Source: an uncultured bacterium
GTDB lineage: Bacteria > UBP6 > UBA1177
Direction: 5' to 3'
Assembly (NCBI GenBank): GCA_947305505.1
Contig: CAMZDX010000004.1
Location: 1 to 44,028, forward strand
DNA: 44,028 bases
Both the position numbers and the translations under genes were made by a program. Below are positions 1 through 44,028 of this stretch, piece by piece (position 1 is the first letter of the stretch; every line of letters starts with the position of its first letter). A model generated the notes under the pieces. The model made no database searches, was not told the DNA's origin, and saw only the letters and a list, made by a program, of their open reading frames with translations.

Positions 1-2
1 TC

Positions 3-20
3 TGGGAAGAAATGAAATGA
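3..20 (+). CDS. C-terminal tail of an upstream gene, probably trmD (partial)
   Basis: The reading frame beginning at base 3 gives WEEMK and then TGA, and its stop overlaps the next ATG as ATGA. The two genes that follow are a TrmD-associated RNA methyltransferase and rplS. In many bacteria the order is trmD-rplS, so this short tail is probably the end of tRNA (guanine-N1)-methyltransferase. Only five codons are visible, so the identity rests entirely on gene order. Confidence 0.3.
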   Translation, partial: WEEMK

Positions 21-565
21 AAAATTTTTATATCGGACTTATCCACAGCCCCGTTTTAAGAAACGGCGCAGCTATAACTTCATCGATCACCAACCTTGAC
101 CTGCACGACATCGCGAGAGTCTGCGCGACTTACGATCTCGGCGGATACTTCGTGATCCATCCAGATGAAAAAATGCGCTCGATCGCTTCTCTGCTCGCAT
201 CGCACTGGACTCAAGGCGAAGGAAAGACCTACAATCCCGACCGCTTCAAAGCGCTGCAGGTAATGAAGATAGTTCCGAGCCTGGATAAAGCAAAAAAAGA
301 GATCGAAGAAAAATGGGGAATAAAACCGATCACGATCGGAACCACTGCGAGAAAAAAAGAAAAATCTATTACAATAAGAGAGCTGAAAGTTGAAAAAAAC
401 AAACCCGTTCTGATACTATTCGGAACTGCGGGCGGAATGGAAGACAACTTCTTGAATTCATTGGATTTTTTACTTGAGCCAATAGACCTTGGAACAGGCT
501 ATAACCACTTAAGCGTAAGAAGCGCGGTGTCGATTTTTATTGACAGATTGAGTAGAACTGACTAA
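17..565 (+). CDS. SAM-dependent RNA methyltransferase, TrmD-associated type (PF09936-like)
   Basis: This 182-residue protein matches the SAM-dependent RNA methyltransferase family that occurs fused to, or next to, TrmD. Visible family features are the N-terminal strand FYIGLIHSPV, the segment TNLDLHDIARVCATYDLGGY (residues 26-45), the HWTQGEG turn near residue 63, ILFGTAGG near 132, and the C-terminal YNHLSVRSAVSIFIDRL. The last motif, with its SVRSA core, resembles the knotted SPOUT-type cofactor site. The start is the ATG that overlaps the preceding stop as ATGA, so translation is probably coupled. The protein lies directly upstream of rplS. It probably methylates RNA, but the exact substrate is not known from sequence. 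The family is frequent in deltaproteobacteria, Aquificae and Thermotogae. Confidence 0.85.
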   Translation: MKNFYIGLIHSPVLRNGAAITSSITNLDLHDIARVCATYDLGGYFVIHPDEKMRSIASLLASHWTQGEGKTYNPDRFKALQVMKIVPSLDKAKKEIEEKWGIKPITIGTTARKKEKSITIRELKVEKNKPVLILFGTAGGMEDNFLNSLDFLLEPIDLGTGYNHLSVRSAVSIFIDRLSRTD

Positions 566-598
566 TATACCGCCGCGTTATTTTTGGAGGAGTTAAAA

Positions 599-958
599 AT
601 GACAACCAACATTATTCAAAAACTTGAAAATCAGCAGAGAAGAATTGACCATTACTATGTAAAACCGGGAGATAAAATCGAAGTTCACACCCGTATCATC
701 GAAGGTGAAAAAGTTCGTATCCAGATCTTCAAAGGCGATGTCATCGCTATTAAAAACGGCAGAGACAACAACAGAACGACAATAACAGTCAGAAAGTTCT
801 CGGGCGGCTACGGCGTTGAGAAAATATTCCCGCTTCACTCCCCGATGATCGAAAAGATAGAGCTCGTAAACAGAGGTCTCGTCCGCAGAAGCAAACTTTA
901 CTATCAGAGACTTCGTAAGGGCAACGCAGCTAGAATCAAACCGAAAAACATCTGGTAG
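599..958 (+). CDS. rplS: 50S ribosomal protein L19
   Basis: The 119-residue product is a full-length L19, a protein of the large subunit located at the interface with the 30S subunit. The core is unmistakable: PGDKIEVHTRIIEG, RIQIFKGDVIA, TVRKFSGGYGVEKIFPLHSP, and RRSKLYYQR near the C terminus. The ATG at 599 is chosen because a strong Shine-Dalgarno GGAGGAG sits just upstream (586-592). An in-frame TTG at 584 would place that site inside the gene. The 33-base gap from the methyltransferase gene suggests one operon. The stop codon shares one base with the GTG of the next gene. Confidence 0.97.
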   Translation: MTTNIIQKLENQQRRIDHYYVKPGDKIEVHTRIIEGEKVRIQIFKGDVIAIKNGRDNNRTTITVRKFSGGYGVEKIFPLHSPMIEKIELVNRGLVRRSKLYYQRLRKGNAARIKPKNIW

Positions 959-1950
959 TGTTTTCGTTTTTATTCGCGTTATTTCTCGTAGTTTCAGCAG
1001 AAAATCCTGTTTGCCAGTCAAGATTCGATAACGAAGAAAATTTATATAGATCTGTTGCACTCCACTCTGATGATATTTCCGTCAGAAGAAATTATCTTAA
1101 AAAATATGGCCACTGCATAACGCAGGAAGGCATTAATATTATTGAAGAAAGGAATATCGTTATCGTTGAAGAGCTGGACTGCGAAAACCCGCTTGAAGGA
1201 ATAGAGTTTTTCTTCAGAAATAAAAAACTCTGCTCGCGCTCGGTCACTTTTTATCCTTCAAAAAAAGTTTTTAAAGTGAAAAAGAGAGCTTCGGCGGCAA
1301 CTATTCCCGAAAACTGGCGGCACATCGAAACTGCTGAAACGACGCTTTTTTACGATTCTACAGCCAAATTCGAAGAAATGAGCGATGCAACAGGACAGAT
1401 TCTGACAAAAAGCGAAGAAGGAATTTTCACAAACCATCTCGGAAAAGTGATCCATCCCGAATTTATCTATTCAAAAGGAAACTGGGAAAAAGTTTTTCCT
1501 CTGCGCGAACTTTTTTATCTCAAAATCAACAAGGACAATACTTTTGAAGTCAAAATCATAACGGAAAATCAGCTTCCATACGAACAAAAAGAGCTTTTCG
1601 AGCTGTTGGGCATCAAAGCGGAAAACACCGAACCGCCTTTTTTTGCTCCGAGCAGCTGCAAAATTAAGGGAAAAAGTCTTAAAGGAATCAGAATTCCGAA
1701 AACGGAATACATAACCGACAGGGAAAGCGATTACGGAACATACAAAATCTCTTTATATTACCCAGAGTTACAGAAAAAAGAGGCTGTAACTGCAAAAACT
1801 GAAAATTACGAACTTCAAATTCTTTTTTCAGACGGATTGCTTGAGGCGAACCTCACTATTTTCACAAAAAAACTTAATCCCGAAGATTCCGTAAAGATCA
1901 GAGCAACTATAAACCGCGAAATTCCTGCATTTTTTATTGAAAAGAATTAG
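958..1950 (+). CDS. Secreted protein of unknown function
   Basis: This 330-residue protein is not recognised. It starts with a short hydrophobic segment, MFSFLFALFLVVSA, that looks like a signal peptide cleaved before ENPVCQ, so the protein is probably exported. The rest is hydrophilic and rich in Lys and Glu, with cysteines near residues 19, 52, 80 and 92 that could form disulfides outside the cytoplasm. No repeat, membrane segment or catalytic motif was seen. The start is GTG and overlaps the rplS stop by one base (TAGTG). There is no clear Shine-Dalgarno site, so translation probably depends on ribosomes finishing rplS. A signal-peptide protein coupled to a ribosomal protein gene is unusual and may be peculiar to this lineage. 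Confidence 0.7.
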   Translation: MFSFLFALFLVVSAENPVCQSRFDNEENLYRSVALHSDDISVRRNYLKKYGHCITQEGINIIEERNIVIVEELDCENPLEGIEFFFRNKKLCSRSVTFYPSKKVFKVKKRASAATIPENWRHIETAETTLFYDSTAKFEEMSDATGQILTKSEEGIFTNHLGKVIHPEFIYSKGNWEKVFPLRELFYLKINKDNTFEVKIITENQLPYEQKELFELLGIKAENTEPPFFAPSSCKIKGKSLKGIRIPKTEYITDRESDYGTYKISLYYPELQKKEAVTAKTENYELQILFSDGLLEANLTIFTKKLNPEDSVKIRATINREIPAFFIEKN

Positions 1951-1989
1951 AAACAGTTGTAAATTCAACAGTTTTTTGGGGAGATTGAA

Positions 1990-2871
1990 ATGGAAAAGAG
2001 CTTAAAAAAAGATTTTTACGCAGGGATCGATCTCGGCGGCACGAAAATTCTGACCGTCATCGAAGATGCTGAACGAAATGTCTTAGCCAAGACGAAAATC
2101 CCGACAGAAGCAGCGCGCGGAGTCAGCGTTGTAATGGATAATATCGTTAAATCACTGGAAATATCATGCAAAGAAATCGGTATTTCACCAAATGAACTTT
2201 CCGGAATCGGAATCGGCGTTCCGGGGCCTGTAAATCACGAAAAAGGGCTTGTTTACGACTGTCCGAATTTGAGCGGCTGGAAAAATATCGAAGTTAGAAA
2301 AATGCTCAACGAACGCTGGAATGTTCCGGTAAAAGTTGAAAACGACGCACGTGTCGCAGGTCTTGCCGAAACAAGGCTCGGCGCGGCAAAAGGTTTCGAC
2401 CACGTTTTTTATATAACGGTAAGCACGGGAATCGGCGCGGCGATAATCACAAACGGAAAAATTTATCACGGGGCAGACGGCGCGGCGGGTGAATTCGGCA
2501 GAATGAGGCTTATTGACGGCTCGATATTCGAAACCGGTTTTGCAGGACCTGCAATCGAGAGACTTTTCGGGATTCCGACTCCGCAACTTACTGAACTTGT
2601 TGAAAAAAATGATCCGGGCGCAAAAAAGGCGGTTGAGTATATGACTGACGGGATCGGAACGTTCTTGGCAAATGTCACGACTCTTCTCAACCCGCAGATA
2701 ATAGTTATCGGCGGCGGAGTTTCGCAGTTGGGCGAGCTCATTCTTGAGCCGATACGGAAAAAAGTCGCAGAATCCGCCTTTTCGATCGCTGCAAAAAACG
2801 TGAAAATAGTTCGTGCCGCCCTTCACACCGATTCGGGTGCGGTCGGCGCGGCAGAGCTGCTTTTTGATTAA
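1990..2871 (+). CDS. ROK-family sugar kinase (glucokinase-like) lacking the zinc cysteines
   Basis: The 293-residue product has the ROK fold. The phosphate-binding loop is GIDLGGTK (residues 12-19), GVGVPGP is represented by GIGVPGPV near 75, and the catalytic base lies in ENDAR (D119). It also has STGIGAAIITNGKIYHGADG near 145 and an adenosine-binding NPQIIVIGGGVSQLG segment near 235. ROK kinases normally follow GE(I/L)GH with a CxCGxxGC zinc cluster. Here the text is GEFGR (167-171) followed by about 20 residues with no cysteine, so both the His ligand and the Cys ligands are missing. The protein probably phosphorylates glucose or a related hexose, or an N-acetylated sugar, with ATP. The start is the ATG after GGGGAGA. 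It lies 14 bases upstream of the nucleoside transporter gene and probably shares its transcript. Confidence 0.88.
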   Translation: MEKSLKKDFYAGIDLGGTKILTVIEDAERNVLAKTKIPTEAARGVSVVMDNIVKSLEISCKEIGISPNELSGIGIGVPGPVNHEKGLVYDCPNLSGWKNIEVRKMLNERWNVPVKVENDARVAGLAETRLGAAKGFDHVFYITVSTGIGAAIITNGKIYHGADGAAGEFGRMRLIDGSIFETGFAGPAIERLFGIPTPQLTELVEKNDPGAKKAVEYMTDGIGTFLANVTTLLNPQIIVIGGGVSQLGELILEPIRKKVAESAFSIAAKNVKIVRAALHTDSGAVGAAELLFD

Positions 2872-2885
2872 ATCAGGAGAAAAAA

Positions 2886-4079
2886 ATGTATCGCATCATC
2901 AGTTTTCTCGGAATCGTGGTTTTCATTTTCATCGCGTGGCTCATAAGTGAAAACCGCAGAAAAGTGGACTTCAAGATCGTCGCCTACGGTCTGATCGTTC
3001 AGTTCGTATTCGCTTTTTTCGTCCTCAAGACTTCGCCCGGAAAGATCATTTTCGACTTTCTCAACAAATGCTTTACGAAAATCACGAGTTTTACGACGGC
3101 GGGCTCGGAATTCGTCTTCGGAGGCCTGCTCGACAAGTTCTCGTTTGCCCTTTCGGTCCTTCCGACGATCATCTTTTTCTCGTCGCTTTTCGCAGTTCTC
3201 TACTACTTCGGGATACTGCAGTTTTTCGTCCGCATTTTCGCGTGGATTTTCGTAAAAGTCCTTAAAACAAGCGGCGCGGAAAGCCTTTCTGCCGCGGCGA
3301 ATATCTTCATCGGCCAGACCGAAGCACCGCTTATCGTCAAGCCTTACATCAAAAACATGACGAGAAGCGAGCTCATGTGCCTTATGACAGGCGGTCTTGC
3401 AACTGTTGCCGGCGGAGTTCTCGCAGCTTACATCCAGATGGGGATCGATGCAGGACACCTTATTGCTGCAAGCGTTATGAGTGCTCCCGCTGCAATAGTC
3501 ATGGCGAAGATCCTCGTTCCCGAAACCGGAACGCCGCAGACAGTTTCACAGAGCGGAATCAAGATAGAAGTCACAGACAGAAACGTTCTCGACGCTGCGG
3601 CAAGAGGAGCGAGCGAAGGCGTATTCCTTGCAATAAACGTTGTTGCGATGCTCGTTTCATTCATCGCATTCGTCGCGATGTTCAACTACGTTTTTTCCCT
3701 TTTCGGAACATCAATGGAAGAAATTCTCGGCTGGATCTTCAAGCCTCTCGCATTTCTCATGGGCGTTCCGTGGGAAGAAACCTCTCAGGTAGGCACTCTG
3801 CTCGGGCAGAAAACAGTCCTCAACGAGTTCATCGCCTACGATTCTCTTGCAAAAATGAATGCCGATGCCGCAACTATGCTTTCGGAACGCAGCACCGTCA
3901 TATCGATTTACGCCCTCTGCGGATTTTCGAATTTCGGCTCGATAGCGATACTTCTCGGCGGAATCGGCGCAATGATCCCCGAAAGAAGAAGCGAAATCGC
4001 GTCACTCGGCATAAAAGCTCTTATCGGCGGCACCTTCGCGTGCCTTCTTACCGCAAACATAGCGGGAATATTGATTTAA
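2886..4079 (+). CDS. nupC: Concentrative nucleoside transporter, NupC/CNT family
   Basis: This 397-residue polytopic inner-membrane protein belongs to the CNT family, which imports nucleosides with a proton or sodium ion. Diagnostic segments are NIFIGQTEAPLIVKPYI (about residues 140-156), the MTGGLATVAGGVLAAYI loop that follows, SVMSAPAAIVMAKI near 197, and the C-terminal FSNFGSIAILLGGIGAMIPERR with EIASLGIKALIGGT. About eight to ten hydrophobic segments are visible. Its length matches bacterial NupC (about 400). The ATG follows CAGGAG with good spacing. It is the last gene of the rplS cluster and ends 129 bases before a convergent gene. Whether it is proton- or sodium-coupled cannot be told from sequence here. 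Nucleoside import fits with the nearby guaB as purine supply, though they are on separate transcripts. Confidence 0.93.
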   Translation: MYRIISFLGIVVFIFIAWLISENRRKVDFKIVAYGLIVQFVFAFFVLKTSPGKIIFDFLNKCFTKITSFTTAGSEFVFGGLLDKFSFALSVLPTIIFFSSLFAVLYYFGILQFFVRIFAWIFVKVLKTSGAESLSAAANIFIGQTEAPLIVKPYIKNMTRSELMCLMTGGLATVAGGVLAAYIQMGIDAGHLIAASVMSAPAAIVMAKILVPETGTPQTVSQSGIKIEVTDRNVLDAAARGASEGVFLAINVVAMLVSFIAFVAMFNYVFSLFGTSMEEILGWIFKPLAFLMGVPWEETSQVGTLLGQKTVLNEFIAYDSLAKMNADAATMLSERSTVISIYALCGFSNFGSIAILLGGIGAMIPERRSEIASLGIKALIGGTFACLLTANIAGILI

Positions 4080-4208
4080 GTCGTCATTCTGAGCGGAGCG
4101 AGTTCCCCTCGCCTGAATTTTCTCCCTTCGCAGGTTCCCCTCGCCACACTGGAGAATGCTGGGAATGAGGTCTGAGAGTGGGCAGATGTGAGGTCTTAGA
4201 GACTTTAA
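4080..4208. repeat. Convergent intergenic region with a dispersed GTCATTCTGAG-type repeat
   Basis: Between the stops of two convergent genes lies a GC-rich noncoding stretch. Bases 4083-4102 read GTCATTCTGAGCGGAGCGAG, a form of the interspersed GTCATTCTGAGCG(A/G)AGCGA repeat seen in many environmental bacterial genomes. A 12-base direct repeat GTTCCCCTCGCC occurs at 4102-4113 and 4134-4145. No strong intrinsic terminator with a T tract was found, although both flanking genes should terminate here. Related repeat text occurs at 26201-26228 and 27641-27690. Confidence 0.5.
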
Positions 4209-5525
4209 CTATTCAGAAATATTTGCGATTTTGTTGATTTTGGGTGCAACGATCATGAGGAGCGCGCCGAGAACGATCGTGAATGCTGCGATGAGCGTAA
4301 ATACAGAAAGTTCACCCAAAACATCGGCGAGAGTTCCTATTTTGGAAGCGAGCCATGCCGCGACTCCGGTAACAGCGAAATACCAGCCCATGATCTGTGA
4401 AGTCATCCGCTTCGGAGCCATGTTCGTGATGAACGAAAGCGAAACGGGCGAAAGAGCGAGCTCGCCTATCGTGTTGAAGAAATAGGCCATGCAGAGCCAG
4501 AGTGCGCTGCTTTTTACTGTTTCGTCTCCACCTCTTTCAAGCGAAGCGCCGACCATAAATATGAATCCTATGCCGAGAATCACTGTTCCGAGACCCATTT
4601 TCATTATCGCGGAAGGCTCTTTTTTGTGTTTTGCGAGGAAAACCCAGAAAGCAGCCACAGCAGGTGCGAAAATCATGATGTAAAGCGGGTTGAGCGACTG
4701 GAACCACGCTGTCGGGATCTCGAAACCGAGAACGTTGCGCTCGGTGTATCGGTCGGTGTAGAGGTTGAGCAGACCACCCGCCTGCTCGTATGCTGCCCAG
4801 AAAATGATGACTATGAAAAATGAAAATAGAACAAGTCCGATCTTTCTCTTTTCAAGTGCCGTAAGGGGCTGTTTTTCTGCGACTGCTCCGCTTTCAGCCT
4901 TAGTTTTAAGCTGTCCGGCAGTGCCGAGATATCTCTGACCGTAAGCGTAAACCGCCTGACCAACTAACATTCCGACACCTGCAAGACCAAATCCCCAGTG
5001 CCAGCCGTATTTGTATGCAAGCCAGCCGACAGCGATCCCGGCTGCAAATGCACCGACGTTGATCCCCATGTAGAAAATCGTGAAACCCGCGTCTTTTCTC
5101 GGGTCTCCGTCAGGATAAAGCTCGCCGACCATTGTCGAAATGTTTGGTTTAAGAAGTCCTACACCCAAAATTATAAGTCCCAAAGCGCCGTAAAACGCCC
5201 AGACCGGCGGGTAAGCCATGAGAAAGTGTCCAGCGCAGAGAAGAAGTCCGCCGAGATAAACGCTTTTGCGCTGTCCAAGTATCTTATCGGCTACAAATCC
5301 GCCAGGAACCGACATCAGGTAGACCAAAAGCTGGTAGTAGCCGAGTATCGCGAGCCCTTTCGCGTCGCTCCAGCCGAGCCCGCCGTCCTGCACCGAGGCG
5401 ACCATGTAAAGAACGAGAATCGCCTTCATTCCGTAAAACGAAAAACGCTCCCAAAGTTCAGTGAAAAAGAGGACAAAAAGCCCTTTCGGGTGTCCGAGAA
5501 AAGTTTCCTTGCTTCGATCGTTCAT
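4209..5525 (-). CDS. Proton-dependent oligopeptide transporter (POT/PTR2 family)
   Basis: The 438-residue membrane protein is a POT-family major-facilitator carrier that imports di- and tripeptides with protons. The family signature ExxERFxYYG is present as ELWERFSFYG (residues 23-32). Other typical segments are GGFVADKILGQR near 75, GLLKPNISTMVGELYP near 122 (the second PTR2 signature), GFTIFYMGINVGAF, and FFNTIGELALSPVSLSFITNMAPKR near 350. It is somewhat shorter than the usual 460-500 residues, mainly in loops and the C terminus, but all core helices appear to be present. AGAGG five to six bases upstream supports the ATG. The gene begins 17 bases after the guaB stop, so the two are probably cotranscribed. 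Its stop faces the convergent nupC. Confidence 0.93.
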   Translation of the reverse strand: MNDRSKETFLGHPKGLFVLFFTELWERFSFYGMKAILVLYMVASVQDGGLGWSDAKGLAILGYYQLLVYLMSVPGGFVADKILGQRKSVYLGGLLLCAGHFLMAYPPVWAFYGALGLIILGVGLLKPNISTMVGELYPDGDPRKDAGFTIFYMGINVGAFAAGIAVGWLAYKYGWHWGFGLAGVGMLVGQAVYAYGQRYLGTAGQLKTKAESGAVAEKQPLTALEKRKIGLVLFSFFIVIIFWAAYEQAGGLLNLYTDRYTERNVLGFEIPTAWFQSLNPLYIMIFAPAVAAFWVFLAKHKKEPSAIMKMGLGTVILGIGFIFMVGASLERGGDETVKSSALWLCMAYFFNTIGELALSPVSLSFITNMAPKRMTSQIMGWYFAVTGVAAWLASKIGTLADVLGELSVFTLIAAFTIVLGALLMIVAPKINKIANISE

Positions 5526-5542
5526 ACAACCTCTTTATTCTG

Positions 5543-7039
<1,497 letters not shown>

Positions 7040-7050
7040 TCAGTTGCGGC

Positions 7051-7078
7051 ATTTTAATGATTCCGGAAATGAAGTCAA
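7051..7078 (-). promoter_or_regulatory. Sigma70-type promoter for guaB
   Basis: Read on the minus strand, TTGACT (7073-7078) is followed by a 16-base spacer and TAAAAT (7051-7056). The start codon of guaB is at 7012, giving an untranslated leader of roughly 30 bases that contains the GGAGAAAG ribosome site. It is divergent from the promoter at 7121-7148. No operator or riboswitch-like structure was evident. Confidence 0.65.
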
Positions 7079-7120
7079 GAACATGTCACGGCAACAATAA
7101 TAAAAATTTTTCTCAAACTT

Positions 7121-7148
7121 TTGATATTATTTAAATTTTATCTATAAT
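7121..7148 (+). promoter_or_regulatory. Sigma70-type promoter for the ABC-M23-PQQ-CBM9 operon
   Basis: TTGATA (7121-7126), a 16-base AT-rich spacer, and a perfect TATAAT (7143-7148) precede the ATG at 7176. The predicted start near 7155 leaves a leader of about 20 bases containing GGAGG at 7164-7168. It is the best consensus match in the window and lies back to back with the guaB promoter. Confidence 0.75.
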
Positions 7149-7175
7149 AGGCGGTTTTTTGTTGGAGGTATAAAA

Positions 7176-8273
7176 ATGGCATCGGTTACTTTTGAAAAAG
7201 TCGTCAAAAAATACAACGAGGAAACAACGATCCTCAAAGGGATCGATCTGACGGTGAGCGACGGCGAGTTTCTTGTTCTCGTAGGGCCGTCGGGCTGCGG
7301 TAAATCAACGCTTCTCCGCACTCTCGCAGGTCTTGAGACTATTACCGGCGGAAACATAAAGATCGGCGACAGAGTCGTCAACGACGTCGCTCCGAAAGAC
7401 CGCGACATAGCGATGGTTTTTCAGAGTTACGCCCTTTATCCCCACATGACGGTGCGCGAAAACATGGCTTTCGCCCTCAAAATGAGAAAGATGCCGAAAG
7501 CTGAGATCGATAAAAAAGTTGAAGAAGCGGCTGCGATGCTCGACATCACGCATCTTTTAGACAGACTTCCGAAACAGATGAGCGGCGGCCAGCGTCAGAG
7601 AGTCGCTATGGGCAGGGCGATAGTCAGAGATCCGAAAGTTTTTCTTTTCGACGAACCTCTTTCAAACCTTGACGCATCGCTTAGAACGCAGATGAGAGTC
7701 GAGCTCAAAAAGCTGCACGAAAGGCTTAAAACCACGATAATCTATGTCACGCACGATCAGGTCGAGGCGATGACGCTTGCCGACAGGATTGTCGTTCTCA
7801 ACAAGGGCGTGATCCAGCAAGTCGGCACTCCGGCTGAACTTTTCGATACTCCGCAGAATATTTTCGTTGCCGGTTTCATCGGCTCTCCTTCGATGAATCT
7901 GCTTGAACTCAACGCGAAAAAAGAAGGAAACGAACTGCTTTTAAGCGGCGAAAACATAAAAATCAAAGTCAAGGCTGAAGATGGTTTCGATCCCGAAAAA
8001 ATCATCGTCGGAGTTCGTCCGCAGGATTTCGTTTTCGGAGAAAAAGAGTCTGAAATCACCGGAACAGTCGAAATCGTCGAGGCTCTCGGAAGAATGTCGC
8101 TGATTCACGTGGCGGTTTCCGAAAATGTGAAAATCACAGCTGAAACCGAGTACGAAACAGCCAGAAAATACGACATCGGAGACAAAATATCACTCTCAAT
8201 GAAGCACGAAAAGCTGCACTTCTTCGATTCTGTGGCTCAGACAAGAATATCAAATAAAACCGGGAATTTATGA
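7176..8273 (+). CDS. Sugar ABC transporter ATP-binding protein, MalK/UgpC/MsmK type
   Basis: The 365-residue protein is an ABC ATPase of the carbohydrate-uptake CUT1 class. It shows Walker [10 protein letters not shown] (about 37-45), Q-loop [14 protein letters not shown], signature [17 protein letters not shown] near 135, Walker [13 protein letters not shown], and the switch histidine in YVTHDQ. About 130 residues of C-terminal regulatory TOBE-like domain follow (VGVRPQDF near 275). The start is the ATG after GGAGG. No permease or binding-protein gene lies nearby, so it is probably a stand-alone ATPase that powers one or more permeases encoded elsewhere, as MsmK and MsiK do. Its stop overlaps the next start as ATGA, tying it to a cell-wall peptidase gene. 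Which sugar is carried cannot be told. Confidence 0.93.
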
Positions 8274-9520
8274 AGTTTAAAGTCGCGATAGTCATCGCAA
8301 CAGTTCTGCTTGCGGCGCTCTCACTGTTTCTATACGACGAATCTTTGAAAAAAGACGTGAACATCAATGTGGGCTGGAACAACAAAAGCAGCAGAAAAAT
8401 CAAGGAAACCGTTCATCTTCAGGTCCCCGAAACAAAATACGACGACTTTTTCGCCGAAATTTTAGGCAGTGACAACTGGGAAAATGCAAAGAAGCTCTAC
8501 CGCAAGCAGGCAGGACTTACAAAATTCATGAACGGAGACGTTTTTTCGGTAACGACTGCCGGAAACAAAACGATTTCCTACGATCTTCACCACTATGCCA
8601 ACAATTCGAAAGGGGAAAAAATATCGTTTGTCCGTCACGGAAAAGAATATGTCATGAAAAACGAGCCTATAAAACTTGAAGAAAAAACAATGCTTCGTTT
8701 TTACACCATCAAAAGTTCGCTTTATAACGACGATCCGCAGTTTTACAATATCGCAAAAGAGCGTCTGATCTGGGACTGGGGGATTTTGGACAAGCTGAAA
8801 CCGGGCGATTCGATAGCTTTTATGATAAAAGGGATTTTCGACCGAGACATCCTTGTAAAAACTTACGGAATCCTCGGATTTTCAGTCAAAAGTGAAAACA
8901 TCGGCGACTTCACGATGACAGCTTTCCGCGACTACATTTACGGCGACTACTTCGTTTCGGGGCATACTGTCGTTCTTTCGCCTCCGGGATTTTTCCGTGC
9001 TCCGATAGACAGCGGCAGGATAACAAGCTACTACGGCACGAGAAAAGATCCGTTCAACAAAAAACACAAAAAATTCCACAGCGGAGTCGATATATTAGCC
9101 AAAATAGATACTTCAGTCCGCGCGGCTGAAAGCGGAACCGTCATATTTGCAGGTGAAAAAGGAGGTCTCGGAAAAGCGATCGTAATCGACCACGGCAACG
9201 GGCTTCGCACTGTTTACGGACATCTGAACAGATTTCTCACGACAAACGGCAGAAAAGTTACCCGCGGAGAAATCATCGCAGGAGCAGGAAGCACGGGCAG
9301 ATCGACGGCGCCGCACCTTCATTTCACCGTGATGCAGGACGGCAAAACTGTCGATCCGCTGCTTTACACCTACGAAAGAGTATGGACCGCGCCGTTCGAC
9401 ATTTCCGGCAGTTTCAGAACTCTTTCAGCTACAAGGACGATCCAGCTTGAAAAATCGATAGACAACAAAAAAAGTTTTTTCATAAAAGAGAATAAATTAT
9501 CGGCAGACAAAAAAAGATGA
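8270..9520 (+). CDS. Membrane-anchored M23 (LytM-type) metallopeptidase
   Basis: This 416-residue protein begins with one hydrophobic segment (about residues 4-22) that acts as signal anchor or signal peptide. The next 230 residues are a periplasmic region typical of OapA/MepM-like proteins. A lysostaphin-like M23 domain follows: zinc-ligand motif HSGVD (H270, D274), the [20 protein letters not shown] segment, YGHLNRF, and the catalytic HLH (H349, H351) in PHLHF. All zinc ligands are present, so it is probably an active endopeptidase cutting peptidoglycan cross-links. The start overlaps the ATPase stop by four bases (ATGA), and its own stop overlaps the next ATG the same way. About 55 hydrophilic residues follow the catalytic domain. 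It probably remodels the wall during growth. Confidence 0.92.
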
Positions 9521-10884
9521 AAAGAAGATTGTTTTTGATTTTATTGGTAATTTCGCTGTTTTTCTGCATTTCGTGCAGCGACACTTTTCACAAAAACGGA
9601 AAGTTGCTTTTCTACACTTCCGAAAAAGACACGATGTACATCATCTACCAGAAGGATCTGACAAATTATCTTTTTGCTTCCACTTTATCTCCGTTTTCGG
9701 AAAGCTGGGAAAAGAACATTTCAGGTCACCCTGAAACTCCTGTCGTTAAGATTTTCGGCGACATGCTCGCATGCAACTGCAGAAAAGACTATGTATGCCT
9801 TCTTGACAGAGAGACGGGTAAAACCGTTTTTGAAACAGCATCCAAACTGGTTTTTTCTCCGGATTCAAAAGGCTTTACTGTTGAAAACGGCAAAGTTTAC
9901 ACGCTTTGCGAAGAAAATTCGATATGCGCTTTTGACATTGAAAGTGGAGAAAAAATCTGGGAAACGCCTCTGAACGCAGAAGAAACTCTTGCCGCAGAAT
10001 TTAAGACTGAGGAAAATTTATTTTTCTACGGCTCTGATTTATCCGGAATAACGGCGCTGAATTTATCCGACGGCAAAACAGTATGGACGACTGGCATTTT
10101 GGAAAACCTCAATAATTTTTATGCTTTCCCGGAGACTCTGCTCGCCGATTACGACTTTATAAACGGTTATGACATTTCCAGCGGCGAAAGCGAGTGGCTT
10201 CAGCCTTATGCCGGAAAAGTCCGCTGCATAAACGACGGTTTCGTGATCGCGCAGAGCGACGAATTTTTCTCGGTTCTTTTTGTGAAAAACGGTCAGGAAT
10301 ACTGGAATTATCCGCGAAACGGAACAACGATACTTTCATGCAACGAAGAAGTTTCACTCGCCGCCTTCACCGTCAGGAATTTAAAATCTCCGGATTCTGA
10401 AACAGCAGAAAATTACTTCGACAAAGTCTACATTTTCGACATTTCTACAGGCGAAAGGATTTTTGACTACAGTTCTGAAGAAGGTGTCAAAGTTATCAAT
10501 ATAACAGGTTTTTCCGGCAGCACCTTCTACATTGCAGCCGAACTCGAAAACAATTCAGAAAAAACGATAAGTGTAGGAAAATACTCGACCAATTCAATGG
10601 AAGAAGAGATGCACTATTCATTCCCGAAAGGAAATGACGATCCCGAAATATTCATAACACTGGTTCACAGCGACACAACTTATACAGTTTTCAAAAAAAC
10701 GAACATTATGACACCGTCCGACATATCGTTTTATCTTTTTGAGACTGAGAGCGGAACTCTTCTTGGAAAAATGGCGGATTTTCCGGAAGTTATCTACGGC
10801 GGCAAAGCCGTTGACATCATTGATTACGACGACTACTTCAACATAAAAGAGACAACTCTCCCCGACTTTCTGGAAAAAGAATAA
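9517..10884 (+). CDS. PQQ-type beta-propeller lipoprotein
   Basis: The 455-residue product has a lipoprotein-type signal peptide ending FCISC, with the lipidated cysteine probably C20. The mature part carries repeated propeller blades with the usual D-x-x-[ST]-G-[EK]-x-x-W pattern: DRETGKTVFE, DIESGEKIWE, NLSDGKTVWT, DISSGESEWL and DISTGERIFD. The architecture resembles BamB-like or quinoprotein-type propellers without an enzyme active site, so a scaffold or binding role at the outer membrane is likely. It could serve as a BamB-like factor, but sequence does not establish this. The start is coupled to the peptidase gene (ATGA), and its stop shares a base with the next ATG (TAATG). Confidence 0.8.
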   Translation: MKRRLFLILLVISLFFCISCSDTFHKNGKLLFYTSEKDTMYIIYQKDLTNYLFASTLSPFSESWEKNISGHPETPVVKIFGDMLACNCRKDYVCLLDRETGKTVFETASKLVFSPDSKGFTVENGKVYTLCEENSICAFDIESGEKIWETPLNAEETLAAEFKTEENLFFYGSDLSGITALNLSDGKTVWTTGILENLNNFYAFPETLLADYDFINGYDISSGESEWLQPYAGKVRCINDGFVIAQSDEFFSVLFVKNGQEYWNYPRNGTTILSCNEEVSLAAFTVRNLKSPDSETAENYFDKVYIFDISTGERIFDYSSEEGVKVINITGFSGSTFYIAAELENNSEKTISVGKYSTNSMEEEMHYSFPKGNDDPEIFITLVHSDTTYTVFKKTNIMTPSDISFYLFETESGTLLGKMADFPEVIYGGKAVDIIDYDDYFNIKETTLPDFLEKE

Positions 10885-11438
10885 TGACTTTATACTTTCT
10901 GAAACAGGCTTGGGCGGAGAAACCTCTTGAAAATCTTGAAGTTTCCTGTAATTTCAACGCATCGCCCGAAGAAATTTCGGCAGTTTTTCACATAACGGAA
11001 CCGAGTGTAAAAGCGGAATATTCCGAAACGAACTCAAAAGTCTGGGAAGAAAGCTGCTCCGAACTTTTTTTATCTTTCGGAAACGGATCTTATTACAATT
11101 TTGAGATCAGCTGCATCGGCTGCATACTCGCAGAACACGGCGAAAACCGTTTTTCGAGAGAGCTTCTCAAGCCCGAGATAATTGAAAAGATTGAAATTTA
11201 TTCAACTTTAGGCCGCATTCCCTTCGGCATAAAAAATGAAATTACAACTTACACTCTTTCCGTAAAAATCCCGAAAGAAGTCTTTGTTTTCGAGGGCGGC
11301 AGAATCGACACAATGTCACTTACCGGCAACATTTACAAGTGCGCCGACAAATCGCCGACTCCGCACTACATGACTCTTTTTGAGATAAAAAGCGAACGAC
11401 CTGACTTCCACAGACCCGAATTTTTTAAAAAATTATAA
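10884..11438 (+). CDS. CBM9-like (DOMON-type) carbohydrate-binding protein
   Basis: The 184-residue protein resembles the stand-alone family 9 carbohydrate-binding proteins found in bacteria. Recognisable parts are KVWEESCSELFLSFGNGSYY (about residues 50-69), NFEISCIGCILAEHG directly after, and the C-terminal SLTGNIYKCADKSPTPHY and FHRPEFF. The SCSE and YYNFE strands are the family's core. No signal peptide is visible, so it may be cytoplasmic, or the true start may be elsewhere. The ATG is fixed by TAATG overlap with the preceding gene. It ends the four-gene operon that begins with a sugar-transporter ATPase, which suggests a link to glycans. The ligand is unknown. Confidence 0.7.
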   Translation: MTLYFLKQAWAEKPLENLEVSCNFNASPEEISAVFHITEPSVKAEYSETNSKVWEESCSELFLSFGNGSYYNFEISCIGCILAEHGENRFSRELLKPEIIEKIEIYSTLGRIPFGIKNEITTYTLSVKIPKEVFVFEGGRIDTMSLTGNIYKCADKSPTPHYMTLFEIKSERPDFHRPEFFKKL

Positions 11439-11446
11439 CTTTTTAA

Positions 11447-11475
11447 TTGACATTTATATATAGTTTTAATACTTT
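11447..11475 (+). promoter_or_regulatory. Possible promoter for the cyclo-ligase-rny-ymdB genes
   Basis: A perfect TTGACA (11447-11452) is followed 17 bases later by TACTTT (11470-11475), a weak -10 box. A hairpin with 8-base arms (CATTCGAC paired with GTCGGATG, one G-T pair) lies just downstream. The -35 is strong and the -10 poor, so this is a tentative call. Confidence 0.3.
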
Positions 11476-11526
11476 GCCGCCAAGTTCATTCGACGCTTAA
11501 GTCGGATGTTTATATATATTTTTCCC

Positions 11527-11556
11527 GGAGGAGCCGCAAGGCTTTTATATAATTTG
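11527..11556 (+). promoter_or_regulatory. Ribosome binding site with an intervening tetraloop hairpin
   Basis: A strong Shine-Dalgarno GGAGG (11527-11531) is followed at once by AGCC-GCAA-GGCT (11532-11543), a four-base-pair stem capped by a GNRA-type loop. Ten bases later comes TTG (11554). The linear spacing of 22 bases is too long for initiation, but folding the hairpin would leave about ten bases. Family alignment puts the protein start at this TTG. Confidence 0.4.
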
Positions 11557-12111
11557 GAAAAATCTGCTTTACGCAAACAGATTCTTTCGCTCAGGAAAAA
11601 GCTGAGTGCCGAAGAAATCACAGTTTTAAGCAATAAAATAAATAATCGACTGATTTCATTGGATATTTTTAAGAAGTCCAAAACTATTGCACTTTATGTT
11701 CCGATAAAAAACGAGGTCGATGTCAGACCGCTTTTCAAGTGTGAAGGCAAGCGTTTTGTTTTTCCGCGTGTCGAAAACGGAACGAAAAAACTTACTTTTT
11801 ACGAGGCAAAATCTCCGGATGATTTTGAAAAAGGAAGTTTCAATATTCCGGAACCCAAGACGACTTTAAACAAAGTTGATATTGAAAATATTGATCTTTT
11901 TCTTGTTCCCGGTGTCGCTTTTTCAGAAAAATGCGAGCGTATCGGTTACGGCGGCGGTTTCTACGACACGACGCTTAAATATAAAAACAAAAATGCACGG
12001 ACTCTCGGTGTCGCTTTTGATTTTCAGATCGTGGATTCGGGCTTTTCGGAGCCTTTTGACGAACGGACTAATGCAGTTGCGACTCCGGAGAGGATTATTA
12101 TAAACAATTGA
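11554..12111 (+). CDS. 5-formyltetrahydrofolate cyclo-ligase
   Basis: This 185-residue cytoplasmic enzyme converts 5-formyl-THF to 5,10-methenyl-THF using ATP, returning folate to one-carbon metabolism. Family motifs are KSALRKQILSLRKKLS at the N terminus, IALYVPIKNEVD, FPRVENG, the LFLVPGVAF strand, and the ATP/folate loop ERIGYGGGFYDTTL. Homologues usually start just before KSALRKQ, so the TTG at 11554 (LEKSALRKQ) is chosen. An in-frame ATG at 11506 would add 16 residues translated through the Shine-Dalgarno and hairpin, and is less likely. It lies 13 bases upstream of rny. No 6S RNA, which neighbours this gene in some bacteria, could be recognised. Confidence 0.9.
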   Translation: MEKSALRKQILSLRKKLSAEEITVLSNKINNRLISLDIFKKSKTIALYVPIKNEVDVRPLFKCEGKRFVFPRVENGTKKLTFYEAKSPDDFEKGSFNIPEPKTTLNKVDIENIDLFLVPGVAFSEKCERIGYGGGFYDTTLKYKNKNARTLGVAFDFQIVDSGFSEPFDERTNAVATPERIIINN

Positions 12112-12124
12112 GAGGGAGAACAAA

Positions 12125-13678
12125 ATGCTTAATTCAATAATTTTTCTTATTATTGGAATTTTGCTCGGTGCCGCACTTTGGGCGATGTCAAGATCGCTTG
12201 TTTTCAAAGAGAAAATGGAAAAAGCCAACAAAGAGCTCAGCAACGCGAAAGACGATGCTGCAAAAGTTGTGAAAGAAGCTGAAATCAAAGCTCAGGAGAT
12301 CATTCTCGAGGGCAAAAAAGAGACTGAAAATTCAAAAAACGAACTTCTCAGAGAGTTCAAGGAACGTGAAAAAAGACTCAACAAACGTGAGGAACAGCTC
12401 ACCCAGCGCGATGAACTCAACATCGTGAAAGAAAAAGAGCTGAAAGCTATTGAGAAAAAACAGAAAGACGATGAAGTTTTTCTCGACAATCAGCGTGTTC
12501 AGCTTGAAGAAAAACTCACTGAGGTCAATAACGAGCTTGAAAGGATCGCAGGAATGACTCAGGAAGAGGCGAAGGAAGTTCTCATTCAGAAAATCGAGGA
12601 CGAAGCAAAACACGATGCTGCAAAAAAGATCAAGGCTATCGAAGAAGCTATGGTCGAAGATGCAGAAAAGAAGAGCAAAGAGATCCTTTCGACCGCGATC
12701 CAGCGCTATGCAGGCGAATATGTCGTTGAAAATACCGTCACGACTGTCAGCCTTCCGAATGACGAGATGAAAGGAAGAATCATCGGCCGCGAAGGAAGAA
12801 ACATCCGCGCGATCGAATCGGTAACAGGCGTTGACCTTATCATCGACGATACGCCTGAAGCAGTAGTTATCAGCAACTTCAACCCGATCAGGCGCCAGAT
12901 CGCATCCCTTACGCTTCAGAAACTCATTGCCGACGGCAGGATACATCCCGGCAGGATCGAAGAAGTTTTCGATGCTTGCACGAAAGAAGTCTGGAAAGCT
13001 ATCAAAGAAGCCGGCGACCAGGCAGTTTTTGACCTCGGGATCCACAAACTTCACCCGGAACTCGTTCTTCTTGTCGGAAGACTGAGATACAGGACAAGCT
13101 ACGGCCAGAATGTATGGAAACACTCTGTTGAAGCGGCTTTCCTTGCAGGTGAGATCGCGGCAGAACTCGGCTGCAGCGCAAACAGCATCAAAAACGCTAA
13201 ACGCGCCGGACTTCTTCACGATATTGGTAAAGCAGTTGACCACGAAATCGAAGGAAGCCACGCTTCGATCGGCGCGAAACTTGCGGAAAAATACGGCGAG
13301 CAGCACAGGATCGTCGCTGCGATCGCGGCTCACCACGGCGAAGTCAAACCCGAAACCGTTCTTGACTTCATCGTTTCGGCTGCCGACGCACTCAGCGGTG
13401 CAAGACCCGGTGCAAGAAGAGAGATGGCCGAGGCTTACGTCCAGAGACTTACCGACCTTGAAAATATTGCAAACTCCTTCAACGGCGTTGACAAATCGTT
13501 CGCTATTCAGGCCGGAAGAGAACTCCGCGTCATGGTTGACACAGCAAAAGTCAACGACGACGATGCTTACACGCTGGCAAACGACATCGCGAAAAAGATC
13601 GAAACTGACCTTTCATATCCGGGTCAGATAAAAGTCATCGTTATCAGAGAAACCAGAGTTATAGCTACCGCGCAGTAA
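12125..13678 (+). CDS. rny: Ribonuclease Y
   Basis: The 517-residue protein is a full-length RNase Y, a membrane-anchored endoribonuclease that initiates mRNA decay. It has an N-terminal membrane anchor (residues 4-21) and a long charged coiled coil (about 25-180, rich in Lys, Glu and Ala). The KH domain has its GxxG loop in GRIIGREGRNIRAIE near 217. The HD phosphohydrolase domain has the metal-binding HD pair at H365-D366 (LLHDIGKAVDHE) and further His residues in IAAHHGE. The C terminus IKVIVIRETRVIA is conserved. The ATG follows GAGGGAG. It is tightly followed by ymdB, the usual partner in many bacteria. The genome may therefore use an RNase Y route for RNA turnover rather than, or as well as, RNase E. 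Confidence 0.98.
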   Translation: MLNSIIFLIIGILLGAALWAMSRSLVFKEKMEKANKELSNAKDDAAKVVKEAEIKAQEIILEGKKETENSKNELLREFKEREKRLNKREEQLTQRDELNIVKEKELKAIEKKQKDDEVFLDNQRVQLEEKLTEVNNELERIAGMTQEEAKEVLIQKIEDEAKHDAAKKIKAIEEAMVEDAEKKSKEILSTAIQRYAGEYVVENTVTTVSLPNDEMKGRIIGREGRNIRAIESVTGVDLIIDDTPEAVVISNFNPIRRQIASLTLQKLIADGRIHPGRIEEVFDACTKEVWKAIKEAGDQAVFDLGIHKLHPELVLLVGRLRYRTSYGQNVWKHSVEAAFLAGEIAAELGCSANSIKNAKRAGLLHDIGKAVDHEIEGSHASIGAKLAEKYGEQHRIVAAIAAHHGEVKPETVLDFIVSAADALSGARPGARREMAEAYVQRLTDLENIANSFNGVDKSFAIQAGRELRVMVDTAKVNDDDAYTLANDIAKKIETDLSYPGQIKVIVIRETRVIATAQ

Positions 13679-13679
13679 A

Positions 13680-14465
13680 ATGACGTTCAGAATCCTCGCT
13701 TTAGGCGACATCGTCGGCAGACACGCAAGAAATTTCTTCAAGGAACAACTACCTAAAATAATTGAAGAAAATTCAATAGATTTTGTGATTGCAAACGGAG
13801 AAAACACTTCTGGCGGAATGGGGCTTTTGGAAAAACATGCAACTCTTCTGCATTCTTGCGGAGTAGATGTCATAACTTCGGGAAACCACATCTGGAACAG
13901 AAACGAGATCTATTCATTCATCGACAAAACGCCTTACGTTCTCCGTCCGGCGAACTATCCCGACGATCTTCCGGGAAAAGGTTCTGTCATCGTAACCCAC
14001 GAAAAAACGGGGATAAAAGTCGGCGTTCTCAACCTTTTGGGAACAGTTTTCATGCCGCCTATCGACAACCCTTTCAAAAAAGCGCTGACTGAGATCGAAA
14101 AAATGCGCTCGGACGGCGCCGACATAATCGTTCTCGACTTCCATGCCGAAGCAACTGCCGAAAAAGAGGCTTTCGGCTTCTATTTAGCCGATAAAATCGA
14201 ACTTTTCTTCGGCACGCACACCCACGTTCAGACTTCGGACGAGAAAATAATCAAAGAAAGAATGGGCTACATCACCGATTTAGGCCGCTGCGGTTCATTC
14301 TTTTCGGTTCTCGGCTTCAACGAAAAAGAGAGCATCACCGGCTATCTCTCGAATATCCCGCAGCATTTCGTTCCTGCGAAAAACGATATAAAAATCGAAG
14401 GAATCATCGCCGATTTCGAGCTGAATCCGGCCAGATGCGTATCTATTGAAAGAATCAGGATTTAA
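13680..14465 (+). CDS. ymdB: YmdB-family metallophosphoesterase
   Basis: The 261-residue protein belongs to the TIGR00282/YmdB family of dinuclear metallophosphoesterases, known in Bacillus as 2',3'-cyclic nucleotide phosphodiesterases. Metal-binding motifs are all present: LGDIVGR (residues 7-13), ANGENTSGGMG near 39, SGNHIWNR near 65, DFHAEATAEK near 155, and GTHTHVQTSDE near 178. It lies one base after the rny stop, with no separate Shine-Dalgarno apparent, so translation is probably coupled. The conserved rny-ymdB pairing suggests a role in RNA-related signalling or in processing cyclic phosphate ends. The 105 bases to the next gene hold no clear promoter. Confidence 0.95.
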   Translation: MTFRILALGDIVGRHARNFFKEQLPKIIEENSIDFVIANGENTSGGMGLLEKHATLLHSCGVDVITSGNHIWNRNEIYSFIDKTPYVLRPANYPDDLPGKGSVIVTHEKTGIKVGVLNLLGTVFMPPIDNPFKKALTEIEKMRSDGADIIVLDFHAEATAEKEAFGFYLADKIELFFGTHTHVQTSDEKIIKERMGYITDLGRCGSFFSVLGFNEKESITGYLSNIPQHFVPAKNDIKIEGIIADFELNPARCVSIERIRI

Positions 14466-14570
14466 GGTTGCTGAGCGGTCGTTGCAAAAACTTGCCTTTC
14501 ACTTCCCCATCTGTATCATAGCCCGCTCTTTGATTGTAAATTAATATTGTATTAAAAATAGAGGTTTGAA

Positions 14571-17500
14571 ATGAAGAGATTTTTCACAGTATGGCTGATT
14601 CTTATCACTTTAATTTTTGTTGTTTCCTGCGGTGAAGGCAAAAAAGAAAATGTGTATGACTACCCTGATGAAGATTCAACAGAAATTACAGATCCAGATA
14701 AAGACTCAGATAATACCGGTCTTTCTGATATAGAAACAGATGAGGATTCAGACAACTCTGATGACTCTAATGACGAAGATACCGACACAACTGCCATAGT
14801 AGTTGACGATGACACAGACACTGATTCGGGTGATACAGCTCCAGATCAGGATCATGATACTGATTCCGGTGATACACAGCCTGACAACGACTCAGACACA
14901 GATACAGCCGACACGACTCCGGATTCTGACAACGATTCTGACAACGATTCTGACAACGATTCCGGTGATTCTACACCCGACGAGGATTCCGACTCAGGCG
15001 ATACGGAGCCTGTTCTTCTTCCGCAGATGTCGCTTTTTGAAGAGGTGTCAAAGCTTATCCGTGCGGCAGAGGGAGGCAGACTTGAGTCGTCTGACCAGGC
15101 TTCGATGATTGTGATTCCGGCTTACGCCCTGCGAAAGGACACGATTATCACGATGAGGATTTACAAGATTGAAAATCCGGATACAAGGATCGTTTCAAAA
15201 GTTCTTGAGTTCTTTCCGAAAGGACAGAAATTCAGGAAGCCGGTTGTGATCATGTCACGGGCATCAAAAAGCGTAGGTGAAAACTCGCTTGTTTCAGGTG
15301 CGGTTTACAACGAGACGGAGGGAAGCTGGCAATACAACAAGTCTGGCGAAACAGTCGTCATGGGACTTAACGGCCTTGGAGATCCGATAATGATGAGCGC
15401 CGGAGGTGACCCGATTATGCTCAACGCAGGCGGTGACCCGATCATGGGAAACGCTCTCGGCGACCCGATCATGCTCAACATGGGCGGTGATCCGATCATG
15501 CTTGGTGCAGGCGGTGACCCGATCATGGGAGGAGACCCGATTATGCTTGGTGCAGGCGGAGATCCTATCATGGGCGGAGACCCGATCATGGGTGGAGATC
15601 CCATCATGGGAGGCGATCCAATCATGGGAGGGGATCCCATCATGAACACGACAAGCCTCTCGGCTGGAGGCGATCCAATCATGATTTCAAGCGGCGGAGA
15701 CCCGATCATGCAGAGCGCCGGCGGAGACCCGATCATGGGAGGAGACCCGATCATGTTTACCGCAGTCAGCAACGCGGCGGCAGGAGACCCGATCATGAAC
15801 ACAGCGGCGGGTGATCCGATTATGATGACTACGGGTCACTTCTCAAGATTCGCTTTCATCGAGGTCAAGCCGGCAGAAAGGATTGACCCTGCATGCAGAA
15901 GCGGCGAAATCCGCTGCAGTAGCAACGGCAGTAAGCGTCAGAAATGTGTTGCACAGCACTGGCAGGACATGGAGAACTGCGAGGCCGGATGTGACACGGA
16001 AACGGCTCTCTGCAAGTGCTCTGCGTCGGATGAAGGAAAACTTCAGTGCTCTGATACCATCAAGCTTCAGCGCTGCAGCGACTCACGCTGGAGAAATTTC
16101 ATAACCTGCACATACGGTTGTAATTCAGATACTAACGGCTGCAACAAATACACGCTTAACGATGTTGTCGAACTCGGTGAATACGAACAGGACGGCAAAT
16201 CCGTTTCCAAGGAGCGTGTCCGCTGGAGAGTTCTCGGCAAAGATACCGACAGACTGCTTCTTATAAGCGAGCGCGGACTCTTGAGAAGGGAATTTGACAC
16301 AACGAGCAACGATGTCTCATGGGAGACAAGCCAGATCCGCACATGGCTCAACACGACCTTCAAGAACGAGGTCTTCAATGCGAATGAGCTTGCTCTTATT
16401 CTTGACAGCAGCGTTCAGAACCAGGGCAACACGGATTATCCCGACACCCATCAGGGAGAAAAAACCACAGACAAGATCTTCCTCCTGAACCTCGCGGAGG
16501 CCGACTACTACTTCCTTGGCAACACCGACAGAGTCCTCTACCCGACTACCAGCGCGGCAGCCGGGAGCTTCGGGCGTTCGACATGGTGGCTGAGAACGAT
16601 GGGACACGACAACCAGAACGTTGCTTCTGTTACAAATTCAGGTCTTCTCAACAAAGCCGGCGAGACGAAGTATCTCTCCAACATGATCCGTCCCGCGATC
16701 TGGATCAGGATGCAGGGCGTCAGGGTCGATGAGTGCAAAGGAAACTCCTACCGGTGCAGCGGAAATACCCGTCAGCGCTGTGTCTACGGCTATTGGACAG
16801 ACGTAGAGACCTGCGATTCGGGCTGCGACACGGAGAACGCGAAGTGCCTCTGTCACGGTCACGGAACGAGATGCAGCTTCGGCAGTCAGGAACAGTGCTT
16901 TGACGGCCTCTGGACCCTCGACTCGATCTGTGACTCAGGCTGCAATACTGAAAACGGCAGATGCAACGAGTGCATAAACGGCGAGCGCAGATGTGCCGGA
17001 AACAGCCTTGAAATCTGCGAAAACAACACCTGGACCGCTATTGAAACCTGTGAATCCGGCTGCAACCCTGAGGCTTTGCAGTGCAGAGAGTGCGAAACTG
17101 GGACTTTCCGCTGTAATGATAACATGCGTCAGGAGTGCGTCGGCGGGATATGGAACAGCATCGAGCTCTGCGGAGCAGGCTGCGATCCCGAAGCAAAAGC
17201 ATGTGTCTGCGAAGGAAGTGAAACCAGGTGCAGCGGTGACAATCTTGAAAAGTGCTCGAACGGTACTTGGAGTGCCGACAGGACCTGCCGCTTCGGATGC
17301 GATTCAGCAAGTGGTTCATGCAGAACACCGTCGGCAGGCGATATAATCACCTTCGGAAACTACGAGCAGGACAACGACTCCTCGAACGGCAAAGAGGCTA
17401 TCGAATGGATCGTTCTGGAGGCTTCTGGCTCAGAGCTTCTGGTTATCAGCAGAAAAGGTCTTGCCACACGCTCGTTCAACGATGTTTACGAAATAAATTC

Positions 17501-20500
17501 AACAACTTGGGAAAACAGCAAACTCAGGACATGGCTCAACGGAGATTTCCTGAACGAGGCATTTTCGAGCATCGAGCGCAGCAGGATCCTCACAAGATCC
17601 GTAAGCGCGGATCCGTATCCCTACAACCAGAGTCTGGATCAGGGAAACAGCGTAAACAACAGGATCTTTATACCCAGCTACGCCGAAATCCAGTCATTGG
17701 ACGGCGCTGTCGACCTGCGCTGCGAGGCGACAAAGTCAGCGGCAGTCGCTCTCGGCTGGGAATACAGGACCGATGCCGGAAACGGCAACTGGTGGCTCAG
17801 GACCATGTCAGGCGAAGGCAGGACGGCCTGCGTCGATGCAGATGGGATGCTCTCTTCGGGCAACTACGATTCCTTCAGTGTGCGCTCCGAAATACTTGTC
17901 CGCCCGGCAATGAGACTTCTTGTGTCGGAGAGCTGCACAAACGGCACTTCGCGCTGTGACGGCTCCCGCAGACTCAGCTGTGTCAACGGTTTCTGGCAAG
18001 AGGGTGAGCTGTGCGAATTTTTCTGCGATTCAACATCCGGAACATGTGCAGAATGCGAAAACGGAAGCTGGCGCTGCGGCGCAAACGGCAGGGAATACTG
18101 CGAAAACGGCTCCTGGACTGAGTTTGAAACCTGCGATTCAGGCTGCGACGATGCAACAGCGGCCTGCAGATGTCAGAACGACGGCGACTACAGATGCGGA
18201 AACAACAGACGCGAGCAGTGCAGCGACGGAGTCTGGAAAGAGGTTTCTCTCTGCGTCAGCGGCTGCGACAGCGAAACGAAGCTCTGCAACGCGGTTTCTG
18301 TCGGAAGCACGCTCACGCTCGGCAACTACGACGGCCCGATCCTCTGGAGAGTCCTTGCGAAGGGTTACGGAAAAGTCCTGGTAACGAGCGAAAAGGCGCT
18401 TGTGCACAAGGCTTTCAGCGATTACGATGCATCATGGGCGGAGAGTACGCTCAGAGCGTGGCTCAACTCGGCGTTCTACAACACAGCTTTTACGGATAAT
18501 GAGAGGAAACTTATACTCGAAACTTCCCTTTCGATCGAGCAGAATCCAAGCTATCCGAAGACCCCGCAGGGCAGAAACACGAAGGACAACCTCTTCCTTC
18601 TGAGTGTTCAGGAGGCAGAGCAATACTTTGCCGGCAAGCACGACAGAGTCTGCGAAATGACTCCGTCCGCTAAGGCGTGGTACGGCTCGGAGCACTCATC
18701 AACAGCTACATGGTGGCTGCGCACGGCCGGCAGCAGTACGGCACGTCACTCGGTAATCGATACAGTAGGAACGATCAACTACGCAGGAAAGGATGTCGTT
18801 TCGAGCGACCTTATGGTCCGCCCTGCGATGTGGGTTTCAATCGACGACACATCGTGCCTGAACGGAACAAAACGGTGTCTCGGCGACACCAGACAGAGCT
18901 GTGGTGGCGATATCTGGAGCGATGTCGAGGTCTGCGGATTCGGTTGCAGTGCGGCTACGGCGGAGTGTCAGGAGTGTGTAAGCGGAACTTACCGCTGCTC
19001 TGGCGATACAAGCCAGCTCTGCGTTGACGGCTTCTGGCAGAACTTCGACGCCTGCGGTGACGGCTGCGACGGCGAGAGCGGAAAATGCTTCTGCACAAGC
19101 GTTGTCCCGGGAAGCGTCCAGTGCATCGGAAACATGCGGCAGAAATGCAAGGACTATCTCTGGAACGACTTCGAGCAGTGCACCTTCGGCTGCGATGTAG
19201 AGAACTCGGAATGCGCTCCTGTAGGCGGTTCGATCACCTTCGGAAGCTATCTGAGCGAACCCATCAGCTGGTTTGTCCTTGAAACTCAGAAAGATAAGAC
19301 GCTCATCATCAGCGAAAAAGGTCTTGACGTTAAAAAATATTCTTCAGGAAATGCGACTTGGGAGACTTCGTTGCTCAGGAACTGGCTCAACAGCGAATTT
19401 TACGATTCCGCGTTCAGTTCCTCGGAGCGTCCGATGATCGTGAGATCTGTTGTTCCGGCTGCGGAAAATCCATATCACACCGGAGTCCAGGCAGGAAACG
19501 ACACCAGCGACAACATCTTCCTTTTGAGCATAGACGAGGCTGAGGAATATTTCTTTGGCAATAGCAGCAGAGCGGCAGAACCGACAGCGTTTGCGGCTTC
19601 AAAAGGAGCTGACGGCGCATGGTGGCTCAGGACCCAGGGCGATAACGATCAGAAAGCGGCGTTCATCGAAACTGACGGAAGCATCGACACCGAAGGCATT
19701 GAGAGCAGCTCATCCGGGATCATGGTGCGTCCGGCACTCTGGCTTGAAAACGCAGCATGTCTCAATGAAGGCTCGTACAAGTGCGACCAGCCGTCAAAAA
19801 TGCTCTTCAAGTGCGTGAACGGCTCATGGATCGATGCAGAAAACTGCTCTTTCGGCTGCAACCTCGAAACTGACAGATGTCTGCTTCCGGTAAAACGCGG
19901 AAAGACCTTCGAGTTCGGCAGATACGAGCAGGACAATGACACTGAAAACGACAAAGAGCCGATAGACTGGATCTACCTTTCGGAAGGAAGCACCTCTTCG
20001 GTTCTGGCCCTGAGCAAGTCGGGGCTTGACGTACAGCCCTACCACAGCTCGAATACGGCTGTTTCATGGAAGGAGAGCTCTCTCAGATCGTGGCTCAACA
20101 CCGCGTTCTGGAACGAGGCGTTCGAAGACGACGAGATTTTCAAGATTGCGGAATCATCCGTTCCTGCCGACAAGAACCCGAACTATCCTGCGGTAAATGC
20201 CGGCGAGGCTACCCTTGACCCGATATTCCTCTTCAGCGTAAGCGATGCAAATACTCACTTCCCTGACAGCAACGGCAAGTATGCGGATCTGACGCCTTAT
20301 GCCGCAAACCGCGGCGGAGACGGCTCATGGTGGCTCAGAACTCCCGGCAGCAGCACGACAAAAGTGGTAATCGCCGAATCGATCGGAACACTTGACTTCG
20401 AGGGCAGAGATGTAAACGCTGCGGCTACAGCAGTAAGGCCAGCGATGAGGATCAGACTCAGCGAAACGATCTCGCCTGAAGGCTGCCAGAGCGGAACCTA

Positions 20501-23500
20501 TCAGTGCGACGGCAGAATGAGCCAGCTCTGCGTCAACGGACGCTGGGAGGATGCTGACTACTGCCTCGGACTCTGCGACCAGGTATCCGGCAGGTGCATA
20601 GTTTCGGAATCCTGCGACGAGGGCGCAACCAAGTGCGGCGGCGGCAAACGCCAGAAGTGCATCGGTGGCGACTGGATCCCGCAGGCGACCTGCGATTTCG
20701 GCTGCAAAGCAGGGACAGACCTCTGCAGCGACTGCGCGGACGGCAGTTACCAGTGCAATGGAGACAACCTTCAGGAGTGCGTGGACGGCTCATGGACAGC
20801 AGGCGAACAGTGCGAACTGGGCTGCAACGTCACGACAGCATCCTGCAACGGCGGATCGACCTGCGAAAACGGAACCTGGCAGTGCGGCGGCGACAGCCGT
20901 CAGAAGTGCGTCGCAGGCGGCTGGCAGAATATGCAGCTCTGTGAATTCGGCTGCGATCCCGAAACCACAGAATGCTACAAATGTGCTCCAGGAACATTCA
21001 AATGCAACGGCAGAGTCAGCCAGAGATGCGAAAACGGATCGTTTGTTGATGACGAAACCTGCACTGTCTGCGGAGCTGCGGACGGCAGATGCAAAGCCCC
21101 AGATGCAGCTTATGCCGTCGGAGATATAATTCTCTTTGGAAATTACGAACAGGACAACAACCTTGAAAACGGCACCGAACCAATCGAGTGGAGAATTCTT
21201 GATGTAAAAGATTCAAAGTTTCTGGTAGTAAGTGATAAAGGGCTGGATGCACGCAGATTCGACGAAGAGACAAATATCTGGCGGGACAGCGAACTTCGTG
21301 TTTGGTTGAATGGAAATTTCTACTACACTGCATTCAGTGATGAAGAAAATGATAGAATTAAGACAACAACCGTAGTCACTACAAGTCGAAACTCATCAAG
21401 TTACTATTGGGTATCGGAAGATAATATATTCCTTTTGAGCCTGTCTGAGATTGATTCTTATTTTGGCGATTCAGGCATTGCCTATCCGACGCCTTATGCG
21501 GAAACAAAATATCGCATTACATACACTGCAAACTACCCTGACTGGTGGTGGTGGACGCGAACTCCCGACATTGTCTATCTTGGCGGCAGCTACTACACCA
21601 CAACAGAAGATGTAGTAGTGATTACAGGAAACGGAACGACATATCGGCAGCGTCTGGCTGAAAAGATGATTCGCCCTGCGATGTGGATAAAGCAGGGCTG
21701 TGAAAACAGCGGATCTCGCAGATGCAACGACGACACGCTTGAAGTATGTTCTGAAAACGGCGTATGGGAGACATCGGCACAATGCGGATACTGCAATCCA
21801 GGCACATTGGAATGTCTTGGCTGTAAAAACGGGACACATCGCTGTGACGAAGGCAAGAGTCAGCAGTGTGAAAACAACGAATGGAGTGAAGGCGAAACAT
21901 GTGAAAACGGCTGCAACCCTGAAACAGGAGAGTGCTCAGACACGCCTTATTTCGAAGGAAACACTGTAACTTTCGGAACTTACGAGCAGGATAATGATAT
22001 CACCAACGGCGCAGAGCCAATTGAGTGGCGGGTCCTTAAAGTAAACGGCAATAAGGCTCTTTTGCTTAGTGAAAAAGGATTGAATGCCAGGGGATTTGAT
22101 AATAGTTCAATCAAGTGGAAGGACAGCGCAATCCGTAATTGGTTAAATGGTTCTAATACTGGAGATTTCTACAATACGGCGTTTAGCTCTGCAGACAAAA
22201 ATAGAATTGTTTTAAACAGCATAATTACGGAATCAAGCTATAACAGTACAGAAACCTACACTACATTGGATAAAATCTTCCTTTTGAGTAAGTCTGAGAT
22301 CGAACAATATTTCCCAATTGAGTGCGACCGTTTAGTTTATCCCACAGACTTTACGAAGGCAAACGGTGTTGTCGGAATATCCTTAAGCACGGATTATTGT
22401 AATGGAAACAGCTATGGTGCAGCTAATTGGTGGCTGCGTTCCACGGGAGGAGCAACGTGTGGATATCCGATAGCGACAAATGTGGGTTCTGATGGAGGCT
22501 TTATTGAGTACAACACATCCTGTGATTGGGTAAGCAACCAAAAATTAACAATTCGTCCTGCAGTATGGATATGGATTGGAGATGAGCCGGAATGTGATGA
22601 AGGAGCTTACCGTTGCAACGGAACCACTAGAGAATTATGCTCAAACGGTTTTTGGAATGTAAATGAAGATTGCAAATTCAGCTGTATTCCTGCAACCAGC
22701 GAGTGTGCTGACTGTGAAACTGGAACACTTCAGTGTAATCGCAATAAAAGTCAAGAGTGTGTAGATGGTCATTGGAACGAAACAGAATGTGATTACATAT
22801 GTAACGAAGGAATATGCATGGATAATCCGTGTAATGCTGCCCCTTGCAATGGCGTAGAACATTCAATATGCACCCCGTTTTCTGTGAAAGGATATGTGTG
22901 CTCATGTGACAATGACGATGAAGGGTATTTTTGGAACGGTTTGGCTTGTGTGAATATTTGTGGTGATTCAACCTCATGTAACTTAATTACAATTGCTAAT
23001 CTTTGCACAGGACAAACTTCTTGCTTCGATAATTCAGAAAGCATCGCTTGTCCGCTATCTGGTGAAGATTTCTTCGGTCAGGATGCACATTATGCAACTT
23101 CAGGAAGCTGCACACCACATAGTTTCACTATTGTTGAGACAGGAATCGAAAATGAAAATATTGTTTTTGACAACAATACAAAATTACAGTGGCAGCAAAC
23201 CCTGTCATTTGAAAATTTTACATGGGAAGACGCAGCAATCTACTGTAGCACTCTGAATTACGGCAATTATAATGACTGGCGGTTACCAGCACCTCATGAA
23301 TTTTTAACAATTATTGACAGAGGCATACAAAACTCGCCGCAGGGGCAAACAGATTATTTCACAAATATTACGAGTGGATACAAGTTCTGGACTTCTCAAA
23401 CTAGGTGGTCACAATACGCCTATTCTTTTACCTATTCTTTTAGTGATGTTAATAAACAATCAAATAAGTATAAAGCAATGTGTGTCCGTGGATCTGCATT

Positions 23501-26099
23501 GCCAGTAACACCAGCAGATAGTTTTCAGACATCATCTGACGGCAAGACAGTAATTGACAAAACGACCGACCTTGTATGGCAAAGCAATTATGTGACAGGT
23601 AAGGACTGGCATCAGGCCTTGGAATATTGCGAAAATTTGAATTATGCGGGATATTCCGACTGGAGACTTCCTAATATAAATGAACTTTCATCTCTTATTA
23701 ATTTAAAAAGCGCGTCTTTTTCTTACTTTCCAGATGATATGAATCATAATTCATATTGGTCATTCTGGTCTTCTACTTCTACTTCTAATTCTAATGCTTT
23801 GGCTGTATATTTCGCCAGCGGCACAATTTCGACTTACAGCAAAGATTTAACTTTAGAGTCTCTTCTTGTCCGCTGTGTTCGTTCTGATATTTGTGCGGAT
23901 GATAAGTTCTGGAATGGTTCTGAGTGTGTCCACAATCCTTGTCAGGTAAGCAGCTGTCTCATGGATCATGCGACAGACAACTGTCAGCCAAGAAGTGAAT
24001 CGACATTTGAATGTATTTGTGAAGAAGGTTTTCTCTGGCACGATTCAGCATGTGTAAGCCCGTGCGATCCGAATCACTGCGCCAGTGATACTAATTCAGA
24101 TGGAGTATGTACAGTAATGAACCTTGAATTTTATTACTGCGGTTGCAAAGAGGGATACAGCTGGAATGCAGGTTCATGTAAAGAGTTTTCAAACGCCATG
24201 GCTCTCGGCAACATTTGCACAAGCGACACTATATGTTTTAATCCCAGCGACTATGAGAACAGCTGTCCAGTATTTGGACAGAATTATTTCGGGCAAGATG
24301 CCCACTATAAACACAAATGTACTCCTATAAGCTTATACCTTGACAGCACAAATGATGATGAAAAAATTGTGATTGACAACAACACTGGTTTGCAGTGGCA
24401 GATGACACAGTCTCAAAATACTTTCACTTGGAAAGACGCTTACATTTATTGCGACACTTTGAATTATGGAGGATATTCTGACTGGCGGTTGCCTAATCCT
24501 CAGGAATTACAGACATACGGAACTTATGGTTACCTATGGACTTCTGATTACGTATGGACTTCAAACAAGGCTTTTTATGCTAATTTTGAAGAAATTAATT
24601 ATACTTCAAAAACATCAATGTATAAAGCAAGATGTGTTCGCGGGAAAGAACTTCCGCCAGCTTCACTTACATTTTTGACAACGGATAACGGCGATGAGAT
24701 TGCTGTTGATTCAACGACCAATCTTGTTTGGCAAGCAGCTGTTGCAGACAGCAATTCTAAAAAATCATGGAATAATGCATTGCAATATTGCCAAAATTTA
24801 ACTTATGGAGGTTACAGCAATTGGAGATTGCCCAACAAAAATGAACTATTGTCTCTTTTAAATTACAACAAATCATCTGTTCCATACTCAGAGTTCACCT
24901 CAAGGGCTGATTATTATTGGTCTAGTAGTTATTACAATTACGATTACAGCACATCAGGTATATGGGTAGTGGATCTATACAACGGTACGCTCTCGCAAAG
25001 AGATGATTATAATATATCATATTATTCTGAATATATCATTTGTGTCCGCAACAGTGAATGTCCTGTAGAAGAATTGCTGAATGGTGGAAAATGCAGATTA
25101 AATCTTGGGAACATCTGCACTGGTCAAAATAAATGTTACAATAATTCATCAAGTATAACCTGCCCGCCATTACAATTATCTTCTTTTAGTTTTGAAAGTG
25201 CTGATTTCTTTGGTCAGGACGCATATTATGCTAGTCTTGATTTTTGCACATCTCAGAATTTCACCCAAAAAACACTTGACTCATATAGTCCGGATTATCC
25301 ATATCAACGTCAAAAAATTGTTACGGATAATAACACGGGGTTAACTTGGGAAATATATTATTCATCATTAACCAACTCGCCAGATTATCAGTGGCAAAGT
25401 AGAAAAAGCCATTGCAATGCATTGAATACTTCAAGGTATGGCAACATTGACACTTGGCGTGTTCCAAATCCATTGGAGCTTCTTACCATTGCAGATCACA
25501 GCCGGAAACAACCATCTACAAACCCGATTTTCACAAATATATCAACTGATGGCTATATAGATTTGTGGACATCAAAAGAAAAAAACACTTCCGAGGCTTA
25601 TTCTTTCTCTACCTCTAGTGTTACTCCCGCCTATAAAAACCATTCCATTAAAGTTATGTGTGTCAGCGGAGATGAATTTTCATACGCAACATCAGAGGAT
25701 TTTGAAGAATCATCGGATGGTAAAACCGTTAAAGACCTGAGAACAGGACTTATCTGGCAAAAAGAATATGTCCAAATTAATAGTTATGATTATGAGAGAA
25801 AGTATTGGGAAGAGGCGTTGGCATATTGCGACCAACTGAATAATATTAATTACGGAGGATATTCAAAGTGGTGGCGCTTGCCCAACAAAAACGAATTATT
25901 ATCTTTAATAAATTATGACAAATCAGAAGCACCTTATTCATATTTTCCAAATATGCCGACTTCCTCTCGCGAATATTGGACATCTACTACTTGGACTGAT
26001 TATTCTTCTCTTGTCTTTATTATCGATTTTAGCAAAATTGATGCTGTTCCTTATAGGGAATCCAAGTCGTCTCAAGGATATGTCCGTTGTGTAAGATAA
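14571..26099 (+). CDS. Giant mosaic surface lipoprotein (3842 residues; GDPIM repeats, DUF6273-like and DUF1566 domains)
   Basis: One uninterrupted frame encodes a predicted 3842-residue lipoprotein (lipobox VVSC, C20). Order of parts: an Asp/Thr/Ser linker (about 25-150), and a ZU5/PGAL-like domain (about 155-265, IRAAEGGRLESSDQASM) that seems to resume at HFSRFAFIEV after 18 GDPIM repeats (about 270-418). Seven DUF6273-like domains follow (about 526-715, 921-1118, 1242-1424, 1551-1727, 1774-1965, 2180-2377, 2461-2671) with about 23 Cys-rich modules between them. EGF-like Cys stretches then lead to three double-DUF1566 units (about 2812-3106, 3213-3497, 3513-3842), ending VRCVR. The ATG follows GAGG. 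It is probably displayed on the outer membrane for adhesion or glycan binding, since DUF1566 relates to C-type-lectin-like folds. No enzyme motif was seen. The last 5 kb are clearly more AT-rich than the first 6.5 kb. Confidence 0.85.
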   Translation: MKRFFTVWLILITLIFVVSCGEGKKENVYDYPDEDSTEITDPDKDSDNTGLSDIETDEDSDNSDDSNDEDTDTTAIVVDDDTDTDSGDTAPDQDHDTDSGDTQPDNDSDTDTADTTPDSDNDSDNDSDNDSGDSTPDEDSDSGDTEPVLLPQMSLFEEVSKLIRAAEGGRLESSDQASMIVIPAYALRKDTIITMRIYKIENPDTRIVSKVLEFFPKGQKFRKPVVIMSRASKSVGENSLVSGAVYNETEGSWQYNKSGETVVMGLNGLGDPIMMSAGGDPIMLNAGGDPIMGNALGDPIMLNMGGDPIMLGAGGDPIMGGDPIMLGAGGDPIMGGDPIMGGDPIMGGDPIMGGDPIMNTTSLSAGGDPIMISSGGDPIMQSAGGDPIMGGDPIMFTAVSNAAAGDPIMNTAAGDPIMMTTGHFSRFAFIEVKPAERIDPACRSGEIRCSSNGSKRQKCVAQHWQDMENCEAGCDTETALCKCSASDEGKLQCSDTIKLQRCSDSRWRNFITCTYGCNSDTNGCNKYTLNDVVELGEYEQDGKSVSKERVRWRVLGKDTDRLLLISERGLLRREFDTTSNDVSWETSQIRTWLNTTFKNEVFNANELALILDSSVQNQGNTDYPDTHQGEKTTDKIFLLNLAEADYYFLGNTDRVLYPTTSAAAGSFGRSTWWLRTMGHDNQNVASVTNSGLLNKAGETKYLSNMIRPAIWIRMQGVRVDECKGNSYRCSGNTRQRCVYGYWTDVETCDSGCDTENAKCLCHGHGTRCSFGSQEQCFDGLWTLDSICDSGCNTENGRCNECINGERRCAGNSLEICENNTWTAIETCESGCNPEALQCRECETGTFRCNDNMRQECVGGIWNSIELCGAGCDPEAKACVCEGSETRCSGDNLEKCSNGTWSADRTCRFGCDSASGSCRTPSAGDIITFGNYEQDNDSSNGKEAIEWIVLEASGSELLVISRKGLATRSFNDVYEINSTTWENSKLRTWLNGDFLNEAFSSIERSRILTRSVSADPYPYNQSLDQGNSVNNRIFIPSYAEIQSLDGAVDLRCEATKSAAVALGWEYRTDAGNGNWWLRTMSGEGRTACVDADGMLSSGNYDSFSVRSEILVRPAMRLLVSESCTNGTSRCDGSRRLSCVNGFWQEGELCEFFCDSTSGTCAECENGSWRCGANGREYCENGSWTEFETCDSGCDDATAACRCQNDGDYRCGNNRREQCSDGVWKEVSLCVSGCDSETKLCNAVSVGSTLTLGNYDGPILWRVLAKGYGKVLVTSEKALVHKAFSDYDASWAESTLRAWLNSAFYNTAFTDNERKLILETSLSIEQNPSYPKTPQGRNTKDNLFLLSVQEAEQYFAGKHDRVCEMTPSAKAWYGSEHSSTATWWLRTAGSSTARHSVIDTVGTINYAGKDVVSSDLMVRPAMWVSIDDTSCLNGTKRCLGDTRQSCGGDIWSDVEVCGFGCSAATAECQECVSGTYRCSGDTSQLCVDGFWQNFDACGDGCDGESGKCFCTSVVPGSVQCIGNMRQKCKDYLWNDFEQCTFGCDVENSECAPVGGSITFGSYLSEPISWFVLETQKDKTLIISEKGLDVKKYSSGNATWETSLLRNWLNSEFYDSAFSSSERPMIVRSVVPAAENPYHTGVQAGNDTSDNIFLLSIDEAEEYFFGNSSRAAEPTAFAASKGADGAWWLRTQGDNDQKAAFIETDGSIDTEGIESSSSGIMVRPALWLENAACLNEGSYKCDQPSKMLFKCVNGSWIDAENCSFGCNLETDRCLLPVKRGKTFEFGRYEQDNDTENDKEPIDWIYLSEGSTSSVLALSKSGLDVQPYHSSNTAVSWKESSLRSWLNTAFWNEAFEDDEIFKIAESSVPADKNPNYPAVNAGEATLDPIFLFSVSDANTHFPDSNGKYADLTPYAANRGGDGSWWLRTPGSSTTKVVIAESIGTLDFEGRDVNAAATAVRPAMRIRLSETISPEGCQSGTYQCDGRMSQLCVNGRWEDADYCLGLCDQVSGRCIVSESCDEGATKCGGGKRQKCIGGDWIPQATCDFGCKAGTDLCSDCADGSYQCNGDNLQECVDGSWTAGEQCELGCNVTTASCNGGSTCENGTWQCGGDSRQKCVAGGWQNMQLCEFGCDPETTECYKCAPGTFKCNGRVSQRCENGSFVDDETCTVCGAADGRCKAPDAAYAVGDIILFGNYEQDNNLENGTEPIEWRILDVKDSKFLVVSDKGLDARRFDEETNIWRDSELRVWLNGNFYYTAFSDEENDRIKTTTVVTTSRNSSSYYWVSEDNIFLLSLSEIDSYFGDSGIAYPTPYAETKYRITYTANYPDWWWWTRTPDIVYLGGSYYTTTEDVVVITGNGTTYRQRLAEKMIRPAMWIKQGCENSGSRRCNDDTLEVCSENGVWETSAQCGYCNPGTLECLGCKNGTHRCDEGKSQQCENNEWSEGETCENGCNPETGECSDTPYFEGNTVTFGTYEQDNDITNGAEPIEWRVLKVNGNKALLLSEKGLNARGFDNSSIKWKDSAIRNWLNGSNTGDFYNTAFSSADKNRIVLNSIITESSYNSTETYTTLDKIFLLSKSEIEQYFPIECDRLVYPTDFTKANGVVGISLSTDYCNGNSYGAANWWLRSTGGATCGYPIATNVGSDGGFIEYNTSCDWVSNQKLTIRPAVWIWIGDEPECDEGAYRCNGTTRELCSNGFWNVNEDCKFSCIPATSECADCETGTLQCNRNKSQECVDGHWNETECDYICNEGICMDNPCNAAPCNGVEHSICTPFSVKGYVCSCDNDDEGYFWNGLACVNICGDSTSCNLITIANLCTGQTSCFDNSESIACPLSGEDFFGQDAHYATSGSCTPHSFTIVETGIENENIVFDNNTKLQWQQTLSFENFTWEDAAIYCSTLNYGNYNDWRLPAPHEFLTIIDRGIQNSPQGQTDYFTNITSGYKFWTSQTRWSQYAYSFTYSFSDVNKQSNKYKAMCVRGSALPVTPADSFQTSSDGKTVIDKTTDLVWQSNYVTGKDWHQALEYCENLNYAGYSDWRLPNINELSSLINLKSASFSYFPDDMNHNSYWSFWSSTSTSNSNALAVYFASGTISTYSKDLTLESLLVRCVRSDICADDKFWNGSECVHNPCQVSSCLMDHATDNCQPRSESTFECICEEGFLWHDSACVSPCDPNHCASDTNSDGVCTVMNLEFYYCGCKEGYSWNAGSCKEFSNAMALGNICTSDTICFNPSDYENSCPVFGQNYFGQDAHYKHKCTPISLYLDSTNDDEKIVIDNNTGLQWQMTQSQNTFTWKDAYIYCDTLNYGGYSDWRLPNPQELQTYGTYGYLWTSDYVWTSNKAFYANFEEINYTSKTSMYKARCVRGKELPPASLTFLTTDNGDEIAVDSTTNLVWQAAVADSNSKKSWNNALQYCQNLTYGGYSNWRLPNKNELLSLLNYNKSSVPYSEFTSRADYYWSSSYYNYDYSTSGIWVVDLYNGTLSQRDDYNISYYSEYIICVRNSECPVEELLNGGKCRLNLGNICTGQNKCYNNSSSITCPPLQLSSFSFESADFFGQDAYYASLDFCTSQNFTQKTLDSYSPDYPYQRQKIVTDNNTGLTWEIYYSSLTNSPDYQWQSRKSHCNALNTSRYGNIDTWRVPNPLELLTIADHSRKQPSTNPIFTNISTDGYIDLWTSKEKNTSEAYSFSTSSVTPAYKNHSIKVMCVSGDEFSYATSEDFEESSDGKTVKDLRTGLIWQKEYVQINSYDYERKYWEEALAYCDQLNNINYGGYSKWWRLPNKNELLSLINYDKSEAPYSYFPNMPTSSREYWTSTTWTDYSSLVFIIDFSKIDAVPYRESKSSQGYVRCVR
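14922..14957 (+). repeat. Three perfect 12-base tandem repeats in the acidic linker
   Basis: The unit GATTCTGACAAC occurs three times in a row, and a fourth begins as GATTCC. Each unit encodes Asp-Ser-Asp-Asn. Because the unit is a multiple of three and the copies are identical, slipped-strand copying could lengthen or shorten the linker without breaking the frame. Confidence 0.85.
15378..15824 (+). repeat. Eighteen-copy GDPIM pentapeptide repeat region
   Basis: The motif GDPIM occurs 18 times in about 149 residues. Some copies are adjacent (GDPIMG units, every six residues). Others are separated by short linkers such as LNAG, LGAG, QSAG or NTTSLSAG, giving a nine-residue period. Synonymous codons differ among copies (GGAGATCCG, GGTGACCCG, GGCGATCCA), so the protein motif rather than the DNA appears to be maintained. 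The flanking text suggests insertion in a loop of a ZU5/PGAL-like domain. I do not recognise GDPIM as a described repeat family. Confidence 0.9.
15891..22815 (+). repeat. Alternating Cys-rich modules and seven DUF6273-like domains
   Basis: Cys-rich modules of about 40 residues follow the pattern C-x2-G-x3-C-x6-Q-x-C-x2-G-x-W-x5-C-x2-GC-x7-C. By position between the DUF6273-like domains I count 2, 5, 3, 3, 1, 5, 2 and 2 copies. The DUF6273-like domains share (T/E)FGxYEQDN, PIEWRVL, LLISEKGL, WExSxLRxWLN, AF, DxIFLLS, WWLRT and VRPAMWI. Domains 3 and 4 lack the EQDN segment. The block is a tandem amplification of a [Cys module]n-DUF6273 unit, with variable numbers of Cys modules per unit. Confidence 0.8.
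22998..26096 (+). repeat. Three tandem double-DUF1566 units
   Basis: Each unit opens with ICT(G/S)xxxC and an (F/Y)FGQDA(H/Y)Y segment. Two DUF1566 domains follow, recognisable by (D/N)NxTxLxWQ, W(E/K)DAxxYC, LNYGGYSDWRLPNxxEL and CVR. The first domain of each unit ends in (A/K)xCVxG, and the second in VRCVR or ICVR. Units 1 and 2 are separated by EGF-like Cys text. Unit 3 ends the protein. Base composition here is markedly AT-rich compared with the 5' half of the gene. Confidence 0.8.
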
Positions 26100-26119
26100 C
26101 AACCTTAAATCTCTTTCTT

Positions 26120-26138
26120 TCCCGCAATTTTGGCGGGA
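26120..26138 (+). terminator. Possible terminator hairpin after the giant gene
   Basis: TCCCGC pairs with GCGGGA around a seven-base loop, 21 bases after the stop. The 3' side is TTCTGATA rather than a proper T tract, so intrinsic termination would be weak. Confidence 0.3.
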
Positions 26139-26176
26139 TTCTGATAACATTCAAGCATATATGATATTGGGAGAAT

Positions 26177-26200
26177 GTCCGTTGTGTCCGCTCGGAATAA
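26177..26200 (+). pseudogene. Remnant of a DUF1566 gene 3' end (VRCVRSE-stop), copy 1
   Basis: Bases 26177-26200 read in frame as Val-Arg-Cys-Val-Arg-Ser-Glu and then TAA. This is the usual last line of a DUF1566 domain, as in LVRCVRSD inside the giant gene and its own end GYVRCVR. Upstream in this frame a stop appears within five codons, so no gene is attached. A second copy, also ending in a stop after VRCVRSE, lies at 27595-27618 beyond the ATPase gene. Confidence 0.55.
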
Positions 26201-26228
26201 GGCTTCATTTCGACTCTGCTCAATGACC
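26201..26228 (-). repeat. Dispersed repeat fragment (GTCATTGAGC...GTCGAAATGA type)
   Basis: On the minus strand this reads GGTCATTGAGCAGAGTCGAA followed by ATGAAGCC. This belongs to the same general class of GTCATT(C/T)TGAGC intergenic repeats as 4083-4102 and 27641-27690. It begins immediately after the stop of the DUF1566 remnant. Confidence 0.4.
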
Positions 26229-26290
26229 AGAAAACTCAGCAACCGTTTTCCGGCACCAATGAGACGTGTCAGGTAACGTCTCTAACAACA

Positions 26291-27436
26291 TTAGTCGTTC
26301 AGCACAAAATCAGTGTAATTATCAGGTGTTATAACGCTGAACGGAATATCAGGATAGTTGTTTGAAAAAGTCAGAGGGCATCTTGCTTTGGCTTTTTTCG
26401 GACTGTATTTGAATTCCCATGATGAAATTTTTCCTTCTATTTCCTCAAGAAAATCGATTTCCTGTTTCTGTGTTGTCCGCCAAAAGTAGTATTTTGCCTT
26501 TATGTTATGGAAAACATTGTTTTTTATCCTTTCGCTTATAAGAAAGTTTTCCCAGAGAATTCCGTTGTCGCTCCTCAGTTCGCAAGGAGAAAAATTCGAG
26601 ATCACGGCGTTTCTGATCCCGTTATCGTAAAAATAGATTTTAATACTTTTTTTAAGCTCGTTGCGCACATTTCTGCTGTATGAATGCAGATGAAAAACGA
26701 TATAGGCCTTTTCAAGCAGATCGACATACCTTTGCACTGTCACGGTGTCTATTCCGAGAAGATTGCCTAGTTCATTGAACGAAACTTCGCTGCCGACCTG
26801 CAAAGCGAGAGCCTGAACCAGTTTTTCGATTACTGCCGGCTTGCGGATATCCTGAAACTCAAAGACATCTTTGTAAAGATAACTTCCGGCAATATTAGAA
26901 AGAATTTCCTTTTCATCACCGGGATTATTCACGACATCAGGATAAAAACCGTAAATCAGGCGCGTTTCAAGCGAGCGTTTTTCTTCCAGAATAGTTGTGT
27001 GTTTCGCAAGTTCGCCGGAAGAGAACGGAAAAAGATTGTATTCGAATTTACGTCCAGTCAGAGGTTCGTTGATAAAATTTGATAGATCAAGCGATGAAGA
27101 GCCGGTAACCGCCAGCTGAACATCCGGAAAATTGTCATGAATCAGTTTTATTGTAAGTCCGATATTTTTAACCCTCTGGGCTTCGTCAATGACAATAAAT
27201 TCCGATTTTCCGATGATTGATTTAAGGCGGGCTGAAGATGCGTCGGCAAGGAGCAAGCGTATGTCCGGCTCGTCACAATTCCAGAACTGCACATGTTTCT
27301 CTTCCGGAAAAAATTCGACCATATTTTTTAAAAGTGTGGTTTTTCCGACTTGGCGCGGCCCTGTAATGACAATAACCTTTCCTTTCCCGATTTTTGATTC
27401 AATGACTTTATTTAAATCTCTCTCGACACGTCTCAT
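26291..27436 (-). CDS. AAA ATPase with DUF4143 domain (AAA_14 family)
   Basis: The 381-residue protein is one of the widespread ATP-binding AAA_14/DUF4143 proteins. It has Walker A GPRQVGKTT (about 22-30), Walker B FIVIDEAQRV near 81, sensor motif AVTGSSSLDL, a winged-helix-like middle, and a C-terminal DUF4143 part. The DUF4143 part contains QEIDFLEE and WEFKYS, spaced like the acidic-lysine core of PD-(D/E)xK nuclease folds. The family is often linked to mobile or defence-related contexts, but its function is not established. The ATG at 27436 (MRRVERDLNK) is preferred over an upstream TTG at 27475. No Shine-Dalgarno is visible, so the message may be leaderless. It stands alone between two DUF1566 remnants, in opposite orientation to the giant gene. 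Confidence 0.88.
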   Translation of the reverse strand: MRRVERDLNKVIESKIGKGKVIVITGPRQVGKTTLLKNMVEFFPEEKHVQFWNCDEPDIRLLLADASSARLKSIIGKSEFIVIDEAQRVKNIGLTIKLIHDNFPDVQLAVTGSSSLDLSNFINEPLTGRKFEYNLFPFSSGELAKHTTILEEKRSLETRLIYGFYPDVVNNPGDEKEILSNIAGSYLYKDVFEFQDIRKPAVIEKLVQALALQVGSEVSFNELGNLLGIDTVTVQRYVDLLEKAYIVFHLHSYSRNVRNELKKSIKIYFYDNGIRNAVISNFSPCELRSDNGILWENFLISERIKNNVFHNIKAKYYFWRTTQKQEIDFLEEIEGKISSWEFKYSPKKAKARCPLTFSNNYPDIPFSVITPDNYTDFVLND

Positions 27437-27594
27437 GGTTTCAATTTTATAATAATTTGCGATTACAATCAACAAAAATTATAATATTTGTTGATTAAAA
27501 CTTAAATATTTATTAAAAAACAAATATTATTCAACCATATGATAAATATTTTAGAAACCATGTCAACAAAAAATTTTAACAACTCGATAAAAAT

Positions 27595-27618
27595 GTCCGC
27601 TGTGTCCGCTCGGAGTGA
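27595..27618 (+). pseudogene. Remnant of a DUF1566 gene 3' end (VRCVRSE-stop), copy 2
   Basis: Bases 27595-27618 again encode Val-Arg-Cys-Val-Arg-Ser-Glu and then TGA. They share GTCCGYTGTGTCCGCTCGG with copy 1 at 26177, and the preceding AAT is also shared. No open frame leads into it. The 160 bases between this and the ATPase start are very AT-rich, and no gene was seen in them. Confidence 0.55.
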
Positions 27619-27640
27619 TGCTTCGACAAGGCTCAGCAAG

Positions 27641-27690
27641 CGTCATTTTGAGCTTATCAAAGAATCTCGGAGAGATCTTTCACTTCGCTC
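27641..27690. repeat. Dispersed repeat with inverted arms (GTCATTTTGAGC...CTTCGCTC)
   Basis: CGTCATTTTGAGC is followed by AAAGAATCTC-GGA-GAGATCTTTC and then ACTTCGCTC. The inner arms AAAGA(A)TCTC and GAGATCTTT pair with one bulge, so the element can fold into a hairpin. It resembles short miniature-element-like repeats common in environmental genomes. It ends about 30 bases from the stop of the glycosidase-like gene. Confidence 0.4.
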
Positions 27691-27718
27691 GATATAACAA
27701 TTCTACGATTTCAAGGAT

Positions 27719-30658
27719 TTACTTTATCTCTTTCAGCAGAAATTCGATTTTATAGATGTTAGCCTTGTTGTAGACATCTGTTCCGCCGCCGTTTCCGTTG
27801 GTGTATAGCTCGAAATGCTTGAAATAAGACATGTTGAAAGCGTCTTTTATAACGGCTTTATAAGTTTTTCCGGCAGTGAGTTCAACTTCAAAGAACGACG
27901 ATTCCCCGCCGTTGTCATTTCCTAAATGCGGCATAAAAACCATATTGGAAGCAAGCGGCGAAGCACTTGATTCTTCCGAGATTTCAACAATTTTGTTGCA
28001 GGAAGTAATACCGGTGTTGATAGGTGCAGGGTTGTTGTAACCGAGTGCAACAATATAAGTTCCGCTTTCCGCAGGCGTGATGTTTGAAACAGAAAGCTCA
28101 TCATTAGGTGCACCCCATTCGGCATAACCGGAAACATTGAGCTGGAGGGTTGTTCTCAAGTTACCTTCGCCCCAGTAGCAGACAGGATCCGAGTGGTGGC
28201 TTTCCCAACCGGCGGCATTTACTGCTGAAACGCTGTAACAATATGAATTCTTTGAATAATCGAATTCATCATAATAATCCATGTCATATCCGTGGTCATA
28301 CCATGAAGCCTCCGTCACATTGTCAACCTTTTTGCCGTCGCGGTAAATGTTGTATGAAACAGCATCCTCTGAAGGCTGGAATGAAACTTTCAGCTGATCT
28401 CCGTCCGCTTCGACGGTAACATTTTCGACGGCACGCGGCGCCCAGCATGTCTGGAAATTGTTGACACAGTCAAAAACATTTGCATTGCCAGTGCTGCCGA
28501 CCTGTTTCAAACGCAGTTCGATCGTGTTGTTTTCTGTGGAATCCAGATCATATTCAGAAAGAGGTTCTGTTTTAGCGACACCGTTAAGCTTCAGTGAATC
28601 CAAAACATAAAAACCGCTTGTTTCGCTGTTTTTAGGAGGAAGAATTATTTTCAGTTCAATAGTTTTCCCCTTAAATTTCAGGTTCTTAAGTGTCATTTCC
28701 GAACTGTCGGCAAAGAAAGTGTTCCTCAAATTTACCGGAATTTTCGGCGAGAACCAGAGCTTTTTCAAAGTCTGATCTCTGCCGAAAAGCACATCGAGGA
28801 CCATCGAAATGAATCCGCCGACACTCCAGAGCTGACGCCTTGAATTTACGACCGGACCGCTCATGTGTTCACCTTGGAAATCAGGCCAATTATCCTCGTG
28901 CCATGCGTCGAGAGTTGTAAATTCAAAATTTTCCATATTTGAAAGGTTGAATGCTGCACCTCTGACCAGACTCATGAAAGCGTTTTCATAAAATCTGTCA
29001 TTTTCCACTTTTGCCGCAGCGCGCAGAGCGTAGGAAGTTACAAAAGGCCAGATCGCGCGGTTGTGGTAGATCTTTCTCTGCGGCTCCTGCGGGAAAATTA
29101 CGGAAGGACCTGCTTCGGTTACAGGATATTCTTCGAGGATGCCGGAAAAAATTTCGGCAGCCATTTCCTTGTTTCCTTCAGCAATAGCCTCATTGGTTCC
29201 AAGAATAAGAAGCGAAAGCCCTAAAAGATCCCTTTTGTCGACCTTCGAATAGTCGAGGAATGTTGTTTTCATGCTGGCAAAAGTCTTTTTGCCAAGCTCG
29301 GGCATATCAATATAAAACGCCGATTTTATCGCCTGCAGCAAAAACCACGCCTGGCTTCTGAATGTTTCGACATAGGCATCTTCATGCAATTCTTCTGCCA
29401 GCGAGGCAGCCAAATTCAAAGCTATATGGTGGAGAATATTTGTCGAAAGGGTCTTCGACATTCCGATATGTTTCGTATTCTGCGCAGTCCAGAGCGGATA
29501 AGTCTGCTCGCGCCAGTCGAGGAAAGACTGCTCGCCGCGGTATAAGCCGTCCTTTTCGTCAAAGACATACAGTCTGTCGGCTTCCAGAGTGTTCTTTATA
29601 GCTTCGAAAGATTCCTGCAGGAACTCTTCATACTCGCTTCCGTCAAGGTTTTTCAACGTTTCATAGGCACCAAGCATCCAGACAACGCGGTCTGTACTGA
29701 CAGGCCACGAGCCGCCGGAACCTGTATCCTGTACAATCTGCTTGTTTAACTTGCCGCTGACGACGCTTTTGGGCTCGGAAATCTTGAATTTAAGCGAATT
29801 TTTCGATCTTTGCGGTTCAAGGAAAGCGATTCCTGAATGGACTGCATAGGCGGTATCGCGCGTCCAGACGTAATGCCAGTTAGCGCCGGTCTCAAAACAT
29901 TCACACGGAACAGGATCGCCGTGATTCATGCTGTAATCAGTAATTTGTGAAACTTTATTTTCGTTGAGTTCCGTTATAGCAAGGGCAAAAAGCGCGTCAA
30001 GCATACTGTTTCCGCTGCGAAGAAGAGGACTTCCGGCAGTTTCCGAAATTGTTCTCTGCTTTGATTCGGGATAGTTGTCGCGGAGGTCTGCGTTTGTTGT
30101 CAGATTGTAGGTTCTGAGTGCGCAGCCTGAAACCGAAACGCTACCGACCTTACCTTTCCACTCGACTGTCGAAGCACTTACGCCATAGCATTCGTCCGGC
30201 GTTTCAGTATCGCCGTCGTAATCATCATGTTCCTCATCAGGATCAGAATCGGCGGGGCTGTTTCCGTCAGAATCGTTATCACCGTTTTCATCCGGTTCGT
30301 CATTAGGATCATCATCGCACTCCATTTCACAGGAAGTGTCTTCCGGTTCGTATTTGTCGGAATCGTCGTCCGTGTCCGTTATATCGGTATCAGGATCGGT
30401 ATTGTTGCCATCCTGATCAGGTTTTTCCGTATCAGAACCGTCAGGTTCCTCTGGATTTTCCTGATTATCCGAATCGTTTATATCGTCCGATTTTTCATCA
30501 GGCACTTCCGAATCGGTCTTGTCGTCGTCACATTCCAGTTCACAGGACGTATCCTCGATCTCGTATGTGTCGTTATCGGCATCTGTGTCGGATCCTGAAC
30601 CTTCGTTGCAGCTGAACATAAAAAGTGCTGCAAGAATAAGTAAAAAAAGTTTTTTCAT
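27719..30658 (-). CDS. Lipoprotein with (alpha/alpha)6 glycosidase-like domain, fibronectin III and a beta-rich C terminus
   Basis: The 979-residue product has a lipoprotein signal (FMFSC, C17) and an acidic Asp/Glu/Pro linker to about residue 160 with a duplicated DTSCE(L/M)ECDDD motif. The main domain (about 165-690) resembles six-hairpin glycosidases of the GH63/GH15/trehalase-like clan: HYVWTRDTAYAVHSG, GGSWPVSTDRVVWMLGAYE, RGEQSFLDWREQTYP, KIYHNRAIWPFVTSYALRAA and DAWHEDNWPDFQGEH. A fibronectin III domain (VSYNIYRDGKKV, YCYSVSAVNAAG) and a beta-rich, possibly carbohydrate-binding end follow. It probably hydrolyses a surface or extracellular glucan or other glycan, with exact family and substrate uncertain. 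The ATG at 30658 has AGGTGA upstream. A GTG at 30667 overlapping the previous stop (GTGA) is the alternative. It is the last gene of its (-) set. Confidence 0.8.
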   Translation of the reverse strand: MKKLFLLILAALFMFSCNEGSGSDTDADNDTYEIEDTSCELECDDDKTDSEVPDEKSDDINDSDNQENPEEPDGSDTEKPDQDGNNTDPDTDITDTDDDSDKYEPEDTSCEMECDDDPNDEPDENGDNDSDGNSPADSDPDEEHDDYDGDTETPDECYGVSASTVEWKGKVGSVSVSGCALRTYNLTTNADLRDNYPESKQRTISETAGSPLLRSGNSMLDALFALAITELNENKVSQITDYSMNHGDPVPCECFETGANWHYVWTRDTAYAVHSGIAFLEPQRSKNSLKFKISEPKSVVSGKLNKQIVQDTGSGGSWPVSTDRVVWMLGAYETLKNLDGSEYEEFLQESFEAIKNTLEADRLYVFDEKDGLYRGEQSFLDWREQTYPLWTAQNTKHIGMSKTLSTNILHHIALNLAASLAEELHEDAYVETFRSQAWFLLQAIKSAFYIDMPELGKKTFASMKTTFLDYSKVDKRDLLGLSLLILGTNEAIAEGNKEMAAEIFSGILEEYPVTEAGPSVIFPQEPQRKIYHNRAIWPFVTSYALRAAAKVENDRFYENAFMSLVRGAAFNLSNMENFEFTTLDAWHEDNWPDFQGEHMSGPVVNSRRQLWSVGGFISMVLDVLFGRDQTLKKLWFSPKIPVNLRNTFFADSSEMTLKNLKFKGKTIELKIILPPKNSETSGFYVLDSLKLNGVAKTEPLSEYDLDSTENNTIELRLKQVGSTGNANVFDCVNNFQTCWAPRAVENVTVEADGDQLKVSFQPSEDAVSYNIYRDGKKVDNVTEASWYDHGYDMDYYDEFDYSKNSYCYSVSAVNAAGWESHHSDPVCYWGEGNLRTTLQLNVSGYAEWGAPNDELSVSNITPAESGTYIVALGYNNPAPINTGITSCNKIVEISEESSASPLASNMVFMPHLGNDNGGESSFFEVELTAGKTYKAVIKDAFNMSYFKHFELYTNGNGGGTDVYNKANIYKIEFLLKEIK

Positions 30659-30663
30659 GGCAT

Positions 30664-30963
30664 TCACCTGTTGCTGTTTATAAAAAAATTAAAGTTGAAA
30701 CTGCCGCCGTTTTCATCGCCATCCGTTCCGAAAAATCCGTCTTTTGTAATAAAAACAACTACCAAAACCAGAATCATGATTCCTAAAAAAACATAGGCGC
30801 GCTTGATGAAAATTCCGACACAGAGAAAAAGAGCGGCAGCCAATCCGTAAAAAACAGCTCCGCCTTCCGCATTTATGAGTGCAAAAGAAAGCCCCGTCAT
30901 TGCAAGCATGGTGAGAAGATTCCACCAGATTATCTGTCGTTCTTCGCTTTTTTTCCGAATCAT
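30664..30963 (-). CDS. Small membrane protein of unknown function
   Basis: This 99-residue protein has a charged N terminus (MIRKKSEERQ) and two to three hydrophobic segments (about 13-32, 36-51, 55-72). It ends in a hydrophilic tail rich in Gly, Asn and Phe (GSFNFNFFINSN). It is not recognised. The ATG overlaps the cNMP-binding gene's stop as ATGA, and its own stop may overlap the downstream lipoprotein gene (GTGA). This strict coupling supports a real gene. Its position suggests it works with the cyclic-nucleotide-binding protein or transporter upstream. Confidence 0.65.
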   Translation of the reverse strand: MIRKKSEERQIIWWNLLTMLAMTGLSFALINAEGGAVFYGLAAALFLCVGIFIKRAYVFLGIMILVLVVVFITKDGFFGTDGDENGGSFNFNFFINSNR

Positions 30964-31406
30964 TTATCTTTTTTCGCTGCTTTTTCGGCAAGTTTTGCGT
31001 TAAGTTCCCTGATGCGGCCGGTAAGGACTCTGATTACGCCGAGAGCGACTTCATCGCGCTGTTTGAGGATCTCAAGAAAGTCGTCGCTTTCCATTTTCAG
31101 AACCAGAACATCGTTTTTTGCAATAATGTCGGCACTTCTCGGCTGGCTGTCGATAAGCGCCATTTCACCGAAGCCTGCACCCTCTTTCATTACAGCGACA
31201 ACATTTCCGCCGACAACGACTTCGACTTCGCCCTTCACGATCATGAAAAGCTCTTTTCCGAGATCGCCTTCGTTCACGATATACTGCCCTTTTTCAAAAG
31301 TTTCCTCTTCGAGAAGTGCAGCGATATCGGCAAGCACTTCACCCGGTATGTCGTGAAAAAGCTCGATATTCTTGAGTGCAAGCACCCTTTCTACTCGTGT
31401 AAGCAT
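30960..31406 (-). CDS. Cyclic-nucleotide-binding domain protein (CAP_ED)
   Basis: The 148-residue protein is a single cNMP-binding domain. It shows FHDIPGEVLADIAALLEEETFEKGQYIVNEGD (about 17-48), LFMIVKGEVEVVV near 53, and a phosphate-binding-cassette-like segment GFGEMALIDSQPRSA near 78, with the Glu and Arg that contact cyclic nucleotides (GEMAL...PRSA). A helical tail rich in Lys and Ala follows. There is no DNA-binding helix-turn-helix, so it is a sensor module rather than a CRP-type regulator. A strong AGGAGGAACG precedes the ATG. It lies eight bases downstream of the translocase-HEAT gene. In some bacteria these modules are fused to such transporters, which suggests it regulates the neighbour. 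Confidence 0.88.
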   Translation of the reverse strand: MLTRVERVLALKNIELFHDIPGEVLADIAALLEEETFEKGQYIVNEGDLGKELFMIVKGEVEVVVGGNVVAVMKEGAGFGEMALIDSQPRSADIIAKNDVLVLKMESDDFLEILKQRDEVALGVIRVLTGRIRELNAKLAEKAAKKDK

Positions 31407-31414
31407 CGTTCCTC

Positions 31415-34294
31415 CTAAGCTTCCGGTTGCAAAACAGAGCGGGAATATTCGCAGAGATACCAGTCGGTATCGTTCAACAGATAGTGCGAGTCTGTTTTGG
31501 ATATCATTATTTTAAGGTAATTCATTGCATAAAGTGCCGATTCACGGACTATCGGACTCGAATCATACAGGAACCGCTGGATCCTGCTGTAGTTTTCCGT
31601 GATATGTTCATGAGCGATCGCATAAAGCGTGACCGAACGGACCCACTCTGAATCATCTGAAAGCAAAGTCTCAATAATATCAGTCATTTTCAGTTTGTTT
31701 ACGCTGAAGAACTGGTAACCCAGATTAAGTTTTTCCTCTTCGGTTTTGCTTTCGATCAGAGGAACGATGATAGGTCTTATATCCTTGTCAACAATGTTGT
31801 CGATAATTTCAAGAGCGTTGGCGCGCTGGGACGGCGAAACGAATTTTCTGGTTATATTGAAATAAATATTGTCAAAGAGCGAATTGCCGTACATAAGCGA
31901 AAGTATTGAGAAAATCCGCTGATAACAGTTGTCGAGTTTTGTTGCCATGACATCTAAAAGGCAATCGGACTTCAAATTTTTCCGAATATGAACCGAGAAG
32001 TAAAGTGTCTGAAAATATTGATAAATTTCTCTAAGAAGCAAAACTTTGAGCGCATTTTTGTCGAGAGTGACTTTTTCAACTTTAGACAACAGTTTTTTCA
32101 TGCTGTTGAGGGCGATATTACGCATTTCATCGCTTTCCGTGTCGAGCGAAAGTGCCAGAAGCCTGAAAGATTCCGGCGTGTAAATGTCACCCAGCATTTT
32201 CGCAACCTCGCTTTTCAGACGGTAACTTTCAAGTTTGTTCGAAAGTATGTCGGCAGCAGGTTCCAGAATTTTTTCACCGAATTTTGAAAGGACTTTCGCG
32301 ACATCAAAACTTACTTCGCGATCGAAAAGCATGTAGAAAAGTTTCGGAATAAAGACGCTGGAATCTATTTTTGAAGCGGCATTTACCGCGGCACGTCTGA
32401 CATTCGGGCTCGGATCGTTCAGAAGTGCAAAAAGCTGCTGATCCATGTTTTTCTGCCCGAGTTCACCCAAAATATAGGCTGCCGCAGCCCGGTCTGCAGC
32501 GTTTTCAGATTCAAGAAACGCCTTGAGATAGGAGCCTGCGGTCATTGCACCTACGACTCCGGCATATTTTATAAGTGCGATAACGGCAGCTTCTCTTATC
32601 GAAATTTTTTCGTTATCAAGAAAAGGAGCAATAAACTTAACCGATTTGTCCATCTGGCTGCATCCGAAAGTCAGGATCGCCTCCCGAACGACGTCCTCAT
32701 CGGGTTCTTTCAACAATTTCAATATGTTATAAGTATTATACCTGCTTTCCATCCGGCGCATGAGCGAAAGTATTTTGACCTTGATTTTCGGCGTCGCCTT
32801 AGTGAGAAGCGCCACAAAATCGCGACCCAAAGCCGAATTGCCGGAGCTTTCGACCATATCGATCGCCATCGACAGATCTTCCTCGTCTCCGCTTTCTATC
32901 GCCTTTTGAACAATGCTCAAAAGAACATTCGGCTGCATCGTGAGCTGGTTCGTTCCGAAACGTTTTTTCTTTATGTTGTCGATAAGAACCGAAAGATAGC
33001 GGCCTCTGATACCGACTATCGTGAGAAGCCATGAAACACCGATGACCGTAACGATCCACGAAATAAGTTTGACATCGGAAGAGACGATCCCTGCCTTTCC
33101 GAGATAGCTTACGGCAAGAAGGATAAAGCCCGAAACGCCGATGAAAATCGGTTTGACCATACCGTCTATTATCGCCTTCGTCCTGCTTTTGACCTTGGGA
33201 TCAAGCGGGATGTACAAAAGCTGTATCGCCGCGTCGTTTATCGTGTACCGGAAAGCGCTGTCGCCCGATTTCGCCATAGTTATCGCAACAAGCGGAGCCG
33301 CCAGGCCGAACATCATCAGATCCGGCGGAACCGAGATGAAGAAGATCGAACTCAGAGTGAGGATCGCCGGCAGGATCCCGAGACTCATGAAAATGCTGAA
33401 CTTAAGCAGACGCGAAGTCGCAACAAGCTGGAAGAAAAGCGAGAAAACACCGCCGAAAACGGAGTAAACGAAACCGAAGTAAGCGGCAAGTTTCTGCGGA
33501 TCGGATATTTTATCGGAAGCGACGACCTTGAACTGATAGTCGACAAGCGTGACTACGACATAAATCAAAGCAATCATTATCGCGATGTATTTGACATAAG
33601 GCGTTTTCGTGATGCTTACCTGCGAAGCTGCTGCGGCGGCTGCCTGTTTCGGTGTAAGTGTCTTTGATACGACGCCTCTCTGCAGACGGCTCTGATATTT
33701 TTTTCCCATGTAGCGGACTATCAGAATACATGCCAGCATGCACAAAGCGTTGATGAAAAGAAGGTACTGGACTTTTCCGAGCAGAGCTGCAAGTTTTCCG
33801 ACCGAGCCGCCGACTGCCATACTTGCAATGATGCCGCCGCACCCGACAAAACCGAGGACACGCTTTGCCTCACGCGAATCGAGAAGTTCGTTCGTAAAAG
33901 ACCAGAACTGGAACATCATGAAGGCGCCAAGAAGCTCGATAAAGATGTAAAGTGCCGAAAAAGCGGCCGAAATTTCGTTGTTGACGAGCCCGACAAATAT
34001 GAGGACAAACACTATTCCGATTGTGAAAGTAGTCGTTATCAGCTTGTCCATCCGGTAATACGAACTTCTTTTTGTGTAAAAAAACGTCGCCGTCGAAACG
34101 AGTATCGCGACACCTATATACATGAACGAAAGCATCAGCCTGTCGCCTTTGTATTTGTTCAAAAACAGCGTATCTCTGACGATTCGCCCCATGACCATTA
34201 TAGACGTCGCCAGAAAGTTATATGCAAAAAGAAGAAGCGCACGGTTCCTCTCGTCAGGATTGTTCATACTGAGAATTGCAAAGATCCTCTTCAT
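31415..34294 (-). CDS. ATP/ADP-translocase-like (NTT/MFS) protein with C-terminal HEAT repeats
   Basis: The 959-residue protein has an N-terminal half (about 15-430) of roughly 12 membrane helices. These resemble the nucleotide transporter/translocase family: LFAYNFLATSIMVMGRIVRDTLFLNKY, FWSFTNELLDSREAKRVLGFVGCGGIIAS, and DSAFRYTINDAAIQLLYIPLDPKVKSRTKAIIDG. From about 450 on it is soluble and helical, with HEAT-like repeats, for example EDVVREAILTFG, ISIREAAVIALIKYAG, AADRAAAAYILGELG, PSPNVRRAAVNAASKI, DSEWVRSVTLYAIAHE and SPIVRESALYAMNYL. In free-living bacteria such fusions are of unknown role. True nucleotide exchange is known mainly in intracellular parasites. GAGGGA precedes the ATG, two bases after the trmL stop. 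Confidence 0.85.
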   Translation of the reverse strand: MKRIFAILSMNNPDERNRALLLFAYNFLATSIMVMGRIVRDTLFLNKYKGDRLMLSFMYIGVAILVSTATFFYTKRSSYYRMDKLITTTFTIGIVFVLIFVGLVNNEISAAFSALYIFIELLGAFMMFQFWSFTNELLDSREAKRVLGFVGCGGIIASMAVGGSVGKLAALLGKVQYLLFINALCMLACILIVRYMGKKYQSRLQRGVVSKTLTPKQAAAAAASQVSITKTPYVKYIAIMIALIYVVVTLVDYQFKVVASDKISDPQKLAAYFGFVYSVFGGVFSLFFQLVATSRLLKFSIFMSLGILPAILTLSSIFFISVPPDLMMFGLAAPLVAITMAKSGDSAFRYTINDAAIQLLYIPLDPKVKSRTKAIIDGMVKPIFIGVSGFILLAVSYLGKAGIVSSDVKLISWIVTVIGVSWLLTIVGIRGRYLSVLIDNIKKKRFGTNQLTMQPNVLLSIVQKAIESGDEEDLSMAIDMVESSGNSALGRDFVALLTKATPKIKVKILSLMRRMESRYNTYNILKLLKEPDEDVVREAILTFGCSQMDKSVKFIAPFLDNEKISIREAAVIALIKYAGVVGAMTAGSYLKAFLESENAADRAAAAYILGELGQKNMDQQLFALLNDPSPNVRRAAVNAASKIDSSVFIPKLFYMLFDREVSFDVAKVLSKFGEKILEPAADILSNKLESYRLKSEVAKMLGDIYTPESFRLLALSLDTESDEMRNIALNSMKKLLSKVEKVTLDKNALKVLLLREIYQYFQTLYFSVHIRKNLKSDCLLDVMATKLDNCYQRIFSILSLMYGNSLFDNIYFNITRKFVSPSQRANALEIIDNIVDKDIRPIIVPLIESKTEEEKLNLGYQFFSVNKLKMTDIIETLLSDDSEWVRSVTLYAIAHEHITENYSRIQRFLYDSSPIVRESALYAMNYLKIMISKTDSHYLLNDTDWYLCEYSRSVLQPEA

Positions 34295-34296
34295 TT

Positions 34297-34758
34297 TTAT
34301 CCCTCAATAAAATCGACTTGTTTCATAGCTTCAAAAATTACAGCCGTCGCCGCACTGGCGAGATTGAGACTGCGGACTCTGCCGTCAAGCATAGGAAGAA
34401 AACGCGTCTGATCCGCATATTTCCCTAAAATTTCATCCCCGAGTCCTGCAGATTCGCATCCGAAAACCAGAAAATCTCCGTTTTTGTAGCAGACTTTGTC
34501 GTAACGGTTTTTTCCTTTCTGCGAAAAAAAGTGCATTTTCGAAGTGTCGTTTGAATTAAAAAAATCGTCTACTGAAGGCCATTCGGTTATTTCGACGAAT
34601 TTCCAGTAATCCACACCTGCTCTTTTCACAGCCGCAGTATCAAGTTTGAATCCGTAAGGTTTCACGAGGTGCAGCCTGCACTTCTGCGAAAGAACAGTCC
34701 GCGCAATATTTCCTGTATTCTGCGGAATTTCCGGATTTACGAGCACCACTTCAAACAT
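34297..34758 (-). CDS. trmL: tRNA (cytidine/uridine-2'-O-)-methyltransferase TrmL
   Basis: The 153-residue SPOUT-class enzyme methylates the ribose of the wobble base (position 34) of certain tRNA-Leu species. Motifs are complete: VLVNPEIPQNTGNIART at the N terminus, LVKPYGFKLD, KRAGVDYW, FGCESAGL near 106, and the knot segment LPMLDGRVRSLNLASAATAV near the end. The ATG at 34758 fits the family's usual start (MFEVVLVNPEIP). An in-frame TTG at 34773 is less likely. The Shine-Dalgarno is weak. A promoter at 34790-34817 may start a new transcript here that continues into the translocase-HEAT gene. Confidence 0.95.
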   Translation of the reverse strand: MFEVVLVNPEIPQNTGNIARTVLSQKCRLHLVKPYGFKLDTAAVKRAGVDYWKFVEITEWPSVDDFFNSNDTSKMHFFSQKGKNRYDKVCYKNGDFLVFGCESAGLGDEILGKYADQTRFLPMLDGRVRSLNLASAATAVIFEAMKQVDFIEG

Positions 34759-34778
34759 GAGATCCAAACTCAAAAATC

Positions 34779-34803
34779 AAAAACGCTATATTATAGTGTT
34801 TTT
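34779..34803. repeat. Near-perfect inverted repeat upstream of trmL
   Basis: Twelve-base arms AAAAACGCTATA and TATAGTGTTTTT surround one central base, with a single G-T mismatch. The repeat overlaps the -10 box of the proposed trmL promoter, so it could be an operator. As RNA it could form a weak AT-rich hairpin ending the inositol monophosphatase message. Confidence 0.5.
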
Positions 34804-34817
34804 CTTATTAAAAACAA
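34790..34817 (-). promoter_or_regulatory. Possible promoter for trmL and downstream genes
   Basis: On the minus strand, TTGTTT (34812-34817), a 16-base spacer and a perfect TATAAT (34790-34795) precede the trmL ATG at 34758. The -35 lies within the last codons or just past the stop of the monophosphatase gene. The spacer length matches the other promoters in the window. Confidence 0.5.
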
Positions 34818-35608
34818 TTTTTGGAAAGCGAATTTCTGATCTCGTTTTTGACAAAATCGTACATTTTCGGATTTGAGGCGATTATCGTTTTTCCCAAAAT
34901 GTAGTTCTCTCCTCCCGAAAAATCGGAGACAATGCCGCCGGCCTCTTTCACAATCAGCGATCCAGCCGCGACATCCCACGGAGAAAGCCCCGCTTCGTAG
35001 AAAAACGCGAATTTTCCGCATGCGGTATAGACCAGATCGGTCACAGCCGAACCTAAACGCCTCATCGCTCTGGTCTTCTGGACCATGCTGCAGAAAACAG
35101 GCAGCGTTCCCGTTCCGCCGTGCTGAGTTATGTCGGCAAAACCTGTCGCTCCCACGCAGTTTATCGCAGTATCTTCGCCGTTTACGCTTATTTTTTCGCC
35201 GTTAAGCCATGCACCGCATCCTTTTTCAGCCGAAAACATTTCGTCCGTTACCGGAAGAAAGCAGACCGCCAGATCGACTTCCGCGCCGTTATAATGCGCA
35301 ATTGATATCGCAAAAGGAGCTATTCCCGCGACAAAATTGGTCGTTCCGTCGATCGGATCAACTATCCAGCACGGTTTTGCAAGTCCTGTCTCAGGGTTGA
35401 ATTCTTCGCTTAAAAAATCAATATCATCAACTGTTTTCAGCTTTTCAAGAAGCATTTTTTCGACAGTAATGTCGGCCTCCGTTACAAGATCGCACTTTGA
35501 TTTGAAAGATTTTTTAAGTTCCGGCGAACAAAAAAACTTTTTGGCGGTAATTCCTGCCGATTTTGCGATTTCTATGACTTGTAAAAGCCTGTCAGAGCGA
35601 GTGTTCAC
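34808..35608 (-). CDS. Inositol monophosphatase family protein (SuhB-like)
   Basis: The 266-residue protein has the magnesium-dependent phosphatase fold of the IMPase family. It has VTEADITVEK near 41, FLSEE near 63 (metal-binding glutamate), the signature WIVDPIDGTTNF near 81-92, and SPWDVAAGSLIVKEAGG near 210 (third metal aspartate). All metal-binding residues are present. It probably hydrolyses inositol monophosphate or related sugar or nucleotide phosphates. A SuhB-like role with ribosomal RNA transcription is also possible. The start is GTG, overlapping the end of the DUF1844 gene by 17 bases, with no other good start nearby, so translation is probably coupled. Confidence 0.9.
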   Translation of the reverse strand: MNTRSDRLLQVIEIAKSAGITAKKFFCSPELKKSFKSKCDLVTEADITVEKMLLEKLKTVDDIDFLSEEFNPETGLAKPCWIVDPIDGTTNFVAGIAPFAISIAHYNGAEVDLAVCFLPVTDEMFSAEKGCGAWLNGEKISVNGEDTAINCVGATGFADITQHGGTGTLPVFCSMVQKTRAMRRLGSAVTDLVYTACGKFAFFYEAGLSPWDVAAGSLIVKEAGGIVSDFSGGENYILGKTIIASNPKMYDFVKNEIRNSLSKNCF

Positions 35609-35870
35609 GCAGCTTTTCCATTGAATTGAGTATCACGCCGTGAAGATAGGAATTTTCTTCGTCGGTCAGGTTTCCTTTTGTTTTTTCTTCAAGCATTTTG
35701 AGAAGTCCGATGTTGAATTTTGCGATTTCAAGATTTTCGCTGACTTCCCCAGCGCCTTTGACTTTGATTTCGCCCAAATTAAGCAGAATTGCCGAATATA
35801 CCGAAGAAACAAGGCTTTCAAACGACGGGCTGACTATTGACGAAAGTTCCGCTTTAGTGCCGTTATCCAT
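35592..35870 (-). CDS. DUF1844 domain protein
   Basis: This 92-residue protein matches the DUF1844 family: FESLVSSVYSAILLNLGEI (about 17-35), the NLEIAKFNIGLLKMLEEKTKGNLTDEE core (about 46-72), and a short helical tail. The hallmark is the sequence from AK to KTKGNLT. Function is unknown. The family is common in deltaproteobacteria, Acidobacteria and Planctomycetes. AGAGGT with good spacing precedes the ATG. It lies eight bases after the preceding small gene and overlaps the monophosphatase gene. Confidence 0.9.
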   Translation of the reverse strand: MDNGTKAELSSIVSPSFESLVSSVYSAILLNLGEIKVKGAGEVSENLEIAKFNIGLLKMLEEKTKGNLTDEENSYLHGVILNSMEKLREHSL

Positions 35871-35878
35871 GAAGACCT

Positions 35879-36067
35879 CTAATAGTTTCTTTTGATATTG
35901 GCTTCTTTGATAAGATTTGCTTCGTCGATTGTGTCGTAATCAGAGCACTCTTCAAGACTGTCGAGATATTTTTTGTACTCTTCTTCCGTGATTTCGCCGC
36001 TTTTAATCTTTCTTTCAATTGTTCTGACATCAATCTCAGGAACTGACGTTTTATTTTCCTTAGCCAT
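35879..36067 (-). CDS. Small conserved-looking acidic protein
   Basis: The 62-residue protein has a charged, helical sequence: PEIDVRTIERKIKSGEITEEEYKKYL and then SLEECSDYDTID. It resembles small proteins in deltaproteobacterial-grade genomes with a D(V/L)R..ER....G.(I/L)...EYEKYL core, recalled rather than searched. No membrane segment or known motif is present. A clear GGAG eight bases upstream of the ATG and close packing between the PEGA and DUF1844 genes support it as a real gene. Confidence 0.7.
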   Translation of the reverse strand: MAKENKTSVPEIDVRTIERKIKSGEITEEEYKKYLDSLEECSDYDTIDEANLIKEANIKRNY

Positions 36068-36078
36068 AGTTTTCTCCG

Positions 36079-37626
36079 TTATTGAAAATTAACATCCAAA
36101 GTTGCACCGCTGCTTCCGCTCTTACTTGACGTAATTGCGAAGTAAGTTCCGACTCCGGCCCCTGCAAGAACGACAACGCCGACAACTGTCCACAGCCACC
36201 ACTCTTTGTATACCGGTTTCTTTTCTTTATTCTGCTGGTCATCTGCAGGTTTATCGGAAAGACCGAGCAGATCGACCTCTTCCATAAGAAGATCAGATAT
36301 AGCCTTGTACTCGTAAGGATCATCGACCAAAGCCTTGTTGAACTGCTGAAGCGCCGCTGAACTGCCGGCATTGCCTCTTTCAGGCAGATCAAAAACAGCT
36401 TCCGATTTCTTGAATTCCTTTTTGTTGCAGTCAATCATATAGCCTTGATATTTGAGCCTTTCATCCGAACCGAGAGAAGCTTTTACGAGAAAAACATTGT
36501 CAGCGCCGGCATCCTGAGCCAGATCTGTCGCTTTGCGGACCATCGTAACACTGCCGAAATCCGACTTCATCGCACTTTCAAGCTCTTTGACATCTGAAGC
36601 CGACGAATTTTTGGTCAGCGTCTCATTCAATGAAGCAGTTTTTCCTTCGCGTACTGATATCGAACCGCCGGCATCGCGGAAACCGTTTTTGTGGATGCGG
36701 TAGTAGTGCTTTCCTGCTTTGACACCGCGAAGAGTGGCAGGCGTCATTCCGGCGACTTTGCCGTCGATGAAAACGATCGCGCCTTCAACACTGCTCTGAA
36801 CCTTGAGCGAACCTTTGCCAGAGCCCTTGCGGCTGCCTTTCGCATCTTTGAAAGCCGACATAACTTCATCAGAAAATGCCGGATTGTCAGGCGTTGCATC
36901 AGGATTCATCGCAATATAACTTGTAAAATAGGATTCAGCCTGTTCATCCTCGTCGAGAAGTTTATAGCTTGCTCCGAGATAAAAGATAACTTCGCTTATA
37001 AAGCTCATATCGCTGATTTTGTCGATATTGTTTTCAAGAGTTTTGAGAGCCGATTTGAACTTGTCTATAGCCTCTTCAACACCGAGATCGGCATAAAGCT
37101 GTTTGCCTTCTTCGAAATCCTTTTTCGCATTTTTCATCCAGGAAGACGAACCTGCGGTAAGTGCCGCTTCAAAGCCTACATAGTCGTAATCCTGCGAATC
37201 TGCGAGGTGTGAAGCAGTAGCTGCCGTGACATGAGCCGCACTTTTAACAGTGTGCGAATCTTCGAACATGTAAAAAGCCATAATTTTTTTACCGTTGGAA
37301 GAATAACTCTCGGAATCTTCCGTATCTGACGACCGTTTTGAAGCAGGAGAGTCTTCTTCATCCTCTGAAGCAGCCGACTCTTCGGATTCTTCAGAATTTT
37401 CCTCTTCGCCGGACTCCTCTTCCTCGTCAAGGTCTTCATCTTCGGATTTTTTGCTCTTTTTAGAAGTAGTTTCTTCTTCCTCTTCCTCCTCCTCTTCAAG
37501 CCCGAGATCGAGTTCGTCAAGTTCGAGCCCGTCGTCTGCACGAAGCTCCGCCAGCGATATTCCTGCCGGTGTCAGAGAAAGGAACGAAAATGAAACAAGA
37601 ACCAAATAAACCATAATGAATCGCAT
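36079..37626 (-). CDS. Envelope protein with PEGA domain and C-terminal membrane segment
   Basis: The 515-residue protein begins with a signal peptide (MRFIMVYLVLVSFSFLSLTPAG). An extremely acidic, low-complexity region follows (about 30-110) with a run of nine Glu. A TPR-like helical part spans about 165-255 (AKKDFEEGKQLYADLGVEEAIDKF), and the PEGA domain about 271-336 (KVQSSVEGAIVFIDGKVAGMTPATL). Further soluble text leads to a membrane segment (about 473-497, WWLWTVVGVVVLAGAGVGTYF) and the tail ATLDVNF. This layout is typical of PEGA proteins in myxococcal-type genomes, which are probably wall-associated. The ATG follows GAGG. A good promoter lies at 37662-37689. It is the first gene of a (-) operon. 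Confidence 0.85.
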   Translation of the reverse strand: MRFIMVYLVLVSFSFLSLTPAGISLAELRADDGLELDELDLGLEEEEEEEEETTSKKSKKSEDEDLDEEEESGEEENSEESEESAASEDEEDSPASKRSSDTEDSESYSSNGKKIMAFYMFEDSHTVKSAAHVTAATASHLADSQDYDYVGFEAALTAGSSSWMKNAKKDFEEGKQLYADLGVEEAIDKFKSALKTLENNIDKISDMSFISEVIFYLGASYKLLDEDEQAESYFTSYIAMNPDATPDNPAFSDEVMSAFKDAKGSRKGSGKGSLKVQSSVEGAIVFIDGKVAGMTPATLRGVKAGKHYYRIHKNGFRDAGGSISVREGKTASLNETLTKNSSASDVKELESAMKSDFGSVTMVRKATDLAQDAGADNVFLVKASLGSDERLKYQGYMIDCNKKEFKKSEAVFDLPERGNAGSSAALQQFNKALVDDPYEYKAISDLLMEEVDLLGLSDKPADDQQNKEKKPVYKEWWLWTVVGVVVLAGAGVGTYFAITSSKSGSSGATLDVNFQ

Positions 37627-37661
37627 TTTATATTCCTCAAAAACATCAAAAAAACCGATTG

Positions 37662-37689
37662 TCTATACTTAAAAACTTTAAAGAGTCAA
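37662..37689 (-). promoter_or_regulatory. Sigma70-type promoter for the PEGA operon
   Basis: On the minus strand, TTGACT (37684-37689), a 16-base spacer and TATAGA (37662-37667) precede the ATG at 37626. The leader would be about 30 bases. It faces away from the promoter at 37777-37804. The roughly 90 bases between the two promoters contain no gene. Confidence 0.65.
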
Positions 37690-37776
37690 ATAATTAGGCA
37701 GCCGGACAAAAAACTGACGATTTACACATCAAAAAACCGCATTTCCGAGGCCGCGGCACAAAAATCTTCAAAACTC

Positions 37777-37804
37777 TTGACTTGAATCGCTTTCGGACTA
37801 GAAT
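37777..37804 (+). promoter_or_regulatory. Sigma70-type promoter for the Xre-type gene and envelope cluster
   Basis: TTGACT (37777-37782), a 16-base spacer and TAGAAT (37799-37804) lie 23 bases before the ATG at 37828. The predicted start near 37811 leaves a very short leader containing AGGAG. Confidence 0.7.
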
Positions 37805-37827
37805 TTTCCGTTTTTTAGGAGTAGGCG

Positions 37828-38040
37828 ATGGAAAAAGAGAAAATAAATAACTTGAAGACGATAAGAGAAAAAAAACTGATAAGCAAGACCGAACTTGCCC
37901 GCGATGCTGAAATTTCACTCGTAACTCTCGACAGGATAGAAAAGGGCTATGACTGCCGGCTTTCTACAAAAAGAAAGATCATCGAGGCTTTAGGTCTTAC
38001 ATTTGACGAAAAAGAAGAAGTATTTCCTGAAAATAATTAA
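37828..38040 (+). CDS. Small Xre/Cro-CI-type helix-turn-helix regulator
   Basis: The 70-residue protein is a single HTH_3-type DNA-binding domain. It shows LKTIREKKLISKTELARDAEISLVTLDRIEKG (about 9-40), with recognition helix around SLVTLDRIE, and then TKRKIIEALGLTFDEKEEVF. There is no ligand or dimerisation domain beyond the short tail. AGGAG precedes the ATG, and a strong promoter lies just upstream. It leads a (+) set of four envelope or unknown genes with a 15-base gap. It might control its own operon or the divergent PEGA operon, but no operator was identified. Confidence 0.88.
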   Translation: MEKEKINNLKTIREKKLISKTELARDAEISLVTLDRIEKGYDCRLSTKRKIIEALGLTFDEKEEVFPENN

Positions 38041-38055
38041 AAAACGAGGTGGAAA

Positions 38056-38916
38056 ATGAAAAAATTTCAGTTTACAGGTTTGATTTTCACACTTTTCCTT
38101 GCGTTTTTCACAGTTTCATGCGCCGGTGCTAAAGGCGAAGCTGAAAAAACGATAGATTCTTATGTTGAACTTCTCAAAGCGAAAAATTTCGCAAGAGCAT
38201 GGGATATGCTTGACCAGGAATCGCAGGAAGTTGTCGGCCAGAAAAAGTTTTTGGAAGACGCGCAGAATATTTCCGGCAATGCGATGTTCCTTAAAAACAA
38301 GCCGATAAAAATCAACGAAGCGGGCGACAGAGCGATCATGGAAACCGAATACACCGGACAGAAAGTCGCTTTCAACAAGCTGCCCGATGCAAAAATCACC
38401 TATTATGCAAGCAAAAACAACGGTAAATGGCAGGTTAGACTTCAGGAAAGAATCGACCAGATCCTCGAAGAGCGGAAACGCGATTCGATCGAGATCCCCA
38501 TTGATCCGGAACTTATCGAAACCGCGAAACTTTACAAAGACAAGATCGAAGTCAAAAATCTCCGCAACGGCGAAGTCGGCGACGGTCCTACCGCTCAGTA
38601 CATGATGGACGCAACAGTTAAAAACAACACCGACAAACCGCTCAGCTATGTCGGCGTTCTCGTAAAATTCATGGACGACGCTGAACAGAAAGTCCTTTTC
38701 GAGAAGACTTTCTTCGTAATCTACACCCGCCAGATCGAAGAGATCTACCCGATCCAGCCCGGTGAAGAAAGAAACATCATCATCCCCGGCTACGATGCAG
38801 GCGATATCGACGGCAACTGGACAGGCAAACTTCAGTGGGAAGTCAACGCAGTCAAAGTTGCAACTCAGGCAGAACTCATCAAAATCGAAGATCTGAATCT
38901 TCCGAAAAAGAAATAA
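38056..38916 (+). CDS. Lipoprotein with NTF2-like (DUF4878-type) domain
   Basis: The 286-residue protein has a lipoprotein signal (FTVSC, C22). The first part (about 28-130) looks like an NTF2-fold DUF4878-type domain: AEKTIDSYVELLKAKNFARAWDMLD, and WQVRLQERID. The second part (about 165-270) is a beta-rich segment, KNNTDKPLSYVGVLVKFMD, ending in PGEERNIIIPG. This resembles FxLYD-like domains that follow lipoboxes in other bacteria. No catalytic residues are recognisable. The ATG follows GAGGTGG. The stop shares a base with the next start (TAATG). Confidence 0.75.
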   Translation: MKKFQFTGLIFTLFLAFFTVSCAGAKGEAEKTIDSYVELLKAKNFARAWDMLDQESQEVVGQKKFLEDAQNISGNAMFLKNKPIKINEAGDRAIMETEYTGQKVAFNKLPDAKITYYASKNNGKWQVRLQERIDQILEERKRDSIEIPIDPELIETAKLYKDKIEVKNLRNGEVGDGPTAQYMMDATVKNNTDKPLSYVGVLVKFMDDAEQKVLFEKTFFVIYTRQIEEIYPIQPGEERNIIIPGYDAGDIDGNWTGKLQWEVNAVKVATQAELIKIEDLNLPKKK

Positions 38917-39485
38917 TGCAGATCGGCGAATTCGTTTCGACACTCATCACAAAAATCGAAAAATTAGACCACGACTTCAATATGTATTTCACGGCTCAGG
39001 AGAAAAAAGCTCCGCTTCAGGCCTTGGAAAACATGAAACGCGAAGTAAATCTCCTCATGAAAGGGGCAAGCGATTCGCAAAATTTAGTTGAAAAAAATCT
39101 TGCAACGCAGCTTATAAACCGCTTCACGACTTACCGTCAGAAGTGGGAAAGATGCGTCCGCGACATCGAGGAAGGACGTGCGAAACCCGGAACAAAATTC
39201 TTTGGATGTTTCGGAAGCAGCGACCTCAGTGATCTGAAATCGGCAGCAAATTCTGTCGAAAGACGTGACGCCGAAGCATTCGCAATGAGTGCCATGATCG
39301 ATCAGACTGCCAACAAATTCATTGAGTTAAGCAAAAAATACACGAACAAGGCTTACAGCTTCGATGCCGTAACCGAAATGCTCACAAAAAAAATCGGCGA
39401 TGTGCGTCAGAAATTCGGAAACGATTTCACATTTGATGTCTACTACGAAGACGGAAAAGTCAAAATCAAGCCGGTAAGAAGATAA
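38916..39485 (+). CDS. Cytoplasmic helical protein of unknown function
   Basis: The 189-residue protein is not recognised. It is largely helical and charged, with KREVNLLMKGASDSQNLVEKNLATQLINRFTTYRQKW in the first half. A small Gly/Cys-containing turn, GTKFFGCFGSSDLSDL, sits near residue 95. A final beta-like segment reads FTFDVYYEDGKVKIKPVRR. There is no signal peptide or membrane segment. The start at 38916 is fixed by TAATG overlap with the lipoprotein gene. A longer frame beginning at 38835 would run through that gene and is rejected. Coupling with the lipoprotein gene suggests a shared process. Confidence 0.7.
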   Translation: MQIGEFVSTLITKIEKLDHDFNMYFTAQEKKAPLQALENMKREVNLLMKGASDSQNLVEKNLATQLINRFTTYRQKWERCVRDIEEGRAKPGTKFFGCFGSSDLSDLKSAANSVERRDAEAFAMSAMIDQTANKFIELSKKYTNKAYSFDAVTEMLTKKIGDVRQKFGNDFTFDVYYEDGKVKIKPVRR

Positions 39486-39509
39486 TCAGCAACGTTTTCG
39501 GAGATAAAA

Positions 39510-40535
39510 ATGAAAAAAATCTGCTTGCTCTTTCTTTTTTTTATCTTGGCAGCGAATCTGTTTGCCGATGATGACGAAAAATTAAAACTTGCCGTCATGG
39601 AATTTGAAGACAGAAGCGGAACTTTGTCCGAAAAAACATTGTCCGATGCAACAGAATACATCCGCAGTGCTTTCGTAGCCTCGAACAAGTTCATCGTCAT
39701 TGCGAAAGAGCGTCAGGAAAAAGTAATGATTGCCGAAATGAAAAAAGAATCATACAAACTCTGCAACGATAAAAACTGCCAGATTCCGCTCGGGCAGGCC
39801 CTTTCAGCCGACACGATTCTAAGGACAACCATTAATTCTTTAGGCGGCGTTTACGTTATCACTTCGGAACTCATCGATCTTGCGAAAGAAGCGACAGTCG
39901 TCGGAGCAAAGCAGAATTTTGACGGATCGGAGACATCACTTGTTTCGGCTCTCGACAAAATAGCGGAACAGATTTCAGGAACGCAGATCAGACACCATGA
40001 TGAAGCAGCCAAAACTCCGGAACCTGTCAAATCTGAAAATCTTGAAGAAAAAGAGAATGCTGAAAAGACAAAAGCAGAAGAAGAACAGAGAAAAAGAGCT
40101 GAAGAGCGGAAAAAAGCTGCGGAAGAAAAACAGAAAATCAAAGACGAACTCAATCAGGCAGGCAGAAAAACAAGAATTGCAGTAGCTACAACGACCCTTG
40201 TCGCAGGAGTCGCTGCCGGAGTTGTCAGCGGGATTTCGTTTTACTCCATGAACGAATGGAAAAAGAAACGCAGCGATTATTATCAACAATATCTGGATAG
40301 CAATATCGATAAGGAAGACGATTTTCGCAAACAAGTTAACCGTGCGGACAATAAACGGAAAACCTTTATGATTGTGGGCGGAGTCACTGCTGGTGTCGGC
40401 GCTGCACTGATTGCGACCGGCGTTGTCCTTTACAGCATCAAGCTCAAAGGCGAAAAAGAGGTGCAGCAAAAATACAACCTCTCATTCGGTGCAAATCCTG
40501 CTGCCGGAACACTTCAATTCGCGTTGAACTGGTAG
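39510..40535 (+). CDS. Exported CsgG/TolB-N-like protein with coiled coil and membrane segments
   Basis: The 341-residue protein has a signal peptide (MKKICLLFLFFILAANLFA). Next is a domain resembling the CsgG/LpoB/TolB N-terminal fold (about 24-155): KLAVMEFEDRSG, FIVIAKERQEKVMIAEM and ADTILRTTI. A charged coiled coil follows (about 165-215, KTKAEEEQRKRAEERKKAAEEK), then two hydrophobic segments (about 225-248 and 285-310) around a charged loop. A short C-terminal beta segment ends ALNW. It is probably an envelope protein assembling or sensing something at the outer membrane. GGAG precedes the ATG. The gene is 24 bases after its predecessor and nine before the next. Confidence 0.75.
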   Translation: MKKICLLFLFFILAANLFADDDEKLKLAVMEFEDRSGTLSEKTLSDATEYIRSAFVASNKFIVIAKERQEKVMIAEMKKESYKLCNDKNCQIPLGQALSADTILRTTINSLGGVYVITSELIDLAKEATVVGAKQNFDGSETSLVSALDKIAEQISGTQIRHHDEAAKTPEPVKSENLEEKENAEKTKAEEEQRKRAEERKKAAEEKQKIKDELNQAGRKTRIAVATTTLVAGVAAGVVSGISFYSMNEWKKKRSDYYQQYLDSNIDKEDDFRKQVNRADNKRKTFMIVGGVTAGVGAALIATGVVLYSIKLKGEKEVQQKYNLSFGANPAAGTLQFALNW

Positions 40536-40544
40536 GAGGTTCCA

Positions 40545-42119
40545 ATGAAAAGATTTTTGATAGTTTTTATGGTTTTGGCTCCGTTTTTCATGTCCGCAGC
40601 AATCGGAAACAACGGAATCTCCGTCGATTCAAAAGGCAATCAGCTCAAATGGGAGGAAGGCAGATGGGACTTTTTCATCATGCACAAATCTTTGGTTGAA
40701 AAAGTCTCCGGAGAAGCGACGACTTCGGACACCAATCCGCAGGCCGACACCTGCATAGATCAGAGTATCGGCTCGACTTACACTCTCACTTCGAAACACA
40801 TTCCGTCTGATGCCGACATCGACCGTGCGTTTCTGGTTTGGCTATCGACTCAGAATCCGGACAATTTGAACGGGGAAACAGATAATTCGGTGACTCTGAC
40901 TTTCAAAAATTCACTAAAACCCGGAATTACTCTTTCAAGCGAAATCACCGCTTCAAAGCAGGGAAACCTCGCAACGTCACAGATGGGTGACTTTGAATAC
41001 GAAGCTTTGAATATTCAGGATTCTAATAGTGGCAACACCGGCATTTACACCTACAGAGTCGAAGTTTCCGACTTCATGAAAAAAATCATCAAAATGGGTG
41101 AGGATGCAGGCATGAACTCGGGTGAAGCCCTTTACGGCGACTACAACGTAAAAGGTATGGAATGCTCGAATCACCAGAACTACCTTACCACAAGCGGTCT
41201 GGTCGGCGGCTGGTTTATGCCTATTGTCTACACGTCCTCCAAGATCAGTGCAAAAAAAATCTACTTTTACAACGGTCTTTCAGCTTACCGTTTTGAAACC
41301 AAAACAATAACTGTCCAAGGTTTTGAGCTTCCCGAAAACGCAGTCATCAAACTCGGTCTTGTCGTTTTTGAAGGCGACCCGGGACTTGCAAGTGCGACCG
41401 GAACATCCATTGCAGGTTCTGCTGCGCCCGAAGCTCTTTCAGTAAGCGGTCAGAGCAGTCCTGAAGATTTCGCACCTCTTTTCAACAACTGCAATCCGGC
41501 AAAATCTCAGGACAGTACCGGCCGTGCTTTTAACTACACCGAAATTTTCAACTCGATTTCTTCAGTTTTCGGCTGGGAAGACAGTGAAAACTACTGGTGT
41601 GTCGGCAATCCCGACAATCCGTCGGATACGGTCAATAAAATCGAATATGCGATCGACGCCGACATTATGACGGTCGATACAAGCCCGAGCGGTCCTTTCA
41701 GCGGAAGATTCAACAAAGGAGACACCGAGTTCAATATCAAAATCGGCGCAAATCAGGATCAGGTCTACACAAATATGCTGATTGTCAGTATTGACACAGT
41801 TTCACACGATAGCGATATAGTTGATACTGACAACACCGACACGGGAGACGACTCCGACAAGACAAACACAGATGACACCGACACAGGAGATCCTACCGAT
41901 AACGCAGACACAGGAGATGACAAAACCGATACCGCCGACACAAACAGCGAAAGCCATTCAAACGAAACAGATGATTCAAACAATGCAAATCCGGGTCTGG
42001 GAGAACTTCACGGCGAATGCCGCTCCGACAGAACCTGCGATGCCGGACTCGTCTGCAATTCACACAATATCTGCAAAGAAGAAATAAAATTCAGCGGATG
42101 TTCCGCTCTGCTATTTTAG
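40545..42119 (+). CDS. Secreted protein with acidic linker and short Cys-rich C terminus
   Basis: The 524-residue protein has a signal peptide (MKRFLIVFMVLAPFFMSAA) and about 400 residues of beta-rich text with few landmarks. It includes NSVTLTFKNSL, YTYRVEVSDFMKK and KKIYFYNGLSAYRF, which recall DUF3344-like or similar surface domains. An Asp/Thr linker runs from about 425 to 480. The end has six cysteines in Dickkopf-like spacing (GECRSDRTCDAGLVCNSHNIC) and stops at SGCSALLF. The terminal Cys plus hydrophobics resembles the beginning of a C-terminal sorting signal such as MYXO-CTERM, but without the usual membrane helix and basic tail. GGAGG precedes the ATG. It is the last gene of the (+) set. 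Confidence 0.7.
   Translation: MKRFLIVFMVLAPFFMSAAIGNNGISVDSKGNQLKWEEGRWDFFIMHKSLVEKVSGEATTSDTNPQADTCIDQSIGSTYTLTSKHIPSDADIDRAFLVWLSTQNPDNLNGETDNSVTLTFKNSLKPGITLSSEITASKQGNLATSQMGDFEYEALNIQDSNSGNTGIYTYRVEVSDFMKKIIKMGEDAGMNSGEALYGDYNVKGMECSNHQNYLTTSGLVGGWFMPIVYTSSKISAKKIYFYNGLSAYRFETKTITVQGFELPENAVIKLGLVVFEGDPGLASATGTSIAGSAAPEALSVSGQSSPEDFAPLFNNCNPAKSQDSTGRAFNYTEIFNSISSVFGWEDSENYWCVGNPDNPSDTVNKIEYAIDADIMTVDTSPSGPFSGRFNKGDTEFNIKIGANQDQVYTNMLIVSIDTVSHDSDIVDTDNTDTGDDSDKTNTDDTDTGDPTDNADTGDDKTDTADTNSESHSNETDDSNNANPGLGELHGECRSDRTCDAGLVCNSHNICKEEIKFSGCSALLF
42093..42107 (+). terminator. Possible terminator hairpin overlapping the gene end
   Basis: AGCGGA pairs with TCCGCT around TGT, inside the last codons of the preceding gene, with CTGCTATTTTAGTTTTT downstream. 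A T-rich tract starts only about seven bases after the stem, so termination strength is uncertain. The next gene is convergent, 15 bases beyond the stop. Confidence 0.35.
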
Positions 42120-42134
42120 TTTTTAAATTTACGC

Positions 42135-42872
42135 CTAATTTTTGCTATACTTGTCAACATTGAAGAAGCGCTGGACTTTGAATATTTCCGAAGCCATCGC
42201 GCCGTCGAATGTGCCTGAAAAAAGAACGTGTTTATCGGCAAGCATCAAAACTTTCTGCGCCGTTCTTTTTATCGAAAGAAGTTCGTGAGTTACGATGAAA
42301 TATGTCGTTCCCAGCTGCTCGTTGAGTTTGATGAAAAGCATATCGAGATCGCGCGCCGTGACGGGATCAAGACCTGCCTGAGGCTCGTCGAAAAAGATGA
42401 TGTCAGGATCCAAAACAAGCGCTCTCGCCAGTGCTCCCCTTTTTTTCATGCCGCCCGAAAGTTCCTGCGGAAATTTTTCACGGTGTTTGTAAAGATTTAC
42501 CATCGCAAGTTTTTCGTCGGCCATGTCCTGCGCCGTTTTTTTGGAAAAACCAGGATAATGCATCGTTATCGGGAGCATGATGTTTTCTTCGAGAGTGAGC
42601 GAGTTGAGAAGTGCTGAATTCTGATATAATATGCCGATTTTCTTATAGAAATCCGAATTTTCGGGCATCGGGTGGATTATCTCTTCTTCGTGGAAGAAAA
42701 TTTTTCCGCTTGTCGGCGGGTTCAAGCCGACGATCGCCTTCATCAAAGTCGATTTTCCGCAGCCTGACTCGCCCAAAACTACGAAGCGTTCCCCTTTTTC
42801 GATCTGGAACGTGATGTCCTCGAGAATCGTTCCCGCACCGTATCCGGCGGTAAGATTCTCGGTTCTGAGCAT
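42135..42872 (-). CDS. Mla-type phospholipid ABC transporter ATPase (MlaF/Ttg2A-like)
   Basis: The 245-residue protein is an ABC ATPase closest in form to MlaF. It has Walker A GESGCGKST (about 33-41), Q-loop GILYQNSALLNSLTLEENIMLP near 83, the Mla-like signature ELSGGMKKRGALARAL near 138, Walker B IIFFDEPQAGLDPV, and the switch His in FIVTHELLS. MKKR in place of QxQR is typical of the MlaF/Mkl group, which moves lipids between the membranes with MlaE permease and MCE proteins. None of these partners is in the window. The ATG at 42872 is chosen because it overlaps the pckA stop (TAATG). An ATG at 42887 would overlap pckA by 16 bases. Finding it after pckA is unusual. Confidence 0.88.
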   Translation of the reverse strand: MLRTENLTAGYGAGTILEDITFQIEKGERFVVLGESGCGKSTLMKAIVGLNPPTSGKIFFHEEEIIHPMPENSDFYKKIGILYQNSALLNSLTLEENIMLPITMHYPGFSKKTAQDMADEKLAMVNLYKHREKFPQELSGGMKKRGALARALVLDPDIIFFDEPQAGLDPVTARDLDMLFIKLNEQLGTTYFIVTHELLSIKRTAQKVLMLADKHVLFSGTFDGAMASEIFKVQRFFNVDKYSKN

Positions 42873-44028
42873 TATTTCCCGGGGCATTGTTTTCTGACCG
42901 CGTCAGAAATGCTGGTATTGCTTCCGTAAGCCTTGTCAAACTGTTTCGAGAATTCAGCCGCAAGTTTTTCTGCTCTTGCCTTGAAAGCCTCTTTGTCGCT
43001 CCATGTGTTGATCGGATCAAGGATCGAGCTTTCTACGCCGGGGCAGCTCTTCGGGATCATGACGTGGAAAAGTTTGTCTTCGGTGTATTCCGATTTTTCA
43101 AGTTCGCCGCTGATCGCCGCAGAAACTATCGCTCTCGTGATGTTGATATCCATTCTTTTGCCGGTTCCGTAAGCGCCGCCGCTCCAGCCGGTGTTTACGA
43201 GATAAACGTTGACGCCGTGACGGTCCATTTTTTTGCCGAGCAGTTCGCTGTAATCATTGGGATTTCTCGGCATAAAAGGCGCGCCGAAGAATCTTGAGAA
43301 CGTGCTTACCGGCTCAACGATTCCGGTTTCGGTTCCTGCAAGTTTGCTAGTGTAACCCATGAGGAACCAGAGCATTGCCTGCTCTCTCGTGAGTTTTGCA
43401 ACTGGCGGAAGAACGCCGTTTGCATCAGCCGTGAGGAAAATGATCGTCGTCGGATGACCGCTGACAGAGGATTCCTTGATGTTGGAGAGGAATCTCAGCG
43501 GATAGCTTGCACGCGAGTTAGCCGTGTATCTTTCGTCGTCGAAATCGATCGTTCCGTCGGGATAGATCATGCAGTTTTCGATCATCGCGCCATGTTCCAT
43601 GTAGTCAGCTTCGTGGAAAACCGCGTTGTAGATTTCGGGCTCTTTCTCTTTTTTGAGGTTGATGAGTTTAGCGTAGCAGCCGTTCTCGAAGTTCGCGATA
43701 CCGTTATCGTTCCAGCCGTGCTCGTCGTCGCCGATGAGTTTTCTTTCGGGATCTGCCGAAAGTGTCGTTTTGCCTGTGCCGCTGAGTCCCAGCATAAGTG
43801 CGCTTTTGCCGTCAGCGCCTTCGTTCGCACTGCAGTGAAGCGGAAGAATGCCGTATTCAGGCAGGTAGTAGTTCATAACGGTGAACATAAGTTTTTTGCA
43901 GCTTCCGAGGTATGCCGAGCCGAAAACAATACCCATCGAATTTTCGTAATCCATGACGATCGCCATGTCGCTTGACTTGTTCTCGTTTATCATTCTGATG
44001 CGGTTTCTGTATTTTTTCTCGTCAAGTT
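42872..44028 (-). CDS. pckA: Phosphoenolpyruvate carboxykinase (ATP), N-terminal part outside window
   Basis: At least 384 C-terminal residues of ATP-type PEP carboxykinase are visible, and the frame is open to the window edge. The enzyme converts oxaloacetate and ATP to PEP, CO2 and ADP in gluconeogenesis. Landmarks are HCSANEG, the kinase-1a loop GLSGTGKTTLSADPERKLIGDDEHGW, the ENGCYAKLINLKKEKEPEIY segment, RASYPLRFLSNI, and the C-terminal NTGWSGGAYGTGKRMDI. The GTGKTT P-loop marks the ATP-dependent rather than GTP-dependent class. About 140-160 N-terminal residues are expected beyond 44028. It probably is the first gene of a pair with the Mla-type ATPase, since their stop and start overlap by one base. 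Confidence 0.97.
   Translation of the reverse strand, partial: LDEKKYRNRIRMINENKSSDMAIVMDYENSMGIVFGSAYLGSCKKLMFTVMNYYLPEYGILPLHCSANEGADGKSALMLGLSGTGKTTLSADPERKLIGDDEHGWNDNGIANFENGCYAKLINLKKEKEPEIYNAVFHEADYMEHGAMIENCMIYPDGTIDFDDERYTANSRASYPLRFLSNIKESSVSGHPTTIIFLTADANGVLPPVAKLTREQAMLWFLMGYTSKLAGTETGIVEPVSTFSRFFGAPFMPRNPNDYSELLGKKMDRHGVNVYLVNTGWSGGAYGTGKRMDINITRAIVSAAISGELEKSEYTEDKLFHVMIPKSCPGVESSILDPINTWSDKEAFKARAEKLAAEFSKQFDKAYGSNTSISDAVRKQCPGK

Follow-up and report, generated by a model that had tools for sequence, protein, structure and literature searches.

LPXTG, PEP-CTERM and similar motifs are short sorting or attachment tags, and RTX nonapeptide and Pfam pentapeptide repeats are marked by a short Gly/Asp-rich or five-residue periodicity. 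The ZU5 domains of PIDD, CARD8 and NLRP1 cut themselves at an HFS or SFS motif just before the last strand (PMC3210808), and an autopeptidase role has been proposed for the ZU5 domains of bacterial surface proteins (PMC3482391). Here we describe the pentapeptide GDPIM, an undescribed tag that recurs by the dozen in the exported proteins of each genome in one little-known, mostly rumen group of bacteria. Our starting point is an array of 18 copies in a ZU5-like domain, encoded in a stretch of 44,028 nucleotides (contig CAMZDX010000004.1) from an uncultured bacterium of the UBP6 lineage; this whole stretch is called the window below.

The 18-unit array and its host gene

The host gene (14571-26099, forward strand) encodes a lipoprotein of 3842 residues that comprises a ZU5-like domain, the GDPIM array, seven DUF6273 domains (Pfam E 3.9e-141, seven stretches) and six C-type-lectin-like Lcl_C domains (Pfam E 1.3e-121, six stretches). 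The Cys-rich repeats between the DUF6273 and Lcl_C domains (16140-26099) are all part of this one gene. Its translation begins with a lipoprotein signal peptide with Cys20 (MKRFFTVWLILITLIFVVSC, 14571-14630), followed by an acidic Asp/Ser-rich linker (14631-15014) with a 12-base tandem repeat at 14922-14962. Next come the strands of the ZU5-like domain that precede the array (residues 153-255, 15027-15335; the AlphaFold strands run up to residue 255), the array itself (residues 270-418, 15378-15824) and the final two ZU5 strands (residues 416-432, 15816-15866, from DSSP on the model), which overlap the last GDPIM unit. All of these features lie on the forward strand. Opposite the array, an antisense ORF of 165 residues (15305-15802, reverse strand) mirrors it as MIGSPP repeats and most likely just reflects the repetitiveness of the sense strand. 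Elsewhere in the window, 31415-34294 on the reverse strand encodes a TLC-type ATP/ADP transporter domain fused to HEAT repeats; intracellular bacteria are the best-known source of such nucleotide transporters.

The earlier note on this DNA had counted 18 copies of GDPIM in about 149 residues, and the count is exact: all 18 lie in a single forward frame of 15378-15824, and the other five reading frames of the window hold none. When the 149 residues of the array were shuffled 1000 times, no 5-mer ever exceeded three copies. The successive units are 9, 9, 9, 9, 9, 6, 9, 6, 6, 6, 6, 13, 9, 9, 6, 14 and 9 residues apart, which bears out the reported spacing of six or nine, with 13 and 14 occurring too. 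Codons do vary among copies, as had been noted (12 distinct 15-mers among the 18 units), although one 15-mer is present five times. Together with the tandem periods of 18, 27, 45 and 54 bases detected by TRF, this indicates that part of the array grew through local duplication, a contribution that is old in most places. Internal translation starts (GGAG...ATG within the unit) were considered and rejected, as GGC is the commonest Gly codon across all units; among the window's own 18 units, unlike all units pooled, it is GGA. No RNA element or promoter of note turned up at the array.

The repeat had been suspected to be an undescribed family, and we agree: neither Pfam nor NCBIfam matched it, a literature search found no mention of the string GDPIM, and a search of solved structures for the repeat returned a single weak, unrelated match. 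It differs from the pentapeptide repeat family in having no Pfam match and 1-9 residues between units, and from RTX or beta-roll repeats in having no Pfam RTX match, irregular spacing and an array modelled at a pLDDT of 38-49.

Hosts and export

Among the 94 hosts with a visible N-terminus, at least 93 have a lipobox or a Sec-like start, with signal peptides judged by pattern (80 lipoboxes and 11 Sec-like starts) or, for two further lipoboxes, by eye. The ninety-fourth host is the ORF at 1-600 of L048, whose N-terminal part does not match its ZU5-GDPIM C-terminal part; L048 is probably a chimeric metagenome contig. Besides the ZU5 lipoproteins, units occur in alpha-amylase, alpha-2-macroglobulin, NosD-like beta-helix lipoproteins, transglutaminase-like proteins, an Ig-like domain hairpin of large lipoproteins, Spy-like proteins and CBM_4_9 proteins. 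Array-free relatives were compared for two of these hosts. The amylase of the window's genome has five units where three other genomes (G013, G014 and G007) have a hairpin turn, e.g. VDENGDKIEPFF, the turn in array-free congeners reading VDENG.KIEPFF or similar; in the Ig-like domain, carriers and non-carriers of units differ in the same way, with the array in place of a hairpin turn. The transglutaminase-like host, seen at L078 (4548-6302) and L185 (5599-7470), is an exported coiled-coil protein with Cys, His and Asp in order, and is the sole GDPIM carrier found in G007.

Distribution across genomes

GDPIM sites, counted by a 15-mer DNA pattern, number 3-114 per genome in 24 of the 25 genomes of the window's order, with 63 in the window's own genome (59% complete) and 114 in G006. 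The three genomes of the sister order (G025-G027) have none, and genomes outside these two orders have 0-2 each. The reversed pattern, used as a control, gave no site in the whole phylum and one site in two of 33 more distant genomes; pairs of GDPIM at spacing 6 were found in 21 of the 28 genomes of the phylum, control pairs never. A search for GDPIM[SA]GD in 84,980 species genomes returned 68 matches, of which 50 were confirmed relatives, nearly all evidently of this clade. Carriers outside the clade have one protein each and come from Bacteroidales (L084, on a 470-kb contig), Limnochordia (L080) and Bacillota (L088); the neighbours of these hosts look native and show no sign of a surrounding system. 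In L187 and L190, Bacteroidales relatives of L084, the Spy-like protein has Gly/Met-rich loops (GGGMPGGGMSGGGM) where L084 has GDPIM. Chance occurrences in other bacteria are single, unrepeated sites, e.g. in FabZ. As to mobile origins, IMG/VR holds no GDPIM pairs at spacing 6 or 9 (one scan each), and plasmids gave merely two weak, unrelated matches.

Two genomes of the order, each a single case and, like all genomes compared, a metagenome bin, stand apart. G013 (97% complete) is the GDPIM-free genome of the order and the only GDPIM-free species of its genus; its one ZU5 lipoprotein (L184/L136) has a different loop, with GHLGSF instead of GHFS (HLG for HFS). G007 (84% complete) has no ZU5 match and carries three units in its transglutaminase-like protein along with one decayed unit, GSNPII.

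A ZU5 domain with a loop predicted to be disordered

Residues 150-439 of the window protein were modelled with AlphaFold from an alignment with 28 relatives; alignments for structure prediction were shallow throughout (28-29 rows). The model is a confident beta-sandwich (pLDDT mostly 85-98) that is broken by the array (38-49) and closed by strands at residues 416-423 and 426-432 (DSSP; numbered 267-274 and 277-283 in the model). Foldseek matched it to the ankyrin ZU5 domain (E 9.4e-5, probability 1.00) and to UNC5b (E 1e-3). The short six-unit paralogue L044 was modelled better than the window copy (mean pLDDT 83.5) and matched the ankyrin ZU5 at E 4.2e-6 (probability 1.00) and, more weakly, CD97 (E 0.015); over both models the UNC5b matches range from E 3.5e-4 to 1e-3. 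By sequence, L044 scores 27.9 bits against Pfam ZU5 (PF00791; cut-off 21) and the window copy remains below threshold (14.5 bits, E 0.045), while a profile built from the 28 relatives matches the ZU5 domains of ankyrin and ZO-1 (ankyrin-3, E 2.7e-5). PF00791 matches are present in 22 of 61 genomes, and in G006 GDPIM sites follow each of the 11 Pfam-level ZU5 matches. Judged by models and profiles, the host domain is a real ZU5 fold. The suggestion of the earlier note that the flanks are two halves of one ZU5-like domain was therefore sound, as AlphaFold and Foldseek both treat them as such, and the array is "inserted" only in the sense that it occupies the loop preceding the final two strands. 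Its proposal of a solenoid or calcium-binding stack found no counterpart in the prediction, where the flanks fold as ZU5 and the window array is disordered.

In the L044 model the first units of the array are likewise disordered, and the last two or so reach a pLDDT of about 80 with short bridges, a predicted partial order that leaves room for a structural role. The main rival to the reading we favour is that the array acts alone, its Met and Asp residues binding metal (copper-like soft or other) or its units stacking, with no protein partner at all. Besides the order modelled in the last two units of this short array, it can draw on the regular recurrence of Met and Asp at intervals of 6 or 9 residues, on the Spy-like nature of the Bacteroidales host, whose array-free relatives have Gly/Met-rich loops at the equivalent place, and on the resemblance of one host type to the copper protein NosD. 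However, a metal site would not require Gly, Pro and Ile to be invariant too, the model shows disorder across the window array, the spacings are mixed (6, 9, 12, 13, 14 and 15), and in an unsystematic look no constant metal-gene neighbour was noticed; on balance we consider a self-acting array fairly unlikely.

Three residues separate the end of the window array from GHFS, a motif located between the final two ZU5 strands. Its His-Phe-Ser (H423-F424-S425, 15837-15845, forward strand), just ahead of the last strand, occupies the position of the cleavage site in PIDD and CARD8 and is thus a candidate self-cleavage site; many paralogues have HFT in its place. By analogy with PIDD, the host ZU5 domain may cut itself between HF and S, right beside the array. 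Were the GDPIM units themselves cleavage sites too, for a dedicated protease or as acid-labile Asp-Pro bonds, the outer part of the lipoprotein could be shed. Every unit does contain Asp-Pro, the HFS stands where autoproteolytic ZU5 domains have it, and an autopeptidase role for bacterial surface ZU5 domains has been put forward (PMC3482391). Yet one cut does not need many copies per protein, arrays also occur in proteins without ZU5, and HFT instead of HFS in so many paralogues speaks against it as well, which leaves shedding an improbable explanation.

Selection on the peptide

All 874 GDPIM sites in the fetched loci (some of which overlap) are in frame in ORFs of at least 100 codons. The 94 distinct arrays contain 583 exact and 15 near units, and a crude estimate over these arrays, with synonymous sites saturated, gives pN 0.008 against pS 0.60 (pN/pS about 0.014); the set is biased to conserved arrays, since three exact units were required for entry. 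These values uphold the idea, first drawn from the codon variation, that selection acts on the protein. L177 (G006:C3:133000-136000), a shortened ZU5 gene that is likely a pseudogene and a natural control for decay, has the units GDQVM, GEPIM, GNPIM and GEPTM, and it seems that the motif decays where selection is relaxed.

One rival is a selfish DNA element, or one driven by slippage (of the minisatellite or Rickettsia-palindrome kind), that is read as GDPIM by chance; it would account for the local tandem periodicity, for the different copy numbers of orthologues and for the spread to unrelated genes. In its simple form this is already refuted and we find it barely credible: a mobile in-frame repeat of the RPE type does not agree with the finding that 874 of 874 sites fall in a single frame of long ORFs, nor with a peptide fixed over saturated synonymous sites, DNA matches of the amylase array to other arrays no longer than those of recoded controls, and spacer Ser codons of both families. 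Highly improbable, too, is the idea that the array serves as a mere flexible spacer with few demands on its exact sequence. Loop position and predicted disorder are what one would expect of it, but the strict conservation of all five residues above freely drifting synonymous sites already contradicts it, as does the decay in the shortened paralogue.

The residue between units at spacing 6 carries a signal of its own. In family f1 outside the window's genus it is Ser in 47 of 48 cases (ZU5 hosts 40/41, others 7/7), encoded by both TCN and AGY codons; in f3 it is Ala in 56 of 56 (ZU5 hosts 50/50, other hosts 6/6), in f2 Gln, and in the window's genus Gly or Ala. Unrelated hosts within one lineage therefore share a spacer, which on this sequence evidence tracks lineage and not host protein. 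The shared spacer suggests either a reader that sees the spacer as well or ancient gene-to-gene copying. For the amylase array, a recent DNA copy from a sister array was considered and rejected, the exact matches being no longer than in recoded controls.

A recognition tag read in the envelope?

We postulate, with about an even chance of being right, that GDPIM arrays are disordered, surface-exposed, multivalent linear motifs in loops of exported proteins, read by a partner. A recognition site fits the arrays best, because the peptide is fixed, disordered and repeated, and lies in exposed loops of exported hosts of one clade; from this we infer that an envelope partner, a reader of XGDPIM, exists. 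The arrays would mostly occupy the hairpin that precedes the final two strands of lipoprotein ZU5 domains, each XGDPIM unit could be recognised by a binding protein or modifying enzyme of the envelope that is specific to the clade, and several copies could provide avidity, so that array-bearing proteins would be gathered or anchored at the cell surface. Against the avidity part, single units exist (L002) and copy numbers vary strongly, and avidity is thus not always needed. Further points against the reading are that three units persist in a single protein of G007, a genome in which no ZU5 match was found, and that there is just one host in each of the Bacteroidales and Limnochordia/Bacillota genomes. 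It is conceivable, though on balance doubtful, that there is an envelope-sorting or assembly code with GDPIM as its visible half, in which the reader changed along with the spacer and gathers unrelated exported proteins, the array-ZU5 lipoproteins being its main docking sites.

The near-invariance of GDPIM over three families of a candidate phylum, in unrelated exported hosts, implies a strict recognition event in the envelope. If the reader exists, it would represent a new bacterial way to sort or join surface proteins, and a tag of this kind, short, soluble, multivalent and bound by one specific partner, would be a useful laboratory tool too.

Comparison with known systems

Like RTX and pentapeptide repeats, GDPIM is short and has a Gly/Asp-rich or five-residue periodicity; unlike them it has no Pfam match or predicted solenoid, and its spacing is an irregular 6, 9, 13 or 14 residues. 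With the LPXTG and PEP-CTERM tags it shares a short, fixed sequence that recurs within a single clade in numerous unrelated exported proteins. In contrast to these tags, GDPIM is repeated and occupies internal loops; it does not lie at the C-terminus, no membrane helix follows it, and we know of no processing enzyme for it. The bacterial surface and toxin ZU5 autopeptidases likewise have ZU5 near the N-terminus of large surface proteins, but the GDPIM host has no RHS, SpvB or toxin domain, and the array is not described in the accessible part of that work (PMC3482391). The host domain has the same fold as ZU5 (PF00791; ankyrin, UNC5b, ZO-1, PIDD, CARD8/NLRP1) and its GAIN/GPS relatives, and with the ZU5 family it shares PF00791 scores over the cut-off in paralogues and HF[S/T] just before the last strand. 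Unlike known ZU5 domains, those described here carry 4-18 GDPIM units before the last two strands and are part of bacterial lipoproteins with DUF6273 or Lcl_C, in which self-cleavage is a candidate feature.
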